Below are positions 1 to 64,000 of a DNA stretch of 64,000 nucleotides, in pieces (positions within the stretch are counted from its first letter, which is position 1; every line of letters begins with the position of its first letter). A program made the translations under genes and the position numbers. The stretch is taken from NCBI RefSeq assembly GCF_020171315.1, contig NZ_JAIUZP010000007.1, positions 186,001-250,000 on the forward strand, read 5' to 3'. This DNA comes from Pseudooceanicola nanhaiensis. GTDB taxonomy: Bacteria > Pseudomonadota > Alphaproteobacteria > Rhodobacterales > Rhodobacteraceae. The notes beneath the pieces were generated by a model. The model saw only the letters and a list, made by a program, of their open reading frames with translations, was not told the DNA's origin and did no database searches.

Positions 1-1148
1 GCGGTGGTGCCGGTCTGGGTGAAGCAGCAGATCGCCTTGATATTCGTGGTCTCGGCAATCTCGCGCGCGGCAGAGACGATGCCGTCGGCCACGGTGCTGC
101 GGCTGACCTTGCGGCTGGCCTCGATGATCTCGCGGTAGTTCGGATCGCTTTCGACCTCGACCGCGACGGCGTTCATGGTGCGCACCGCCTGCACCGGGTA
201 CTGCCCGGCGGCGGATTCGGCCGAGAGCATGACGGCGTCGGTGCCCTCGTAGATCGCGGCGGCCACGTCCGAGACCTCGGCTCGGGTGGGCATCGGGCTC
301 TCGATCATGCTTTCCAGCATCTGCGTGGCCACGATCACCGGCTTGGCCGCGGTGCGGCACTTGCGGGTCAGGCGCTTCTGGATCGCGGGCACGTTCTGCA
401 CCGGCAGTTCGACGCCGAGGTCGCCACGCGCCACCATGATCCCGTCCGAGGCGGCGAGGATCGAATCGAAGGCCTCGACCGCGGCGGGTTTCTCGATCTT
501 GGCGAGGATCGCGGCCCGGCCATCGGCCAGCTTGCGGGCCTCTTCCACGTCCGCCACGCGCTGCACGAAGGACAGTGCCAGCCAGTCGATCCCCAGCGAG
601 CAGGCGAATTCCAGGTCGGCGCGGTCCTTCTTGGAGAGCGCGGCCAGCGGCAGCACCACGTCGGGCACGTTCACACCCTTGCGGTTGGAAATCGTTCCGC
701 CCGCGATGACGGTGCAGCGGGCGTAATCGGGGCCGCAGTCCTCGACCTTGAGGCGGATCTTGCCGTCGTTCACCAAGAGCGTCGCGCCGGATTTCAGCGC
801 GGCGAAAATCTCGGGGTGGGGCAGCTGGACGCGGTCCTTGGTGCCCGGTGCTTCGTCGAGGTCGAGCCGGAAGGTCGCGCCGTCCACCAGATCCTCGCTG
901 TCATTGGCAAAGGCGCCGACGCGCAGCTTCGGCCCCTGCAGGTCGGCGAGGATGGCGATGGTGGTGTCGAGGTCGCGCTCGATCTGGCGGATGATGCGGT
1001 GGCGCTCGGCGATCTCTTCGTGGGTGCCGTGGGACATGTTCAGGCGGAACACGTCGGCACCGGCCTCGAAGAGCGCGCGGATCATGTCATAGTCGTTGGA
1101 GGCCGGACCCAGCGTCGCGACGATCTTGGTGTTACGATGGCGTCTCAT
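1..1148 (-). CDS. pyk: Pyruvate kinase, 3'-truncated by the window edge
   Basis: Cytosolic glycolytic enzyme that transfers phosphate from phosphoenolpyruvate to ADP, giving pyruvate and ATP. The minus-strand frame opens MRRHRNTKIVATLGPAS and runs through the family landmarks: FRLNMSHG near residue 35, ILADLQGPKLRVG, the KIEKP strand, the Mg/K-site stretch GIMVARGDLGVELP and the helix VIVATQMLESM, followed by the TRAEVSDVA region. About 382 residues are present; family members are about 480, so the allosteric C-terminal domain lies outside the window. The start ATG (1146-1148) has an AGAGGAGA ribosome-binding site. It is divergent from the formylglutamate amidohydrolase-like gene. Confidence 0.97.
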   Translation of the reverse strand, partial: MRRHRNTKIVATLGPASNDYDMIRALFEAGADVFRLNMSHGTHEEIAERHRIIRQIERDLDTTIAILADLQGPKLRVGAFANDSEDLVDGATFRLDLDEAPGTKDRVQLPHPEIFAALKSGATLLVNDGKIRLKVEDCGPDYARCTVIAGGTISNRKGVNVPDVVLPLAALSKKDRADLEFACSLGIDWLALSFVQRVADVEEARKLADGRAAILAKIEKPAAVEAFDSILAASDGIMVARGDLGVELPVQNVPAIQKRLTRKCRTAAKPVIVATQMLESMIESPMPTRAEVSDVAAAIYEGTDAVMLSAESAAGQYPVQAVRTMNAVAVEVESDPNYREIIEASRKVSRSTVADGIVSAAREIAETTNIKAICCFTQTGTT

Positions 1149-1214
1149 GGCGCTGTCTCCTCTGCTGTGCGGCCTCTGCCGGGCCGATCCCGGTCTTGTT
1201 CGGACGTACGAGGA

Positions 1215-1242
1215 GCAGTATTGCGCTTTTCGCTAACGTCAA
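1215..1242 (-). promoter_or_regulatory. Predicted sigma70 promoter of pyk
   Basis: On the minus strand TTGACG (1242-1237) and TACTGC (1220-1215) are separated by 16 nt and lie about 70 nt upstream of the pyk start, in a locally AT-rich patch of an otherwise GC-rich intergenic region. The match to the -35 consensus is 5 of 6. This is a sequence-based prediction only. Confidence 0.45.
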
Positions 1243-1281
1243 CAACCATTACCGATTTTCGGCGCCGGAGGTGACAGTGCC

Positions 1282-2058
1282 ATGACAGAGCAGACGGCAG
1301 GGCAGGCTGTGGGACAGACGGGCTATCAGCCCTTTGAAATCAGCGGTGCAGAGCGGTCGTCCCGCTGGCTGGTGTGCTGTGATCATGCGGCCAACACCGT
1401 GCCGGCCTTCGTGGGCGGCGGCAGCCTCGGCCTGCCGGAGACGGACATGGCGCGCCACATTGCCTTCGATCCCGGTGCGGCGGGCGTCAGCCGGGCACTG
1501 GCGGCGCATCTGGACGCGCCGGTGATCCTGTCGAACTTCTCGCGGCTCGTGATCGACCCGAACCGGGGCGAGGACGATCCGACCCTGCTGATGAAGCTCT
1601 ATGACGGGTCGATCATCCCGGCCAACCGCCACGCGGGTACGGCAGAGCGCGAGGCCCGGCTCAACGCCTGTCACCGGCCCTACCACGATGCGCTGGAGCG
1701 GCTGGCGGCGCGGCGCGACGACACGGTGCTGGTCTCGATCCATTCCTACACGCCGCAATTGCGCGGCCGTCCGCCCCGGCCTTGGCATGTGGGCATTCTC
1801 TACGCCTCGGACAAACGCTTTGCCCTGCCGCTGCTGCACCGGCTGCAGGCCGAGCCCGACCTCTGCGTGGGCGAGAACGAGCCCTACGGCGGCCATCTGC
1901 CCGGCGATACGATCGACCGCCACGCGATCGACAAGGGGCGGCCCAACGTGCTGATCGAGATCCGCAATGACCTGATCGCGACCGAGAGCCAGCAGGCCCA
2001 CTGGGCGGCGCGTCTGGCGCCGATTCTTGAGAATGTTCTTGCCGAAACGGGATTGTGA
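1282..2058 (+). CDS. N-formylglutamate amidohydrolase family protein
   Basis: 258 residues, cytoplasmic, of the FGase family. Characterised members (HutG type) hydrolyse N-formyl-L-glutamate to formate and glutamate at the end of one histidine degradation route. Visible family features are CDHAANTVP near residue 36 (metal-binding Asp-His), RLVIDPNRGEDDP near residue 85, and SIHSYTPQL around residue 150. The start ATG has a near-perfect CGGAGGTGA eight bases upstream. No other hut gene is next to it; the neighbours are pyk (divergent) and DUF1244 (downstream, 91-nt gap). The true substrate could therefore be another N-acyl amino acid. Confidence 0.8.
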   Translation: MTEQTAGQAVGQTGYQPFEISGAERSSRWLVCCDHAANTVPAFVGGGSLGLPETDMARHIAFDPGAAGVSRALAAHLDAPVILSNFSRLVIDPNRGEDDPTLLMKLYDGSIIPANRHAGTAEREARLNACHRPYHDALERLAARRDDTVLVSIHSYTPQLRGRPPRPWHVGILYASDKRFALPLLHRLQAEPDLCVGENEPYGGHLPGDTIDRHAIDKGRPNVLIEIRNDLIATESQQAHWAARLAPILENVLAETGL

Positions 2059-2149
2059 ACTTTCTTGTGAGGGGCACGCCCCTTGGCGTGTGACGGATGC
2101 GCGGATAGGCTGATCGCGCGCCGGTGAAGCGCCCGTGAGAGGAGCCCCC

Positions 2150-2473
2150 ATGCCCGACCTAGACGAGCAGACCCAGCTGGAACTCGAAGCCGCGGCCTTC
2201 CGCCGTCTGCGCCAGCACCTGATGCAGGACCGTCCCGACGTCCAGAACATCGACCTGATGAACCTTGCGGGGTTCTGCCGCAATTGCCTGTCCCGCTGGT
2301 ATCAGGAAGCCGCCGATGCGCGCGGCATCGAGATCGGCAAGGAAGAGGCGCGCGAATACTACTACGGCATGCCCTACGACCAGTGGAAGGCGCAGAACCA
2401 GACCGAGGCCAGCCCCGAGAAGCAGGCCGCCTTTGTCGACGCTTTTGAGAAGAATGTCGGCTCGACCTCCTGA
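2150..2473 (+). CDS. DUF1244 family protein
   Basis: 107 residues, small and cytoplasmic. It carries the conserved core of DUF1244: LMNLAGFCRNCLSRWYQEA around residues 38-56, with an isolated CRNC pair, then EAREYYYGMPYDQWK. No signal peptide or membrane segment. A GTG at 2135 is in frame, but ATG 2150 is preferred because GAGAGGAG lies 7 nt before it. The biochemical function of the family is not known to me. The gene may be cotranscribed with the upstream amidohydrolase. Confidence 0.8.
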   Translation: MPDLDEQTQLELEAAAFRRLRQHLMQDRPDVQNIDLMNLAGFCRNCLSRWYQEAADARGIEIGKEEAREYYYGMPYDQWKAQNQTEASPEKQAAFVDAFEKNVGSTS

Positions 2474-2574
2474 GGGCGGGATGAAGCGATTTGACTGAAC
2501 CCATTTAGAGAAACCCGGGCGGCGCCCCGCGCCGCGCCAACCGCCCGCAAGAGGCGGGGAACGAGGGAAGTTCG

Positions 2575-3417
2575 ATGACAGTGCTGACCGGCCCCCGTGC
2601 CGTCCTGACGGCCGCGCTCGCGGCTGTGATGTTCCTTGCCTCCTGCGGTGGTGGCGGTGGCCCCACGGTCGGGCGGCTGGAGCGGCCCCGCACCCTGAAT
2701 GCCGCGGATTACCGCGCGACGGGCATCCCGCGCAGCTTCGGTGACACCAAGCCCCATGAATGGGACAGCATCCGCCCGGATCGCTATCCGATCCACGGCA
2801 TCGACGCGGCCCGGTACCAGGGCGATATCAACTTCTACGCGGCGCGCAGCGCAGGCATCAATTTCGCCTGGCTGAAGGCGACGGAGGGCGGCGACTACCT
2901 CGACCCCGGCTTCCCGCGGAATGCGCCGCGCGCGCGGGCGGCGGGCGTGGCCGTGGGGGCCTATCACTTCTACTACTTCTGCCGCACCGCGCGGGAGCAG
3001 GCCCACTGGTTCATCGAGAATGTGCCGCGCGTGCCGGGCGACCTGCCGCCCGTGCTGGACATGGAGTGGAACCACCAGTCGCGGACCTGTCAGAAGCGCC
3101 CCAGCCCGGAGGCCGTGCGCGAGGACATCCGCGTCTTCTCGACCATCGTGGCCCAGCACTACGGCACGGCCCCCGTGGTTTACACGACACCGGACTTCTA
3201 CGCGCAGAACGATCTGGGCCGCATGCGCGGGTCGGAGTTCTGGCTGCGCTCGGTCGCGGGCCATCCGTCCGAGCGCTACCCGCAGGAGCGCTGGACCTTC
3301 TGGCAATACACCGGCACCGGCGTGGTGCCGGGCATCGACGGGATCGTGGATATCAACGCCTTCGCCGGGGATCCGGTCAGTTGGCAGGCCTGGCTGTCGG
3401 TCCGGCGGCAGAAATAG
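2575..3417 (+). CDS. GH25 family lysozyme-like lipoprotein
   Basis: 280 residues. The N-terminus is a lipoprotein signal with lipobox LASC (Cys near residue 24) followed by a Gly run, so the mature protein is probably membrane-anchored in the periplasm. The rest matches glycoside hydrolase family 25 (muramidase cleaving MurNAc-GlcNAc): GIDAARYQGDINF near residue 77 gives the first conserved Asp, NFAWLKATEG the second strand, GAYHFYYF the barrel core, and VLDMEWN (about 160) the catalytic Asp-x-Glu. It ends WTFWQYTGTG followed by VDINAF, as usual in the family. It lies 24 nt upstream of the MltB-type transglycosylase, suggesting a cell-wall remodelling operon. Confidence 0.9.
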   Translation: MTVLTGPRAVLTAALAAVMFLASCGGGGGPTVGRLERPRTLNAADYRATGIPRSFGDTKPHEWDSIRPDRYPIHGIDAARYQGDINFYAARSAGINFAWLKATEGGDYLDPGFPRNAPRARAAGVAVGAYHFYYFCRTAREQAHWFIENVPRVPGDLPPVLDMEWNHQSRTCQKRPSPEAVREDIRVFSTIVAQHYGTAPVVYTTPDFYAQNDLGRMRGSEFWLRSVAGHPSERYPQERWTFWQYTGTGVVPGIDGIVDINAFAGDPVSWQAWLSVRRQK

Positions 3418-3441
3418 GCGGCGCATATGAGGGAGAGAGCC

Positions 3442-4602
3442 ATGAACGCAACCATGACACGGCGCGGGATCTGCGCAGGTCTCGCCGGGTTCGGTGCCAT
3501 GACGCTGGCCGCCTGTGGCGGGCCGGGGCCCGTCTCGACCGCAAGCGCACGGCCCACGGGGCTGCCTGACGACCTGCGCCCGGTGCGCGACGCGGGCTAT
3601 GATGCCTGGGTCGCCTCCTTCCGGGCGCGCGCCCAGGGGCAGGGCATCTCGCCCTCCACGCTGAATGCCGCCTTCCGGCACGCGGGCTTCCTGCCCGGCG
3701 TCATCACCCGGGACCGCAGCCAGCCCGAAAGCTCCCGCACGCTGGAGGACTACCTCTCCATCGCGACCTCGGACGAGCGTGTCTCGAAGGGGCGGGCGGC
3801 CTATGCCCGCAACCGGGCCACGCTCAACGCCATCGAGGCGCGCTATGGCGTGCCCGCCAACGTGGTCTGCGCGGTCTGGGGGCTGGAGAGCTACTATGGC
3901 GAGCGGCGCGGCGATGTGTCGGTCATCGCGGCCACCTCCACGCTGGCCTACGAGGGCCGCCGGGGGGAGTTCTTTGAAAAGCAGCTGATCGCGGCGCTGA
4001 AGATCATCCAGTCCGGTGACGTCAGCGCAGACCGGATGACCGGCAGCTGGGCCGGGGCGATGGGGCATACCCAGTTCATCCCGACCTCCTACCTTGCCTA
4101 TGCGGTGGATTTCACCGGCGACGGGCGGCGCGACATCTGGTCGGAGGATCCCTCCGACGCGCTTGCCTCCACCGCCGCCTACCTGCAGCGCTCCGGCTGG
4201 ACGCCGGGCGTGAAATGGGGCGGAGAGCTGACCGGCGCCAATCCCGGCGGGCGGGTGATCACCCCGCAGGCGGGCGGGCCCAGCTTCTGGGTCACGGGGA
4301 ATTTCAACGCGATCAAGCGCTACAACAACTCCGATCTCTACGCGATCGGGATCGGGCACCTGTCGGATCGGATCGCGGGCGGCGGGCCGCTGCGCGGCTC
4401 CTTCCCGCCGGATCAATACGGCCTGACCAAGGACGACCGTGTGGCGCTGCAGCAGCGACTGACGGCGCGGGGCTTCGACACCGGGGGCGCGGATGGCGTT
4501 CTGGGGCCGAAGAGCCGCGCGGCGATCTCCGACTATCAGCGCAGCATCGGCCTGCCTGTCACGGGCGAGCCCTCGCCCGATCTGCTGCGGCGGCTGGGAT
4601 GA
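3442..4602 (+). CDS. Lytic murein transglycosylase, MltB/SLT_2 type with peptidoglycan-binding domain
   Basis: 386 residues. A TAT-like or lipoprotein leader (TRRGICAGL, then lipobox LAAC) is followed by the SLT_2 catalytic domain: SPSTLNAAFRHAGFLPGVI, then VVCAVWGLESYYGERRGD with the catalytic Glu, MTGSWAGAMGHTQFIPTSYL and the VDFTGDGRRDIW region, as in MltB. Residues about 325-386 form a PG_binding_1 module (ALQQRLTARGFDTGGADGVLG). It cleaves glycan strands to 1,6-anhydroMurNAc products. ATG 3442 is preferred to 3427 because GGGAGAGAG directly precedes it. The stop overlaps the next start (ATGA), which implies translational coupling. Confidence 0.92.
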   Translation: MNATMTRRGICAGLAGFGAMTLAACGGPGPVSTASARPTGLPDDLRPVRDAGYDAWVASFRARAQGQGISPSTLNAAFRHAGFLPGVITRDRSQPESSRTLEDYLSIATSDERVSKGRAAYARNRATLNAIEARYGVPANVVCAVWGLESYYGERRGDVSVIAATSTLAYEGRRGEFFEKQLIAALKIIQSGDVSADRMTGSWAGAMGHTQFIPTSYLAYAVDFTGDGRRDIWSEDPSDALASTAAYLQRSGWTPGVKWGGELTGANPGGRVITPQAGGPSFWVTGNFNAIKRYNNSDLYAIGIGHLSDRIAGGGPLRGSFPPDQYGLTKDDRVALQQRLTARGFDTGGADGVLGPKSRAAISDYQRSIGLPVTGEPSPDLLRRLG

Positions 4603-4886
4603 GGCGGGGCCTCTGGCTCGGGCTGGCGCTGATGCTGGCGGGGCCTGCCGCGGCGCAGCTGGCGCTGCCCTCGCCGCAGGACCGGCTGAGCCCGCAACAG
4701 CAGGTGCAGCGCAGGCTGGACGGGGTGAAATCCGGCATCGACGCGCAGCGCCGCGCGCTGGAGACCGCCCCCAAGACGCTGGGCCAGCAGCTTCAGGACG
4801 ACAGCCGCCGGCAGGTGGAGGAGAACCAGAAGGACGTGGAGCAGCGTGAGGTGATCCTGCCGGACGCGACGCCCGAGTTGCAGTGA
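4599..4886 (+). CDS. Small exported protein of unknown function
   Basis: 95 residues. A clear Sec signal (MRRGLWLGLALMLAGPAAAQ) is followed by a short, highly charged, Gln-rich mature part of about 75 residues (QQQVQRRLDGVKSGIDAQRR, then QVEENQKDVEQRE) that should form a helix or coiled coil. The start overlaps the transglycosylase stop by 4 nt, so expression is tied to the muralytic enzyme. I do not recognise the family. A periplasmic helper of the transglycosylase is a guess from context only. Confidence 0.7.
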   Translation: MRRGLWLGLALMLAGPAAAQLALPSPQDRLSPQQQVQRRLDGVKSGIDAQRRALETAPKTLGQQLQDDSRRQVEENQKDVEQREVILPDATPELQ

Positions 4887-5256
4887 GGCGTGACGGGCTC
4901 TGTCGGCCCGGCAGCGGTCGACAGTGATGTGGCGCTTACTCATCACGGGTTGTGGTTCATCCCGGCGCGGAACAAGGCCGCAGGCCGCCGCGCATCGCCG
5001 GCGCGCCCCCACGCGGCGGCGATTTGGCGAGGCTGGGCGGTGCCTAGATGGGACACGATATGCTTGGCTGAGATAAACTGCTCGCCATAGGGGTCAGGAT
5101 CGCCCCCGCGCGCGCCGGCAATGCGCGGCTTCGTGTCTGGCCTCGCGGTTGCTGGCTTCGGCGCCCCGCAACTTCCCTGTCAGGTAAACTCTAAACGCGC
5201 CGGGACGCGTGGCTTGGCGAAGCGGGACGGCTTCGTCTCCGGCCTTACCCCAAACG
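4887..5256. other. Intergenic stretch with an interrupted minus-strand reading frame
   Basis: About 370 nt between convergent genes with no credible intact gene. On the minus strand one frame is open for about 100 codons (roughly 5248 to a TGA at 4943-4945), broken by a single TGA at 5180-5182. It reads ETKPSRFAKPRVPARLEFT, stop, QGSCGAPKPATARPDTKPRI, then GGDPDPYGEQFISAKHIVSH. There is no good start codon or ribosome-binding site. It could be a degenerate coding fragment or a dispersed intergenic repeat. Confidence 0.35.
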
Positions 5257-5283
5257 AAAAGGGCGCCCCGAGGGGCGCCCTTC
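5251..5283 (-). terminator. Rho-independent terminator of the dat operon
   Basis: GGGCGCCCC and GGGGCGCCC arms with a minimal loop (5261-5280). On the minus strand the hairpin is followed by TTTTCGTTTG. It starts about 20 nt after the dat stop codon. Confidence 0.8.
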
Positions 5284-5303
5284 GCATTCGGCTGAACCGA
5301 AGA

Positions 5304-6167
5304 TCAGATCGCGGCCTTGCGCATCTCGTCGATGTAGATCTCGCGCAGACGCAGCGCGACGGGGCCGGAGGCGCCCGCGCCCACGGCTTCGCCGTCGATC
5401 TCGATGATCGGGGTCACATAGGCACCGGCGGAGGTGATGAAGGCCTCGTCCGCGGCCTTGGCTTCCTCAACGGAGAAGGAGCGCTCTTCGACTTCCATCT
5501 GAGCTTCCTTGGCGAACTTCAGCACCGAGGCGCGGGTGATGCCGTGCAGGATGTCGTTCGACAGCGCGCGGGTGATGATCTTGCCGTCCTTGACGATGTA
5601 GGCGTTGTTCGAGGTGCCCTCGGTCACGAGGCCATCCTCGACCAGCCATGCATCATCGACGCCCGCCTTCTTGGCCATCATCTTGGCCATGGAGGGGTAG
5701 AGCAGCTGGACGGTCTTGATGTCGCGGCGGTGCCAGCGGATGTCCGGAACGGTGATGATCTTGTAGCCGGCCTTGGCCTTCTCGCTCATCGCGTTGCCGG
5801 GCTTCGACTGGGTGAAGAGCACCAGCGAGGCCTTGGTGGTCTCGGGGTCCGGCCAGATGAAGTCACGGTCGCCGGCAGAGCCGCGGGTGACCTGCAGGTA
5901 GATGCCGCCCTCTTCGAGGTCGTTCAGCTTGACCAGCTCGCGGTGGATTTCCAGCAGCTCGTCGAGGGTGACGGGCAGGGTCATGTCCAGCTCCTTGAGC
6001 GAGCGCTCAAGGCGTTTGGCGTGGCCTGCGTAGTCCACCAGCTTGCCGTCGAGGACGCTGGTCACTTCGTAGACGGCATCGGCCATCAGGAAGCCGCGGT
6101 CGAAGATCGAGACCTTGGCTTCGGTTTCCGGGACAAACTCGCCGTTCACATAGACGGTACGGGTCAT
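5304..6167 (-). CDS. dat: D-amino-acid transaminase
   Basis: 287 residues, PLP-dependent fold-type IV aminotransferase, cytosolic. D-amino-acid transaminases move amino groups between D-alanine, D-glutamate and their keto acids. Seen here: TVYVNGEFVPETEAKVSIFDRG at the N-terminus, the VYEVTSVLDGKL strand, RDIKTVQLLYPSMAKMMA with the Schiff-base Lys in the DIK motif (near residue 144), EGTSNNAYIV, and the ILHGITRASVL segment. The DIK context favours the D-specific branch over branched-chain aminotransferases. ATG 6167 has AAGGAG about 9 nt upstream. It lies downstream of dgcA and dgcN on the same strand and before a strong terminator, so it is the last gene of a D-amino-acid operon. Confidence 0.85.
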   Translation of the reverse strand: MTRTVYVNGEFVPETEAKVSIFDRGFLMADAVYEVTSVLDGKLVDYAGHAKRLERSLKELDMTLPVTLDELLEIHRELVKLNDLEEGGIYLQVTRGSAGDRDFIWPDPETTKASLVLFTQSKPGNAMSEKAKAGYKIITVPDIRWHRRDIKTVQLLYPSMAKMMAKKAGVDDAWLVEDGLVTEGTSNNAYIVKDGKIITRALSNDILHGITRASVLKFAKEAQMEVEERSFSVEEAKAADEAFITSAGAYVTPIIEIDGEAVGAGASGPVALRLREIYIDEMRKAAI

Positions 6168-6254
6168 CAGGAGAACTCCTTGTTGGAGGCCCCCGGGGGA
6201 GACGCGGTCAGGCGCCGGGGGCACGATTATGTGCCCCCGAAGGGGCGGAAAGTC

Positions 6255-7223
6255 TTAGCCCCAGAGCGCGGACGTTGCAGGGTGCACGCCGGCTTCGTCA
6301 TAGACGAGGGCCGCATCGCGGTCTTTGGCCAACAGGAGCGGGCCGTCAAGGTCCGTCACGAGGGCGCCCTGTGCCACCAGCACCGCAGGCGCCATGGCGA
6401 GGGAGGAGCCGACCATGCAGCCGACCATGACGTCGAAGCCGGCCTTCAGGCCCTCTTCCTTCAGCGCGAGCGCCTCGGTCAGGCCGCCGGTCTTGTCGCA
6501 CTTGATGTTGATGACATCGTACTTGCCGGTCAGCTTGGGCAAGTCGGCGCGGTCATGGCAGCTTTCGTCGGCGCAGACGGGCACGGGGCGGTCGATGCCG
6601 ATAAGGGCTTCGTCCTCGGCCTGCGGCAGCGGCTGTTCGACCAGCGACACGCCAAGGTTCACGAGGTGCGGCGCGAGGTCCTTGTAGACGTCGACCGACC
6701 AGCCCTCGTTGGCGTCGATGATGATCTTGGACTTCGGCGCGCCGCGGCGCACGGCCTCGAGGCGGGGCATGTCGTCCGGGGTGCCCAGCTTGATCTTGAG
6801 CAGCGGGCGGAAGGCGTTCTTGGCGGCCTGCGCCTCCATCTCTTCCGGGCTGGCCAGCGAGAGGGTGTAGGCGGTGATTTCAGGGCCGGGGGCCTGTTTC
6901 AGACCGGCCAGCTGCCACGCGGGCTTGCCGGCTTTCTTGGCTTCCAGATCCCACAGCGCACAGTCGACCGCGTTGCGGGCGGCACCGGCGGGCAGCAGGT
7001 CATAGAGGTCCATGCGCGAGAAAGAGGCGGGCAGGCCGTTGATCTCGTCCGCGACGCTGTCGAGGGTTTCGTTGTAGCGCGCGTAGGGGACGCATTCGCC
7101 CCAGCCGGTGACGCCACCGTCGGTGATGCGCACGGTGATGACCTTGGTCTCGGTGCGCGAGCCGCGGGAAATGGTGAAGACCTGCGCGAGCGGGAAAACG
7201 TCGCGGATGACCTCGATCTGCAT
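6255..7223 (-). CDS. dgcA: N-acetyl-D-glutamate racemase DgcA (enolase superfamily)
   Basis: 322 residues, muconate-lactonising/dipeptide-epimerase branch of the enolase superfamily. Catalytic features are visible in order: LLKIKLGTPDD (the KxK acid/base lysine), IIIDANEGW (first metal Asp), LVEQPLP (metal Glu), VCADESCHD (metal Asp) and INIKCDKTGGLTEAL (second-face Lys). As established for DgcA, it racemises N-acetyl-D-glutamate made by DgcN to the L form. The name rests mainly on the adjacent dgcN; alone it could be read as an L-Ala-D/L-Glu epimerase. ATG 7223 follows CAGGAGGTC, which fixes the start. The gap to dgcN is 115 nt and to dat 87 nt. Confidence 0.78.
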   Translation of the reverse strand: MQIEVIRDVFPLAQVFTISRGSRTETKVITVRITDGGVTGWGECVPYARYNETLDSVADEINGLPASFSRMDLYDLLPAGAARNAVDCALWDLEAKKAGKPAWQLAGLKQAPGPEITAYTLSLASPEEMEAQAAKNAFRPLLKIKLGTPDDMPRLEAVRRGAPKSKIIIDANEGWSVDVYKDLAPHLVNLGVSLVEQPLPQAEDEALIGIDRPVPVCADESCHDRADLPKLTGKYDVINIKCDKTGGLTEALALKEEGLKAGFDVMVGCMVGSSLAMAPAVLVAQGALVTDLDGPLLLAKDRDAALVYDEAGVHPATSALWG

Positions 7224-7338
7224 GGGGGACCTCCTGAGAGAGAGGGGCCCACTGGGGCCCCGGAAGAAAGGGGAGGTCGCCCCCAGCAGGTCAACGGCGC
7301 GGAAGGGGGACGCGCCGGACCCGCGGGGGCGACTGGCC

Positions 7339-8343
7339 TCAGCCGAGCGCGACCAGCGCGTCGACGAGACGACCGGCGCCATGGCGGAACGGATCCACCG
7401 TGGGAAGGCCCATTTCTTCTTCGACCTTGGCGAGATACGCCTTGGCGTCTTCCTCGTTCAGGTGCTGGGTGTTGACCGAGATGCCCACGACCTGGACGTC
7501 GGGGTTCACGACCTTGGCCAGCGTCAGGGCCACGTCCCGCAGCGCCTCGAGGGAGGGCAGCTTGTAGGAGGGCAGGCCGCGCATGTGCTCACGGGTGGGT
7601 TCGTGGCACAGGATCAGCGCGTCGGGCTGGCCGCCGTGCACGAGGGCCATGGTCACGCCCGAGTAGGAGGCGTGGAACAGCGAGCCCTGGCCTTCGATCA
7701 TGTCCCAGTGGTCAGCATCGTTGTCCGGGGTCAGGTATTCCACCGAACCGGCCATGAAGTCCGCGATGACGGCGTCGAGGGGCACGCCTTCACCGGTGAT
7801 CAGGATGCCGGTCTGGCCGGTGGCGCGGAACGACGACTTGAGGCCGCGTTCCTTCATTTCCTTGTCCATCGCCAGCGCGGTGTACATCTTGCCGACCGAG
7901 CAGTCGGTGCCGACGGCGAGGCAGCGCTTGCCGGTCCGCTTCTCGCCGTTGGCGATCGGGTACTGGACGGTGGGGATACGCACGTCGTGCAGCTGGCGGC
8001 CGTTGGCTTCGGCCACGGCGACGAGGTCGGGCTCGTTGCGCAGCAGGTTGTGCAGGCCGGAAGCGATGTCGAAGCCTTCTTCGAGCGCTTCGATCAGCAC
8101 TTTTTTCCAGGCCTTGGAGATCACGCCGCCACGGTTGGCAACGCCGATGACCAGCGTCTTGGCGCCGGCTTCCTTGGCTTCGGTCAGCGTCATGTCGGCG
8201 AGTTTCATGTCGGCTTTGCAGCCTTCCATGCGGAACTGGCCGATGGCGTTGTCCGGGCGCCAGTCACGGATGCCCTGGGCCACTTTCGCAGCCAGCGCAT
8301 CGGGGGCATCACCAAGGAACAGCAGATAGGGGGTCTCGATCAT
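7339..8343 (-). CDS. dgcN: D-glutamate N-acetyltransferase DgcN (DUF1611 family)
   Basis: 334 residues of the DUF1611 family. It opens MIETPYLLFLGDAPDALAAK and contains a P-loop-like segment, CLAVGTDCSVGKMYTALAM, near residue 140, followed by RATGQTGILITGEGVPLDAV, EGQGSLFHASYSGVTMALVH and ILCHEPTREHMRG. Members paired with an enolase-superfamily racemase acetylate D-glutamate as the first step of D-Glu catabolism. The older description is an NAD-dependent epimerase/dehydratase-like protein of unknown function. First gene of the dgcN-dgcA-dat run; its promoter lies in the 326-nt divergent region shared with mcl1. The ribosome-binding site (ACAGGTG) is weak, but no better start is in frame. Confidence 0.78.
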   Translation of the reverse strand: MIETPYLLFLGDAPDALAAKVAQGIRDWRPDNAIGQFRMEGCKADMKLADMTLTEAKEAGAKTLVIGVANRGGVISKAWKKVLIEALEEGFDIASGLHNLLRNEPDLVAVAEANGRQLHDVRIPTVQYPIANGEKRTGKRCLAVGTDCSVGKMYTALAMDKEMKERGLKSSFRATGQTGILITGEGVPLDAVIADFMAGSVEYLTPDNDADHWDMIEGQGSLFHASYSGVTMALVHGGQPDALILCHEPTREHMRGLPSYKLPSLEALRDVALTLAKVVNPDVQVVGISVNTQHLNEEDAKAYLAKVEEEMGLPTVDPFRHGAGRLVDALVALG

Positions 8344-8669
8344 TCGGGCACCTGTTGGGGAGAGTTGTTGCGCCCGATTTTGTCGGATTCGCGGTGGGAT
8401 TGCTTTGCAAATCCGCGGAACTCTGGGCGGTGGTTGCAAGTTTCTTCGCAGGATTGGGATTTCTGTCGAAGATTTTCGCATCGCCGTCGCAGACTTTCGC
8501 GCAGGTGCAGCGTCGATGATTCCGCGACGCAGCGGCGGATCGCGCTGCATATGCAAAATCCGCTTGCGATCCGTGTTGTAATTTAATATCGCTCACCGGC
8601 GAACTGAAGAAATATCCTTGCCCTTTCGCCCTGATCGTCAGGGCCCCCGCGTGTGATGGAGATCGAGAG
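8344..8669. promoter_or_regulatory. Divergent regulatory region between dgcN and mcl1
   Basis: 326 nt, less GC-rich than the surroundings, with no gene. It holds two perfect short palindromes in similar contexts: TTTGCAAA at 8404-8411, followed by TCCGCGG, and TGCATATGCA at 8546-8555, followed by AAATCCGC. The shared TGCAAA(A)TCCGC core in direct orientation about 145 nt apart suggests a common factor. TTTGCAAA is the core reported for short-chain acyl-CoA regulators of the RamB/ScfR family in actinobacteria and Rhodobacter. Transcription starts are not resolved. Confidence 0.4.
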
Positions 8670-9629
8670 ATGAGCTTCCGCCTTCAGCCCCCGGCCCCCG
8701 CCCGTCCGAACCGCTGCCAGCTGTTCGGCCCCGGGTCGAACACCAAGCTGTTCGAGAAGATGGCCGCCAGCGCCGCGGACGTGATCAACCTCGACCTCGA
8801 GGATTCGGTGGCGCCCGACGACAAGGAACAGGCCCGGAAGAACATCATTCAGGCCATCGGCGACGTGGATTGGGGCCAGAAGACGATCTCGGTCCGGATC
8901 AACAGCCTCGACACGCCGTTCTGGGTGCGGGACGTGGTCGACCTCGTCGAACAGGCGGGTGATCGGCTCGACATGATCATGATCCCCAAGGTGGGCTGCG
9001 CCTCGGACGTCTATGCCGTCGATGCGATGATCACCGCGCTGGAACGCGCCAAGGGCCGCACCAAGCCGCTGAAGCTGGAAGTCATCATCGAGAGCGCCGC
9101 GGGCATCGCCCATGTGGAAGAGATCGCCGCCTCCTCGCCCCGGCTTGAGGCGATGAGCCTTGGCGCTGCGGATTTCGCGGCCTCCATGGGGATGCAGACC
9201 ACCGGGATCGGCGGCACGCAGGAAGATTATTACATGCTGCGCGAGGGCCAGAAGTACTGGTCCGATCCGTGGCACTGGGCCCAGACCGCCATCGTCGCGG
9301 CCTGCCGCACCCATGGCGTGCTGCCGGTGGACGGGCCCTTCGGCGATTTCTCGGACGATGAGGGCTACCGCGCGCAGGCGCTGCGCTCGGCCACGCTGGG
9401 CATGGTCGGCAAATGGGCGATCCACCCCAAGCAGATCGCGCTGGCGAACGAGGTCTTCACCCCCTCCGAGACGAAGGTCGCAGAGGCGCGCGAGATCCTC
9501 GCCGCCATGGAAGAGGCCAAGCGCACCGGCGCAGGGGCCACTGTCTATAAGGGCCGGCTGGTCGACATCGCGTCGATCAAGCAGGCCGAGGTGATCGTCC
9601 GCCAGTCGGAGCTGATCGCACAGATGTGA
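8670..9629 (+). CDS. mcl1: L-malyl-CoA/beta-methylmalyl-CoA lyase
   Basis: 319 residues of the HpcH/HpaI (CitE-like) aldolase superfamily, cytosolic, Mg-dependent. It reversibly splits L-malyl-CoA to acetyl-CoA plus glyoxylate and beta-methylmalyl-CoA to propionyl-CoA plus glyoxylate, the closing steps of the ethylmalonyl-CoA pathway. The sequence follows Rhodobacter Mcl1 nearly end to end as I remember it: NRCQLFGPGSNTKLFEKMA, NLDLEDSVAPDDK (metal-binding acids), VIIESAAGIAHVEEIA with the conserved Glu, LGAADFAASMGMQTTGIGGT, and GKWAIHPKQIALANEVF. ATG 8670 has GGAG upstream. It stands alone, divergent from dgcN. Confidence 0.94.
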   Translation: MSFRLQPPAPARPNRCQLFGPGSNTKLFEKMAASAADVINLDLEDSVAPDDKEQARKNIIQAIGDVDWGQKTISVRINSLDTPFWVRDVVDLVEQAGDRLDMIMIPKVGCASDVYAVDAMITALERAKGRTKPLKLEVIIESAAGIAHVEEIAASSPRLEAMSLGAADFAASMGMQTTGIGGTQEDYYMLREGQKYWSDPWHWAQTAIVAACRTHGVLPVDGPFGDFSDDEGYRAQALRSATLGMVGKWAIHPKQIALANEVFTPSETKVAEAREILAAMEEAKRTGAGATVYKGRLVDIASIKQAEVIVRQSELIAQM

Positions 9630-9630
9630 G

Positions 9631-9648
9631 GGATCCCTGAGGGGATCC
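9631..9648 (+). terminator. Possible terminator hairpin after mcl1
   Basis: GGATCCC and GGGATCC arms with a four-base loop begin directly after the mcl1 stop. There is no T-run, so it may only be an RNA-stabilising stem. The remaining 259 nt to the next gene hold nothing recognisable apart from a GGAGG ribosome-binding site at the end. Confidence 0.35.
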
Positions 9649-9907
9649 TGCCGTGCCGCGATGAGGAGATCGCAGAGCGCGGGTCGGGCGGGGGACGCAG
9701 GTTCTCCGCCCTTGCTTTTCAATCATATCAGACGTTTGGCGGGCATCCTCCGCTGCGCCGTGGCAGAGCTGCTTCGCGACAGCCGGCGCCGGGCCGTTTC
9801 TGCACCCCTCTGGCGCGATCGGACTGCGGCACTAGGTAACTTGCGCGGCGCGCGCTCCAATGTGAGGGTGCGGGCCGACCTGACCCGCCCCAATCGGAGG
9901 ATTCGCA

Positions 9908-10468
9908 ATGCGCGCACTGCGCCGTCTCACCACCGCCTGCCTGATGACCGGCCTGATGATCGGAGCCAGCTCCGCCAGCCTGTCCGCGCAGGAGCGGATC
10001 GAGAATGACGAGGTCGTCGTCTACAGCCAGCGGTGGCTGGTCTCGAAGGACCCTGCGCAGAACGGGCTGATGAGCTACCTGACCGTGCAACGCGGCAAGG
10101 CGGGGGAATACTTCTCGGTCACCTGCCGCCGCGAAGGCAGCCACGTGCTGCGCGGTCTGCGCCTCGGCTTCCCCGAGGAACAGCCGTCCTTCGTCCGCGA
10201 AGGCGCCAAATTCGCCCGTGTGGAGATCTCGGTGGATGGCCGCGTGCAGCCGCTGGACATCAAGTACACCGGCACCACGGCGGATCAGGCATTCGGCCGC
10301 GAGGCGATCTATGGCTACGAGGTGATCTTCCCCTCCGTCGCCGCGCGGGATGGCTTCATCGACGGGCTGCGGACCGGTAGCCACATGAAGATCAGCGGCC
10401 AGTCCCTGCCGGTGGAGCTGAAGGGCTCCTCCCTCGCGCTGCAGGGTCAGGAAGACTACTGCAAGTAA
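9908..10468 (+). CDS. Exported protein of unknown function
   Basis: 186 residues. An N-terminal signal peptide (MRALRRLTTACLMTGLMIGA, cleaved near ASLSAQE) precedes a compact mature domain with two cysteines (VTCRREG and the C-terminal EDYCK), which could pair in the periplasm. No membrane segment in the mature part. A GGAGG six bases before ATG 9908 supports the start. Only 10 nt separate it from the racemase-like gene downstream, so the two are probably cotranscribed. I do not recognise the family. Confidence 0.7.
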   Translation: MRALRRLTTACLMTGLMIGASSASLSAQERIENDEVVVYSQRWLVSKDPAQNGLMSYLTVQRGKAGEYFSVTCRREGSHVLRGLRLGFPEEQPSFVREGAKFARVEISVDGRVQPLDIKYTGTTADQAFGREAIYGYEVIFPSVAARDGFIDGLRTGSHMKISGQSLPVELKGSSLALQGQEDYCK

Positions 10469-10478
10469 GCGCGGGGGC

Positions 10479-11069
10479 TTGCTGACGCTCCTCCATACCG
10501 CTGAGGTGCATGTGGCGCGTTTTGCCGCGCTGCGTGATCGTCTCGCGCCCGGGGCGGAGCTGAGGCAGGAGGTCCGCCCGGACTGGCTGGCCCGCGCCCG
10601 CGCCGAGGGTGTGGCGGCCGTGGCCGAGGAGGTCACCGCCTTCATCCGCGCCGCAGGCGGCCCGGTGATCTGCACCTGCACGACGCTGGGCCCGGTGGCC
10701 GAGGCCGCGGGCGCGGCCCGTGTCGACCGGCCCATGATGCAGCGGGCTGCGCGCTTCGGCGGGCCGGTGCTGCTGGTCTATACCCTGGCCAGCACCGCCG
10801 AGGCGAGCGCCGCGCTGCTTTGCGAATACACACCGGACATCCGGCGCCTCGACCTCTCCCCGCTCTGGCCGCTGTTCGAGACCGGCCGGGGGGCAGACTT
10901 CGCTGCGGCCATCGCAGAGGGCGTCCGATCCGAGCTGACGCGGCAGCCAGCGGCCGTGGTCGTGCTGGCGCAGGTTTCGATGAGCGACGCCTCGCCCCTG
11001 CTGGCAGGCTGCGGCGTGCCGGTGCTGAGCGCGCCGGAGGCCGCGCTTCGGGCCGGTCTGGGCCTGTGA
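10479..11069 (+). CDS. Asp/Glu racemase-like protein
   Basis: 196 residues with the paired-cysteine layout of the Asp/Glu/hydantoin racemase superfamily: VICTCTTLGPVAEAAG near residue 66 holds the first catalytic-type Cys, and LLAGCGVPVLSAPEAALRAG at the C-terminus the second. The protein is shorter than typical aspartate or glutamate racemases (about 230-270), so substrate and activity are open. The best start is TTG at 10479, and a GTG ten codons in is possible. The 10-nt gap suggests cotranscription with the exported protein upstream. The D-amino-acid operon lies about 2 kb away on the other strand; a functional link is only a possibility. Confidence 0.6.
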   Translation: MLTLLHTAEVHVARFAALRDRLAPGAELRQEVRPDWLARARAEGVAAVAEEVTAFIRAAGGPVICTCTTLGPVAEAAGAARVDRPMMQRAARFGGPVLLVYTLASTAEASAALLCEYTPDIRRLDLSPLWPLFETGRGADFAAAIAEGVRSELTRQPAAVVVLAQVSMSDASPLLAGCGVPVLSAPEAALRAGLGL

Positions 11070-11136
11070 TTGCCGCACTCGACTGCGGTCGCCGGACCCG
11101 CTGCCGCCGATGCGATCCGGGGTCTTGCCTGCCGAG

Positions 11137-11165
11137 TTGCATCCGGGCGCGGAGAAAGCCATATA
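11137..11165 (+). promoter_or_regulatory. Predicted promoter of accA
   Basis: TTGCAT (11137-11142) and CATATA (11160-11165) with a 17-nt spacer, 25 nt before the accA start and just upstream of its AAGGAG ribosome-binding site. Consensus match is moderate. Confidence 0.35.
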
Positions 11166-11190
11166 GCAACAGTCCGGCAAGGAGTGTGAA

Positions 11191-12153
11191 ATGACCAATT
11201 ACCTCGATTTCGAGCGGCCGCTGGCCGAGATTGAAGGCAAGGCCGAGGAGCTTCGGGCCATGGCCCGGCAGAATCCCGAGATGAAGGTCGAGGAAGAGGC
11301 CGCCGCGCTGGACAAGAAGGCCGCGGACATGCTGGTCGATCTCTACAAGACCCTGACGCCCTGGCGGAAGTGCCAGGTGGCGCGTCACGGCGACCGTCCG
11401 CATTGCCAGGATTACATCGACGCGCTCTTCACCGAGTACACGCCGCTGGCCGGTGACCGGAACTTTGCCGACGACCACGCCGTCATGGGCGGCCTCGCGC
11501 GGTTCAACGACCGCCCCGTCATGGTGATCGGGCACGAGAAGGGCAACGACACCAAGTCCCGGATCGAGCGCAACTTCGGCATGGCCCGTCCCGAGGGCTA
11601 CCGCAAGGCGATCCGCCTGATGGACATGGCCGATCGCTTCGGCCTGCCGGTGGTGACGCTGGTGGACACCCCCGGTGCCTACCCGGGCAAGGGCGCGGAA
11701 GAGCGCGGTCAGTCCGAGGCCATCGCGCGTTCGACCGAGAAATGCCTGCAGATCAAGGTGCCGCTGGTCTCGATCATCATCGGCGAGGGCGGCTCCGGCG
11801 GGGCCGTGGCCTTTGCGACCGCCAACAAGGTGGCGATGCTGGAGCATTCGATCTACTCGGTCATCACCCCCGAGGGCTGTGCCTCGATCCTGTGGAAGGA
11901 TGCCGAGAAGATGCGCGAGGCGGCCGAGCAGATGCGCCTGACCGCGCAGGAGCTGAACCAGCTGGGCGTGATCGACCGGATCATCAAGGAGCCCCTCGGC
12001 GGGGCGCATCGCGACAAGAAGGCGACGATCGCCGCTGTCGGCAAGGCGCTGACCGCCATGCTGGGCGACCTGGACGAATCCGATCCCGCCAAGCTGGTGG
12101 AGCAGCGCCGGAAGAAATTCCTCGGCATGGGCTCGAAAGGGTTGGCGGCGTAA
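11191..12153 (+). CDS. accA: Acetyl-CoA carboxylase carboxyltransferase subunit alpha
   Basis: 320 residues, the normal length for AccA. With AccD it forms the carboxyltransferase that moves the carboxyl group from biotin on AccB to acetyl-CoA, making malonyl-CoA for fatty acid synthesis. Seen: [17 protein letters not shown] at the N-terminus, the crotonase-fold stretch [40 protein letters not shown] (oxyanion-hole glycines), and [19 protein letters not shown] 11191 follows AAGGAGTGTGAA. Single gene with its own terminator; accD is not in the window. Confidence 0.97.
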
Positions 12154-12172
12154 CGCGACGCCGACGATCTGG

Positions 12173-12217
12173 CCGGAAAATTCGAATTTTCCGGTCCGTT
12201 TTCTTCGAAGAAAACGG
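12173..12217. repeat. TTCGAA double palindrome, copy A
   Basis: Two perfect 22-bp loop-less palindromes one base apart: the first (12173-12194) has the half-arm CCGGAAAATTC, the second (12196-12217) the half-arm CCGTTTTCTTC. They sit between the accA stop and its terminator. The second is identical to half of copy C at 27261. Confidence 0.85.
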
Positions 12218-12219
12218 CA

Positions 12220-12243
12220 AGGGGGCCCTGGGCCCCCTTTTCC
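12220..12243 (+). terminator. Rho-independent terminator of accA
   Basis: GGGGGCCC and GGGCCCCC arms around a two-base loop, followed by TTTTCC, about 70 nt after the accA stop and directly after palindrome copy A. Confidence 0.8.
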
Positions 12244-12337
12244 AATGCCGCAAGCGATGGGCCGTCATTGGTGGTCGCGCGTGACGTCTGCGCTGTCTCT
12301 TCGTCAGCCGTCCTGCCTCTCCCTCCCTGTCGGGCAT

Positions 12338-12384
12338 CCAAGAATTTTCGAAAATTCTTGGGAAAATTCTTCGAAGAATTTTCC
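12338..12384. repeat. TTCGAA double palindrome, copy B
   Basis: Two perfect 24-bp palindromes sharing one base: half-arm CCAAGAATTTTC (12338-12361) and half-arm GGAAAATTCTTC (12361-12384). It lies 3' of petC, just outside the petC terminator. The first palindrome is identical to one half of copy D at 45039. Confidence 0.85.
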
Positions 12385-12412
12385 TGCTCCGCCGCGGGGA
12401 CACGACCCCCGC

Positions 12413-12446
12413 AAACGAAAAAGCCCCGCCGGGAGGGCGGGGCTTT
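12413..12446 (-). terminator. Rho-independent terminator of the petABC operon
   Basis: On the minus strand GCCCCGCC and GGCGGGGC form a stem followed by TTTTTCGTTTG. It lies 22-55 nt after the cytochrome c1 stop. Confidence 0.85.
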
Positions 12447-12467
12447 CGCATGTCCGAGAGGGCCGGA

Positions 12468-13259
12468 TCAGGCCTCCTTGGCCCGTTTCTTGATCGGGGC
12501 CCAGATCGCCTTGTTGGTCAGGTAGAGCAGGACCGAAAGGATCACGAGGAACAGGACGGCGGTGAAACCGGCCTGCTTGCGCGCCATCATCTTGGGCTCG
12601 GCGGCCCAGGTCAGGAAGGCGGCCACGTCCTCGGCCTCATGGTGCAGCTCGTTCGAGTGACCATCGGCGAATTCCACGTCTTCCCCGCCAAGCGGCGGGG
12701 CCATGGCGATCCAGCCGCCGGCAAAGGCGGTGTTCTCGTAGTAGATCGTGCCCGCTTCTTCCTTCTCTTCGCCGGTGTAGCCGGTGAGGATCGAGACGAT
12801 GTGCTCGGGTCCGCCGATGCCGTTGAAGAGCTGGCTCAGACCGGTGCCATAGGGGCCGTGGTAGCCCGCGCGGGCCTTGGCCATCAGGCTGAGGTCGGGC
12901 GCGTTCTCGAGGCTCGACATCGGGAAGTGATCGTTGGGCGTCCGGGCGCGGAAGTCATCCAGCTCGGGGTCCATGATCTCCGACAGGTTCGCGGCATAGG
13001 CGCGGACCTGGTCCTCGGGAATCTCCGGCCCGCCCTCGTCCGAGAGCGTGCGGATCGGCACGTAGCGCAGGCCGTGGCAGGCCGAGCAGACCTCGGTGAA
13101 GACCTGCAGGCCGCGTTGCAGCTGCATCTGGTCGAAGCTGCCGAACGGGCCTTCGAAGGAGAAGTCCACGTCGTGGGTGTGGCCACCTTCGGCCGCCATC
13201 GCCGCCCCGGCCGAAAGGCCGAGTGCGGTCAGGGCAGAAAGGGTGAGTTTCTTCATCAT
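12468..13259 (-). CDS. petC: Cytochrome c1 of the bc1 complex
   Basis: About 263 residues. A Sec signal ([20 protein letters not shown]) exports the protein. The heme c site is [13 protein letters not shown] (CxxCH), and an axial Met is plausible in [11 protein letters not shown]-terminal helix ([15 protein letters not shown], then KKR) anchors it in the membrane. It passes electrons from the Rieske centre to soluble cytochrome c in the periplasm. Two ATGs are adjacent (13259 and 13256); AAAGG upstream serves either. It follows petB by 16 nt as last gene of the operon. Confidence 0.95.
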
Positions 13260-13275
13260 CTGTCTCAGACCTTTC

Positions 13276-14595
13276 TTATTCGGCTGCGGTCGATTTGCCG
13301 TAATGCGCATCGAAGTCTTCCTCGATGGTCGCTGGCGGCGTGGTCGGTTTCTCGATCACGCCGAGCAGCGGCAGGATCACGAAGAAGTAGGCGAACCAGT
13401 AGGCTGCACCGATCAGCGAGATCGTCGAGTAGGGCGGCTCTGCCGGCATCGCGCCGGCCCACATCAGGACGACGAAGTCGATGGCGAGCAGGGCGAACCA
13501 CCACTTGAACATCGGGCGATAGCGGCCCGAACGCACCGAGGAGGTGTCCAGCCAGGGGGTCAGGGCCATCGCGATGATGGCGCCGAACATGGCCAGGACG
13601 CCGAAGAACTTCGCATCCACGATGCCGCCGGTGATCCAGTTGAAGAACATCACGATCCAGACGTCGGCGGTGAAGGCGCGCAGGATGGCGTAGAACGGCA
13701 GGAAGTACCATTCAGGCACGATGTGCGCGGGCGTCGCCAGCGGGTTGGCCTCGGTGTAGTTGTCCGGGTGGCCAAGGTAGTTCGGCATGAAGCCGACGAT
13801 GGCGAAGAACACGGCCAGGATCACGGCAAGCGCGAAGAGGTCCTTGATCACGAAGTAGGGCCAGAAGGGCACGGTGTCCTTCTTGGCGTCTTCCTTCGAC
13901 CCGCGGCGCACTTCGACGCCGGTCGGGTTGTTGTTGCCGGTGTTGTGGAAGGCCCAGATGTGCACCAGCACCAGGCCCGCGATCACGAAGGGCAGCAGGT
14001 AGTGCAGCGAGAAGAAGCGGTTCAGCGTCGCGTTGTCCACCGCCGGCCCGCCAAGGAGCCAGGTCTGGATCGGTTCCCCGATGAAGGGGATCGCGCCGAA
14101 GAGGCCGGTGATCACCGTTGCGCCCCAGAAGGACATCTGACCCCAGGGCAGAACGTAGCCCATGAAGCCGGTGCCCATCATCAGCAGGTAGATCAGCATG
14201 CCGATGATCCACGTGATTTCGCGCGGGGCCTTGTAGGAGCCGTAGTAGAGACCGCGGAAGATGTGGAGGTAGACGGCAAAGAAGAACAGCGAGGCGCCGT
14301 TGGCGTGCAGGTAGCGCAGCATGTGGCCGCCGTTCACGTCACGCATGATGTGCTCGACGCTGGCAAAGGCCATGTCCACGTGCGGCGTGTAGTGCATCAC
14401 CAGCACGATGCCGGTGGCGATCTGCAGCGCAAGGCAGAAGGTCAGGATGATGCCCCAGATCCACATCCAGTTGAGGTTCTTGGGGGTGGGGATCATGATC
14501 GTGTCATAGACGAGCGCGACAACGGGGAGACGGGTGTGGACCCATTTCTCGATCCCGGTCTTGGGCTCGTAATGATCGTGCGGAATTCCAGCCAT
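13276..14595 (-). CDS. petB: Cytochrome b of the bc1 complex
   Basis: 439 residues, integral membrane protein with eight predicted helices, the full-length alphaproteobacterial form. Seen: [14 protein letters not shown], the paired histidine helices ([16 protein letters not shown] with LHIFRGLYY, and later [13 protein letters not shown]), the Qo-site motif [15 protein letters not shown], and the [17 protein letters not shown] loop. It carries hemes bL and bH and both quinone sites, oxidising ubiquinol and pumping protons through the Q cycle. The start is 12 nt after the Rieske gene stop. Confidence 0.97.
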
Positions 14596-14607
14596 TCGTC
14601 GCTCTCC

Positions 14608-15192
14608 TCAGCCCAGGACGATTTCGGTTTCGCCCTCGAAGCGGGCAACGGGAACCGGCAGGTTCCGCGGGGCCGGGCCTTTGCGGATGCGGCCGGCGGT
14701 GTCGTAGTGCGAGCCGTGGCAGGGGCAGAACCAGCCGCCGAAGTCGCCCGAGGCATTGCCGAGCGGCACGCAACCCAGGTGGGTGCAGACGCCCATCATG
14801 ACCAGCCATTCCTCGGCTGCGTCGCCTTCGGCGCCTTCCGGGGCCAGCGAGCGGTTCGCGTCGGTCGCAGGTGCGCCCGCGGCGACGTTCTCGTTCCGGG
14901 CTTCCGGGTCGGGCAGGCTGCTCACGTCCACGGCGCGGGCCGCTTCGATCTCGTCAGGGGTGCGGCGGCGGATGAACACCGGCTTGCCGCGCCACTTGAC
15001 GGTCAGCTGGGTGCCCGGTTCGACACCGGAAACATCGACGCGAATCGAGGACAGCGCCTGCACGTCGGCGGAGGGGTTCATCTGGTTCACCAGCGGCCAG
15101 ATCGCGGCGCCGGCGGTCACAGCACCCGCGCCTGCCGTGGCGTAGTAGAGGAAATCTCTGCGGGTGCCTTCGTGGTCGTCTGCGTGGGACAC
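14608..15192 (-). CDS. petA: Ubiquinol-cytochrome c reductase iron-sulfur (Rieske) subunit
   Basis: 194 residues from the preferred start. A TAT-type signal anchor ([16 protein letters not shown]) leads to the soluble Rieske domain with cluster ligands in CTHLGC and CPCHGSHYD, [2Fe-2S] bound by two Cys and two His. Start choice: GTG 15192 has GGAG 8 nt upstream and gives the short N-terminus usual in Rhodobacter homologues. The in-frame ATG at 15231 would add 13 residues, and its nearest AGGAGG is too far away. First gene of petABC, divergent from the barrel-protein gene. Confidence 0.93.
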
Positions 15193-15341
15193 GAGGTTTG
15201 CTCCATTCTTCGACCGAGAACGGTCAGACATACGGAGGCCGTCTAATATCTCAACTCCTCCTTCCGGAGGTTTAGCGGCCCAATGTACTTGCGTCCACTA
15301 TTCCGTGAACGACAGTCAGGGAAGGCGCCTAAGTGTCGCGC

Positions 15342-15370
15342 TTGTGACATTCTTTTACCGGGTGTATTCG
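15342..15370 (+). promoter_or_regulatory. Predicted promoter of the outer-membrane barrel gene
   Basis: TTGTGA (15342-15347) and TATTCG (15365-15370) with a 17-nt spacer, about 68 nt before the start codon, in the region divergent from petA. Confidence 0.35.
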
Positions 15371-15437
15371 GGTCTCACGATGTATCCGCCACCTTTCCGG
15401 CCGTGTCTTGCGACCGGTACCGTCGAACGGAAGCCCC

Positions 15438-16106
15438 ATGTTCAAACGTTTCAAATACGCCCTCGCAGCGCTCGTGCTGACCGCGGCCCCCGCCGCCGCC
15501 GAGATCGAGATCAACGCCTACACCGGGTATCAGACCGCCCCCCACAGCCGGATCAAGGGGGATTACCCCGATGCGGTCGGCGGCAGCTACTCCGCCCTGA
15601 TCGGCTGGGACGGCAAATCCTGGTCCATGCCCCCCTACTACGGTGTGCGCGCCACCTGGTGGCGGACCGAGACCCTCGGCTTCGGCATCGAGTTCTCGCA
15701 CAACAAGATCTACGCAGACCACGGTGACATGGCCGCTGCCGGTTTCGACACGCTCGAAATGACCGATGGCCTGAACATCCTGACCGTGAACGTCTCGCGC
15801 CGCTGGCCGGGCATGTGGATGGACGGCGCGCTGACGCCCTACCTCTCCGCCGGTATCGGTATGGCGATCCCCCACGTCGAGACGACCGCCACCGCCGGCG
15901 GCCCCGAGACCTTCGACTACCAGGTGACCGGCCCCGCGGCCCGTGCCACCGCCGGTGTCTCCTATGCCTTCAACGACCGCTGGTCGGTCTTCGGGGAATA
16001 CCAGTTCGTCTGGACGGACATCGACGCCGATCTGGACGGGGGCGGGTCACTCAAGACCACCGTCTACAACAATGCCATCAACTTCGGTGTCGGCTTCAAG
16101 TTCTGA
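15438..16106 (+). CDS. Outer-membrane beta-barrel protein, LpxQ (lipid A oxidase)-like
   Basis: 222 residues. Signal peptide FKRFKYALAALVLTAAPAAA, then alternating amphipathic strands (IEINAYTGYQTAPHS, GVRATWWRTETLGFGIEFS) and a C-terminal strand ending NFGVGFKF with terminal Phe, all typical of an eight-stranded outer-membrane barrel. The GYQTAPHS opening and HNKIYAD resemble proteins annotated as lipid A oxidase, which in Rhizobium converts lipid A glucosamine to 2-aminogluconate. I see no proof of catalytic residues, so barrel fold is firm and activity tentative. It is divergent from petA and followed by a strong terminator. Confidence 0.65.
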   Translation: MFKRFKYALAALVLTAAPAAAEIEINAYTGYQTAPHSRIKGDYPDAVGGSYSALIGWDGKSWSMPPYYGVRATWWRTETLGFGIEFSHNKIYADHGDMAAAGFDTLEMTDGLNILTVNVSRRWPGMWMDGALTPYLSAGIGMAIPHVETTATAGGPETFDYQVTGPAARATAGVSYAFNDRWSVFGEYQFVWTDIDADLDGGGSLKTTVYNNAINFGVGFKF

Positions 16107-16130
16107 AGCCGCCTACCCGGGAATGAGAAA

Positions 16131-16155
16131 GGGCCGCGCAGATCGCGCGGCCCTT
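16131..16155. terminator. Bidirectional terminator between barrel gene and GST gene
   Basis: GGGCCGCGC and GCGCGGCCC arms with a TTTT tail on the plus strand and a TTTC tail on the minus strand. It lies between convergent genes and can serve both. Confidence 0.75.
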
Positions 16156-16193
16156 TTGCTGTCTGACGGTCGTGGAACCCGTGGGCGCCCGGA

Positions 16194-16796
16194 TCACTCC
16201 GGCATCGTTTCCTGCATCGACCGGCGCTCGCTGAAGCTGGCGTACCAGTCGTCCAGCCGGCCATGCCCCAGCCGCCAGTTCCGCGCCCCGTGGCGGAAGT
16301 CGAGATAGCCGAGCGCGCAGCCCACGGCGATATGGCCCATGTCGACGGGGCCATTCAGATGCTCCATCCAGCGTTCCTCGATCGCGCCGACGGCGCGGAT
16401 CGCCTTGTCCCACTGGGCCTCGATCCAGCCTTCGAAGACCTTTTCCTCGGGGCGGACCCGGCGCTCGTAGACCATGAGGACCCCCGCATCGAGCAGCCCG
16501 TCGGCCGTCGCTTCCAGCACCAGCGTGTCCCAGAGCCGCCCTTCGGGGTAGAATTCGGTCTCCACCAGCGTGTCGAGGTAACGGCAGATCACGCGGCTGT
16601 CATAGAGCGTCTTGCCATCGGTCGTGACCAGCGTCGGGATTTTGGCCAGCGGGTTCACCCCGGCTAGACCCATGTCCGATTTCACCGCCGTGGTGGCGAC
16701 GATCTTCTCGTCGACCTTGCCGTCCAGCCCCGCCTCGCGCAGCAGCACCCGCACCTTGCGCACGAAGGGCGAGGCCGGAGAGGCATAGAGTTTCAT
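16194..16796 (-). CDS. Glutathione S-transferase family protein
   Basis: 200 residues, cytosolic. The thioredoxin-like N-terminal domain is clear: MKLYASPASPFVRKVRVLLRE with Ser in the activating position, then NPLAKIPTLVTTDGKTLYDSRVICRYL, the glutathione gamma-glutamyl site (cis-Pro and DSR). The all-helical C-terminal domain follows. ATG 16796 is chosen because the family begins directly at MKLY; an upstream ATG at 16808 is in frame. Substrate is not predictable. It reads towards the terminator shared with the barrel gene. Confidence 0.88.
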   Translation of the reverse strand: MKLYASPASPFVRKVRVLLREAGLDGKVDEKIVATTAVKSDMGLAGVNPLAKIPTLVTTDGKTLYDSRVICRYLDTLVETEFYPEGRLWDTLVLEATADGLLDAGVLMVYERRVRPEEKVFEGWIEAQWDKAIRAVGAIEERWMEHLNGPVDMGHIAVGCALGYLDFRHGARNWRLGHGRLDDWYASFSERRSMQETMPE

Positions 16797-16946
16797 CGCG
16801 TTACCCATGTCTGTCCCCATTGTGAGTGGGGCCACCCTAGGAGGGGGGCGCAGACCTGTCCATTGGTTGTTCACGCGTGGTCAGGCGCTTTGCAGAAGGC
16901 GCTTCCGTGACGGCATCTGCACTGCCTTTGTACGGGTGCGCCGCAC

Positions 16947-17552
16947 TCAGCCTTCGGGAGGAGTGCGCATCATCTGGGCAAGCGCGGGGTCCGAAACGCC
17001 CTCTGCCGCCCCCAGCCGTGCGCTTTCGGGCTTGTTCTGCGACAGTTTCCAGGTGCCGTCGACGCCGGTCACCTGCATCCGGGCGGGCAGGATCTGGCGC
17101 ATCATCCGCTCGGCCACGCCCTCGGTCATCTTGTCCATGACCCAGGGTGTCTTGGGCAGCAGCCGGGTCTCGAACTGCTCCGACAGCCGATCCAGCACGC
17201 CGGGCATCTCGCCCGGATCGAGCAGGTCTATCGTGCCGCTCAGGTGCACGGCGACGTAGTTCCACGTCGGCACCTGATCCTCTAGCCCGTACCAGTCGGG
17301 CGAGACATAGCCACTGGGCCCCGAGACGATCAGCTTGGCGGGCAACGGCCCGGCGCGCAGCGCCCGCGCGATCGGGTTCGAGCGGACGATATGCACCTCC
17401 ACCTCGGTGCCTGCGTCGTTCAGCAGAAAGGGCAAGTGGCTGATCAGCGGCAGCCCTTCGGACGAGAGCGCGAGGATGCCGAAGCTCTCCTCCCGCGCGA
17501 AGGCGAGGTTGGCGGCGTCGGAGCGGGTGTGGAAGATCGGATTCGGATGCAT
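16947..17552 (-). CDS. FMN-binding negative transcriptional regulator, PaiB family
   Basis: About 201 residues. It begins MHPNPIFHTRSDAANLAFA and contains the flavin split-barrel features LPFLLND, HIVRSNPIARAL, AKLIVSGPSGYVSPDWYG (the conserved substrate-side loop), VPTWNYVAVHLSG, and the C-terminal MTEGVAERMMRQ. PaiB was described in Bacillus as a repressor of sporulation and protease genes, but many members are simply FMN-binding split-barrel proteins. AAGGA precedes ATG 17552. It is 194 nt downstream of the moxR-type operon and may have its own promoter. Confidence 0.85.
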   Translation of the reverse strand: MHPNPIFHTRSDAANLAFAREESFGILALSSEGLPLISHLPFLLNDAGTEVEVHIVRSNPIARALRAGPLPAKLIVSGPSGYVSPDWYGLEDQVPTWNYVAVHLSGTIDLLDPGEMPGVLDRLSEQFETRLLPKTPWVMDKMTEGVAERMMRQILPARMQVTGVDGTWKLSQNKPESARLGAAEGVSDPALAQMMRTPPEG

Positions 17553-17746
17553 GGCAGCATCCTTGTCGCGCGGGCCCGGTTTCGGCAAGCGGGATCGCGG
17601 GCGGGCGTGGCTGGTTAAGGCGCCCACCCCGGCGCGGGCCCCGGGGTGGGCCCTGTCCGACCCCTGCGGGGCCCCGGCGCAGGTCATTGCGGACCGACGC
17701 CCCCCAGAGACCCATTTCGGGCCAGCGGGGTGCCGATGCGATCAGT

Positions 17747-19795
17747 TCAGCGGCGGCCTTCGCGCAGCCATGCGGCGAGGATCAGGCCCGCGGCCAGTAG
17801 CAGCACCAGCCAGGCGGGCAGCAGCGGGATCAGGCGGACGTCCTGCGTTTCATAGGCGTTGCGGGGGGTGAACCCGATCCAGCCGCGCCCGGCGGCGGGC
17901 CGTCCGGCCCGCACGTCACGAACCGAGGGCACGCCGTCGGAGAGCGCGAGGATGCCACCGCGGGTGCCATCCACCAGCGGCTCCAGCGTGGTGCCGTCCG
18001 CGATGGTCTGCTCGAACTCCCGCGGGGCGGCGGGGCCGAGGCCGATCACCGCGTTCTGGTCATCGTTCGCAAGACGGTAGAGCCCGATCTCGGGGCCGGT
18101 GTATTCGGCGGTGAACTGGCCCGGGGCCACCTCCTGAAGCGTCAGTTCCACTTCCTCGCCCGACGGCGTGGTGATGGTCAGCGGGCCGACCTCTTCGCCC
18201 AGGGTGCGGCGGATGATGCGCATCCGCTGACCGGTGGCCTCGGCGGTCAGCGCCTCCTCCTCCAGCTCGGGCTCCTTCATCATCCAGTGGGCGAGGCGGC
18301 GCAGCAGTTCCAGCTGCGGGCCGCCGCCCTCGTAGCCGCGGTTCCACAGCCACGCCTGATCCGAGGCCAGCAGGGCCACGCGGCCCTCGCCGACGCGGTC
18401 GAGGATCAGCAGCGGCTTGTCCTCGGCGCCTTCCATGACGGTGGTCCCGCGTTCCGGCTCCAGCTCGATCTGGCGCAGCCAGCGGCCCCAGTCGCCCTGC
18501 CAGCCGCGCGTCAGACCCGCGGTCACCGGGTGGCGTTCGCCCAGATCGGTGACATGGGGGCGATAGCCCTCCTCGATCACCCGGGCGGTGGGGCGGCCCG
18601 GCAGCACCTCGGCCAGTGGCGAGCGATAGAGCGAATCGGCAGAGGCGAAATCGGGGCCCGCGTTGATCAGCAGCGCGCCGCCGTCCTCGACGTACTGGCG
18701 CACGTTGTCGAGGTAGAGTGCGGGCAGGATGCCGCGCCGCTTGTAGCGGTCGAAGATGATCAGGTCGAAATCCTCGATCTTTTCGAGGAACAGCTCCCGC
18801 GTGGGGAAGGCGATCAGCGACAGTTCGGAGACCGGCACGCCGTCCTGTTTCGCCGGCGGCCGCAGGATGGTGAAATGCACGAGGTCGACGGAGCTGTCGG
18901 ATTTCAGCAGGTTGCGCCACGTCCGCCCGCCCGCGTGCGGCTCACCCGAGACCAGCAGCACGCGCAGCCGGTCGCGCACGCCGTTCATCTGGACGAGGGC
19001 GGTGTTGTTGCGGTCCGTCAGCTCGCCATCCTCGGCGGGGACGGAGAACTGGATCACGTTGCGCCCGCCGTGGGGCAGGGTGATCGGCAGCTCGATGTCG
19101 CGGCCGGTCTGGACCATGAAGCGTTCCGGCTCTGCCCCATCGACGGAGATGTCGAGCGGCGCCTCGCCGGTGCCCTCGGGGGCGGCGCCGCTGTCCTCGA
19201 TCCGCAGGGTCAGGGTCACCGGCTCGCCGAGGATGGCAAAGGCGGGGGCATTGCGGACGATCAGGCGGCGGTCCCAGTCCTCGGGCTGGCCAGTCAGCAG
19301 CAGGTGCAGCGGCGCGGGCATGTCGGGCGCGCGGTCAAGGTCATGCAGGCGACCGTCCGAGAGCAGGATTGCCCCCGCGATCCGGCCGCGGGGTTCCTCG
19401 GCCATGGCCTCGGAGAGGGCGGTCATCAGCTGGGTGCCGCTGTCGCCCGCGCCATCGCCAAGGGTCACGCGGCGGACTTCGGTGTTCGGGCGCGCGGCGA
19501 TCTCGGCCGCCAGACGTTCGGCGGCGGCCTCGGTCTGCTGCGCCCGGTCCGAGAGCTGTTGCGAGGCGGAGCGGTCCTCCACCAGCAGCACGATGTCGGA
19601 GAGCGGCGCGCGGTCCTCCTGCCGGAGCGAGGGGCCGGTCAGCGCCCCCAGCACCACCACGGCGGCGAGGGCGCGCAGCGGCCAGCCGCGCAGGCCACGC
19701 CAGAGCGCGAGGCCGATGAAGGCCAGCATCGCGGCACCGAGGCCCGCCAGAAGCGGCCAAGGCAGGAGCGGGTCGAAGATCACACTCGAGGTCAT
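17747..19795 (-). CDS. Membrane protein with vWA-like and glutamine-amidotransferase-like domains
   Basis: 682 residues, fourth gene of the moxR cluster. Two N-terminal helices (PLLAGLGAAMLAFIGLALW, ALAAVVVLGALTG) lead to a von Willebrand A-like region (SDIVLLVEDRSASQ, AGAILLSDGRLHDL). A periplasmic beta-sandwich (TLTLRIEDSG) and a class I amidotransferase/DJ-1-like fold follow (LRVLLVSGEPHAGG, YVEDGGALLINAGPDF, HPVTAGL), then a C-terminal helix (LLPAWLVLLLAAGLILAAW). The amidotransferase fold lacks an obvious nucleophile Cys, so it is probably structural. Its start overlaps the DUF4159 gene stop (TAATG). Function unknown; the locus is conserved with MoxR ATPases, thought to act on envelope or metal-cofactor assembly. 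Confidence 0.8.
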   Translation of the reverse strand: MTSSVIFDPLLPWPLLAGLGAAMLAFIGLALWRGLRGWPLRALAAVVVLGALTGPSLRQEDRAPLSDIVLLVEDRSASQQLSDRAQQTEAAAERLAAEIAARPNTEVRRVTLGDGAGDSGTQLMTALSEAMAEEPRGRIAGAILLSDGRLHDLDRAPDMPAPLHLLLTGQPEDWDRRLIVRNAPAFAILGEPVTLTLRIEDSGAAPEGTGEAPLDISVDGAEPERFMVQTGRDIELPITLPHGGRNVIQFSVPAEDGELTDRNNTALVQMNGVRDRLRVLLVSGEPHAGGRTWRNLLKSDSSVDLVHFTILRPPAKQDGVPVSELSLIAFPTRELFLEKIEDFDLIIFDRYKRRGILPALYLDNVRQYVEDGGALLINAGPDFASADSLYRSPLAEVLPGRPTARVIEEGYRPHVTDLGERHPVTAGLTRGWQGDWGRWLRQIELEPERGTTVMEGAEDKPLLILDRVGEGRVALLASDQAWLWNRGYEGGGPQLELLRRLAHWMMKEPELEEEALTAEATGQRMRIIRRTLGEEVGPLTITTPSGEEVELTLQEVAPGQFTAEYTGPEIGLYRLANDDQNAVIGLGPAAPREFEQTIADGTTLEPLVDGTRGGILALSDGVPSVRDVRAGRPAAGRGWIGFTPRNAYETQDVRLIPLLPAWLVLLLAAGLILAAWLREGRR

Positions 19796-22611
19796 TATTG
19801 TCCCAGACGGTCCAGCAGGGCAGGGACATGCACCTGGTCGGACTTATAGTTCCCGGTCAGCACATGCATGATGAGGTTGACGCCGAAGCGATAGGCGATC
19901 TCGCGCTGCCGCTCGCCGGCATAGCCGCGGCCCACCGGGTAGAGCGGCGCACCGGAAGTATCCACCGCCCAGGCCGAGGCCCAGTCATTGCCGCCGATCA
20001 CCACCGGGCTGACGCCGTCGTTGAGGTTGCGGAAGGGCATCCCGTCGATCAGCTCGGCATCGGCGGGGGCGGCCTCGACCCAGACCTGCCCGCCGGCGTA
20101 GCGGCCGGGGAAGTCCTGCAGCAGGTAGAAGGTGCGCGTCAGAACGTGGTCGGAGGGCACCGGCTCCAGCGGCGGCACGTCGAGGGGGGCGGCCAGCTGT
20201 TGCAGCTTGCGCCCCTCGGGGCTGGCGGCGCCATAGCGCGCCACATCCGCGTCGCGGGTGTCGAAGAGGATCATCCCGCCCGAGCGCAGGTAGCGGTTCA
20301 GCTTGGCATAGGCCGCGGCGGAGGGCGTCGGCTGATCCGGCGTGATCGGCCAGTAGAGGAAGGGGAAGAAGGCCAGTTCGTCGGTCTCGAGGTTCACGCC
20401 CATCGGCTCGGCCGGTTCCACGGAGGTGCGGAAGAAGAGCGTGTCCGAAAGCCCGCGCAGGCCCGCCTGCGCGGTGTCGTCGATCTGGCGGTTGCCGGTC
20501 ATGACATGGGCCAGCACCAGTTCCCGCGTGGCCTCGATGGCGCGGGCATCGGCGGCGGGATCGGACGCGGGCGCTGTCTCCTCGGTGGTGTCTTCGGTGC
20601 CCTGTGCACGGGTCGGCGCGCCGGGCAGGGCCAAGGCGAGCGCCAGCAGGACCACGGCGGCCCCCGCGGCACGGGGCCGCGCGCCGGTCAGCCGGCCGGA
20701 GAGCGCGAGCGAGGCGAGGATGTCGGCCATCAGCAGCGCCAGTGCAAGGGCGAGCAGGTAACCGCCGAGCGGTGTTTCCTCGGGCCGGGCCAGGCCTTCG
20801 ACCGGAACGGAGGCGGGCCATGCGGCGGGCGCCAGCGTGCTGTCCGCGCCCATGACGTTGCGGGCGATGCGGCGGTCCTCGCCCTCGTAGACGCCGGGGC
20901 GCAGGTCGGCGCCAAGCGGGGCGGAGAGCAGAACGGCGCCATCCACACCGGGCAGGGTGCCCGCGTTGGAGAGCGTGCCATTGGCCTCGACCAGCCGGAC
21001 CGGCTGCCAGGTGGTGCCTTCCAGTTCCTCGGGCGCGGGGGCCGTGGCGGAGGAGGAGATCGACAGCCGCTCAAGCATCTGCACGAAGAGACCGGAGAGC
21101 GGCAGGCTCGACCATTCGGCATTGGCGGAGATGTGGAACAGCACGACCTGCCCGTCGCCAAGGTCCTTGCGGGTTACCAGCGGGGTGCCGTCGGAGAGCC
21201 GCGCGATCACGCGGGCGGCGAGCGTCGGGTCGGGCTGGGCCATGACCTGCGATGAAATCGTCACGTCCGCGGGCACGTCGAGGCCCCAGAAGGGGCTGTC
21301 CTCGTCGAAGGGGGCAAGTGTCTTGGGTTCGCCCCAGCTCATCGCGCCGCCCACGTTGCGCCCGCCCGAGCGCAGGCGCACGGGCATCAGGGGGTCTTCC
21401 TCGGCGCGGCTCACGTCCGAGGCGGCGAGGCGGGGCCCGGCAAAGCGCAGCAGGATGCCGCCGCCCTCGACCCAGGTTTCCAGCGCCTCCGTCTCGGCGT
21501 CCGAGAGAGTGGCCACATCGGCCAGTGCCACCACGTCGGGATTGGCGGGCAGGATGTCCATCAGCGCGCCTTCCAGCAGGTCGGCGTTCGGCTCCAGCGC
21601 CTGGTGCAGGTAGTGAAGCGGCGAGAGCAGTTCGAGGCCTTCGCGGTCTTCCCGGCCGGCGATCAGGGCAACCTCGCGGCGGCGCAGGCTGTCATCGGTG
21701 GCGGCCACGGCCCCGGCGGTGCGGGCGCCGGCGATTTCGAAGTGGCTGAGGCGGGCACGCAGCTCGGCCGGCAGGTCCATCTCGACGCTGGCCTCGGTCT
21801 CGCCAGGTGCGAAGGTGGCGGGCTCGATCGCCAGCAGGCGCATCTGGCCGGAGGGATCGCGGCCATGCGCCTCGACCATGACCTCGCGCTCGGCTCCGGC
21901 GATGGCGCGCAGGGCCGTCAGGCGGACGGCGCCGTCCTCGAAGGTGGCGGGGCGCAGGGCAAAGACCGGGCGGCTGCCCTCGTGGATGGTGACCGCGCCG
22001 TGCTCCTCCAGCGCCGCCAGCAGCGGGTCGCGGCTGGCGCGGTCCAGCCCGTCGGACATCCAGTAGGTTTCGAAGCGATCGGTGCCGAGGCTCTCGATGA
22101 AGCCCTGCACCGCGTCCTCGCGCGGCTCCCAGGCCTGCGGGGTGAGGCCGGGAAGGCGGCTGCGCCAGGTGTCGGCGGACTGGAACACCGGGGCCTCGGG
22201 CGTGGTCAGGCGCACGACGGCGGCGGTGCGCCCCTCGCGGCCCGCCTCGGCCAGCAGGCCATCGACGAGGTCGGCCCGTTCGGACCAGTCGCGGGACGAG
22301 GCCCAGGACCCGTCGAGCAGGATCAGCAGCGGGCCGGAGCCGGTGCGCCCCTGCTGCTGCGGGTTCAGCACCGGACCGGCAAGGCCCACGATCACGGCGA
22401 CCACGGCCAGCATCCGCAGCAGCAGCAGCCACCACGGCGTCCGGTCCGATACCGCCTCGTCATCCTTGAGGCCCAGAAGCAGCGCCACGCCGGGGAAACG
22501 CCGCCGTATGGGGGCCGGCGGCACGGCACGCAGCAGGATCCACAGCAGCGGCAGCGCGGCCAGTGCCAGCAGCAGCCAGGGTGCGGCAAATCCGATCGGG
22601 CCCAGCATCAT
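19795..22611 (-). CDS. BatA-like membrane protein with C-terminal DUF4159 domain
   Basis: 938 residues. The N-terminus is the two-helix BatA leader (GFAAPWLLLALAALPLLWIL, RTPWWLLLLRMLAVVAVIVG) followed by a vWA-like domain (PLLILLDGSWASS). A long periplasmic section has an amidotransferase-like fold (EGGGILLRFAGPRLAAS), then a helix pair near residue 640. The last 220 residues are DUF4159 (LETDELAFFPFLYWPITPD, YLRSGGMILFDTRD). The vWA metal-site DxSxS is degenerate (DGSWASS keeps three of the five positions). It starts one base after the DUF58 stop. Expected role is a scaffold of the MoxR system; the client is unknown. Confidence 0.82.
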   Translation of the reverse strand: MMLGPIGFAAPWLLLALAALPLLWILLRAVPPAPIRRRFPGVALLLGLKDDEAVSDRTPWWLLLLRMLAVVAVIVGLAGPVLNPQQQGRTGSGPLLILLDGSWASSRDWSERADLVDGLLAEAGREGRTAAVVRLTTPEAPVFQSADTWRSRLPGLTPQAWEPREDAVQGFIESLGTDRFETYWMSDGLDRASRDPLLAALEEHGAVTIHEGSRPVFALRPATFEDGAVRLTALRAIAGAEREVMVEAHGRDPSGQMRLLAIEPATFAPGETEASVEMDLPAELRARLSHFEIAGARTAGAVAATDDSLRRREVALIAGREDREGLELLSPLHYLHQALEPNADLLEGALMDILPANPDVVALADVATLSDAETEALETWVEGGGILLRFAGPRLAASDVSRAEEDPLMPVRLRSGGRNVGGAMSWGEPKTLAPFDEDSPFWGLDVPADVTISSQVMAQPDPTLAARVIARLSDGTPLVTRKDLGDGQVVLFHISANAEWSSLPLSGLFVQMLERLSISSSATAPAPEELEGTTWQPVRLVEANGTLSNAGTLPGVDGAVLLSAPLGADLRPGVYEGEDRRIARNVMGADSTLAPAAWPASVPVEGLARPEETPLGGYLLALALALLMADILASLALSGRLTGARPRAAGAAVVLLALALALPGAPTRAQGTEDTTEETAPASDPAADARAIEATRELVLAHVMTGNRQIDDTAQAGLRGLSDTLFFRTSVEPAEPMGVNLETDELAFFPFLYWPITPDQPTPSAAAYAKLNRYLRSGGMILFDTRDADVARYGAASPEGRKLQQLAAPLDVPPLEPVPSDHVLTRTFYLLQDFPGRYAGGQVWVEAAPADAELIDGMPFRNLNDGVSPVVIGGNDWASAWAVDTSGAPLYPVGRGYAGERQREIAYRFGVNLIMHVLTGNYKSDQVHVPALLDRLGQ

Positions 22612-22612
22612 T

Positions 22613-23488
22613 TCAGGCAGTCCCCCTGTCCATGGCGCGGTAAATCCAGAGCAGCGCAGATTGCGCCGAGTCACTGGTGTGATGCGTGGTGAACTGCCAG
22701 CCGGTGGCATGGCAGAGCGCCTGCAACTCCTCCTTCCGCTCTGCCAGCCGCTGCTGGTAGCGCGTCTTGAGGTCGCCGGCCTTCAGCGTCTCGTGCAGGA
22801 GGCTGCCGCCCACGGATTCGAAGATCGTCCGGCCCTGGAACGGGAAGGCCTCTTCGCTGGGGTCGAGCACCTGCATCAGCACGCCGCGGACGCCACGGTC
22901 GGCGGCCTTGGTCAGGGCCAGTTTAACCTCTGCAGGTTCCGCGAGGAAGTCCGAGACGAAAAGCGCCCGCGCATTGGGGATCATGGCGCGGTGTTCGGGC
23001 ACGCCGTAATCGGCGCTGTCCTCGACCGAGAAGAACTCTGCCAGCCGCAGGATCTGGTTCTGGCCGCGCCGGGGCGGCAGCAGCGTGCCGGTCAGGCCCA
23101 CCCTTTCGCCGCCGCGCACCAGAAGGATCGCGGTGGCAAGCGCCAGCAGGCGGGCGCGGTCGCTTTTCTGCGGCAGCTTGTCGGTGGAGGAGAACCGCAT
23201 CGAGGCCGCCTGATCGACCCAGAGCATGACGCTCTGCGCGATCTGCCATTCCTTTTCCCGCACGAAGCGGTCGTCGCCCCGGGCGGAGCGGCGCCAGTCG
23301 ATCCAGCGCCGGGGGTCGCCGGGCTGTACGGGGCGGTATTGCCAGAAATCATCCCCCAGACCCGAGCGTCGCCGCCCGTGATCGCCCAGAAGGACAGTCC
23401 CCGCCAGATGCTCCGCCCGGGCCAGAAGGGGCGGGAAACGGGCCGCCTCTTCCTCGGCGCGGCTGCGAAGGTGGCGGGGTTCGCTCAC
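22613..23488 (-). CDS. DUF58 domain-containing protein
   Basis: 291 residues, no signal peptide. It carries the DUF58 signature near residues 50-75: the DPRRWIDWRRSARGDDRFVR run followed by EKEWQIAQSVMLWVD, then a vWA-like core (ARALFVSDFLAEPAEVKLAL, VRGVLMQVLDPSEE). DUF58 proteins are regular partners of MoxR ATPases. The start overlaps the moxR stop by 4 nt and the stop abuts the next start, so all four genes form one translationally coupled unit. Confidence 0.9.
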   Translation of the reverse strand: MSEPRHLRSRAEEEAARFPPLLARAEHLAGTVLLGDHGRRRSGLGDDFWQYRPVQPGDPRRWIDWRRSARGDDRFVREKEWQIAQSVMLWVDQAASMRFSSTDKLPQKSDRARLLALATAILLVRGGERVGLTGTLLPPRRGQNQILRLAEFFSVEDSADYGVPEHRAMIPNARALFVSDFLAEPAEVKLALTKAADRGVRGVLMQVLDPSEEAFPFQGRTIFESVGGSLLHETLKAGDLKTRYQQRLAERKEELQALCHATGWQFTTHHTSDSAQSALLWIYRAMDRGTA

Positions 23489-24504
23489 GCCGCGGCCTCG
23501 GTCCGGGTGACGGAGGCGGCGATGTCTTCGATCAGCGCGGGCAGGCTGTCGCCGCGGGCGCGGGCGGCAAAGTTCAGCCCCATGCGGTGCACCAGCACCG
23601 GGCGCGCCATGGCGATCACGTCCTCGGTCGAGGGCGCGAGGCGGCCCTGCAGCATGGCGCGGGCGCGCACGGTCAGCATCAGCGCCTGCGCGGCGCGGGG
23701 GCCGGGGCCCCAGTTGACCGTGTCGCGCACCTTCTGCGGGGCGGAGGGATCGCCCGGGCGGCAGGCCCGCACGAGGTCGAGGATCTGCTCCACCACCGTC
23801 TCGCCCACGGGCATCCGGCGCAGCAGGTGCTGCGCGGCGATCAGTGCCTCCGGGGTGAAGACCGCATGGGCCTCCTCCTCGATGGTGCCGGTGGTCGCCA
23901 TCAGGATGGCGCGCTCGGTGTCGCGGTCGGGATAGGCCACGTCGATCTGGACGAGGAACCGGTCCAGCTGGGCCTCGGGCAGGGGATAGGTGCCTTCCTG
24001 CTCGATCGGGTTCTGGGTCGCGAGGACGTGGAACGGCAGCCCGAGGGAGCGGTTCTCACCGGCCACGGTCACGACCTTTTCCTGCATCGCCTGCAGCAGC
24101 GCCGACTGGGTCCGGGGCGAGGCGCGGTTGATCTCGTCCGCCATCAGCAGCTGGCAGAAGATCGGGCCGGGCAGGAAGCGGAACGAGCGCGTGCCATCCG
24201 CGGCCGTCTCCAGCACCTCGGAGCCGAGGATGTCCGCCGGCATCAGGTCGGGGGTGAACTGGATCCGGTTGCCATGCAGGCCCATCACCGTCGAGAGCGT
24301 TTCCACCAGCCGCGTCTTGCCGAGGCCGGGCAGGCCGATCAGCAGGGCATGCCCGCCGCAGAGCAGCGCAGACAGGGTCAGCTCCACCACGCGCTCCTGC
24401 CCGATGAACCGGGCGGTGATGGAATTCCTGGCCTCGGCCAGCTTCTCCTCCAGTGCCTCGATCTCGGCGACAAGGTCTTCGGACTGGGCGGCGGCCTCGG
24501 TCAT
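23485..24504 (-). CDS. MoxR-family AAA+ ATPase
   Basis: 339 residues, cytosolic. Walker A GLPGLGKTRLVE near residue 72, Walker B QLLMADEINRASP, and the MoxR-specific VLATQNPIEQEGTYPLPEAQ with sensor Asn; the C-terminal lid (AQALMLTVRARAMLQGR) completes the AAA_3 plus lid architecture. MoxR proteins are chaperone-like ATPases working with vWA proteins, as the three downstream genes here. ATG 24504 has CGGAG upstream. It is divergent from the DUF1285 gene, with only 69 nt between starts. Confidence 0.93.
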   Translation of the reverse strand: MTEAAAQSEDLVAEIEALEEKLAEARNSITARFIGQERVVELTLSALLCGGHALLIGLPGLGKTRLVETLSTVMGLHGNRIQFTPDLMPADILGSEVLETAADGTRSFRFLPGPIFCQLLMADEINRASPRTQSALLQAMQEKVVTVAGENRSLGLPFHVLATQNPIEQEGTYPLPEAQLDRFLVQIDVAYPDRDTERAILMATTGTIEEEAHAVFTPEALIAAQHLLRRMPVGETVVEQILDLVRACRPGDPSAPQKVRDTVNWGPGPRAAQALMLTVRARAMLQGRLAPSTEDVIAMARPVLVHRMGLNFAARARGDSLPALIEDIAASVTRTEAAA

Positions 24505-24573
24505 GGCAATACTCCGGTCAGATCTATATCTATGGTTTCGAGTGTATCGCGCGAAATGATTTAGGCAAAAGCA

Positions 24574-25167
24574 ATGTCGGCACAAAACTCCGTGAAACCC
24601 TCGGCCGAGTCATTGGCTGCCTCCGCCAAGGCGGCGGGTGGCAAGGGCTTGCCACCGGTGCACAAGTGGAACCCGCCATTCTGTGGGGACCTCGACATGC
24701 GCATCGCGCGCGACGGCACATGGTTCTACCTCGGCACGCCGATCGGGCGGCCTGAACTGGTGCGCCTGTTCTCGACCATCCTGCGCAAGGACGACGACAA
24801 GTATGTCCTCGTCACCCCGGTCGAGAAGGTCGGCATCACCGTGGATGACGCCCCCTTCGTCGCGGTGGATTTCACGGTCGAGGGCACGGGCGAGGCGCAG
24901 GTGCTGACCTTCACCACCAATGTCGGCGACCGTGTCAGCGCCGGGCCAGACCATCACATCCGCGTGACCCGCGATTCTGAGACGGGCGAGCCGTCGCCCT
25001 ACGTGCACGTGCGGGCCGGTCTGGAGGCGCTGATTGACCGCAAAAGCTTCTACCGGCTGGTCGATATCGGCGGGAATCACCCCGTTGAGGGGCAGGATTG
25101 GTTCGGCCTCTGGTCTGACGGCGAATTTTTCCCCATCATAGAAGCCGAATACCTGATCCAAGAATAG
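24574..25167 (+). CDS. DUF1285 family protein
   Basis: 197 residues, cytoplasmic. Family landmarks seen: [78 protein letters not shown], and [20 protein letters not shown] near the C-terminus. No enzymatic motif is apparent; the function of DUF1285 is unknown to me. It is divergent from moxR, an arrangement that may reflect shared control, and is 46 nt upstream of the hydroxypyruvate isomerase-like gene. Confidence 0.85.
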
Positions 25168-25213
25168 GACTGCCCGCGCGCTCCCCAGCTCTCCCACGGG
25201 TGGACATCATCAC

Positions 25214-26038
25214 ATGCCCCGCTTTGCGGCCAACATTTCGCTTCTCTTCCGGGAGATGCCCCTCCCTCAGAGAGTCTTTGCCGCGGCCGACGCCGGGTTC
25301 GAGGCTGTTGAAATCCTGTTCCCCTACGATGAGCCGGTCCGGGACCTGCGCCTTGCGCTGACACGCACCGGGCTGCCGCTGGCGCTGATCAATTCGCCGC
25401 CGCCGAACTACACCGGCGGGCCACGCGGTTTCGCGGCCGTGCCCGGCAGCGAGGAGCGGTTCCGCTCGGACTTCCAGCGCGCCCTGCGCTACGTGGACAG
25501 CCTCAAGGCAGAGCGCATCCACATCATGTCCGGCCAGACGGACGATCCCGCGGCGCTCGATACCCTGATCGCGAACCTCCGCTGGGCCGTGGCCGAGGCG
25601 CCGCAGCAGGCGCTAACCATCGAACCGATCAACCGGGACGACATCCCGGGCTATTTCCTGTCGGACTTCGACCTCGCGGCCGAGATCCTGGATACGGTCG
25701 GGGCGCCCAATCTCGGGCTTCAGTTCGACGCCTACCACGCCCACAAGATCACCGGCGACCTGCCGGGGACATGGGCCAGGCACGGCGCCCGTGCGGTGCA
25801 TGTGCAGATCGCGGGCGTGCCGGGGCGGCATGAACCCGTCAAGGGCGACATCGACTATCCCGCCTTCTTCGCGCAACTGGATGCGGAAGGCTACGCCGGC
25901 TACGTCTCGGCCGAATACGGACCTGCGGCAGATACGGCATCGGGCCTTGGCTGGCTGGCCGAGGCGCAGGCCGCCATGCCCCTGCCGCCGTCGTCCACGG
26001 GCCGGTCCTCGAGCCGCGCCAGCAGCGGGCGCGGCTGA
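25214..26038 (+). CDS. hyi: Hydroxypyruvate isomerase-like TIM-barrel protein
   Basis: 274 residues, cytosolic. The Hyi family interconverts hydroxypyruvate and tartronate semialdehyde. Seen: FAANISLLFREMPLPQRVFA, GFEAVEILFPYDEPV, RIHIMSGQTDD, LTIEPINRDDIPGYFLSD (catalytic-type Glu), GLQFDAYHAHKITGDL, and HVQIAGVPGRHEP with GYVSAEYGP at the end of the barrel. A Ser-rich C-terminal tail of about 20 residues exceeds the usual 258-residue length. The gene sits alone, without glyoxylate carboligase or garR next to it. Some relatives are generic AP-endonuclease-2-family sugar isomerases. Confidence 0.78.
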   Translation: MPRFAANISLLFREMPLPQRVFAAADAGFEAVEILFPYDEPVRDLRLALTRTGLPLALINSPPPNYTGGPRGFAAVPGSEERFRSDFQRALRYVDSLKAERIHIMSGQTDDPAALDTLIANLRWAVAEAPQQALTIEPINRDDIPGYFLSDFDLAAEILDTVGAPNLGLQFDAYHAHKITGDLPGTWARHGARAVHVQIAGVPGRHEPVKGDIDYPAFFAQLDAEGYAGYVSAEYGPAADTASGLGWLAEAQAAMPLPPSSTGRSSSRASSGRG

Positions 26039-26061
26039 CGGCTGGCGCTTTTCGCGGCCTC

Positions 26062-26118
26062 CTGACAGGATGCTGACAGAATGCTGTCAGCAGGGCTGTG
26101 CGATGGTCTGTCCATCGC
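26062..26118 (+). promoter_or_regulatory. Operator-like inverted repeats upstream of the VOC-WYL pair
   Basis: A half-site CTGACAG (26062-26068) is followed by a perfect inverted repeat GCTGACAG-N4-CTGTCAGC (26072-26091), then a second one, GCGATGG-N5-CCATCGC (26100-26118). All lie within 80 nt upstream of the VOC gene start. They are good candidates for autoregulatory sites of the WYL regulator encoded downstream. Confidence 0.5.
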
Positions 26119-26138
26119 AACACCTGAAAGGAAACACC

Positions 26139-26510
26139 ATGACCTCCCCTGCGTCCCTGCCCCCCGTCACCGTGGTCTGGGCCGAGATCCCGGTCTCTGA
26201 CCTCGATGCGGCAACGGCCTTCTACAACAGCGTCTTCGGATGGGAGATGACGCCCATGATGATGGGGCCCGAGACGGTTTCGGCCTTTGGCCGCGGCGGT
26301 GTCGGCGGCAACCTCGTCGAAGGTCCGGTGCCCGCGGGCAAGGGCCCGGTGATCCACATCGCCGTGGCCGATGGCGTCGAGGCCGCCCGCGACCGCGCCG
26401 CCGCGGCGGGGGCCACCTTCGAGGGCGAGATCACCACGATCCCGCCGGGGCGCTACCTCGTAATGCATGATCCGGACGGCAACCGGATCGGCCTCTTCGA
26501 GCCCGCCTGA
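26139..26510 (+). CDS. VOC (glyoxalase/bleomycin-resistance) family protein
   Basis: 123 residues, one paired beta-alpha-beta-beta-beta module: VVWAEIPVSDLDAATAFYNS, then GWEM, and in the second half VIHIAVADGVEAARDRAAAA and RYLVMHDPDGNRIGLFEP. Potential metal ligands are few (E near residue 15, H in VIHIAV, and the terminal E), so enzymatic metal binding is uncertain. AAAGGA precedes ATG 26139. The stop and the next start overlap (TGATG), coupling it to a WYL-domain regulator. Such pairs often respond to small reactive molecules, but the ligand is unknown. Confidence 0.85.
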   Translation: MTSPASLPPVTVVWAEIPVSDLDAATAFYNSVFGWEMTPMMMGPETVSAFGRGGVGGNLVEGPVPAGKGPVIHIAVADGVEAARDRAAAAGATFEGEITTIPPGRYLVMHDPDGNRIGLFEPA

Positions 26511-27202
26511 TGCGCCGCGCCGACCGCCTCTTCCAGATCGTGCAGCATCTGCGCGGCGGTCGGCTTCTCACCGCGAAGGCCCTTGCCGAACGGCTCGAGG
26601 TCTCGCCCCGGACGATCTACCGCGACGTGGCCGACCTGATCGGTTCCGGCGTGCCGATCGAAGGCGAGGCGGGCGTGGGCTATGTGATGCGGGCGGGCTA
26701 CGACATGCCGCCGCTGATGTTCCCGGAGGAGGAGATCGTGGCGCTGGTGGCCGGGGCGCGGCTGCTGCGCGCCTGGGGCGGCCTGCAGATGGCCGCCGCG
26801 GCGGAGGAGGCGCTGGTGCGGATCGAGGCGGTGCTGCCCGATCCCCTCAAGGCCCGCGCGGCGCAGGTGAAGATCCACGCCCTGACGCTGAATGGCGAGA
26901 TGAGCGAGGCGCAGCGTGCCCTGCTGGACGAGATCGAGGCCGCATGCGACAGCCGCCACCGGCTGGAGATCTCCTACCGCGATGCGGCAGGGGCCGAGAC
27001 CCGCCGGGTGCTGCGGCCGCTGGGGCTCTATTTCTGGGGCAAGGTCTGGACGTTGGTCGCCTGGTGCGAGTTGCGGCAGGATTTCCGGATGTTCCGCCTC
27101 GACCGTATCGCGGCGGCAGAGCTCGGCGCGCCCTTCCGGGATGAGCGCGACAAGACGCTGGCCGCCTTCTACGCCACCCACCCGGAACGCCGCCGGGACT
27201 AG
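26510..27202 (+). CDS. YafY-type transcriptional regulator (HTH_11 plus WYL)
   Basis: 230 residues. The N-terminal winged helix-turn-helix is clear (FQIVQHLRGGRLLTAKALAE, RLEVSPRTIYRDVADLIGSG), followed by GVGYVMRAGYDMPPLMF and a WYL domain near residues 140-210 (LEISYRDAAGAETRRVLRPL, then WTLVAWCELRQDFRMFRLDR). WYL domains sense ligands, often nucleic acids or small molecules. It is translationally coupled to the VOC gene; the inverted repeats at 26062-26118 are its probable operator. It is convergent with the CDF gene across palindrome copy C. Confidence 0.92.
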   Translation: MRRADRLFQIVQHLRGGRLLTAKALAERLEVSPRTIYRDVADLIGSGVPIEGEAGVGYVMRAGYDMPPLMFPEEEIVALVAGARLLRAWGGLQMAAAAEEALVRIEAVLPDPLKARAAQVKIHALTLNGEMSEAQRALLDEIEAACDSRHRLEISYRDAAGAETRRVLRPLGLYFWGKVWTLVAWCELRQDFRMFRLDRIAAAELGAPFRDERDKTLAAFYATHPERRRD

Positions 27203-27260
27203 CGGCTCCGCTGGCCGTCTGCCCACACGTCTGTCGTCCCGTGACGCTGGCGTGGTTCCC

Positions 27261-27305
27261 CCGTTTTCTTCGAAGAAAACGGTCCGGAATTTTTGAAAAT
27301 TCCGG
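27261..27305. repeat. TTCGAA double palindrome, copy C
   Basis: A perfect 22-bp palindrome with half-arm CCGTTTTCTTC (27261-27282), identical to one half of copy A, then one base and a second 22-bp palindrome with outer arm CCGGAATTTT (27284-27305) that has a single central mismatch. The order of the halves is reversed relative to copy A. It lies between convergent genes. Confidence 0.85.
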
Positions 27306-27315
27306 GCACCGCCTC

Positions 27316-28257
27316 TCAGTGGCCGATGGCCTTGGCGTTCTGGCAGGCCGAGCCCGCGTCTTCCAGTTCCAGCACCGAATGGTGCAGGTCGAACTTCTCG
27401 TGCAGCAGGGTCTTGAGCCGCTGGCGCACCACCGTGCCCTCGGCCCCGGCGGAGATCACCACATGGGCCTCCAGCGAGGTCTCGCGTTCCTGCATCCGCC
27501 AGAGATGGAGGTGGTGGATATCCTCCACGCCTTCCTCGGCGCGCATGGCGTCCAGCACGGTCTGGGTGCCGGGTTCGTCCGGGGCGCCAAGCATGAGGAT
27601 GCGGATCACCGGCCCGATCTCGACGCCCGCGTGCCACAGGATGTAGGCCGAGATGCCCAGCGTCACGATCGGGTCCACCAGCCGCCAGTCGTAGACGAGG
27701 ATCGCCACGCCCGCGACGATCACCGCGACGGAGCCGAGCGCATCGGCCACGTTGTGCAGGAAGGCCGCGCGAATGTTCACGCTGTCCTTGGACATGGAAA
27801 AGACCAGCAGCGCCGTGACCGTGTCGATCACCAGCGCCACGCCGGCCACGATCACCACGGTCCAGCCTTCGACCTCGACCGGGTTGAAGAGCCGCTGCAC
27901 GCCCTCGGCGGCGAGGTAGAGCGCGACCACGATGAGGGTGACGTAATTCACCAGCGCGGCCACCACCTCGGCCCGGCCATAGCCGAAGGTCATCGCGGCA
28001 TCGGCGGGCCTGCGGGCGATACGCCGCGCGGCAAAGGCGATGACGAGCGAGAGCGCATCGGAGAGGTTGTGGATCGCATCGGCGATCAGCGCCAGCGAGC
28101 CCGAGAAGATCCCCGCCACGATCTGCACCAGCGTGAGCACGATGTTGACGCCGATCGCAGCCCAGAGCCGCCCGTCGCCGCCGCCTTCGGGCAGGGCGTG
28201 ATGATGGTGGTGGTGTTGGTGGCCGTGGTCGTGGTCGTGGCCGTGATCGTGGGGCAT
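27316..28257 (-). CDS. Cation diffusion facilitator (Zn-type) metal exporter
   Basis: 313 residues, inner membrane. A His/Asp-rich N-terminal tail (HDHGHDHDHGHQHHHHHH) is followed by six predicted helices. The transport site is of the zinc type: HNLSDALS in TM2 and HNVADALGS in TM5, both HxxxD. The C-terminal cytoplasmic domain has HHLHLWRMQERE and a final HHSVLELED. It exports divalent metal, most likely Zn(II) with possible Co, Ni or Cd, in exchange for protons. The upstream region has a MerR-type promoter, implying metal induction. The 3' end faces the WYL regulator across copy C. Confidence 0.93.
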   Translation of the reverse strand: MPHDHGHDHDHGHQHHHHHHALPEGGGDGRLWAAIGVNIVLTLVQIVAGIFSGSLALIADAIHNLSDALSLVIAFAARRIARRPADAAMTFGYGRAEVVAALVNYVTLIVVALYLAAEGVQRLFNPVEVEGWTVVIVAGVALVIDTVTALLVFSMSKDSVNIRAAFLHNVADALGSVAVIVAGVAILVYDWRLVDPIVTLGISAYILWHAGVEIGPVIRILMLGAPDEPGTQTVLDAMRAEEGVEDIHHLHLWRMQERETSLEAHVVISAGAEGTVVRQRLKTLLHEKFDLHHSVLELEDAGSACQNAKAIGH

Positions 28258-28290
28258 CGGGGAACCTTCCGTCGCATGTCGATGCCACCC

Positions 28291-28321
28291 TATCTAGGAG
28301 CTACAGCCGCTGTAGGTTCAA
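28291..28321 (-). promoter_or_regulatory. MerR-family-type promoter of the CDF exporter
   Basis: On the minus strand TTGAAC (28321-28316) and TAGATA (28296-28291) are separated by 19 nt, the overlong spacer typical of MerR-activated promoters. The spacer holds the perfect inverted repeat CTACAG-CCG-CTGTAG (28301-28315). It lies 34 nt upstream of the start codon. No merR-like gene is seen in the window. Confidence 0.7.
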
Positions 28322-28468
28322 GGGGAAAATCACGGGGCATCCCTGTCCTGCGCCGGGGGCTTCTGAACGGGCAGCACATGCTGGCCGCAAAGGCAGCGGG
28401 CGGACGTGGCCGGAGGCCGGGATGGGATCGGGTGCGGCGGCGTCAGGGCGCGCGACCGGGGCCCGCCC

Positions 28469-29269
28469 TCAGGAAGCGGGGCCGGTGACGGCGACGATCG
28501 GGCCCATCTTGCGGCCGAGGTCGTTGCGGTTGAGCTGCGGCGCGAAGATCCGCGAGACGTTGCCGTCGAAGTAGAGCGCGTTGGGCAGCTTCAGCAGGTC
28601 GCGGAAGACCGAGGCGAACTCGTAGAAGGTCACCACCTCGTTCGAGATCACGAAGACCGCGCGGCTGCCGTCCGCCGTCGTCCCCACCCCGTTGCGCACA
28701 TAGCGCGACGTGCCGTCCGGCATGATCCGGGGATGCAACTCGCCATTCAGCACCAGCATCGGGCCCGATTGGGTGGCATCGCGGCAGGAGCCCGCGGGCC
28801 GGTCCTGAAACGCCAGCGTCTCGATCACCTCGACCCGGTTCTCGTTGATGCAGAGCACCCCGTTGGGCAGCATGCCGAAATTGCCCGGACCCGCATTGGG
28901 GATCACGCGCATCAGCTCCTTGCCGTTTTCGACATAATGGCCGACGGGCGAGCGGTCCTCGTGGTACATGCCCGCGTTCATGCCGAAGAGCAGCTGCTTT
29001 CCCTCTCCGGCCAGCCGGGCCTGCAGCGCAGTGAACTCGCCATAGGGCGCGCCACCGGCGTCGTAGAGGAAGAGCCGCAGGTCGGCACGGGTCACGTCGA
29101 CTTCACACAGGGTGAAGCTGCGGCCCTGATAGATTTCGTTGCGGCAGGCGACGGGGCTGTCCTCGGCCCGCGCGGGATCGGGCAGGGCAAGCGCGGTCAA
29201 CGGCAGGGCGAGGCCCAGCAGGGCCCCGGCGAGACGGCGGTGGCGGCGCTGTGCTTTACGAGCGGTCAT
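28469..29269 (-). CDS. Exported phosphodiester glycosidase family (NAGPA/DUF2233) protein
   Basis: About 266 residues with an N-terminal signal ([18 protein letters not shown], cleaved near ARAEDS). The mature part matches the phosphodiester glycosidase fold: [58 protein letters not shown], and [14 protein letters not shown] near the C-terminus. Mammalian NAGPA removes GlcNAc from phosphodiesters; bacterial members act on envelope glycans or are uncharacterised. Start 29269 overlaps the rbfA stop by 14 nt. An upstream ATG at 29299 is possible but would place ten polar residues before the signal. Confidence 0.82.
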
Positions 29270-29699
29270 CGGCCCCGTCGTCGTCCCCGAAATCGTCATC
29301 CTCGTGGTCCACGTCGCGGCGCACGTCGTCCTTGTTGAACAGGCGACGGGTCTCGTCCATCCGGTCGAAGGTCTCGTCGAGGCGGAACCGCAGGTCGGGC
29401 GTGAACTTCAGCGCCACCTTCTTGCCGATCATCCGGCGCAGCTCGCTCTTGTTGCGGGCCAGCAGCGAGACGGCCTCCTCCTGTCCCTGCCCGCCGAGGG
29501 GCAGCACATAGGCGGTGGCGATCTTCAGATCGGGAGAGCAGCGGACCTCGCCCACGGTGATGGAGAGGCGGTTCAGCTCCGGGTCATGCACGTCACCACG
29601 GGCCAGCACCTCCGAAAGGGCACGGCGGATGACTTCGCCGACGCGAAGCTGACGTTGCGAGGGGCCTGCGCCCATACCGGTATCTTGGTGACGTTTCAT
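29256..29699 (-). CDS. rbfA: Ribosome-binding factor A
   Basis: About 147 residues, cytosolic, a KH-fold late maturation factor of the 30S subunit. Seen: [50 protein letters not shown], and [20 protein letters not shown], all typical. A C-terminal acidic tail ([15 protein letters not shown]) is a lineage feature. The start is taken at 29699 to match the short N-terminus of homologues; ATG 29708 is equally possible. It is divergent from dapB and overlaps the glycosidase gene, so the two are probably cotranscribed. Confidence 0.93.
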
Positions 29700-29795
29700 G
29701 CAACGCATCTAGACTTTCGCCGCCCCTTTGCCAAGCGTGGAGCAACGGGCTAAGCAGGGTCCGGCCCGCGAAAGGGCGAGAAAACGGAGAGTACC

Positions 29796-30605
29796 ATGGC
29801 AGAGCTTCCCGGAATCGTGATTACCGGTGCTTCTGGGCGGATGGGCCAGATGCTGGCGCGGACCGTGCTGGAGAGCGACAAGGCCCGCCTCGTCGGCGCG
29901 GTCGAACGCGAGGGCAATGCCTGGGTCGGGCAGGACCTGGGCGAGGCAATGGGCGGCGCCGCGCTCGGGGTGAAGATCACCGATGACCCGCTGGAGGCTA
30001 TGTCCAAGGCGCAGGCGGTGCTGGACTTCACCGCGCCCGCGGCCTCTGTCGCCTTTGCCGAACTGGCCGCGCAGGCCCGCGCCGTACATGTGATCGGCAC
30101 CACCGGCTTCGAGCCCGCGCATCTGGAAAAGATCGAGGCCGCCGCCCGTCACGCGGTGATCGTGCGCGCGGGCAACATGAGCCTGGGTGTGAACCTGCTG
30201 GTGAAGCTGACCCAGAAGGTGGCCGCCGCGCTGGACGAGGATTTCGACATCGAGGTCATCGAGGCGCATCACAACCGCAAGGTGGACGCGCCCTCGGGCA
30301 CCGCGCTGATGCTGGGCGAGGCCGCGGCCGAGGGCCGGGGCGTGAAACTGGCAGATGTCAGCGACAGCGGTCGCGACGGGATCACCGGCGCCCGGCGGCG
30401 CGGCGACATCGGCTTCTCGGCCATCCGCGGTGGCGACATCGTGGGCGAGCATGACGTGCTCTTTGCCGGGCCGGGCGAGCGGATCGTGCTGCGCCACATG
30501 GCGACGGACCGGGGCATCTTTGCCCGTGGCGCGCTCAAGGCCGCGCTCTGGGGGCAGGACAAGGGGCCCGGGTCCTATGACATGATGGATGTGCTGGGGC
30601 TCTGA
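29796..30605 (+). CDS. dapB: 4-hydroxy-tetrahydrodipicolinate reductase
   Basis: 269 residues, cytosolic. Uses NAD(P)H in the diaminopimelate/lysine pathway and so serves peptidoglycan as well as lysine supply. Seen: [18 protein letters not shown] (nucleotide-binding GxxGxxG), [20 protein letters not shown], and the signature [18 protein letters not shown] with catalytic His and Lys. ATG 29796 has CGGAGA upstream. Single gene, divergent from rbfA, with its own terminator. Confidence 0.97.
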
Positions 30606-30636
30606 ACCGCACCCTTCGGTTTGGCACATTGGTTTG

Positions 30637-30662
30637 AAAGGCCCCCGCGCGGGGCCTTTCGC
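30637..30662 (+). terminator. Rho-independent terminator of dapB
   Basis: AAAGGCCCC and GGGGCCTTT arms around CGCGC, followed by CGCGTTTTC, about 30 nt after the dapB stop. Confidence 0.75.
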
Positions 30663-30781
30663 GTTTTCGGCCGCCGGTTACCGCATGTTCATGACTTGGG
30701 GCCAGTAAGGCCGGGGTGATCCGGTCGCGGCGCAGACACGTAAACCGGGCGTAACTTCAGGGCTACCGAAGGGAGACCCGG

Positions 30782-31204
30782 ATGCCGGACCGAACGTTTG
30801 CCTTGTCCTTGCCCGCCCACCTGCGGCCCGATGTGCCTGGGCCTCAAATGCTTATGGCCGGGGCGCTCCTGCTGACTGCGCTGCTGGGCAGCGGGTTGCG
30901 GGCGGAAACCGCCTTCGACCGGGTTGAAAGCCGCGAAGGTTTCGTTGCGCAGATCACCGGGCGGGAACTGACCTACCCCGGCATCCGCCTGCAGGTGAGC
31001 GAGGCGGGGCGAATCGACGGGCGCGCCTTCGGGCGCCCCGTGACCGGCGACTGGCGCTGGAAGGACGGCTATTTCTGCCGGACGATGGTCTGGGGGCGCA
31101 AGGAACTGGCCTACAACTGCCAGCTGGTCGAGAAACGCGCGGGCGCGCTGCGCTTCACCTCGGATCGCGGGGCGGGCGACTCGGCCGTGCTCAGCCTGCG
31201 TTAG
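30782..31204 (+). CDS. Exported protein of unknown function downstream of dapB
   Basis: 140 residues as annotated. A hydrophobic stretch at residues 23-40 (MLMAGALLLTALLGSGLRA) looks like a signal peptide preceded by an unusually long polar leader, so the true start could be the internal ATG (30848) instead. The mature part has two Cys (GYFCRTM, YNCQLVE) and a GDWRWKDGYFCR core. It is too short and lacks the motifs to be an enzyme of lysine synthesis. Function unknown; it may form a small secreted domain stabilised by a disulfide. Confidence 0.6.
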   Translation: MPDRTFALSLPAHLRPDVPGPQMLMAGALLLTALLGSGLRAETAFDRVESREGFVAQITGRELTYPGIRLQVSEAGRIDGRAFGRPVTGDWRWKDGYFCRTMVWGRKELAYNCQLVEKRAGALRFTSDRGAGDSAVLSLR

Positions 31205-31290
31205 GGGTGCCACGGCGCCGGGGTGCCACTGGTACGCGGCGCAAGGCTCTGGCCGCGCAGGAGAAACCAGCGCGGCGCCGGGGCAAGGCC

Positions 31291-31470
31291 TCAGAAGTCG
31301 ACGGCGAGGCCCTTCTTTTCCCAGTCGCCGTAGCGCACCGGCTCGGGTCCGTCACGGCCGCCCAACTCGGTGGGCAGCTCGAACTCCCCGGCCTTGCGGC
31401 GGCGTTCCTCGGCTTCGGCCAGAGCGCGCTGTGCGGCGGGGGGCAGGTCGCGGGTGTCGGATGTGCTCAT
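31291..31470 (-). CDS. DUF1674 / SDHAF4-like succinate dehydrogenase assembly protein
   Basis: 59 residues. Family hallmark at the C-terminus: RYGDWEKKGLAVDF, preceded by ELGGRDGPEP. SDHAF4 homologues bind flavinylated SdhA and protect it before assembly of complex II. Here sdh genes are not nearby, so the role is by family only. ATG 31470 follows AGAGGAAG; the frame stays open upstream, but that part is antisense to rsmB. It is divergent from rsmB with 67 nt between starts. Confidence 0.82.
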   Translation of the reverse strand: MSTSDTRDLPPAAQRALAEAEERRRKAGEFELPTELGGRDGPEPVRYGDWEKKGLAVDF

Positions 31471-31537
31471 CTTCGCTTCCTCTTTCGGTGGCCCATTGTT
31501 ATATGGGTCCGCCCCGGAAGGGCAAGGAGCCCCCATC

Positions 31538-33559
31538 ATGAGTGACGATCGAAATTCCAAACGCCCCCGCCCCACGGCAGGAGGCTCTTCGCGCGGCGGC
31601 GGGTCTGCCCCGCGCCGTGGCGCAGCGCCCACGTCGGGCGGCAGCAACCCCTGGGCGGATCCCTCGACCAGCGGTCGGCGCGGATCGGCCAAGCCGGGCG
31701 CGCCCAAGGCCGGGAAACCGGCCAAGCCGGGCAGCAAGCCCGCGGGCAAGATGGGTGGCAAACCTTCCGGTAAACCGTTTGGCAAACCGGGCGGCAAGCC
31801 CGAGGGCCGGTCCTTCGGCAAGCCAGGGGACAAACCCTATGGCAAGGGCGGCCCGCGCCGCGACGGCGAAGGCCGGGATGGCGGCCGTGATGGTGGCCGC
31901 GACGGGGGCAAGCCTTGGGAAAAGCGCGGTGCCTCCAGCGATGGCGGGCGTCCGCCGCGCCGTGATGGCGACCGTCCCGAGGGGCGGCGCGATGGCAAGC
32001 CGGGCGGCAAACCGGGACAGGGGCGTCCGGGCCGCGACGGCGAGGGCCGGGGCAAGTTCGGCGGCAAGCCCGGTGAAGGCCGCGGCGGCTACCGTGACGA
32101 CCGTGGCCCCCGCGGTGAAGGCCGTGGTGGGTCCCGTGATGATCGCGGCCCCCGTGGTGCGAGCCGTGGCGGTCCTCGTGGCGAAGGCCGCGGTGGCCCC
32201 CGTGGTGAAAACCGGGGCGGCAATCGCGACCGGGCCGAGGGCCGCAAGCCGCGCCACGGCGCGGGCGAACGCCCGACGCCGCAGGCTCCGCGCCTGCCGA
32301 AGGAGCCCCGCCGCGCCGCGCTGCGCCTGCTGGAAGGGGTCCTGACCGAAGGCAAGCTGCTGAGCGAAATGCACCCCGGCCTCGCGCCCATGGCGCCCGA
32401 GGACCGGGCCCGCACCCAGCGGCTGACCTCGGACACGCTGCGCTTCCTGCCGCGTCTGGATCAGCTGCTGTCGCAGCACATGGAACGCCTGCCCGACCTC
32501 GAGGTGCTGAACATCCTGCGCCTCGCCGCGCTGGAACTGGTGCAGGGCACCGCGGCCCATGGCGTGGTGAACGAGGCCGTCGAGGCCTGTTCGAAACTGC
32601 CCCGTCACGGCCACCTCAAGGGCCTCGTGAACGCCGTGCTGCGCCGCGTCTCGGAAGGCGGCGAGGCGGCGTGGAACGCCCTGCCGGTGCCCGAGATGCC
32701 CGAATGGCTGCGCGAGCCGCTGATCGAGGGCTGGGGCGAAGAGGCGATCGAGGGCATGGAGGCGGCCCATGCCGCCGGTGCGCCCCTCGACATCACCCCG
32801 CGCGATCCAGCGCAGGCGGCGGCGCTGGCTGAACAACTGGGCGGCACGCTGCTGCCCACCGGCTCGATCCGCCTGACGGAGCAGGGCAAGATCTCGGCCC
32901 TGCCGGGCTTCGACGAGGGCGCATGGTGGGTGCAGGACGCCACCGCCGCCCTGCCGGCCCGCCTGCTGGCAGCACAGCCGGGCGAGCGCGTGCTCGACCT
33001 CTGCGCGGCGCCGGGCGGCAAGACCATGCAGCTGGCCGCGGCCGGTGCCGATGTGACGGCGGTGGACGTCTCGGAGAAGCGGCTTGAAACCGTGTCCGAG
33101 AACCTTGGCCGCACCGGCCTCGCCGCCTCGATCATCGCCTCCGATGCGCTTGCCTTCACCGCCGAGCCCTTCGACGCGATCCTGCTGGATGCGCCCTGTT
33201 CGGCCACCGGCACGATCCGGCGCCACCCGGACCTGCCCTATGCCAAGGACGGCAGCGACTTCGCCGGGCTCTTCGAGCTGCAGGAGAAGATGATCGACCA
33301 CGCGCTCAGCCTGCTGAAGCCCGGCGGGCGGCTGGTCTATTGCACCTGTTCGCTGCTGCCGGACGAGGGCGAGGTCCAGATCGAGGAGGCACAGGTGCGC
33401 AACCCGCAGCTGACCGTCGATCCGGTGCCCGAAGACCTGCCGGGGCTGGAACCCGAATGGCTGGCCGAGGAAGGCGGACTGCGCCTGCGGCCCGATTTCT
33501 GGGCAGACCGTGGCGGCATGGACGGCTTCTACATGGCCGTGCTGCGCAAACCGGCCTGA
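31538..33559 (+). CDS. rsmB: RsmB-type 16S rRNA (cytosine-C5) methyltransferase with long low-complexity N-terminus
   Basis: 673 residues, far longer than the usual 430. Residues 1 to about 250 are Gly, Arg, Lys and Pro rich, with imperfect repeats such as GKPGGKPEGRSFGKPGDKP and DDRGPRGEGRGGSRDDRGP, and are probably disordered. Residues about 255-400 form the NusB-like RNA-binding domain (RAALRLLEGVLTEGKLLSEM). The SAM-dependent domain follows: RVLDLCAAPGGKT near 483, DAILLDAPCSATGTIRRHPD near 550, and LVYCTCSLLPDEGE near 601, giving both conserved cysteines. It methylates a cytosine of 16S rRNA. Start 31538 has CAAGGAG upstream. Confidence 0.93.
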   Translation: MSDDRNSKRPRPTAGGSSRGGGSAPRRGAAPTSGGSNPWADPSTSGRRGSAKPGAPKAGKPAKPGSKPAGKMGGKPSGKPFGKPGGKPEGRSFGKPGDKPYGKGGPRRDGEGRDGGRDGGRDGGKPWEKRGASSDGGRPPRRDGDRPEGRRDGKPGGKPGQGRPGRDGEGRGKFGGKPGEGRGGYRDDRGPRGEGRGGSRDDRGPRGASRGGPRGEGRGGPRGENRGGNRDRAEGRKPRHGAGERPTPQAPRLPKEPRRAALRLLEGVLTEGKLLSEMHPGLAPMAPEDRARTQRLTSDTLRFLPRLDQLLSQHMERLPDLEVLNILRLAALELVQGTAAHGVVNEAVEACSKLPRHGHLKGLVNAVLRRVSEGGEAAWNALPVPEMPEWLREPLIEGWGEEAIEGMEAAHAAGAPLDITPRDPAQAAALAEQLGGTLLPTGSIRLTEQGKISALPGFDEGAWWVQDATAALPARLLAAQPGERVLDLCAAPGGKTMQLAAAGADVTAVDVSEKRLETVSENLGRTGLAASIIASDALAFTAEPFDAILLDAPCSATGTIRRHPDLPYAKDGSDFAGLFELQEKMIDHALSLLKPGGRLVYCTCSLLPDEGEVQIEEAQVRNPQLTVDPVPEDLPGLEPEWLAEEGGLRLRPDFWADRGGMDGFYMAVLRKPA

Positions 33560-33585
33560 ACCCGCCTGTCTGCTGACTGATTTTC

Positions 33586-33617
33586 GGCCCGGTCCCGCCT
33601 GAACGCGGGGCCGGGCC
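33586..33617 (+). terminator. Hairpin terminator after rsmB
   Basis: GGCCCGG-T-CCCGC and GCGGG-GCCGGGCC pair around CTGAAC, followed by AAATTGTG. The rest of the 353-nt gap to the next gene shows no gene. It includes CCATGT-G-ACATGG (33728-33740), a short palindrome of unknown role. Confidence 0.55.
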
Positions 33618-33912
33618 AAATTGTGATCGCCCGTGGCGCCCCGAGGGCCTGCACATGGTTGATCCCTGCGCCCCGGGCGACTAATTTACCTGACGTGACC
33701 GCGGGAGATTCCCATCCCCGCGATGTGCCATGTGACATGGTTTTCGGGCGGCAACGGCGTCGCCCCGGCGGTGGGGCCAGTATCGCCCATCCCGCGACTT
33801 TCAGACGACACGACCCGCCACGGGCCCTTCAGGGGCGTGGCCACGCCATAGGCCCCGGGCCTTGGCGCTGATTGGAACAGACGACACGCGTTCGGCCGGG
33901 GAAGGGGGCTTT

Positions 33913-34932
33913 ATGCGATCGGATGATGACAGGGCACACCGGTTTCCACGCCGCGCAGCACTGCGCCGGGCGGCTCTTGCGCTGTGCGCCAGCCTCGCGC
34001 TGATCGCGCCGCAGGCCCGGGCGCAGAGCACGACAACCTCCACCAGCCTCAGCCTGATGGAGGCGCGGACCAATTCCATGATCGCGCAGCAGCCCGACCT
34101 GCTGCATTTCCTGACCACGCGGCGCAAGTTCAACCTCTACAGCAAGGTGACCGGCGACGACGGCACGCTGAGGATGAAGACTGGCAACCGCCTGCCGGTC
34201 TGGGCCGAGGCGGCGGCGAACTGGTCCAAGCTGGACGGCACCGAGAGCGAGTCGATGAGCGCGACCCTCGGCTTCCACATGCCCCGGGGCGAGAAGCTGG
34301 TGTATGGGGTCATGATGACCGTGGACCACAGCGGATCGGACGCGACGGAGGACGACAAGTTCGCCGACGGCTGGCTGGCCGGGCCCTACATCATCGCGCA
34401 GTTGACGGACCATCCGCTCTACTTCGAGGGGCGGCTTCTCTATGGCCAGTCGCGCAGCAAGCTGACCCTGAACACGGGCCGCGTGGGCTATCGCAGCAAG
34501 CGGTGGCAGACCCGGCTCAAGCTGTCCGGTGAAATGCCCCGCGACAACGTCACATGGCGGCCCAATCTCAGCTTCATCTACGGCGCGACCAAGCATGGCG
34601 CGGTGACCGACAGCCTCGGCACCGGGCTCTCCGCGCAGATGGTGGCGATCGGGCGTGTCACGCTGGGCCTCGACTTCGACATGCCGCTGATGGCGCAGGT
34701 CGGGGACCTTTCGCTGGTGGGCGGTCTCTCGGGCAACTGGAACTCCACCGCCACGGGCGAGACGGCGGTCGCGCTGCCGGGCCGCAACGATGGCTGGGCC
34801 AAGGCGCGGCTCGGCTTCCGCCGCACCCTGCCCGAGGGCACGGTGCTGGGCGGGCAGGCCTATGTCGAGGGGCTGGGCTCCAACACCTACGAGAACTACG
34901 GCCTGACCCTGAACCTGACGGCCAAGTTCTGA
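33913..34932 (+). CDS. Outer-membrane beta-barrel (autotransporter-like) protein of unknown function
   Basis: 339 residues. The signal peptide is twin-arginine-rich (RRAALRRAALALCASLALIA, cleavage near ARAQS). The mature chain alternates polar and aromatic residues (LHFLTTRRKFNLYSKVTGDD, MMTVDHSGSDATEDDKFAD, PLYFEGRLLYGQSRSKLTL) and ends YGLTLNLTAKF, with the C-terminal Phe that BAM recognises. This resembles an autotransporter beta-domain with almost no passenger. ATG 33913 has GGGAAGGGGG upstream. It is convergent with uraH, four bases apart, and not obviously related to purine use. Confidence 0.65.
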   Translation: MRSDDDRAHRFPRRAALRRAALALCASLALIAPQARAQSTTTSTSLSLMEARTNSMIAQQPDLLHFLTTRRKFNLYSKVTGDDGTLRMKTGNRLPVWAEAAANWSKLDGTESESMSATLGFHMPRGEKLVYGVMMTVDHSGSDATEDDKFADGWLAGPYIIAQLTDHPLYFEGRLLYGQSRSKLTLNTGRVGYRSKRWQTRLKLSGEMPRDNVTWRPNLSFIYGATKHGAVTDSLGTGLSAQMVAIGRVTLGLDFDMPLMAQVGDLSLVGGLSGNWNSTATGETAVALPGRNDGWAKARLGFRRTLPEGTVLGGQAYVEGLGSNTYENYGLTLNLTAKF

Positions 34933-34935
34933 GGT

Positions 34936-35295
34936 TCAGCTGCCGCGGTAGGTCGAATAGCCGAAGGGCGAGAGCAGCAGCGGCACGTGGTAATGCGCCT
35001 CCGGGTCCGAGATGCCGAAGCGGATCGGCACAAGGTCGAGGAAGCGCGGCTCTTCCGGCGGGGTACCGCTGGCGTCGAGATAGGCGCCCGCCTCGAAGAC
35101 CAGCTCATAGGTGCCCGGCGCGAAATCCTCGGCCGGCAGGATCGGCGCATCGGTGCGTCCGTCGTCGTTGGTCAACATGCAGGCCAGCTCCACCCGAGTA
35201 TCGCCCTCGATCCGGTAGAGCGTCACGGCAAGGCCGGCGGCGGGCATGCCGCGGGCAGTGTCCAGAACATGGGTCGTCAGATAGCCCTCGGCCAT
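34936..35295 (-). CDS. uraH: 5-hydroxyisourate hydrolase
   Basis: 119 residues, transthyretin-related protein. Hydrolyses 5-hydroxyisourate to OHCU in urate degradation. Seen: [19 protein letters not shown] with the active-site His, [12 protein letters not shown] with the conserved Arg, [19 protein letters not shown], where the C-terminal YRGS is the diagnostic tetrapeptide. ATG 35295 follows AGGGAGG. It is divergent from the puuE/uraD gene, so one 89-nt region serves both directions of the ureide cluster. Confidence 0.95.
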
Positions 35296-35384
35296 GACGC
35301 GGCCTCCCTTCGCGTATTTTCCCTTGAACTGCCGGGGCCTGCGGCGTTGAGTTGCCGGGGTCCTGACTTGAGGGAGAGAACCAC

Positions 35385-36800
35385 ATGCACCGCTACCCGC
35401 GCAACCTGATCGGTTATGGTCCCACGCCGCCGGATCCGGCATGGCCGGGCGGGGCGAAGATCGCGGTGAGCTTCGTGCTGAACTACGAGGAAGGCGGCGA
35501 GAACAACCTGCTGCACGGCGATGCCGCCTCCGAGGCCTTCCTGTCCGAGATTGTGGGCGCCGCGCCCTGGCCCGGCCAGCGGCACTGGAACATGGAAAGC
35601 AACTATGAATACGGCGCCCGCGCCGGGTTCTGGCGGCTGCACCGGCTGTTCACCGGGGCGGGGATTCCCCTGACGGTCTATGGCGTGACCACGGCGCTTG
35701 CGCGCAGTCCGGAACAGCTCTGGGCCATGCAGGAGGCGGGCTGGGAAATCGCCAGCCACGGTCTGAAGTGGATCGAACACAAGGACATGACCGAGGAGGA
35801 GGAGCGCGGCCACATGGAAGAGGCCGTGCGGCTTCATACCGAGGTCGTGGGCACCCCGCCGCAGGGCTGGTACACCGGGCGCTGCTCCATGAACACGGTC
35901 AAGCTGGCGGCAGAGCTGGGGATGGACTGGGTCTCCGACACCATCGACGACGATTTGCCCTACTGGCTGCCCGTGGGCGATCGCGACCAGCTGGTGATCC
36001 CCTACACGATGGACGCCAACGATATGCGCTTCGCCGTGGCCGCGGGCTTTGGCGGCGGGGACGAGTTCTTCACCTACCTCAAGGACAGTTTCGACGCGCT
36101 CTATGCCGAGGGGCAGGCCGGCGCGGCCAAGATGATGTCCATCGGGATGCACTGCCGCATCCTGGGCCGACCGGGCCGTATCATGGCGCTGAAACGCTTC
36201 CTCGACTACGCGCAGGGCCACGCGGGCGTCTGGTTCCCGCGCCGCATCGACATCGCGAAGCATTGGAAGGCCGTGCACCCGCCCTCGCGCTTCGGGTTCA
36301 AGCCCTCGCAGATGGACCGCGAGACCTTCGTGAAAACCTTCGGCGGCATGGTCGAACATTCGCCCTGGGTGGCCGACCGGGCCTTCGATCTCGAACTGGG
36401 CCCGGCGCATGACCGCGCCGTGGGGCTGCAGAACGCGCTGGTCCGCGTGCTGCGCTCTGCCTCGGACGAGGAAAAGCTGGGCGTGCTGAAGCTGCACCCC
36501 GATCTTGCAGGCAAGCTGCAACAGGCCAAGCGGCTGACGCCCGAGAGCGAGGACGAACAATCCTCCGCCGGGCTGACGGCGCTGACCGACGCGGAACGCG
36601 CCACCTTCACCGCGCAGAACGAGGCCTACCAGTCGAAATTCGGCTTCCCCTTTATCATCGCGGCGAAAGACAATACCAAGGCCACCATCATGGCCGCCTT
36701 CGAGACCCGCCTCGCCAATGACCGCGAGACCGAGTTCAGGACGGCCTGCGCTCAGGTCGAGCGCATCGTGTATCACCGACTGAAGGATCTGCTGCCGTGA
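35385..36800 (+). CDS. puuE: Bifunctional allantoinase PuuE / OHCU decarboxylase
   Basis: 471 residues, two enzymes in one chain. Residues 1 to about 300 are the cofactor-independent allantoinase PuuE of the polysaccharide deacetylase fold ([61 protein letters not shown]). Residues about 305-471 are OHCU decarboxylase (UraD): the [17 protein letters not shown] start, [11 protein letters not shown], and [20 protein letters not shown]. Together with UraH it converts 5-hydroxyisourate through OHCU to S-allantoin and then to allantoate. Some lineages encode these as two genes. It overlaps the next start by 4 nt (GTGA). Confidence 0.95.
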
Positions 36801-37618
36801 CCCGCAGCTACTATGCGCCGCAAGGCGGACTGCCCGGACAGAACGAGGCGCTCTACGAGCCTGCCCGTTTCACCACCTCCTACGCCCTGATCCCGGCGGT
36901 GACGATGACCGACATCGTCACCTCCAACCTGCCGGGCTGGGACAAGACCCGCGCCTGGATCATCGCCCGCCCGATGACCGGCTTTGCCGAGACCTTTGCC
37001 CAGCTGATCGTCGAAGTGGCCCCCGGCGGCGGCGCCACCGCGCCCGAGCCCGATGCGGGCGCCGAGGGCGTGGTCTTCGTCGTGAAGGGCACCGTCACCG
37101 TCACCATCGACGGCACCGCCCGTGCGCTGAGCGAGGGTGGCTATGCCTTCCTCGCGCCCGGTGCCGACTGGCAGGTGGCGAACGCCTCCGACGCGCCCGT
37201 CACCTTCCACTGGGTGCGCAAGCGCTACGAAGTGGCCCCCGGTGTGGACGTGCCGGAAAGCTTCGTATCCTGCGATGCCGAGGGCACGCTGATCGAGATG
37301 AAGGACACCGACGGCGGTTGGGCCACCACCCGTTTCGTCGCGCCGGATGACCTGCGCCACGACATGCATGTGAACATCGTCACGATCCGCCCCGGCAACC
37401 GCATTCCCTTTGCCGAGACCCACGTTATGGAACACGGGCTCTACGTGCTTCAGGGGCGTGGCCGCTACCTGCTGAACACCGATTGGGTCGATGTGGGCCC
37501 GGGCGATTTCATGTGGCTGCGCGCCTTCTGCCCGCAGGCCTGCGTGGCCGAGGGCGATACGGACTTCCGCTACCTGCTCTACAAGGACGTGAACCGCCAT
37601 CCGGGGCTGACCCTGTGA
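36797..37618 (+). CDS. allE: (S)-ureidoglycine aminohydrolase
   Basis: 273 residues, bicupin, cytosolic or possibly periplasmic in other lineages; no signal here. Releases ammonia from S-ureidoglycine to give ureidoglycolate, Mn-dependent. Seen: SYYAPQGGLPGQNEALYEPA, YALIPAVTMTDIVTSNLPGW, first cupin EGVVFVVKGTVTVTIDG, second cupin IPFAETHVMEHGLYVLQGRG with the metal His/Glu, and GDFMWLRAFCPQACVAEG. GTG start 36797 overlaps the puuE stop. The gene that would supply its substrate, allantoate amidohydrolase (allC), is not in the window. Confidence 0.93.
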   Translation: MTRSYYAPQGGLPGQNEALYEPARFTTSYALIPAVTMTDIVTSNLPGWDKTRAWIIARPMTGFAETFAQLIVEVAPGGGATAPEPDAGAEGVVFVVKGTVTVTIDGTARALSEGGYAFLAPGADWQVANASDAPVTFHWVRKRYEVAPGVDVPESFVSCDAEGTLIEMKDTDGGWATTRFVAPDDLRHDMHVNIVTIRPGNRIPFAETHVMEHGLYVLQGRGRYLLNTDWVDVGPGDFMWLRAFCPQACVAEGDTDFRYLLYKDVNRHPGLTL

Positions 37619-37623
37619 GCCAG

Positions 37624-38112
37624 ATGCCCGCCCGGATCACGGCCGAGCCGCTCACGGCAGCCGCCTTCGCCCCCTTCGGTGACGTGCTGGAGGTGACCGA
37701 GAGCTATGACAAGCTGATCAACGCCGGGATGTGCGAACGCTACAACGACCGCGCGCAGCTCGATTTCGGGCCCGGCGGCCGGGCGGGCATCTCCATCTTC
37801 CGCGCACAGCCGCGCAGCCTGCCCTATACGCTCGACCTGCTCGAACGGCATCCCGAGGGCTCGCAGGCCTTCGTCTCCATGTCGCAGGCGCCCTGGATGG
37901 TGATCGTGGCACCGGACGAGGACGGGCACCCCGGCGTGCCGCGGGCCTTCCTCTGCGCCCCCGGACAGGCGGTGAATTTCCACCGCGGAACATGGCACGG
38001 CGTGCTCACGCCTTTGGCAGAACCGGGGCTTTTCGCCGTAATCGACCGGATCGGCGACACCGCCAATCTGGAGGAAGTGACTCTGGACCCGCCGATCCTC
38101 ATAGTTTCGTGA
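37624..38112 (+). CDS. allA: Ureidoglycolate lyase
   Basis: 162 residues, cupin-like fold, cytosolic. Splits S-ureidoglycolate into glyoxylate and urea, the end of the ureide route. Seen: ITAEPLTAAAFAPFGDVLEV, ERYNDRAQLDF, GISIFRAQPRSLPYTLDLLE, RHPEGSQAFVSM, GQAVNFHRGTWHGVLTPL. An in-frame GTG at 37615 overlaps the allE stop in the same GTGA fashion as the gene before, so the start may be three codons earlier. It feeds glyoxylate to the C2 enzymes encoded elsewhere in the window. Confidence 0.93.
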   Translation: MPARITAEPLTAAAFAPFGDVLEVTESYDKLINAGMCERYNDRAQLDFGPGGRAGISIFRAQPRSLPYTLDLLERHPEGSQAFVSMSQAPWMVIVAPDEDGHPGVPRAFLCAPGQAVNFHRGTWHGVLTPLAEPGLFAVIDRIGDTANLEEVTLDPPILIVS

Positions 38113-38165
38113 TCAGAGCCGCCCGTCAGAGGCGGCCCGTTTCACGGTAAAGAGGGTTGGATGAG

Positions 38166-39521
38166 ATGGTGAACACCAAGCTGGGCACGCATGAGCAACT
38201 GCGTGACCCAAATTACATGCCCCCGATGATCGACGCGGTGCCGCTTGGCATCCAGCACGTGCTGGCGATGTTCGCCTCCAACGTGACCCCGGCGATCATC
38301 GTGGCGGGCGCCGCGGGCTTCGGCTTCGGTTCGGACCAGGGGGCGCTCGGCTTCCCGGACATGACCTACATGATCCAGATGGCGATGCTCTTCGCGGGGG
38401 TCGCGACGCTTTTCCAGTCCATCGGCTTCGGTCCGGTGGGGGCGCGGCTGCCGATCGTGCAGGGCACCTCCTTTGCCTTCCTGCCGGTGATGATCCCGGC
38501 GGTGGCGGGACAGGGCGTCGACGGGATGGCCGGGCTTATGACCGGCATCGTGATCGGCGGCATCTTCCACTTCTCGCTCGGCACGGTGATCGGGCGGCTG
38601 CGCTTTGCCCTGCCGCCGCTGGTGACGGGGCTGATCGTCCTGATGATCGGCCTGGCGCTCCTGCGCGTGGGCATCCAGTACGCGGCGGGGGGCGTGCCCC
38701 TGATCGGCAAGCCGGAATACGGCTCGCTCGCCATGTGGTTCCCGGCGCTGGTGGTGGTCGTCGTCTCGCTGGTGCTCAGCTTCTTCGGCAAGGGGTTGCT
38801 GTCGGTCGCGGCAGTGCTTGTGGGCCTCGTCTCGGGCTACGTGGTGGCGCTCTTCATGGGGCAGGTCAGCTTCGACAACGTGGGCCGGGCGCCGATCTTC
38901 GACGTGCCGATGCCCTTCAAGTGGGGCTTCGAGTTCGACGCGGCGATCATCGTCGGCATGTGCTTCATGGCCGTGATCTCGGCCATCGAGACGGTCGGCG
39001 ACGTCTCGGGCATCTGCAAGGGCGGCGCCAAGCGCGAAGCCACCGACAAGGAGATCGCCGGTGCCACCTTCGCGGACGGCCTCGGCTCCGCCGTGGCGGG
39101 GGTCTTCGGGGGGCTGCCCAACACCTCGTTCAGCCAGAACGTCGGCCTGATCTCCATGACCGGGGTGATGAGCCGCCACGTGGTGACCATTGGCGCCATC
39201 TTCCTGATCGTCTGCGGTCTGGTGCCCAAGTTCGGTGCGCTGGTCTCGACCGTGCCGATCAACGTGCTCGGAGGCGCGGTCATCGTCATGTTCGGCATGG
39301 TGGCCGCGGCGGGGGTCAACATGCTCTCCGACGTGGACTGGAACCGCCGCAACATGGTGATCTTCGCGGTCTCGCTCTCCATCGGCTTCGGCCTGCAGCT
39401 GGAGCCGGGGGCGCTGCAGCACCTTCCGCGCACGATGCAGATCCTGCTGACCTCCGGGCTCCTGCCCGCGGCGGGCCTCTCGGTCGTGCTGAACCTCGTG
39501 CTGCCGGACCACATGCCCTGA
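38166..39521 (+). CDS. Purine/urate:proton symporter, NCS2 (NAT) family
   Basis: 451 residues, about 12 to 14 predicted helices, inner membrane. The NAT signature is intact: SFSQNVGLISMTGVMSR in TM10 region, together with LPIVQGTSFAFLPVMIP in TM3 and AIIVGMCFMAVISAIETVGD carrying the conserved Glu. Context (ureide genes upstream, 53-nt gap) points to urate or xanthine as substrate rather than uracil. Start 38166 has AGAGGG 8 nt upstream; a TTG at 38157 is in frame. Last gene of the plus-strand ureide operon, with a terminator behind it. Confidence 0.92.
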   Translation: MVNTKLGTHEQLRDPNYMPPMIDAVPLGIQHVLAMFASNVTPAIIVAGAAGFGFGSDQGALGFPDMTYMIQMAMLFAGVATLFQSIGFGPVGARLPIVQGTSFAFLPVMIPAVAGQGVDGMAGLMTGIVIGGIFHFSLGTVIGRLRFALPPLVTGLIVLMIGLALLRVGIQYAAGGVPLIGKPEYGSLAMWFPALVVVVVSLVLSFFGKGLLSVAAVLVGLVSGYVVALFMGQVSFDNVGRAPIFDVPMPFKWGFEFDAAIIVGMCFMAVISAIETVGDVSGICKGGAKREATDKEIAGATFADGLGSAVAGVFGGLPNTSFSQNVGLISMTGVMSRHVVTIGAIFLIVCGLVPKFGALVSTVPINVLGGAVIVMFGMVAAAGVNMLSDVDWNRRNMVIFAVSLSIGFGLQLEPGALQHLPRTMQILLTSGLLPAAGLSVVLNLVLPDHMP

Positions 39522-39530
39522 ACACGAAAG

Positions 39531-39559
39531 GCGCGCCCGGTTGAGGGGGCGCGCCTGAC
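39531..39559 (+). terminator. Terminator of the ureide operon
   Basis: AGGCGCGCCC and GGGCGCGCCT arms around a short GTTGAG loop, followed by GACTTTC, 10 nt after the permease stop. Confidence 0.7.
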
Positions 39560-39565
39560 TTTCAA

Positions 39566-39643
39566 GCCTCCGGCGGGGATATTTGAGAAACGAAAATGAC
39601 GGGGTTTCCCCATTTCTGTTTCAAAAATATCCCCGCCGGAGGC
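39566..39643. repeat. 78-nt inverted repeat between convergent genes
   Basis: The left arm GCCTCCGGCGGGGATATTT (39566-39584) is exactly complementary to the right end (39625-39643), and pairing continues imperfectly inwards (GAGAAACG against TGTTTC). A 19-bp perfect stem of this size is more than a plain terminator. It separates the ureide operon from the CaiB-like gene and may stop transcription from both sides. Confidence 0.8.
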
Positions 39644-39670
39644 CTTAATTCTCTTGGGCGGGCCGGCGCC

Positions 39671-40783
39671 TCAGTCGTCCTGGCCGAGCTTGGGCGATGC
39701 GGCCGTGAGCTTCAGTTCCGCGTCCGAGAAGACCATGGGCGAGCGCACCGAGGGGATGCCGTCCAGTTCCACCTTCATGCCGCGCGCCACGACCTGCGGG
39801 TCGGCAAAGACCTCGTCCATCGTGTTGATCGGCCCGGCGGGCACGCCTTGTGCCTCGCAGGCGGCCAGCAGGTCGGTCTTGGTGAAGCGCAGGCATTCGG
39901 CCTGCAGCAGCTCTGTCAGCTTGTCCCGGTGCGCGATCCGGTCGGCATTGGTGACGAAGGCGGGGTCCGCCTTCATCCACTCCAGCCCGAGGATGTCGCA
40001 CAGCCGCTGGTACTGGCCGTCATTGCCGGTGGCGATGATGATATGGCCGTCCGAGGTCTCGAACACCTGGTAGGGCGTGAGGTTGGGGTGGAAGTTCCCC
40101 GTCCGGCCCGGAGGCGTGCCCGTGGTCAGGTAGTTCATCGCCTGGTTGGCGGTGATCGCCACGGCCACGTCGAGCAGCGCCATGTCGATATGCTGGCCCT
40201 TGCCGGTGGCGGCCCGCTGGTGCAGCGCGGCGAGGATCGCCGTGGCAGAGTAGACGCCGGTGAAAATGTCGGTGATCGCCACGCCTGCACGCTGCGGCTG
40301 GCCGTCAGGGTCGCCGGTGATCGACATCAGCCCGGACATGCCCTGGATGATGTAGTCATAGCCCGCGCGGTGCGCGTAGGGGCCGGTCTGGCCGAAACCG
40401 GTGATCGAGCAGTAGATCAGCCCGGGGTTCACCTCTTTCAGGCTCTCGTAGTCGAGCCCGTATTTCTTCAGCCCGCCGAGCTTGAAGTTCTCGATCAGGA
40501 TATCCGCGTCCCTGACCAGTTCGCGGACCTTTTCCTGCCCCTCGGGGGTGCGGAAGTCGACCGTGATGCTCTTCTTGCCGCGGTTGCAGGAGTGGAAGTA
40601 GGAGGCGGTCTTGTCGCCCTCCCGCTCCACGAAGGGGGGGCCCCAGCGACGGGTGTCGTCGCCCTCGGGCGCCTCGACCTTGATCACCTCGGCGCCGAGG
40701 TCCGACAGAGTCTGACCGGCCCAGGGGCCGGCCAGGATACGGGCGAGTTCAACGACCTTCAGGCCGGCCAGGGGGTAGCTCAT
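39671..40783 (-). CDS. CaiB/BaiF family (class III) CoA transferase
   Basis: 370 residues, cytosolic. Seen: LAGLKVVELARILAGPWAGQ, LGAEVIKVEAPEGDDTRRWG, ILIENFKLGGLKKYGLDYES, YCSITGFGQTGPYAHRAGYD, and AITDIFTGVYSATAILAAL with the catalytic-type Asp. It moves CoA between organic acids; the acids cannot be named from sequence (formyl, succinyl, mesaconyl or itaconyl CoA are all possible). The start overlaps the DsbA-like gene stop (ATGA), an odd coupling. Confidence 0.9.
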   Translation of the reverse strand: MSYPLAGLKVVELARILAGPWAGQTLSDLGAEVIKVEAPEGDDTRRWGPPFVEREGDKTASYFHSCNRGKKSITVDFRTPEGQEKVRELVRDADILIENFKLGGLKKYGLDYESLKEVNPGLIYCSITGFGQTGPYAHRAGYDYIIQGMSGLMSITGDPDGQPQRAGVAITDIFTGVYSATAILAALHQRAATGKGQHIDMALLDVAVAITANQAMNYLTTGTPPGRTGNFHPNLTPYQVFETSDGHIIIATGNDGQYQRLCDILGLEWMKADPAFVTNADRIAHRDKLTELLQAECLRFTKTDLLAACEAQGVPAGPINTMDEVFADPQVVARGMKVELDGIPSVRSPMVFSDAELKLTAASPKLGQDD

Positions 40784-41451
40784 CCGGCGAGTGCCTCGTC
40801 GATCAGTTTCTTGAGGTCCGCGTAGGTCATGTTGGAATGCTTGACCCCGTTGATGAACAGCGTCGGCGTGGCGTTCACCTCGTCTGCGGTCGCGTTCTTC
40901 TGGTACCAGGCCACCAGTTCGCGGGCCTTCTGGTCATCGGAGAGGCAGGCCTCGATCGTGTCGTTGTCGAGGCCTGCGACCTTGCCGATGTTGCGCAGGT
41001 TGTTGGCGATCCCGGCCTCGGTATCGGCGGCGAGCCATTCCTTCTGGCGGTCGAAGAGCATGTCGGAGATGCCGAAGAAGCGCATCGGGCCGGTGCAGCG
41101 GGCGATCATCGCGGCCCAGAGACCGTATTTGTCGAAATAGACATCGCGGTAGATGAACTTCACCTTGCCGGTGTCGATGTACTCCGTCTTCAGCTGCTTG
41201 TAGGGGCCTGCGTGGAAGCTGGCACAATGCGGGCAGGTGAAGGAGGCATATTCCATCAGGGTGACGGGGGCGTTCGGATCGCCCTGCACCATCTCGACGA
41301 TGGAGGAAGTGTCGATGTCGTCCGGCGTCTCGTTCTGAGCGGCTGCGATCTGGGTCACCCCGGTGTCGCCGCCACGGGTCAGGCCGTACCAGACGCCCCC
41401 GGCTGCGGCCACGGCGGCGCCACCGGCCGCGATGAAGATCCTGCGGTCCAT
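40780..41451 (-). CDS. DsbA-family thiol:disulfide oxidoreductase
   Basis: 223 residues. A TAT-like N-terminus with a helix (DRRIFIAAGGAAVAAAGGVW) places it in the periplasm or membrane-anchored. The active site is FTCPHCASFH (CPHC, as DsbA), with the cis-Pro loop NATPTLFING near residue 195. Helical insertion between them as in DsbA/DsbG-like thioredoxins. Probably oxidises or isomerises disulfides of exported proteins such as cytochromes. It precedes the CaiB-like gene with a 4-nt overlap and follows dciA by 13 nt. Confidence 0.92.
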   Translation of the reverse strand: MDRRIFIAAGGAAVAAAGGVWYGLTRGGDTGVTQIAAAQNETPDDIDTSSIVEMVQGDPNAPVTLMEYASFTCPHCASFHAGPYKQLKTEYIDTGKVKFIYRDVYFDKYGLWAAMIARCTGPMRFFGISDMLFDRQKEWLAADTEAGIANNLRNIGKVAGLDNDTIEACLSDDQKARELVAWYQKNATADEVNATPTLFINGVKHSNMTYADLKKLIDEALAG

Positions 41452-41464
41452 GGGCAGTCCTTTC

Positions 41465-41971
41465 CTATTGCTTGCGTTTTCCTAGAACATTCTTCGCCAG
41501 CGTCTCAAGGGCGTTGCGCAGCCCTTCGTCGCCGACATCCTGTGACACGGCCCGGGCCTGCTGCGAGACCATTGGGTCCGGCGGCACCGGGGCTTTCGGT
41601 TTCGGGCGCGAGAAGTCGACCTGCCCCTCGGCAAAGCCGGTGGGTGCGGTCTGGGTCACCCGGACGCGGGAAATGGCGTTGTAGCCATAGACCGCGTTCA
41701 CCCGGTCGCGCATCTTGTCCTTCTGCATCTCGACCATCTGGGCCAGCGCCCCGGTGGTCAGCACGGTCAGCGTGGCGCCGAAGCCCTGCCGCCCGTATTT
41801 CACGTCCACCGGGCGGGCCATGGCGGCGAGGTCTTCGCCCACGATCTCGTCCCAATGGGTCAGCAGCCGCGTCACCGCGAAGCCCCGGGTTTCACCGGCC
41901 TGACGGATACGGGTCTCCAAGAGTTTGGAGGTGCGGGCAAATCCGTATGTCGACGTCTGGCGGCGGGGCAT
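41465..41971 (-). CDS. dciA: DUF721 protein, DciA-type helicase-loading factor
   Basis: 168 residues. The N-terminal DUF721 domain has GFARTSKLLETRIRQAGETR, AVTRLLTHWDEIVGEDLAAM and RPVDVKYGRQGFGATLTVLT; the C-terminal part is Pro- and charged-rich (FSRPKPKAPVPPDPMV). DciA replaces DnaC in most bacteria and helps load DnaB at forks. The start is chosen at ATG 41971 with CAGGATG 8 nt upstream; 41980 is an alternative. It is divergent from mutY with 80 nt between starts. Confidence 0.8.
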   Translation of the reverse strand: MPRRQTSTYGFARTSKLLETRIRQAGETRGFAVTRLLTHWDEIVGEDLAAMARPVDVKYGRQGFGATLTVLTTGALAQMVEMQKDKMRDRVNAVYGYNAISRVRVTQTAPTGFAEGQVDFSRPKPKAPVPPDPMVSQQARAVSQDVGDEGLRNALETLAKNVLGKRKQ

Positions 41972-42051
41972 GGGTTGCATCCTGTGGTTCGGCGCTATTC
42001 TAGTGGCTCGCACCACGGGAGCCAGAGGAATGCTGCAGGAGACCATAAAGA

Positions 42052-43110
42052 ATGCGTGAAACGGACCTCAGCGGGGCCCTTCTGACGTGGTATGACCGCC
42101 ATGCGCGCGAGATGCCGTGGCGCGTGGGCCCGGCGGAGCGGCGCGCGGGCCTGCGGCCCGATCCCTACCGGGTCTGGTTGTCGGAGGTGATGCTGCAGCA
42201 GACCACCGTTGCCGCGGTGCGAGACTACTTCGAGCGGTTCACGACGCGTTGGCCCACGGTCTCCGATCTGGCCGCCGCCGAGGATGCGGATGTGATGGGC
42301 GAATGGGCGGGGCTTGGCTATTACGCCCGCGCCCGCAACCTGCTGAAATGCGCCCGCGCCGTGGTGGCGGAGCATGGCGGCACCTTTCCGGATACCCGCG
42401 CCGGGCTGCTCTCGCTGCCGGGCATCGGGCCCTATACGGCGGGGGCCATCGCCTCCATCGCCTTCGACCGGGCCGAGGTGGTGGTGGATGGCAACGTGGA
42501 GCGGGTCATGGCCCGGCTCCATGACGTCCACACGCCCCTGCCTGCCGCCAAGCCCGAGCTGACGGCACTGGCCGAGGCGCTGACGCCCGTGGACCGTCCC
42601 GGCGACTACGCGCAGGCCGTGATGGATCTTGGCGCGACCATCTGCACGCCGCGCAATCCCGCCTGCGGTATCTGCCCCTGGCGCGATCCCTGTGCGGCCC
42701 GCGTGGCGGGGACTGCGCCGGAGCTGCCCAAGAAGACACCGAAGAAGCCCAAGCCTACCCGCCTTGGCATTGCCTACGTCGCACGTCGCGCCGATGGCGC
42801 ATGGCTGCTGGAACGGCGGCCCGACAAGGGCCTGCTGGGCGGGATGCTGGGCTGGCCCGGCTCCGACTGGGGCGCGGCCCCGCAGGAGGCCCCGCCGCTT
42901 CAGGCCGACTGGCAGACCCTGGGCGCGGAGGCCCTGCATACCTTCACCCACTTCCACCTGCGGCTGACGGTGCGGATCGCCCATCTGCCCGAGGGCGCAA
43001 ACCCGGAGCGCGGCACCTTCCTGCCCCCTGCGGCCTTTCGCCCCTCGGATCTGCCCACGGTGATGCGAAAGGCGTTTGACCTCGCCCGGCCGGCGTTGGA
43101 AACTCCGTGA
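42052..43110 (+). CDS. mutY: A/G-specific adenine DNA glycosylase
   Basis: 352 residues. Removes adenine mispaired with 8-oxoguanine. Seen: LSEVMLQQTTVAAVRDYFER with the catalytic Glu, helix-hairpin-helix LPGIGPYTAGAIASIAFDR, VVDGNVERVMARL with the catalytic Asp, the [4Fe-4S] ligands in CTPRNPACGICPWRDPC, and a NUDIX-like C-terminal 8-oxoG recognition domain (RADGAWLLERRPDKGLLGG, ALHTFTHFHLRLTV). GCAGGAG precedes ATG 42052. Full length. Confidence 0.96.
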   Translation: MRETDLSGALLTWYDRHAREMPWRVGPAERRAGLRPDPYRVWLSEVMLQQTTVAAVRDYFERFTTRWPTVSDLAAAEDADVMGEWAGLGYYARARNLLKCARAVVAEHGGTFPDTRAGLLSLPGIGPYTAGAIASIAFDRAEVVVDGNVERVMARLHDVHTPLPAAKPELTALAEALTPVDRPGDYAQAVMDLGATICTPRNPACGICPWRDPCAARVAGTAPELPKKTPKKPKPTRLGIAYVARRADGAWLLERRPDKGLLGGMLGWPGSDWGAAPQEAPPLQADWQTLGAEALHTFTHFHLRLTVRIAHLPEGANPERGTFLPPAAFRPSDLPTVMRKAFDLARPALETP

Positions 43111-43192
43111 CAGGGACGCCACGCCCGGGGACCCGGCGCGCAGCCCCGGCGCACACCCAGAGCACCCCCCGGGTCGGCAATCGGAGGCCCTC

Positions 43193-44320
43193 ATGATCCC
43201 ATCACACGCTGTCGGACGGTTCTGGCGCGCCATGCCCTTCTGGATGTCGGTGCTGATGGCACCGCTGGCCCTGATCGGGGCCATGGTGGGCGGCTGGACC
43301 GTGATCCTGCTGCCGCTCTACGGGCTGGTGATGGTGACCATCCTCGACAAGATCGAAGGCCTGAACGAGGAGAATGCCGATCCCGAGACCGGGGTCGAGC
43401 AGCTCTTCTGGTATCGTCTCGTCACGATCATCTGGGCGCCCCTGCAATTTGTCACGCTCTTCGGGCTTATCGCCTATGTGACGCGGAGCGATCACCTCTC
43501 GACGCTGGAGACGGTGGTTCTGTTCTACGGGCTTGGCGTGATGACCGGGGCGATCGGCATCGTCTACAGCCACGAGTTGCTGCACCAGCGGAACAACTTC
43601 GAACGCTGGCTGGGGGATATCCTGCTGGCGATGGTGCTCTACTCGCACTTCCGCTCGGAACACCTGCTGGTGCACCACTGGGACGTGGGCACGCCGAAGG
43701 ACGCGGTGACGGCCAAGTACAACGAGGGTTTCCACCGGTTCTTCTTCCGGGTGCTGCGGGACTGCCCGCGCTCTGCCTGGCGGGCGGAGGTGCGGATGCT
43801 GGCCCGGCGCAAGCTGGGCCCGCTCAGCCGGCGCAATCCCTTCTGGCGGTACTGGGCGCTTCAGGCGTTGATGCTGGCGCTTGCGCTGATCATCGGCGGC
43901 TGGGTCGGCTTGGCGCTCTTCCTCTGGCAGGCGCTGGTGGCGGTCTGGCTGCTGGAGCTGACGAACTACGTTGAACACTACGGGCTGACGCGGAAGTACC
44001 TCGGTCACGGCAAGTTCGAACATGTGAAGCCGCACCACAGCTGGAACGCCTCGCAGACCGCGTCGAACTGGCTGCTGATCAACCTGCAGCGCCATTCCGA
44101 CCATCACTACAAGCCCGACCGCCGCTTCCCGCTGCTGCAGACCTATGACGAGAGCGAGGCGCCGCAGCTGCCCTACGGCTATCCGCTGATGGGGGCCATC
44201 GCCATGGTGCCCCCGGTCTGGCGGCGGATGATGAATCCCCGTGTCAGACGGTGGCGGAAGATGTATTACCCCGAGATCACCGACTGGGCGCCCTACAAGA
44301 CGGGCCGCCACGTCGACTGA
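43193..44320 (+). CDS. alkB: AlkB-type alkane 1-monooxygenase
   Basis: 375 residues, integral membrane non-heme di-iron hydroxylase. All histidine boxes are present: YSHELLHQRNN (HExxH-type), HFRSEHLLVHHWDVG, LTNYVEHYGLTRKYLG (AlkB signature NYVEHYGL) and LQRHSDHHYKPDRRF (HxxHH). Six hydrophobic helices. It hydroxylates n-alkanes at the terminal carbon using electrons from rubredoxin; no rubredoxin or rubredoxin reductase is next to it. ATG 43193 has CGGAGG upstream. It is followed after 16 nt by an HNH-like gene on the same strand. Confidence 0.95.
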   Translation: MIPSHAVGRFWRAMPFWMSVLMAPLALIGAMVGGWTVILLPLYGLVMVTILDKIEGLNEENADPETGVEQLFWYRLVTIIWAPLQFVTLFGLIAYVTRSDHLSTLETVVLFYGLGVMTGAIGIVYSHELLHQRNNFERWLGDILLAMVLYSHFRSEHLLVHHWDVGTPKDAVTAKYNEGFHRFFFRVLRDCPRSAWRAEVRMLARRKLGPLSRRNPFWRYWALQALMLALALIIGGWVGLALFLWQALVAVWLLELTNYVEHYGLTRKYLGHGKFEHVKPHHSWNASQTASNWLLINLQRHSDHHYKPDRRFPLLQTYDESEAPQLPYGYPLMGAIAMVPPVWRRMMNPRVRRWRKMYYPEITDWAPYKTGRHVD

Positions 44321-44336
44321 CCGGGAAGGAACCGAC

Positions 44337-44948
44337 ATGGAGATGGTGGAGCGACTGCCGGATGCGCTGCTGCGCGAGGCAGTCACGGCCGAACACCTGT
44401 GGCACGCCGCCGGCGATCTGCTGGCAGGGGTGGAGCACCCCTATGGCCCGGCCCGGGATTTCGAGGCCGTGCTGGGCGACGGCCAGCGCCTGCCCCCGAT
44501 CGCGCTCTATGCCCTTGCCGCCAACCGGGCGCTTGGCCGGGACATCGCCCCGGGCGAGATCGTGCCCGGCCCCGGCAACCCGGCCTTCGACACGATCACC
44601 GCGGCGGGGATGCTGCTTGTCCTGCGCGGCACTGCCCGGAAGTGGCGCGAACCGATGACCGTCTCGGACCGGATCTGGGCCGGGCCGTCCCGGGCGCGCA
44701 TCACCCACTTGATCCTCGAGCGCGGCCTCGGCCTGCGGGCGGCGAAGATCGCGCAGGTCACGCGGATGTACGGCCGGGCCACCTGTTCGTTCTGCGGCCT
44801 CGATCCGGTGGCACAGCACGGTCCGGCTGGGCTTGCGGCGCTGCAGGTGCATGTGGTGGGCGGGCGCGATCACTTCCTCGTCCCGCTGGATGCGCTGCGC
44901 TGCCTCTGCGCCAACTGCCACGCCGTGGCACACGAATCCCTCTTCTGA
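44337..44948 (+). CDS. HNH-like zinc-finger protein of unknown function, linked to alkB
   Basis: 203 residues, no signal or membrane segment. The C-terminal 60 residues resemble an HNH nuclease module: a CxxC (TCSFCGLD), a VHVVGG strand where the first His of HNH would sit, then LRCLCANCHAVAHESLF with CxxCH and a final His. The N-terminal 120 residues (LPDALLREAVTAEHLWHAAG, and IWAGPSRARITHLILERGLG) are unfamiliar to me. GGAAGGA precedes ATG 44337. The 16-nt gap implies cotranscription with alkB. Nuclease activity is only inferred; the motif could equally be a structural zinc knuckle. Confidence 0.6.
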   Translation: MEMVERLPDALLREAVTAEHLWHAAGDLLAGVEHPYGPARDFEAVLGDGQRLPPIALYALAANRALGRDIAPGEIVPGPGNPAFDTITAAGMLLVLRGTARKWREPMTVSDRIWAGPSRARITHLILERGLGLRAAKIAQVTRMYGRATCSFCGLDPVAQHGPAGLAALQVHVVGGRDHFLVPLDALRCLCANCHAVAHESLF

Positions 44949-45013
44949 GCCGAACCTCTGGCGGGCAGGGCGGGCCGTGGCCCGATGCGGGCGCACTGTC
45001 CCTCGGGACAGGC

Positions 45014-45062
45014 GGCAAAAATCCTTCGAAGAATTTTGCCAAGAATTTTCGAAAATTCTTGG
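45014..45062. repeat. TTCGAA double palindrome, copy D
   Basis: An imperfect palindrome with right arm GAAGAATTTTGCC (45014-45040) overlaps a perfect 24-bp one with half-arm CCAAGAATTTTC (45039-45062), the latter identical to one half of copy B. The order of halves is reversed relative to copy B. It lies between convergent genes, next to the ccrM terminator. Confidence 0.85.
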
Positions 45063-45088
45063 TCGCGGGGGGCACCCGGGCGTCCGGC

Positions 45089-45120
45089 AAAAAAAGAGCC
45101 CCGCCACGAAGGCGGGGCAC
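45089..45120 (-). terminator. Rho-independent terminator of ccrM
   Basis: On the minus strand GCCCCGCC and GGCGGGGC arms are followed by TCTTTTTTT. It lies about 80 nt after the ccrM stop codon. Confidence 0.8.
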
Positions 45121-45198
45121 AGGTGTCGTGTCCGCGCGCGACAAGGGCGCGGACACAGGCGGCTCTGTGATCTTGGAAGCTCTGTTGAAACCGGTGGC

Positions 45199-46392
<1,194 letters not shown>

Positions 46393-46402
46393 AGGGGGTT
46401 AA

Positions 46403-47023
46403 CTAAACCCCTTTACACAAGATATTGTGGACGGGCTTGAAGGATCTTCTATGGTGCGGGGTTATCCCCAGATTTAGGAGGGCCTCGCGGTGGGCCTTGG
46501 AGGGGTAGCCTGCGTTCTTCTCCCAGCCATATCCGGGGAAGTGTTGCGCCAAATCCCGCATGATCTCGTCTCGGGCGATTTTGGCCATGATGGAGGCCGC
46601 CGCGATGGAGAGAGACAGCGCGTCGCCCTTCACGACGGTGGTCGCCGGGATCGTCAGGCCGCGCGGGATCATGTTGCCGTCGATCAGCAGGTGATCGGGC
46701 GCAACGGGCAGCCCGGCCACCGCCCGCTCCATGGCAAGGTGGCTGGCGCGCAGGATGTTCAGCTCGTCGATCTCCTCGACGCTGGCATGGGCCACGCAGA
46801 CCACCGCCACATCGGGCAGAATCGCGGCGAGCGCCTCGCGGCGCTTGGCCGTCAGCTTCTTGGAATCGTTCAGCCCCTCGGGCAAGCGCGACGGGTCGAG
46901 GATGACGGCGGCAGCGGTGACCGGACCGGCCAATGGGCCGCGGCCCACTTCGTCCACGCCGGCAATGAGGGTGGCGCCCGAGGCGCGGGCGGCGTCTTCG
47001 AAGGAGAAATCAGGTGTGCTCAT
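46403..47023 (-). CDS. rnhB: Ribonuclease HII
   Basis: 206 residues, cytosolic. Cleaves RNA of RNA-DNA hybrids, including single ribonucleotides in DNA. Seen: [20 protein letters not shown] with the DEVGRG catalytic acids, [44 protein letters not shown], and [23 protein letters not shown] 47023 is chosen because residues before it are not conserved and AAGGAG-like bases are absent; homologues start close to this Met. The stop lies 103 nt before ccrM. Confidence 0.96.
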
Positions 47024-47103
47024 GCCACGGGATGACCACAGCGGCGGGCCCCGCACAAGCTTTTCGGGTGCCGGACAGGCCTTTCGGGTGCCGCACAGGC
47101 GAA

Positions 47104-47125
47104 GGGGGCCCGAAGGCCCCCCGTT
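47104..47125 (-). terminator. Terminator of the PVYRA-repeat exported protein gene
   Basis: GGGGGCC and GGCCCCC arms with a CGAA loop; it lies 25 nt after that gene's stop. A tandem 20-nt repeat, (C)TTTTCGGGTGCCG(G/C)ACAGG, precedes it at 47059-47099. Confidence 0.5.
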
Positions 47126-47149
47126 TGCACCTGTCCCGTATCTGGCAGC

Positions 47150-47617
47150 TCAGCGGCGGCCCGGGGTGCAGTAGGTGCGGGTGTCGTTGCGGCCGACGCT
47201 CTTGGTGTAGCAGGTGTTCACCGAGGACTGGCGGCGGTCATCCTTGTGGTCCCAGCGGCGGTCGTCGTGGCGCGACGTGTGGCGGCTGTCGCGATAATCG
47301 TACCGTTTCTCGTCGTGACGCTTGTCGTAGCCCTGCCAGCTGTTGCGGTAGACCGGCGCGGTTTGCGGCGCACGGTAGACAGGGGCACGGTAGACAGGGG
47401 CGCGGTAGACCGGGGCCGGGCGGGGATCGCGATAGACATAGCGCGGGCGGTCGTCCTTCTTGCTGTCGCTGATGGCGTTGCCGATCACGATCAGCGCGGT
47501 GGCACCGGCGAGCAGTTTGACCAGATCGTCGCCGTCACGGGCGCTGGCGGGAGCGGCGGCAAGGGTCGTCAGGGCGACGGCGGCTGCGGCCAGGGTGGTG
47601 ATGGTCTTGCGGAACAT
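47150..47617 (-). CDS. Exported repeat-containing protein of unknown function
   Basis: 155 residues. Signal peptide FRKTITTLAAAAVALTTLAA, cleaved near ASARDG. A short hydrophobic segment (LLAGATALIVIGNAIS) is followed by PRPAPVYRAPVYRAPVYRAP, a five-residue PVYRA repeat. A Tyr, Arg, His and Asp-rich region follows (DKRHDEKRYDYRDSRHTSRH), then a C-terminal part with two Cys (VNTCYTKSV and TYCTPGRR), likely a disulfide. I do not recognise a family. The composition suggests a surface or periplasmic protein able to bind metal or nucleic acid, a guess only. Confidence 0.7.
   Translation of the reverse strand: MFRKTITTLAAAAVALTTLAAAPASARDGDDLVKLLAGATALIVIGNAISDSKKDDRPRYVYRDPRPAPVYRAPVYRAPVYRAPQTAPVYRNSWQGYDKRHDEKRYDYRDSRHTSRHDDRRWDHKDDRRQSSVNTCYTKSVGRNDTRTYCTPGRR
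47371..47415 (-). repeat. Three tandem 15-bp units encoding PVYRA
   Basis: CACGGTAGACAGGGG occurs twice without a gap (47371-47385, 47386-47400) and a third time with two changes (47401-47415), giving the PVYRA repeat of the exported protein. Confidence 0.9.
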
Positions 47618-47714
47618 GGGCTGTCCTTTCGATGGGGCGTTGAGGCTGGCCCGGCGTGACTCGCTGTGTCGGACCTTGCCCCCTGACCATCGGACCGGAG
47701 GGCGAAATCGGGCA

Positions 47715-47768
47715 ATAACAGCGGGCTGTTATCGGATAACGAGAGGCTCAAACCCCTATTGTTATTGA
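47715..47768. promoter_or_regulatory. Cluster of GTTAT half-sites between divergent genes
   Basis: A perfect 18-bp palindrome ATAACAGC-GG-GCTGTTAT (47715-47732) overlaps GTTATC-G-GATAAC (47728-47740), and a further TTGTTATTG lies at 47759. Four half-sites in about 50 nt between two divergently transcribed genes look like an operator array. Confidence 0.5.
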
Positions 47769-47800
47769 ATATCGCGATGGCCGGTCGCATGGTTCCCGGC

Positions 47801-48088
47801 ATGAGCCATATCCTGCGCATATCCGGCCTTCTGCTGGCCCTCACGCTTCTGCCCGCCGCGGCACAGGCCGCCTGCTACGCCGATTATAAGGCAAAGCGGG
47901 ACCGCCCGCTTCAGTTGCACTATGGGGTCATGCAGGTGAGCAGCTGTTCGCCTGCCGAGGCCCGGCAGGAGGTCGCCGGGCGGCTTGCATCCGCGGGCTG
48001 GACGCTGCTCAATGTGCTCTCGACCTTCGATGAGAGCGGGCTGGAGCGCAGGAAAGCCGATGCAGGACAATACTATCTTCGCTTCTGA
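47801..48088 (+). CDS. Small exported protein overlapping the membrane winged-helix gene
   Basis: 95 residues from the preferred start. Signal peptide SHILRISGLLLALTLLPAAA, cleaved near AQAACY. The mature part has two Cys (AACYADY and VSSCSPAEA), ends YYLRF and contains the segment EARQEVAGRLASAGWTLLNV. ATGs at 47777 and 47789 are also in frame; none has a good ribosome-binding site. The 3' end overlaps the next gene by 29 nt in another frame. Function unknown. Close coupling suggests a periplasmic partner of the membrane protein that follows. Confidence 0.55.
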   Translation: MSHILRISGLLLALTLLPAAAQAACYADYKAKRDRPLQLHYGVMQVSSCSPAEARQEVAGRLASAGWTLLNVLSTFDESGLERRKADAGQYYLRF

Positions 48089-48764
48089 CGCGCGCCGCGC
48101 CGGCACAAGGGTCGTCGGCCTCGGGCTGGCGGCCATCGTCCTGATCCTGATGATCGCCGCGGGTTTTCTCTTTGCCACGCTGCCTGACGCCAACGCCTTC
48201 AACGACCGGGTCGAACGGATCTTCGTCGAGAACGACAACCTCACCGATCAGGCCGAGGTGAAGCTGCTGGAGATCCTCGCGCTCTCCGGCACCGCCTTTG
48301 CCGAGACGCTCACCAGCTACCGGATGGTGATCTTCGTGCTGCTGGTCTTTGCCGCGGCGCTGCTGCTGGCGGCGCTGGTGTTCCTGATCATGCTGGTCAC
48401 GCTGAACCGCCGCATGGCCCAGATCGAGAGGGCGGGCATCGAGGTGAATTCCCTCCTGATCAGCCGCGAGGAGAAGACGGTCTATCTCAACAACCTCGGC
48501 TTCAAGCTGACCGATGCGGCAATCGAGACGCTGTCGGTGCTGGCGGAGGCGCGGATGGATGACGAGGTTCTGTCCGGCGTGCAGATCGAGGCGATGATCT
48601 CCGGCAAGGCCGAGCAGGACTGCGACGAGGCCGCCGGGGCCACGCGGATCAAGCGGCTGCGCGACACTCTGGGCAACCAGTTGGTGAGCGAACTTCTGGT
48701 GAAGAACATCGCGCGGCGCGGCTACATGCTCTCGGTCGGCAAGGACGTGATCCGGGTGATCTGA
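48060..48764 (+). CDS. Membrane protein with C-terminal winged-helix-like domain
   Basis: 234 residues. Two helices, about residues 18-40 (VVGLGLAAIVLILMIAAGFL) and 90-115 (YRMVIFVLLVFAAALLLAAL), enclose a periplasmic segment of about 50 residues. The C-terminal 110 residues look like an OmpR-type winged helix: LLISREEKTVYLNNLGFKLT, AAIETLSVLAEARMDD, TRIKRLRDTLGNQLV and LVKNIARRGYMLSV, matching the recognition-helix and wing pattern of Trans_reg_C (RIxRLRxxLG and RGxGYxL). The order is TM-TM-wHTH, the reverse of ToxR, which starts with the DNA-binding domain. AGGAAAG precedes ATG 48060. Membrane-bound regulator is inference. Confidence 0.6.
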   Translation: MQDNTIFASDARRAGTRVVGLGLAAIVLILMIAAGFLFATLPDANAFNDRVERIFVENDNLTDQAEVKLLEILALSGTAFAETLTSYRMVIFVLLVFAAALLLAALVFLIMLVTLNRRMAQIERAGIEVNSLLISREEKTVYLNNLGFKLTDAAIETLSVLAEARMDDEVLSGVQIEAMISGKAEQDCDEAAGATRIKRLRDTLGNQLVSELLVKNIARRGYMLSVGKDVIRVI

Positions 48765-48843
48765 GGCGCGGCGATACCTGCCCGTCCCGGACAGACGCCT
48801 GCCCGCATAAACGCCGGTCGGAAACCAACCTGCGAAAACAAGA

Positions 48844-48875
48844 GCGCCCCGCCTGCGGGGGCAGTGGCGGGGCGC
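48844..48875 (+). terminator. Hairpin terminator after the membrane winged-helix gene
   Basis: GCGCCCCGCC and GGCGGGGCGC arms with a 12-nt G-rich loop; no T-run on the plus strand, but on the minus strand it is followed by TCTTGTTTTCG, so it may instead serve the convergent gene. Confidence 0.5.
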
Positions 48876-48955
48876 GACCGCGCCGGTCCAGGGGAGTGGA
48901 TCCGGCGCGGTATTCCGTGCGTGTGAGTGGTGTCTTGTGAGTGGGGTCGTCTAAA

Positions 48956-49396
48956 TCAGTTCGCCAGAAGCGCGGTCACGAGGCCGGCCACGGCGACGAC
49001 GGCCAGCGTATCGCTGTCCACGCGCACGACGCGGTCATTCAGGATGCGGTATTCCTGACCCTTCGGCGGCGAGGGCAGTTTCTTCAGCTGGGCCGAGCTG
49101 GGGCGCGGGGCGCTCTTGGCCGAGTCACCGCGATGCGGTGCCTGCTGGTTTTGGGATTGCTGCTGGGGCTTCTGCTGGTTGCCACCCGGTTTCTGGGCCT
49201 GCTGTTGCTGGCCGTTGCCGGGTTTCTGCGCCTGCTGGCCTTTGTGCTGGCCCTGATTCTGGCCCTGCTTTTGGGCATTGCCACAGGACTGGCCTTGGCA
49301 TTGTTGCTGGGGAGCGGGGTTGCCGGCGGCCATGGCGAGGGGGGCGGAGCCCATGACCGTGGTGGCGGCGAGCAGTGCGATGAGGGTCTTTTTCAT
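48956..49396 (-). CDS. RcnB-like exported Gln/Asn-rich protein
   Basis: 146 residues. Signal peptide KKTLIALLAATTVMGSAPLA, cleaved near AMAAGN. The mature part starts with CQGQSCGNAQKQGQNQGQHK, a Gln, Asn, Lys, Gly and Pro-rich low-complexity stretch of about 60 residues, and ends with a structured GQEYRILNDRVVRVDSDTLA and VVAVAGLVTALLAN, as in RcnB-type proteins of Rhodobacteraceae. E. coli RcnB modulates Ni and Co export, but this member lacks the rcnA partner nearby. Function open. Confidence 0.65.
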   Translation of the reverse strand: MKKTLIALLAATTVMGSAPLAMAAGNPAPQQQCQGQSCGNAQKQGQNQGQHKGQQAQKPGNGQQQQAQKPGGNQQKPQQQSQNQQAPHRGDSAKSAPRPSSAQLKKLPSPPKGQEYRILNDRVVRVDSDTLAVVAVAGLVTALLAN

Positions 49397-49471
49397 ATCC
49401 GATATCTCCGAATTTCGGGCGGTTATGAAAAGTGATACGCTGGTGTCCGCGACTTCCGTCGCCGGGGGGCG

Positions 49472-49498
49472 AACTTTTTTCGAAAAAGTTTTGGGGCC
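49472..49498. repeat. Single TCGA-centred near-palindrome (related to the double palindromes)
   Basis: AACTTTTTT followed by CGAAAAAGTT (49472-49490) is palindromic apart from one extra T, and continues into TTGGGGCCCC. It lies between the RcnB-like gene start and the tonB stop. Core and AT-rich arms resemble copies A to D, but only one unit is present. Confidence 0.5.
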
Positions 49499-49576
49499 CC
49501 GGATCGGCCGCGATCCCCGTGTTGAGACCCGTGCCTTGAGACCCCCGTGCTCAGGCGGGGATCTCCGATGTAGCCG

Positions 49577-50485
49577 TCAGTCGAAACTCATCGGCAGGGC
49601 GAAGGAATAGCTCGCATTCGTCAGGCCCGAGGGCGCGGAGGGCATCCGGCCCGCGCGTTGCACGGCCTCCAGCGCGGCACGGTCGAGATCACCGTTTCCG
49701 GAGGATTTGGCGATTCCGGCGCGCGCCACCTGACCGGCGGGCGTGACGGTGATGCTGAGGATCACGCGCCCGCCGCTGCGCACCCCGCGGGGGAAGCGCT
49801 TGTAGCGGGCGATCTTGGCGCGGATCTTGGCGCCCCAGACGGTTTCGAGCTTGGCCGATTGCGCCTTGCTCATAGTCGCCGCTTCGGTCCGGCCTGAGTT
49901 GCCGGCAAAGGCGGAGCCGCCGCTGCCTGCGGATTTCTGCGCCGCTGAACCTGCGGAGAATTGCTGCGCCTTCTCGGCCACCTGTGCCTGCCGCTTCGGC
50001 TCGGGCTTGGGCTGAGGACGCTCTTGCGGGGGCTCGGGGCGTTGCGGCGGGCGGGGCGAGGATTGCGGGGCAAGCTCGCTCTGCACGATTTCCGGCTCGG
50101 GCTCGGGCTCGGGTTCCGGCGGCGGCGGCGTCGAGAGGTCGATCTCGGGCGTGTCGGGCCGCTCGTCCGTCATGCTGGGGAGCTGGATCGCGGCGCTCTG
50201 CACCGGGGCAAGGTCGGGCGGGGCGCTGTTCAGGCGCGGCGCCTCGGCCACCGGCGTCTCGACCGGCGGGGGCGCGATGTCCTGCGGGGTCTCCAGCTCG
50301 GGCGGGCGTTCCCATTGCGCGACCATGGTTTCCATCTGCGCTGTGGCGGCGGCCAGCGTCACCATGGCGTCGCCGCCCTGACCCCCGGCATCGGCCCCGT
50401 CCTCGGTCTCGAGCCGGAGCGCAAAGAGGATATGGACCCCCACGGCGAGCGCCACGAAGGCGAGGAGTTCGACGACACGGATCAT
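49577..50485 (-). CDS. TonB-type energy transducer
   Basis: 302 residues. One N-terminal helix (VVELLAFVALAVGVHILFAL) anchors it in the inner membrane. A long Pro/Glu-rich periplasmic spacer (PPPPEPEPEPEPEIV, then RPEPPQERPQPKPEPKR) leads to the C-terminal TonB domain (RAKIARYKRFPRGVRSGGRV, ILSITVTPAGQVARAGIAKS, LDRAALEAVQRAGRMPSAPS). It passes proton-motive energy from ExbB/ExbD to outer-membrane receptors. Its start overlaps the exbD stop by 4 nt. The transported substrate is suggested by the siderophore transporter genes upstream. Confidence 0.92.
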   Translation of the reverse strand: MIRVVELLAFVALAVGVHILFALRLETEDGADAGGQGGDAMVTLAAATAQMETMVAQWERPPELETPQDIAPPPVETPVAEAPRLNSAPPDLAPVQSAAIQLPSMTDERPDTPEIDLSTPPPPEPEPEPEPEIVQSELAPQSSPRPPQRPEPPQERPQPKPEPKRQAQVAEKAQQFSAGSAAQKSAGSGGSAFAGNSGRTEAATMSKAQSAKLETVWGAKIRAKIARYKRFPRGVRSGGRVILSITVTPAGQVARAGIAKSSGNGDLDRAALEAVQRAGRMPSAPSGLTNASYSFALPMSFD

Positions 50486-50883
50486 TGCGGCGCAATCACG
50501 AGAGAGACGTTGGAGAGCCCCGCCGCGGCGAGATCCTTGAGCAGGCGGGCGACAGCAGCCGCCTCGGCCCCCTGATCGGCGCGCAGCTGCGGGGCGGGGG
50601 CGTCAGGCCCCGCGGCATCCGCGGCGGCAGCCATCGCGGCGATCGCCGCCTCGCCCCGCAGGTCCTCGAAGGCGATCTCGCCCTCGGCGGAGTAGAAGAG
50701 CACCGGCGCGTTCTCGGCCTCCTCGCCGCTGGTGGCGACGGGGGGGGCGACCTCGATCGGCTCCGGCGGGGCGAGGCGCGAGGTCATCAGGAAGAAGATC
50801 AGCAGCAGGAAGACCACGTTGATCATCGGCACGATGGATTCGCCGCGATCCTTCTTGGGCGGGGGGGCGAAATTCAGGCTCAT
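50482..50883 (-). CDS. ExbD/TolR family protein, second copy
   Basis: 133 residues. One N-terminal helix with the conserved Asn or Asp replaced region ESIVPMINVVFLLLIFFLMT: family members usually have PMIDVVF; here PMINVVF carries Asn at the proton-carrying position. The periplasmic domain follows (FYSAEGEIAFEDLRGEAAIA, VSLVIAPQ). The Asp-to-Asn change in the membrane helix could affect proton transfer, so the other ExbD may be the active one. Overlaps both neighbours by 4 nt. Confidence 0.88.
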   Translation of the reverse strand: MSLNFAPPPKKDRGESIVPMINVVFLLLIFFLMTSRLAPPEPIEVAPPVATSGEEAENAPVLFYSAEGEIAFEDLRGEAAIAAMAAAADAAGPDAPAPQLRADQGAEAAAVARLLKDLAAAGLSNVSLVIAPQ

Positions 50884-51263
50884 TCGACCAGCACCAGAGC
50901 TGTATAGCCCGCGCCGCGCAGGGCGGTGCCGATGCTGACGATGGCCTGCAGGTCCGCGCCGTCGCGGCCGCGCAGGATGATCGGATCGGTGGGGGCCTCG
51001 GTCAGATCGGCCATGGCGGCGATCAGCGCGGCTTCGTCCATCGGCTGGCCGTTCAGGCGCAGCCCATCAGGGGTCACGTCCACCAGCCGCGGCGGGCCCT
51101 CATAGGCGGTGCCCCCGCCCGAGGCCAGCGGCATCGGCAGCACGTGATCCGTGCCAAAGCGCGAGGCCAGCATGAAGAAGACCAGCAGCAGGAAGACCAC
51201 GTCGATCATCGGCGTCAGGCTGGGCCTGCGGCGACGCCGGGGTGGGTCCGAGAAGAGGGTCAT
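50880..51263 (-). CDS. ExbD/TolR family protein, first copy
   Basis: 127 residues. Helix RRRRRPSLTPMIDVVFLLLV followed by FFMLASRF, with the canonical Asp (PMIDVVF) that carries protons. The periplasmic part (LVDVTPDGLRLNGQPMDEAA, DPIILRGRDGADLQAIVSIG) has the normal fold. The start overlaps the exbB stop by 4 nt and its stop overlaps the second exbD start. Confidence 0.9.
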   Translation of the reverse strand: MTLFSDPPRRRRRPSLTPMIDVVFLLLVFFMLASRFGTDHVLPMPLASGGGTAYEGPPRLVDVTPDGLRLNGQPMDEAALIAAMADLTEAPTDPIILRGRDGADLQAIVSIGTALRGAGYTALVLVE

Positions 51264-52333
51264 TGCGCGGCAACGTCCATGTCTTCGGCGTAATCCTGCG
51301 GCATCTGGCGGGGCAGGTTGCTGCCGCGCCCGGCGATGAAGATCCGCGCGGCGAGGTCTTCCATGTCCTGACGCACGCTGTCGATCACGGCCTCGAACCA
51401 CGTCAGGGCGGCAGAGGCGGGGATCGCCACGGCCATACCGGCGGCGGTGGTCAGAAGCGCCTCCCAGATACCGCCTGCGAGCATGGCGGGATCCGCGTTG
51501 TTGCCCGCCTCCTGCAGCGCCTGGAAGGCCGAGATCATGCCCAGAACCGTGCCCAGCAGACCCAGCAGCGGGGCAATCGTCGCGATCAGTTCCAGCGGGC
51601 GCAGGCCGGTGCCGGCGGCCCCCAGCAGGCGCTTGGCCACGCGCGAGGCTTCTTCGCGGGCGCTGTCTTCGGGGAGGTCGAGGCTGGCGCGCATGGTGGC
51701 GGCGGTCAGGCGCGAGCGCAGGCCGCGCCGCTTGGCAACCATCTGGTAGGCCTGCCGGGTCTGGCCTGCCTCCCAGTATTCCACCGCCTTGCGCGAGGCG
51801 CGGCGCGACCATGCGCCGGCGATGAAGAAGCGCCAGATCTTCCACAGGATCAGTGCCACTGTGATCACCGAAAGCGCGGCAATCGCCCAAATCGACGGGC
51901 CGCCATCGACGAGGAAGCTGTGTGCACGGCCCGCGGCCTCGGTCACCGCGGCCTGCGGATCGTCGAGGAAGATGTCGGTGAGGGGCACGGGCTCTTCGGC
52001 GGGGGCCTCCGCGGTAAGTTCGGTGGCGGCCTCAGCCGTGGCGAGGTCGGTTGCCGGCGCAACCGCCTCTGCAGGGGCGGCGCTGTCTGCCGCGGGCGTC
52101 GCCGCTTCCGCTGCGGGGGCCTCGGCGCCGGGCAGGGCGCGCTGCGGGGCGGCCTCGTTACTGGCGGCGGGCAGCGCGGTGCCCTGATCCGCCGGGGCGG
52201 ACGGGGCGCTCAGGCCGGGCATCTCGGTGCTGACGCTGGGGGCCGCATCCTGCGCCATCGCGGCGCTGCCAAGGCCGAATGCCAGCAGGGCCGCCGGGAC
52301 GATCCGAAGTTCCGAGTTCCAGTTGCGCGCCAT
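51260..52333 (-). CDS. exbB: ExbB/MotA/TolQ-family proton channel
   Basis: 357 residues, first gene of the exbB-exbD-exbD-tonB unit. A signal peptide (ELRIVPAALLAFGLGSAAMA) and an Ala/Pro-rich periplasmic extension (about residues 30-150, AEAPAAEAATPAADSAAPAE) precede the three-helix channel domain (PSIWAIAALSVITVALILWK, LELIATIAPLLGLLGTVLGM, AGGIWEALLTTAAGMAVAIP). The extension is typical of longer ExbB forms. ATG 52333 has AAAGGGGG upstream. A 290-nt region upstream holds an iron-box-like site. Confidence 0.93.
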   Translation of the reverse strand: MARNWNSELRIVPAALLAFGLGSAAMAQDAAPSVSTEMPGLSAPSAPADQGTALPAASNEAAPQRALPGAEAPAAEAATPAADSAAPAEAVAPATDLATAEAATELTAEAPAEEPVPLTDIFLDDPQAAVTEAAGRAHSFLVDGGPSIWAIAALSVITVALILWKIWRFFIAGAWSRRASRKAVEYWEAGQTRQAYQMVAKRRGLRSRLTAATMRASLDLPEDSAREEASRVAKRLLGAAGTGLRPLELIATIAPLLGLLGTVLGMISAFQALQEAGNNADPAMLAGGIWEALLTTAAGMAVAIPASAALTWFEAVIDSVRQDMEDLAARIFIAGRGSNLPRQMPQDYAEDMDVAAQ

Positions 52334-52561
52334 GAATGGCCCCCTTTGATGTGCTCGGCCGCGCGGCTTGGCGCGGGCCTCTGGCCCGGCAGGCCCGCCG
52401 CAGCGGTCGCCTGCACAGGGTGCGTCGTACAACCGGTCCCCGTCAAAGTGCAATTCCGCACGGGGTGACCCGTGAAGGCAAGCGGCTGACCGGAGGCGGC
52501 ACTCTATGTCGAGGCTGGCGGGCGAGGGACGACTCGCCGCGGCTGGCGGGTTAACTGCGCT

Positions 52562-52588
52562 GCTATATAAGCTGACACAAATGGTCAA
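52562..52588 (-). promoter_or_regulatory. Promoter-like site with TGA-N9-TCA iron-box motif upstream of exbB
   Basis: TGACACAAATGGTCA (52573-52587) fits TGA-N9-TCA, the RirA iron-responsive operator consensus, and overlaps a minus-strand promoter-like pair (TTGACC at 52588-52583, TATAGC at 52567-52562, 15-nt spacer). It lies about 230 nt upstream of exbB, in the only AT-rich part of the gap after the ABC ATPase gene. Confidence 0.5.
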
Positions 52589-52626
52589 GTATTGCCATCC
52601 TGTCAGAGGTCAAGCGGGCGTGAGCC

Positions 52627-53379
52627 TTAGACGAGGACCACCGGGCGCTCATCCATCATGCAGACCGGGGCATCGGTGCCGAAGACATCGTAGAGCAGCT
52701 TGGCCGAAACGACCTTCTCCGGCTTGCCGTCGGCGGCGATGCGGCCCTCCTTCATCACCACCAGCCGGTCCGCGAAGGCGGCGGCATAGTTGATGTCGTG
52801 CAGCACGATCAGGATGGTCTTGCCGTCTTCCTCGGCCATGTCGCGCAGCAGCCGCATGAGCGAGCGGGAGGCCGCGATGTCGAGGTTGTTGAGCGGCTCG
52901 TCCAGCAGCAGGTAGGGCGTCGACTGGGCATAGGCCATGGCGGCGAAGGCGCGCTGTTTCTGCCCGCCCGAGACCTCGTCGAGGAAGCGATGCGCCAGCG
53001 GCTCCAGCCCGAAACGGGTGAGGGTTTCCTCGACCTTCTCGCGGTCCTCGGGGCCGGGGTGGCCCTGATGCCAGGGGTAGCGCCCGAAGCCCACGAGATC
53101 GCGGATCGTCAGGCGCGAGGAGACCTGCGTGCTCTGCGGCATGATCGCCAGCACCTTGGCGAGGTCGCGGTCCTTGCACTTGCCGATCTGGAGCGTGTCG
53201 ACACTGATCTCGCCCGTTGTCAGCGCGGCAAGACGCGCCACCAGCGACAGCAGCGTGGACTTGCCCGCCCCGTTGGGGCCGATCAGCGCCGTGATCCCGC
53301 CGCGCGGAATGTCGAGGCTGACATCATGCAGGATCGGGTGGTGGTCGATGGAATGGCTCACGTTGCGGATGGAGATCAT
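52627..53379 (-). CDS. Siderophore ABC transporter ATP-binding protein
   Basis: 250 residues, cytosolic face of the inner membrane. Walker A LIGPNGAGKSTLLSLVARLA near residue 35, Q-loop KVLAIMPQSTQ, signature LDEVSGGQKQRAFAAMAYAQ, Walker B PYLLLDEPLNNLD and switch His in IVLHDINYA. Closest to FecE/FepC-like ATPases of siderophore importers. ATG 53379 overlaps the stop of the permease gene by 4 nt. Last gene of the four-gene transporter operon. Confidence 0.94.
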   Translation of the reverse strand: MISIRNVSHSIDHHPILHDVSLDIPRGGITALIGPNGAGKSTLLSLVARLAALTTGEISVDTLQIGKCKDRDLAKVLAIMPQSTQVSSRLTIRDLVGFGRYPWHQGHPGPEDREKVEETLTRFGLEPLAHRFLDEVSGGQKQRAFAAMAYAQSTPYLLLDEPLNNLDIAASRSLMRLLRDMAEEDGKTILIVLHDINYAAAFADRLVVMKEGRIAADGKPEKVVSAKLLYDVFGTDAPVCMMDERPVVLV

Positions 53380-54344
53380 GCCATGCGCCTCTTCAGCAGG
53401 AGGATAAGGAAGGTGATGCCGCCCAGAACCTCGATCACCACGGCCAGCGGGGTCGAGAGGTGGAGCACGCGCTCCATCACCGTCTGGCCGCCGATCAGCG
53501 TGATGCAGGCCAGCATGGCCGCCGAGGGCAGGAGCACCGAGTGCTTGTAGGAGGGCGTGATCATATGGGCGAGCGCCGCCACGATCAGGCCGAAGAAGCT
53601 GGACGGGCCCGCCCCGCCCGAGGACATCGGCCCGGCAAGCGCCGTGGCCGAGGCGGTCAGCAGGCAGATCAGCACCAGCGCCTGCCGCTGGCCGCGCTTG
53701 GGTGTCTCGCCCAGACCGGTGGCGGCCACGGGGCCAAGCGCGATCACGTCCAGCCGGTGCCGCATCCGCCACGCCATGACCAGCGCGGGCAGCGCCACGA
53801 CGGCCGCCATGGCGAGGTTCAGCTTGTCGACATAGGTGAAGCGGGCGAAGGAGACGCTCTGGATCGTCTGGAATTCCGACGGGTCGATCATCCGTTGCAG
53901 GAAGCCGGTCAGCGCCCGGATCAGGATGCCCAGAACGATGCCGGTCAGCACCATCTTGAGGATGTCCCCGCGCCCGCCCTTGATCAGCAGAGAGAAGAGC
54001 ACCAGCCCCATGCCGGTCATCAGCACGAGGTTCATCACGAAGAGCAGCGGCGCCGGGATCGCGGCATAGCCCGCCGCGCCGAAGCTGTGGACGATGGCCG
54101 TCAGGATGAAGACATAGAGCGCGTCGAACCCCATGACCGAGGGCGTCAGGATGCGGTTCGCGGTGATCGTCTGGAACAGCACGGTCGAGACCGCGAGGCA
54201 GACCGACACCAGCGCCAGCGCCGCCAGCTTGGAGGCGCGGAAGGGGATCAGGAAGCTCCACGAGCCGACCGCGCCGAGGGTCATGTAGCCCACGACGGAC
54301 AGCGCCAGCAGGGTGCCGAGGATCAGGAAGCGGTTACGCAGCAT
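53376..54344 (-). CDS. Siderophore ABC transporter permease, FecCD family (second)
   Basis: 322 residues, about nine to ten helices. FecCD features: SKLAALALVSVCLAVSTVLF, NRILTPSVMGFDALYVFILT, the coupling region DVIALGPVAATGLGETPKRG, and GPMSSGGAGPSSFFGLIVAA with the conserved FxGL-like loop near the end. Pairs with the adjacent permease to form the channel. Its start overlaps the preceding gene by 11 nt. Confidence 0.92.
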   Translation of the reverse strand: MLRNRFLILGTLLALSVVGYMTLGAVGSWSFLIPFRASKLAALALVSVCLAVSTVLFQTITANRILTPSVMGFDALYVFILTAIVHSFGAAGYAAIPAPLLFVMNLVLMTGMGLVLFSLLIKGGRGDILKMVLTGIVLGILIRALTGFLQRMIDPSEFQTIQSVSFARFTYVDKLNLAMAAVVALPALVMAWRMRHRLDVIALGPVAATGLGETPKRGQRQALVLICLLTASATALAGPMSSGGAGPSSFFGLIVAALAHMITPSYKHSVLLPSAAMLACITLIGGQTVMERVLHLSTPLAVVIEVLGGITFLILLLKRRMA

Positions 54345-55293
54345 GGCGCGGCTCCCTGTAGAGCAGGTAGAGGAAGAGCGCCGCGCCCACCACGCCCACG
54401 GTGGCCGAGACGGGCACCTCGAAGGGCATCCGGATCACCCGGCCGAGGATGTCCGCGGCCAGCACCAGTGCCGCGCCGAAGAGCGCCGACACCGGCAGCG
54501 TGCGGCGCAGGTTGTCGCCCAGCAGACGCGCGGTGAGGTTCGGGATCACGAGGCCGATGAAGGGGATCGCCCCCACGGTCACCACGGTCATCGCCGTGAC
54601 GACCGAGATCGCCGCCACGCCAAGCGCGGTGATCCGCGCCACGTTCACGCCAAGGCTGCGCGCCGTGCTGGCGCCGAGGCCGAGCAGCGTGATCCGGTCC
54701 GCGATGATCCATGTGGCGGCGGCCGCAAGGCCCGCGATCCAAAGCATCTCGTACCGGCCGCGCAGCACGCCCGACAGCTCGCCCGACAGCCATGTGCCGA
54801 TGAACTGGGTCATGTCGCCCTGATAGGCCACGAAGGTCACAACAGCGCCGATGATCCCGCCGTAGACGAGAGCCACCAGCGGGACCAGCAGCGGCTGGGT
54901 CGGGGGCAGGGGGCGGATCAGGGCGAGCAGGCCGATGCTGCCCACCAGCGTGGTCAGCGAGGCGATCGCCATCTTGGCCCAGATCGGCGCGCCGGGCAGG
55001 AAGAGCGTCACCAGCAGGATGCCGAGCGCCGCACTCTGGCCCGCGCCTGCGGTCACCGGCTCGATGAAGCGGTTGCGGGCGAGGATCTGCATGACCTGTC
55101 CGGTCACCGCGAGCGCCCCGCCGGACAGGATCGCGGCCAGCGTGCGCGGCAGGCGGCTGATCAGGATCAGCCGGGCGGCCTCCGGGTCCGAGAACAGCGT
55201 CCTCGGGTCCAGCGGGATCGCCCCGATGAACAGCGAGAGAAGGGCCAGCACTGCCACCAGTGCCAGCCCGAGGAGAAGCGTCAGCCGCCGCAT
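54334..55293 (-). CDS. Siderophore ABC transporter permease, FecCD family (first)
   Basis: 319 residues, FecCD family. Seen: ILISRLPRTLAAILSGGALA (RLPR motif), GQVMQILARNRFIEPVTAGA, LGLGASTARSLGVNVARITA (coupling helix) and VGAIPFIGLVIPNLTARLLG, all typical. About ten helices. It lies 7 nt after the binding-protein gene. Confidence 0.94.
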   Translation of the reverse strand: MRRLTLLLGLALVAVLALLSLFIGAIPLDPRTLFSDPEAARLILISRLPRTLAAILSGGALAVTGQVMQILARNRFIEPVTAGAGQSAALGILLVTLFLPGAPIWAKMAIASLTTLVGSIGLLALIRPLPPTQPLLVPLVALVYGGIIGAVVTFVAYQGDMTQFIGTWLSGELSGVLRGRYEMLWIAGLAAAATWIIADRITLLGLGASTARSLGVNVARITALGVAAISVVTAMTVVTVGAIPFIGLVIPNLTARLLGDNLRRTLPVSALFGAALVLAADILGRVIRMPFEVPVSATVGVVGAALFLYLLYREPRHAA

Positions 55294-55300
55294 CGGAGGA

Positions 55301-56221
55301 TCAGGACGCGGCTTCGAGCGCCCCGATCAACGTATCCAGCGTGCGGTTCAGCGACTGGATGCCGCCACCGGCGATGTAGCTGTCCGCCGCGGGCAGGAAG
55401 ATCACGCGGCCCGATTTCCATGCGGTGGTGCCATGCACCAACTCGTTGTCCAGCGTGGTGCGGGCGTTGGCGTCATCCGCGCCGATGGCCTGCGCCCGGT
55501 CGATGACGATCAGCGTGTCGGGGTTCGCCTTGGCGAGATACTCGAAGGAGACCGCCTCGCCATGGCTGGAGCCGTCGATGTCCTCGACCGCCTGCGGCCA
55601 GCCAAGCTCGCTGTGGATCCAGCCAAAGCGGCTGTCCTTGCCGTAGACCGAGAGTTTCGGGCCATTCGTCATCAGGATCAGCGCATTGCCGTGATTGGCG
55701 ACGAGGGCGCGGGCCTTCTCCAGCTTTGCCACCAGCGCGGCGTCCAGCTCGGCGGCTTTCGCCTCGGTCCCGGTCAGCTTGCCATAGGTGGCGAGGCGCG
55801 CCCGGCCATCGGCCACCGCGTCGAAGCCCAGCGTCATGTCGGCGGTGGGCGCGATCTGCGAGAGCGGCACCACCTGGGCCTGCGAGCGGCCCCCGGCGAT
55901 GATCAGGTCAGGCTGCGTCGCGGCGATCAGCTCGTAGTTCGGCTCGAAGAGCGTGCCCGCGGCGGGGGCTTCGATGTCCGAGAGGTAGTCGACGTAAAGC
56001 GGCGTCGGAACGCCCGCCAGCGTGACGCCGAGCGCGGTCAGCGTGTCCACCGCGGGCAGGTCCAGCGCGATGATCGTCTCGGGCTTGGCATCCAGCGTCA
56101 TCGGCCCCGCGGCGGTGTCGAAGGTCACCTCCTGCGCGAGGGCGGGGGTGGCGGCGAGGGTGGCGAGAGTGGCTGCAAGCGCGCTCAGGCGCGCCACGGG
56201 GCGCGAGGCGGTGGTGAACAT
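55301..56221 (-). CDS. Siderophore ABC transporter substrate-binding protein (YclQ/FatB-like)
   Basis: 306 residues, periplasmic. Signal peptide SRPVARLSALAATLATLAAT, cleaved near ALAQEV. The mature part has the class III binding-protein layout: IIALDLPAVDTLTALGVTLA, YELIAATQPDLIIAGGRSQA, then a long linking helix and FEYLAKANPDTLIVIDRAQA. It resembles the YclQ/FatB group, which binds catecholate or carboxylate siderophores such as petrobactin. First gene of the transporter operon, divergent from the DUF2218 gene. Confidence 0.92.
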   Translation of the reverse strand: MFTTASRPVARLSALAATLATLAATPALAQEVTFDTAAGPMTLDAKPETIIALDLPAVDTLTALGVTLAGVPTPLYVDYLSDIEAPAAGTLFEPNYELIAATQPDLIIAGGRSQAQVVPLSQIAPTADMTLGFDAVADGRARLATYGKLTGTEAKAAELDAALVAKLEKARALVANHGNALILMTNGPKLSVYGKDSRFGWIHSELGWPQAVEDIDGSSHGEAVSFEYLAKANPDTLIVIDRAQAIGADDANARTTLDNELVHGTTAWKSGRVIFLPAADSYIAGGGIQSLNRTLDTLIGALEAAS

Positions 56222-56350
56222 GGCTGTCTCCGGATTGCGGATTCTTGGCTGGCGCGGGGCGCTGGCTGAGGTCCCGGCCTGCGTAAAGCTGTTGCGAACC
56301 GAAGGTCAAGGTCATAACCTAGTGAAACAATCAAGAATTGGAGAGCGGCC

Positions 56351-56635
56351 ATGATGGAAGCGCATACCAGGTTCGAAACGGCCAATGGCTCGAAGTACAT
56401 GCAGCAGCTGTGCAAGCATTTCGCGCATAAGGTGGCCGTCGATTACGACGACGAGCGGGCCGAGGCGGCACTGCCCCCGGGCCCGGCCAACATGACCGCC
56501 GATGACACCGGGCTGAACATCACCGTCCGCGCGAAGGAGGCCGAGGGCCTGACCGTCGCCAAGGACATCATCGAGCGGCACCTGATCAAGTTTGCCTTCC
56601 GCGAGCCCTTCGACAGCCTGAGCTGGTCCGCCTGA
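56351..56635 (+). CDS. DUF2218 family protein
   Basis: 94 residues, cytosolic. Family core seen: NGSKYMQQLCKHFAHKVAVD, GLNITVRAKEAEGLTVAKDI and IERHLIKFAFREPFDSLSW. DUF2218 proteins are small and often sit beside siderophore transport or siderophore-reductase genes; this one is divergent from the siderophore-binding protein, with 129 nt between starts, so shared iron control is likely. No enzymatic motif is apparent. Confidence 0.88.
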   Translation: MMEAHTRFETANGSKYMQQLCKHFAHKVAVDYDDERAEAALPPGPANMTADDTGLNITVRAKEAEGLTVAKDIIERHLIKFAFREPFDSLSWSA

Positions 56636-56841
56636 GCGCAGGCCTGCGCGCGAGACTGCGCCGAAGTCGAAGTCAGCGCGCCGCGCTCTGCCTTCTGCCC
56701 CGTCATCCGGCGGGGCTTTGCGCGTCGGGGGACCGGGTTTGCGGGGGCGCCTGTTGACATTCCGTCGCCTGCCGCCCGATGGTGTGGCCGACCGACGGCG
56801 GGCCGCTGCCCGCGCCCTCTGGCCAGCAACGGACCCGCGAC

Positions 56842-57630
56842 ATGTACAATTTCGACTTCGTCAAACCCACGACCCTGGCCGAGGCCATCGAGGCCCTGCA
56901 ATCCGACGAGGCTCAGCCGCTTTCCGGCGGGCAGACCCTGCTGCCGACCATGAAGCAGCGCCTCGCCATGCCCGAAACGCTGGTCAGCCTGACCGCGATC
57001 CCCGAGCTTCAGGGCGTCACCATCGCGGATGGCACGATCACCGTGGGCGGCGCCACGACCCATGCCATCGTCTCGCGCGAGACCGCCGAAGCTTATCCCG
57101 CGCTGTCCAAGCTGGCGGGGGGGATCGGCGATGCGGCGGTGCGCAACCGGGGCACCATCGGTGGCAGCCTTGCCAACAATGACCCCGCGGCCTGCTACCC
57201 GGCGGGCGCGCTCGGCTCCGGCGCGGTGATCCTGACCAACAGCCGCGAGATCCCCGCGGACGACTATTTCGAAGGGCTCTTCACCACGGCGCTGGAAGAG
57301 GGCGAGATCGTCACCGGTGTGCGGTTCCCGATCCCCGAGGCCGCAGCCTACATCAAGTTCGAGCAACCCGCCTCGCGCTTTGCCCTGACCGGGGTCTTTG
57401 TGGCGAAGTTCGCCGATGGTGTCCGCGTGGCCGTCACCGGTGCCTCCGAAGACGGTGTCTTCCGCTGGTCGGAGGCCGAGGAGGCGCTGGGCGCGTCCTT
57501 CACCCCCGAGGCGATCGCGGATCTGACCGTCGAGGCCGACGGGATGATGAACGACCTGCACGGGACCGCGGCCTACCGCGCCAACCTCGTGAAAGTCCTG
57601 ACCGGCCGCGCCGTCGCTGCCTGCTTCTGA
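56842..57630 (+). CDS. FAD-binding medium subunit of a xanthine dehydrogenase/CO dehydrogenase-family enzyme, orphan
   Basis: 262 residues, cytosolic. Seen: YNFDFVKPTTLAEAIEALQ, PLSGGQTLLPTMKQRLA (the SGGQ(T/S)L flavin loop), AAVRNRGTIGGSLANNDPA (the (V)RNRGTIGGS signature) and a CO_deh_flav_C domain (YIKFEQPASRFALTGVFVAK). Such subunits work with a [2Fe-2S] small and a molybdopterin large subunit, coxS/coxL; neither flanks it here. A TTGACA at 56754 may be its promoter. It may complement subunits encoded elsewhere, or be a remnant. Confidence 0.9.
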   Translation: MYNFDFVKPTTLAEAIEALQSDEAQPLSGGQTLLPTMKQRLAMPETLVSLTAIPELQGVTIADGTITVGGATTHAIVSRETAEAYPALSKLAGGIGDAAVRNRGTIGGSLANNDPAACYPAGALGSGAVILTNSREIPADDYFEGLFTTALEEGEIVTGVRFPIPEAAAYIKFEQPASRFALTGVFVAKFADGVRVAVTGASEDGVFRWSEAEEALGASFTPEAIADLTVEADGMMNDLHGTAAYRANLVKVLTGRAVAACF

Positions 57631-57823
57631 AGGCGCGGGCCGGGGCTGGCCCCACCGCGGGTGCTGCATCGGCCCCACGCCCCGAAAATCGCGGCGTCCC
57701 TGACGGGGCGGCGCTGAAAGGCCGGGGCCCTTGGACGGCGCCCGAATGGCCGCAGCGCCGGTATAGCATTCCATTTGCTTGGCTAGAGGCCCCGCGCGAG
57801 GTCAGCGCAGGGGGCACCCCGCA

Positions 57824-59032
57824 TCACGAGAGCCAGCCGGGCGCATAAGCGACGGCCTCGCAGCCCGCAAACCGCGCCACACGGTCCAGTTCCGCCTCCA
57901 GCCGGGCCATGCGCCCCTTCGACGGCTGCACCCCGTGTTCCAGCCACAGCCGGGCAACCTCCAGCGTGGCCGTGTCGCGCTGCACCTTCATGTCGATGCG
58001 CCCGATCAGCCGCTCTCCCTCCAGCAGCGGGAAGACGTAGTAGCCGTATTGTCGTTTCGGCGCGGGCACGAAGATCTCGATGCGATAGACGAAGCCGAAA
58101 AGCCGCTCCGCCCGGTTCCGATCGCGCAGCGCCGGGTCGAAAGGGCTGAGCACCCGGATGCGCCCCGGCGCGGGGGCGAGCGCGGTGGCCTCGTCCAGCA
58201 GGCCGGGGCGGGCTAAAACCTTGCGCCCGCGCCCATCGTTGCAGAGCAGCGTGATCTCCTCCAGCCGCCCCGCCGCGCGTTCCGCGGCGCACCATGCGGT
58301 CGCCTCGCCGGGCGAGACATGGGCCCAGAAGGCGGCGATCTCCCCGCTCGTGGCAAAGCCGAGCCGGTCCAGCGCGGCATTGTTCAGCCAGTCGATGCTC
58401 TCTTCCGCAGTGGGGTGATGCAGGCGCGCGGCCTCGGGCAGCACACGCTCCGGCAGGTCATATTGCTTGCGAAACCCCTGTCGCCGCGCGATCGACAACT
58501 GCCCCGCTCGCCAGAGGTATTCCAGCGCCGTCTTCGACGGATGCCAGTTCCACCAGCCGGGCTCCCCCTTGGGCTTGGGATCGTCGTGCAGGTCGGCCGC
58601 GCAGACCTCGCCATGGGCGCGGACATGGGCAAGGATGCGGTCCAGCTCCGCGAGGTAGTCGTCGCCCTGCCAGCCGGACCAGCGCGCGGGCAGCTTCTGC
58701 GCGTCCCGGGCAAAGCGCAGGCGCCAGTGGGGATAGAACTCGGACGGGACGATGGCGGCGTCGTGGGTCCAATGTTCGAACAGGCTGCGGTCGCGTTCCA
58801 GCAGAGGGGTCAGGTGCTGCGGACGGTAGGCCGGGCGGCGCGCCAGCAGGATCATGTGATGGGCGCGGGCCACGGTCTGCACGCTGTCCACCTGCACGAA
58901 ACCCAGATCGTGGATCAGCTGCAGCAGGTCGTCGCCCTTTCCCGGCCCCTGAGGCGGCTGGCCGAGGAGATGGCGATGCAGGAAAACCCGCCGCGCCAAG
59001 GCGTTGTCGAGCGTCTGGATGGCCGAGGCCAT
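57824..59032 (-). CDS. YcaQ/AlkX-type DNA glycosylase (winged-helix, HTH_42)
   Basis: 402 residues, HTH_42 family. The catalytic motif is visible as GFVQVDSVQTVARAHHMILL near residue 45: QVD fits the Q-hydrophobic-D of E. coli YcaQ, which unhooks DNA interstrand crosslinks. Further landmarks are FEHWTHDAAIVPSEFYPHWR, WWNWHPSKTALEYLWRAGQL and RVLSPFDPALRDRNRAERLF. Last gene of a short run; it starts 3 nt after the LacI-type regulator stop, so the two are cotranscribed. Confidence 0.88.
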   Translation of the reverse strand: MASAIQTLDNALARRVFLHRHLLGQPPQGPGKGDDLLQLIHDLGFVQVDSVQTVARAHHMILLARRPAYRPQHLTPLLERDRSLFEHWTHDAAIVPSEFYPHWRLRFARDAQKLPARWSGWQGDDYLAELDRILAHVRAHGEVCAADLHDDPKPKGEPGWWNWHPSKTALEYLWRAGQLSIARRQGFRKQYDLPERVLPEAARLHHPTAEESIDWLNNAALDRLGFATSGEIAAFWAHVSPGEATAWCAAERAAGRLEEITLLCNDGRGRKVLARPGLLDEATALAPAPGRIRVLSPFDPALRDRNRAERLFGFVYRIEIFVPAPKRQYGYYVFPLLEGERLIGRIDMKVQRDTATLEVARLWLEHGVQPSKGRMARLEAELDRVARFAGCEAVAYAPGWLS

Positions 59033-59035
59033 CCC

Positions 59036-60058
59036 TCAGACCTTGCGCAGCGTATCGCCGTAGTTGATCTTGGGCGACAGCTCGATCTTGCCCTCGGGGG
59101 TTTCCTTGCCCGCCAGCCGGTCGAGGATGATGTTGGCGGCAAGCCGGCCGATCTCCTGACGGCAACTGTCCATCGTGGCCAGTTTGCGCGGCAGGCCTTG
59201 CAGCAGCGAGACATCGTTGAACCCGGCGAGGCCGATGGTGTTGGGGATGTCGTACTTCTGCTCCGTCATCCAGAGCAGCCCGCCAGCCCCGATCATGTCG
59301 TTGGAGTAATACAGGAAATCGAGGTCCGGGTGGCGCACCATCATGTTGCGCGTCATCTCGCGGCCCTTCGCCAGCGCCGAGCCATCGGTGTAGAATTCGG
59401 TATCGGTCACCTCGACGCCTGCCTTGGCAAGCGCCTGCGTGAAGCCCTCGAACCGTTTGCGCGCGCGGTAGTCCCGCCCGAGGCTGGTGCCGAGGAAGCC
59501 GATTTTGCGGTGTCCGGCGGCGATGATCGCCTTGGCCATCTCGCGGCCCGCGCGCCGGTGCGAAATGCCCACCGCGGAATCGATCGGGGTGCCGTCGGTA
59601 TCCATGATCTCGACCACGGGAATGCCCGCGGCCTGCATCATGGCGCGGGAGGCATCGGAATGTTCGAGCCCCGCGATGATCACCCCGGACGGCCGCCAGG
59701 AGAGCATCTCGTAGAGGACCTTTTCCTCCTTGGCCTGATTGTAGTCGGTGATCCCGACCACCGGCTGCAGGTCCGTATCCTCGAGCGTCCGGCTGATGCC
59801 CGTCATCACCTCGGGAAAGACGAGGTTCGACATCGAGGGGATGATGACGGCGACGAGGTTGACCCGCTGGCTGGCGAGCGCCCCTGCAATCTTGTTGGGC
59901 ACGTAGCCGAGGCGCTTGGCCGCTTGCAGCACCTTCTCCCGCGTGGCCGGGGAGACGTCGCCGCGGTTGCGGAGCACCCGGCTGACGGTCATTTCGGAAA
60001 CGCCCGACGCCTCGGACACATCGCGAAGGGTGAGCGGGCGTGTATCGGATCGGGTCAC
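59036..60058 (-). CDS. LacI-family transcriptional regulator
   Basis: 340 residues. The N-terminal helix-turn-helix is LTLRDVSEASGVSEMTVSRV followed by LRNRGDVSPATREKVLQAAK and the hinge helix RLGYVPNKIAGALAS. The periplasmic-binding-protein-like domain (NLVAVIIPSMSNLVFPEVMT, RPSGVIIAGLEHSD, FLYYSNDMIGAGGLLWM) binds an effector sugar or sugar acid, and the GntR-like sequence would fit gluconate. Start taken as GTG 60058 with AGGA upstream; ATG 60115 is possible. No sugar genes adjoin it. Confidence 0.9.
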   Translation of the reverse strand: MTRSDTRPLTLRDVSEASGVSEMTVSRVLRNRGDVSPATREKVLQAAKRLGYVPNKIAGALASQRVNLVAVIIPSMSNLVFPEVMTGISRTLEDTDLQPVVGITDYNQAKEEKVLYEMLSWRPSGVIIAGLEHSDASRAMMQAAGIPVVEIMDTDGTPIDSAVGISHRRAGREMAKAIIAAGHRKIGFLGTSLGRDYRARKRFEGFTQALAKAGVEVTDTEFYTDGSALAKGREMTRNMMVRHPDLDFLYYSNDMIGAGGLLWMTEQKYDIPNTIGLAGFNDVSLLQGLPRKLATMDSCRQEIGRLAANIILDRLAGKETPEGKIELSPKINYGDTLRKV

Positions 60059-60194
60059 GGGCGTGGTCCTGTATGATTGACCCAATTGGTAGCGCGAACC
60101 GGGCGCGGGGATCAAGCAGGACCGGCGGCGGTTCGCCGGGCGGCGTGCGTGGCCGCGGGCATGGCCTGTGGAGGATGCTCAGAGGTTTGCCCGG

Positions 60195-62561
60195 TCAGAA
60201 CTCTGCCCAGCTGTCGTCGGCCGGGGCGGTCATGCCGGGGGCGTTCACGACCTGCTGTGCGGCCGCGGCAGGCCGCGTGGCAAGCTCGCGCCGGGTGGGC
60301 AGGGGACCGCCAGACACGATCCGGAAGGAGGCGGCGATCTGGTTCAGCTTGGCAGCCTCGTTGACCATGACCTTGCCGGTCCCATGGACCTGCGTGGCGA
60401 CGGCCGCGTTCTTCTGGGTCACGCCGTCCAGTTGATCCACGGCGGTGTTGATCTCTTCCAAACCTGCCGATTGCTCCCGCGCGGCGGCGGCAATGGTGGA
60501 GACCGAGGCGGAGACCTTCTCGAAATCGGAGATCAGGCTTTCAAAGCTCTTGCCCGCCTTGTCGACCAGATCGACCCCGTTCACGACGTTTTCCGCGCTT
60601 TCGCTGATAAGGGCGTTGATCTCCTTCGCAGCCTCCGACGAGCGCTGCGCCAGCGCCCGGACCTCGGAGGCGACCACGGCAAACCCGCGACCGGCCTCGC
60701 CTGCGCGGGCGGCTTCGACACCGGCGTTCAGGGCGAGGAGGTTGGTCTGGAAGGCCAGATCCTCGATCACCGAGGTAACCTGGGTGATCTTCTGGGACGA
60801 GCCCGAGATCTGATCCATCGCCGTCATGGCGTGGCCGACGACCCGGCCGCTCGTCTCGGCATCTTCGCGGGCGCGGGCCATGACCCGGTCGGCATCACTG
60901 GCCGAGTCGGCGGTGGATTTCACCGAGGCGGAGAGCTCTGTGATGGCCGCGGCCGTTTCCTCGAGGTTGGCGGCCTGCTCGATGGCTTTCTGGCTCAGGT
61001 CGTTGGAGGCATTCTCCACCTCCCGCGCGTTGCTGTCGATCTCGCTCGCGGCGCCTACGAGCGAGGTGATCGTTTCGTTCAGGCGGGTGAGCGCGTTGTT
61101 GAAGCCACGGCGCAGCCCTTCGTAGTCCGAGGCGAAGGGCGCGGTGATCTCGGCGGTCAAGTTGCCTGCGGCCAGTTCGGCGATCCCCGCGCTGAGGCGA
61201 TCGACGACGACCTGTTGCTCGGCGGCCTGCTGATCCCGTGCCGTGCGCTCCCCCTCGGCGGTGGCCAGACGGTTCCGGAGGTTCTCGAGGTTGCGGGCAA
61301 GGTCGCCCACGTCCTCGCCCCTGTGGGTGAAGGGGATCGGGCTGGCATAATCGCCGCTGGCCATCGCCCTGAGCCGCTGGCCGAGGACGGTGAAGGGCTT
61401 GGAAATCGACCGCCCGGCAAACCAGCCGATGAGCGCGATCACGGCCATCATGCCGGCCAGTTGGAGGATCATGGAGTTGCGCAGGCGGATGAGCGGGGAC
61501 AGAAGTTCCTCTTCGGCCTGTTGGACGACCACGACCCAGCGCGTGTGGCCGAATGTGAGCGCCTCGGCCGTCACAAGGGCCCGGCGTCCGTGCAGGCCAG
61601 TCGAGGCGAGCATGTTGACCTCGGCATCTTCCATGGCGGCCTCAACGGCTTCCAGCCGCGGGGCGGGTTCCAGCCAGTCAGGGGCATCGGGGAAGCGCGC
61701 GCTGGACCGCATGCGCCCGTCCGGTCCGATCACGTAGGCGTCGCTCGTCTTGCCCATGTCGCCGTTCGAGCGCAGCAGCGCGTCGATCCAATTGTGGCGC
61801 AGCAGGTAGACCAGCGTGCCGACCTGTGTGCCGGAGCGATCGTGCAGGCCGATGGCCATCGCCGCGTCGCGCTCTGCGGTGAGCGCCCCATCGAAATCGG
61901 CGAATTCGGGGATGCCCTGTGCGGTGGCGTCCCGTACCGCCCGGGCGAGGGGCGTATCACTGAGCGCCCCATCGGTGAGTTGCGCGGCGAAGGTCTCTGT
62001 CTTGGCGGCGGAGTAGATGATCCGCCCCCCGCGATCGACGAGGAGGATATCGAGTAGATCCTGCGCCCCCATGAGGCTGCGGAAGTAGGGGTGATACTTC
62101 GTGTGCATGATGTCGTACTGGGTGCCGGTGCCCGTGGTGGTGAGTTCCGCGCGGCGTTCGACCGGATTTGGGTTTCCGGTAATGTACGCGGTCCGAAGCA
62201 CCTGCTGTGCATCTCCCTCGGTCGCGTCCCAGGCGAGGGCGAAGGAATTCGCGGCTGCGAGCACGGTCGGGTTGGTGCCCTGTGCCGTCAGGCTGGCCTC
62301 GATCGACACCAGTTCCTTGTGCAGGGACTCTGCGAAAGTATGCACCAGGCTGTCCTGCTGCCGCGCGACCTGGTCGTCCAGGATGTCGCGGGCATCCAAG
62401 TAGGCCGTGATCGAGACAAGGCAGGCGGCCAGAAAGGCGACCCCGGTGACCAGAAGCGGCAGCTTCACGACGAGCCGCAGGTTGCGCAACAGGATGAGCG
62501 CCGCAAATCGAGGCGTGCGCGGGCCTGTCGCCGGTGTCGGCGAAGCTGCGGTGTCACTCAT
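60195..62561 (-). CDS. Methyl-accepting chemotaxis protein
   Basis: 788 residues. A first helix ([20 protein letters not shown]), a large periplasmic sensor of about 300 residues ([38 protein letters not shown]), a second helix ([20 protein letters not shown]), a HAMP domain ([20 protein letters not shown]), and a cytoplasmic signalling domain with the hairpin [20 protein letters not shown] and [20 protein letters not shown]. The C-terminus DDSWAEF fits the WxxF tether for CheR/CheB. No cheA or cheW nearby. ATG 62561 has GGGGAT upstream. The ligand is unknown. Confidence 0.95.
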
Positions 62562-62786
62562 CTCATGATCCCCTGATATCCTCCGGCGGCACCGGCATGC
62601 GTTGCGAGTGATCGCAGGTGGATCTTTCTGTCGGCTTAAGTGCCAAGAGGCCGGCCCCGGCGGGCGCGGAATTTGTACTTAGAATTTTTCCGATCCCTGG
62701 CGGCCGCGCCGCGGGCGGGAAAAAAGCGCGGTTCGCGGGCATTCGGTCGAGACATCGGGCAAGGGATTTGTTAGGCGGTTCCCGCT

Positions 62787-62863
62787 GGCCCCGTGGCTCA
62801 ACTGGATAGAGCAGCCCCCTCCTAAGGGGCAGGTTACAGGTTCGAATCCTGTCGGGGTCACCA
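62787..62863 (+). tRNA. tRNA-Arg (anticodon CCT)
   Basis: 77 nt including encoded CCA. The acceptor arms GGCCCCG and CGGGGTC pair over seven bases (one G-U), D arm GGCTCAACTGGATAGAGC, anticodon stem GCCCC/GGGGC around CTCCTAA giving anticodon CCT, T arm with GGTTCGAATCC. Reads AGG. Confidence 0.96.
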
Positions 62864-63015
62864 GCATCCCCTCTTCTCAAGCGTCCTTATCTCGCATCTT
62901 GGCCCTCTGGCCGGGGGCCGGGGCGCGGTGACGGTTGACAGCGGATGGACCGGGGCAGAGCCTCTGCCGAAGAGGCCGCGCCCATGACGGCGGCGGCAGG
63001 AAAGGCACCACGTCC

Positions 63016-63723
63016 ATGCTCATCCACGACGGCAAGGAACGCAGCACCGCGATCGACCTGCGGCTTGCGGTGACGCTTGCGACGGTCGCCGGGGGTGTGA
63101 ATGCGGCCGGGTTTCGCGCGATGGGCTACTTCTCCGCCAACATGACGGGGAACGTGTCGCTGCTGTCGGAGCATCTTGTGCTGGGCGAGTGGCGGGCGGT
63201 CCTCCTCGCGGCGGGGCTCGTCGCGGCCTTCATCCTTGGCGCGTTCCTCTCTGCCCTGCTGATCGAACGCGGGCTCAGGCGCGGGCTGCGCGGGGTCTAT
63301 GCCTATTCGATCATCCTCGAAGGGGGGCTTATCGCGACGCTGACGCTGGTGGATCTGGCCATGGCGGACCTGCAACGCAGCGCCGTGCTGCTGCTGGGGC
63401 TCAGCTGCGCGATGGGGGTGCAGAACGCTGCGACAACGCGGATTTCGAACGCGCAGGTCCGCACGACGCATCTGTCAGGGGTGACGACCGACCTGGGGAT
63501 CGAGCTGGCGATCCTGTGCGGCGGGGCGCGTCAGGACGCGACGCGGGGGGTGATCCTGTCCCGGTTCCGGCTGCATCTTGCGACGCTCCTCGCCTTTCTG
63601 GCGGGCGGGGCGGCGGGGGCTGCCTGCTATGGGCTGATCGGTCCGGGGGTTTACCTGCTGGCTGCGGCGATCCTGATCGGGATCGCCGTACCGGAGGCGC
63701 GCAGGGTGCATCGGCGCGCGTGA
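63016..63723 (+). CDS. DUF1275 (YoaK-like) membrane protein
   Basis: 235 residues, about six helices, inner membrane. Family landmarks: LATVAGGVNAAGFRAMGYFS, ANMTGNVSLLSEHLVLGEWR (the NMTGN motif), CAMGVQNAATTRISNAQVRT and THLSGVTTDLGIELA. AGGAAAGG precedes ATG 63016; residues from an earlier ATG (62935) would add a hydrophilic leader and are less likely. Function of the family is unknown. It is convergent with the dehydrogenase gene. Confidence 0.9.
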   Translation: MLIHDGKERSTAIDLRLAVTLATVAGGVNAAGFRAMGYFSANMTGNVSLLSEHLVLGEWRAVLLAAGLVAAFILGAFLSALLIERGLRRGLRGVYAYSIILEGGLIATLTLVDLAMADLQRSAVLLLGLSCAMGVQNAATTRISNAQVRTTHLSGVTTDLGIELAILCGGARQDATRGVILSRFRLHLATLLAFLAGGAAGAACYGLIGPGVYLLAAAILIGIAVPEARRVHRRA

Positions 63724-63740
63724 TGAGGGCGCGTGGTGAA

Positions 63741-63766
63741 GGCCCCGCCATGAGGCAGGCGGGGCC
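63741..63766. terminator. Terminator between convergent DUF1275 and dehydrogenase genes
   Basis: GGCCCCGCC (63741-63749) and GGCGGGGCC (63758-63766) around an eight-base loop; no clear T-run on either side. Confidence 0.55.
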
Positions 63767-63772
63767 GAGAGG

Positions 63773-64000
63773 TCAGTAACCGAGGCTCTTGTCCACCAGC
63801 CCCAGCGGGGTCTCACCCGCGAGGTAGCGGCGGATGTTCTGCGCCGTGGCCTCTGCCGCGGTGTCAGAGCGGGTGTTGCCCGCGATATGGGGCGTGAGGA
63901 CGACGCGCGGATGGCTCCACATCGGGTCCTCGGCGGGCAGGGGCTCGGGATCGGCCACATCGACGAAGGCCCCGCCCAGCTGGCCGCTGTCCAGCGCCGC
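63773..64000 (-). CDS. D-2-hydroxyacid dehydrogenase, glyoxylate/hydroxypyruvate reductase-like, 5'-truncated
   Basis: Only the C-terminal 75 residues are present; the rest lies beyond the right edge. Seen: LDSGQLGGAFVDVADPEPLP (end of the cofactor domain), HPRVVLTPHIAGNTRSDTAA (active-site His of the TPHIA motif) and the tail GLVDKSLGY, which fits GhrA-type reductases reducing glyoxylate or hydroxypyruvate with NADPH. The full substrate class cannot be settled from this part. Confidence 0.8.
   Translation of the reverse strand, partial: AALDSGQLGGAFVDVADPEPLPAEDPMWSHPRVVLTPHIAGNTRSDTAAEATAQNIRRYLAGETPLGLVDKSLGY

Follow-up and report, generated by a model that had tools for sequence, protein, structure and literature searches.

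Two adjacent genes of Pseudooceanicola nanhaiensis probably encode a transmembrane transcription regulator and its exported partner, a pair that would regulate its own expression and control a small envelope regulon. They lie in a stretch of 64,000 nucleotides (hereafter the window), which is part of contig 7 of a 4.8-Mb genome. The regulator carries an OmpR-type winged helix behind two transmembrane (TM) helices, and across relatives its gene is accompanied by the partner gene and by a conserved palindromic operator. The genes concerned are:

48060 to 48764, plus strand: regulator gene, 234 aa
47801 to 48088, plus strand: partner gene, 95 aa, with a signal-peptide-like start (judged by eye) and conserved C25 and C49; overlaps the regulator gene by 29 nt
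47150 to 47617, minus strand: divergent gene for a small, apparently exported protein; its family is found in 78 of 80 loci, and it borders the intergenic operator region

Layout and fold of the regulator

The initial annotation had placed an open reading frame at 48060-48764, with two helices ahead of a C-terminal domain, and both observations hold: translation returns these coordinates, and hydropathy gives two hydrophobic stretches, at residues ~18-40 and ~89-115, N-terminal to the winged helix. The resulting layout is TM1 (~18-40), a predicted exported loop (~41-88), TM2 (~89-115) and an OmpR-type winged helix (~128-228). The closest named homologue, from Maritimibacter alkaliphilus, is 97% identical. 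By charge count, the loop at 41-88 is acidic (4 K/R, 9 D/E), and the N-terminus and the segment after TM2 have 3 K/R and 2 D/E each; charge averages across 61 homologues agree with these single-sequence counts for the loop and its flanks. Under the positive-inside rule, these counts have both ends of the protein read as cytoplasmic. Going solely by charge, this suggests a cytoplasmic winged helix and a loop outside.

ToxR has an N-terminal winged helix, one TM helix and a C-terminal periplasmic domain. Here, the winged helix (~128-228) is instead C-terminal, behind two TM helices, and the part outside would be a loop of ~48 residues, so that the protein does not have a ToxR-like layout. The topology had earlier been described as opposite to that of ToxR, which is right for the domain order but not for the membrane side, as the DNA-binding domain is expected to be cytoplasmic in both. 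With a predicted TM region and a predicted DNA-binding domain in one protein, the regulator falls under the definition of transmembrane transcription regulators (TTRs) given in the accessible part of a survey, in which 17% of them have two TM regions (PMC10269533).

An OmpR-like winged helix had been proposed from two sequence patterns, RIKRLRDTLG (residues 196-205) and ARRGYMLSV (residues 218-226), and profile and structure comparisons bear this out. The regulator alone scores 18.7 bits against Trans_reg_C (PF00486; E 0.0019), below the curated cut-off of 26.2, and 61/61 aligned homologues match the family at E <=0.1, the best at 4e-6. In the AlphaFold model, built on 61 sequences (mean pLDDT 69, pTM 0.45), the fold comes out as a winged helix, in which three short strands and a pair of helices lead to the recognition helix at 190-204, followed by a further short helix and a hairpin at 213-224. 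Ten-residue means of pLDDT are 78-86 across residues 151-200, and residues 207-219 are of low confidence (pLDDT <50). The best 35 of 139 Foldseek matches are all OmpR/PhoB-type effector or ToxR/CadC DNA-binding domains, with E from 1.4e-3 to 0.15 and none <=0.001. Among the matches listed by VIA-align, 50/50 are OmpR/PhoB-type effector domains with Z of 9.4-11.6, led by RpaA (Z 11.6 over 96 residues at 2.5 A); CadC reaches 10.2 and ToxR 9.6. Sequence searches of solved structures gave no relative with the regulator profile and a single match (RstA, E 0.84) with the domain alone.

The regulator thus shares the effector-domain fold and the recognition-helix pattern of the OmpR/PhoB-family response regulators, but has two TM helices in place of their receiver domain. 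No receiver-domain family matched it, and the alignments with response-regulator models begin no earlier than model residue 110 and cover regulator residues 112 onward. LytTR gave no match at E <=1.

The recognition helix is the best-conserved segment of the regulator, with a mean majority fraction of 0.96 against 0.56-0.88 elsewhere (the inter-TM loop has 0.84 and TM1 0.64) in a set of 159 loci that includes close relatives and duplicates, the P. nanhaiensis gene being present three times. R196, K198, R199, L200, R201 and D202 are invariant in 158/158 aligned copies. Within the winged helix, 157/159 loci keep Cys188, which lies between helices 2 and 3; a role as a redox switch is conceivable.

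The initial annotation had left two options for this domain, a transmembrane regulator or a protein-contact module. A winged helix that has lost DNA binding and serves for protein contact at the membrane would fit both the single-sequence Trans_reg_C score below the cut-off and the slightly acidic character of the domain (14 K/R and 16 D/E in the P. nanhaiensis protein). We nevertheless consider it very improbable, given that four of the invariant residues in the best-conserved segment are basic (R196, K198, R199 and R201) and that a conserved operator accompanies the regulator gene. The transmembrane regulator is favoured because the recognition helix is so well conserved and because the palindromic operator tracks the gene across genomes (see below).

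The layout had also been called unusual. This is fair for an OmpR-type fold in TM-first order, but HigX and Rsp are precedents for membrane regulators that end in their DNA-binding domain. Rsp is a chimera of PilS- and PilR-type parts and does not have an OmpR-type winged helix. In the accessible part of the survey, Rsp of Neisseria gonorrhoeae has its membrane part N-terminal and its DNA-binding part C-terminal (PMC10269533), the same order as in the regulator. In HigX of Caulobacter crescentus, a LytTR domain comes after four TM helices, with no apparent periplasmic domain; the protein sits at the cell periphery and binds the promoters of envelope-related genes, according to the portion of the report available (PMC13384398). 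HigX and the regulator are alike in being alphaproteobacterial, in having the TM part first and the DNA-binding domain last, in their envelope-related targets (predicted ones in our case) and in an inverted repeat with a TGTTA core. They differ in the four TM helices, the LytTR domain and the gene neighbourhood of HigX, for which that portion describes no exported partner.

Partner gene, neighbourhood and distribution

A partner homologue lies directly upstream of the regulator in 80/80 named loci, with the 29-nt overlap in 44/80 (start codons were picked automatically). Using a profile of 31 partners, we found the partner in 18/18 genomes that have the regulator (P. nanhaiensis itself and 17 selected for divergence) and in 0/62 that lack it, the latter from the 295-genome family sample described below. 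The 18 include one genome (G142) where the partner match is weak and has one stop. Gene order varies: the two genes face each other in G148, lie on different contigs in G041 and are separated by ~4 kb in G184 (locus L216), where the operator stays beside the partner. In a set of 30 diverged regulator loci, three had no partner match.

From its signal-peptide-like start, the partner is apparently exported. Its model (pLDDT 82) has a beta-beta-alpha-beta-alpha order and two conserved cysteines. It has no informative match among solved structures (best Z 6.0), and the P. nanhaiensis protein has no Pfam match at E <=0.1. These two blanks leave some room for a partner without any part in signalling, the genes being merely co-transcribed. 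We regard this as unlikely, since the co-occurrence is complete (18/18 vs 0/62) and holds even where the genes are rearranged or separated, as in G148 and G184 (L216).

This arrangement invites comparison with ToxR/ToxS, TcpP/TcpH and CadC, which share with the present system an OmpR-type winged helix, an inner-membrane anchor and a part outside the cytoplasm. ToxS and TcpH are proteins associated with ToxR and TcpP (Table 1 in the accessible part of PMC10269533). A partner, which not all ToxR-like members have, is present here as a gene upstream of the regulator in every named locus, a likeness of gene arrangement alone. By analogy, the logic of the system may be ToxRS-like, yet the regulator is not a ToxR member.

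The product of the divergent gene has no Pfam match at E <=0.01, and the gene is a possible further target of the regulator. Beyond it, genes that we take from their sequences to encode RNase HII and a CcrM-type DNA methyltransferase stand beside the system in 75/80 and 73/80 named loci, respectively (some contigs are cut). Among the conserved neighbours in the 80 named loci, we recognised no other transcription factor. The flanking genes in the window are:

45199 to 47056, minus strand: CcrM-type DNA methyltransferase and RNase HII (presumed), adjoining the system
48956 to 49396, minus strand: small protein with a signal-peptide-like start, beside the TonB/ExbD/ExbB-like genes
49577 to 52588, minus strand: presumably TonB-, ExbD- and ExbB-like genes, recognised from their sequences; downstream of the system and on the opposite strand

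The regulator is matched, in one copy each, in 233/295 genomes of its own family (294 genera represented). A second draw from an order-level search, in which every genome drawn belonged to the same family, gave 179/196. Class-wide, there was a match in 5/385 genomes, each of them from the regulator's own family; none was seen in the remaining 380, of which the 20 that were listed belong to other families. The homologue set omits 15/110 (minus-strand matches), and the locus set finally used comprises 113 loci.

Operator boxes, promoter and candidate targets

The intergenic region upstream of the partner gene contains:

47710 to 47719, no strand assigned: conserved box 1, GGGCAATAAC, half-site-like and inverted, seen by eye in the promoters of the named loci
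47728 to 47740, no strand assigned: operator box 2, GTTATCGGATAAC, the sole exact GTTATNNNATAAC in the 4.8-Mb genome
47761 to 47773, no strand assigned: operator box 3, GTTATTGAATATC, overlapping the predicted -35 element
47765 to 47793, plus strand: predicted promoter, with -35 TTGAAT (47765-47770), a 17-bp spacer and -10 CATGGT (47788-47793)

Paired palindromes like GTTATCNGATAAC, each with <=2 mismatches, occur upstream of the partner in 76/80 loci, compared with 1/800 shuffled promoters. The best GTTAT-N3-ATAAC match within 200 nt has 0, 1 and 2 mismatches in 36, 40 and 4 of the 80 named loci, respectively; a mirrored control pattern reached two mismatches in 3/80 and never fewer. Both box positions could be assigned in 78/80 loci (<=3 mismatches), being 31-33 bp apart in 52 and 42-43 bp apart in 26, two classes that differ by one helical turn. 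Diverged homologues retain a box with <=2 mismatches in 23/30 cases, and seven are without one. Departures from the box often preserve its symmetry (GCTAT-N3-ATAGC, GATAT-N3-ATATC), a pattern that recognition by a symmetric dimer would be expected to leave. The usual targets of OmpR-type domains are direct repeats, unlike the inverted repeats seen here. Operator and recognition helix are both nearly constant across loci.

The -35 TTG falls within the second box of the pair in 78/78 loci. The -10 element follows CANNNT, with the A in 77/78 and the final T in 71/78, and the distance from the -35 to the partner ATG is 35 or 36 nt in 72/78. This fixed distance (47765-47801 in the window, from the -35 to the ATG) puts the predicted start at or adjoining the ATG; the partner gene is thus probably transcribed as a leaderless mRNA.

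To what extent do the boxes belong to the regulator? In the P. nanhaiensis genome, the exact GTTATNNNATAAC occurs once, at the regulator operon. Allowing one mismatch adds five places, of which one is the second operon box and two resemble Zur boxes; these six compare with seven for the reversed pattern, so sites with one mismatch are not in excess in this genome, and it is the exact and symmetric forms that stand out. The symmetric form GNTATYNRATANC, a pattern defined after its DUF5333 site was seen, occurs three times (reversed control: once), at both operon boxes and before a DUF5333-like gene. Within the window there are two operator matches where 0.09 are expected. Across the family sample, the exact GTTATYNRATAAC is present in 93/233 genomes with the regulator and 10/62 without it, the reversed pattern in 21/233 and 16/62. 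Genomes without the regulator hence show no excess (10/62 vs 16/62 for the reversed pattern), and 140/233 regulator genomes have no exact site. The genomes compared are related by descent and so do not count as independent samples.

Candidate targets came from 52 loci around exact off-position sites, 20 chosen by eye among the matches listed and 32 from a second search, which covered just genomes already with a site and so yields no rate. Six of the 52 are the partner gene itself (L171, L176, L179, L200, L214, L216). Of the remaining 46 off-operon sites examined, 19 precede four recurrent families of envelope or exterior genes: curlin-repeat genes (seven: L166, L169, L181, L186, L191, L192 and L201, with L191 and L192 from one genome), DUF5333 genes (seven: L185, L187, L188, L205, L208, L211, L215), a small lipoprotein-like gene near a hemF-like gene (three: L172, L183, L212) and a glycine-zipper lipoprotein-like gene (two: L174, L207). 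The assignments of L166, L185 and L207 come from Pfam. The other 27/46 sites form a mixed set without a recurrent target family, several of them within reading frames, from which we conclude that chance sites are included among them.

One of these families, DUF5333, is a Pfam family of unknown function. The P. nanhaiensis representative and a curlin-repeat cluster are located as follows:

Contig 6, 391700-393700 (locus L278): DUF5333-like gene with the symmetric variant box GCTATTGGATAGC upstream
Contig 10, 116000-128500 (locus L279): curlin-repeat cluster with 22 matches, one frame being open for ~1006 codons

The third GNTATYNRATANC site starts 94 nt upstream of the ATG of this DUF5333-like gene. 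In the best 30 of 106 matching genomes (a set that includes G031, first met via its site), the DUF5333 promoter has a box with <=2 mismatches in 20/30 cases and with <=1 mismatch in 13/30, compared with 19/600 and 0/600 shuffles of these promoters. Taking these 30 together with eight further listed genomes without the regulator, the box is kept in 20/27 genomes with the regulator and 3/11 without it (Fisher p 0.012, kinship ignored). The three exceptions are 77, 82 and 86% complete and may miss the regulator through incompleteness, an explanation found afterwards.

For curli the picture is different between P. nanhaiensis and its relatives. Its own curlin-repeat locus has no box with <=2 mismatches across the 12.5 kb examined, and curli control in this genome was therefore rejected; the curli link accordingly comes from relatives only, where boxes are patchy across 30 curlin loci.

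It is also conceivable that another factor binds the boxes, such as a HigX-like membrane LytTR protein, ChvI or Zur, the regulator being merely a target or using other sites. Zur boxes share the GTTAT-N3-ATAAC frame, and two sites in the P. nanhaiensis genome with an A-N-T centre, GTTATACTATTAC and GTTATAATATCAC, look to us like Zur boxes; one precedes what is presumably a CobW-like GTPase gene. These sites are at separate places from the operator, however, and Zur was rejected as the operator-binding factor on this ground. HigX regulates envelope genes, and its motif in the available portion of its report (PMC13384398), ATGTTASC/GSTACCAT, is likewise an inverted repeat built on a TGTTA core, but the cores are 4 bases apart in that motif and 5 here. 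The 27/46 off-operon sites without a recurrent target also speak for some other factor. Against it, the boxes track the regulator gene across genomes, and the exact site in P. nanhaiensis is found at the operon only; we give this explanation a low probability and take the regulator itself as the likely reader of the boxes.

Proposed mechanism and its meaning

We propose that the regulator resides in the inner membrane, that its C-terminal OmpR-type winged helix faces the cytoplasm, and that the protein binds, probably as a dimer, to GTTATYNRATAAC palindromes. The 95-aa, apparently exported partner would most likely sense an envelope signal, or pass one to the conserved ~48-residue loop. Partner and loop would thus form the sensing side, from which the signal would travel along both TM helices and reach the winged helix; the latter would bind the paired palindromes from the membrane. 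The position of box 3 on the -35 element would fit a repressor, or a PhoB-like activator that contacts sigma.

We predict that the regulator acts on its own operon and perhaps on the divergent gene, with the DUF5333-like gene as an additional target in the P. nanhaiensis genome; in relatives, the targets would also include DUF5333 proteins, curlins and small lipoproteins. Such a very small set of targets, mostly adjoining the regulator's own gene, would suit a factor that cannot diffuse freely.

On balance, although with less confidence than in the regulator and partner as such, we lean towards a broader reading: a two-gene membrane signalling system in most sampled Rhodobacteraceae, in which an exported sensor would be coupled to an OmpR-type regulator of reverse domain order, and the regulator would read a dedicated palindrome; the system would autoregulate from a leaderless promoter and control surface structures such as curli. 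In the open-licence literature, a scope that leaves most subscription journals outside, we found no paper on the regulator-partner pair or on the operator string GTTATCCGATAAC. The general kind of protein is already known from the available parts of the TTR survey (PMC10269533) and the HigX report (PMC13384398). What sets the present protein apart is an OmpR-type winged helix in TM-first order, together with its own operator and a partner that is ever-present in the co-occurrence sample.

The field has yet to explain how a membrane-bound transcription factor locates its DNA. With few predicted targets, a sharp operator, a partner gene and widespread marine hosts, this candidate makes the question directly testable. 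Several genes without annotation in these bacteria, DUF5333 included, also gain a possible context from the system.
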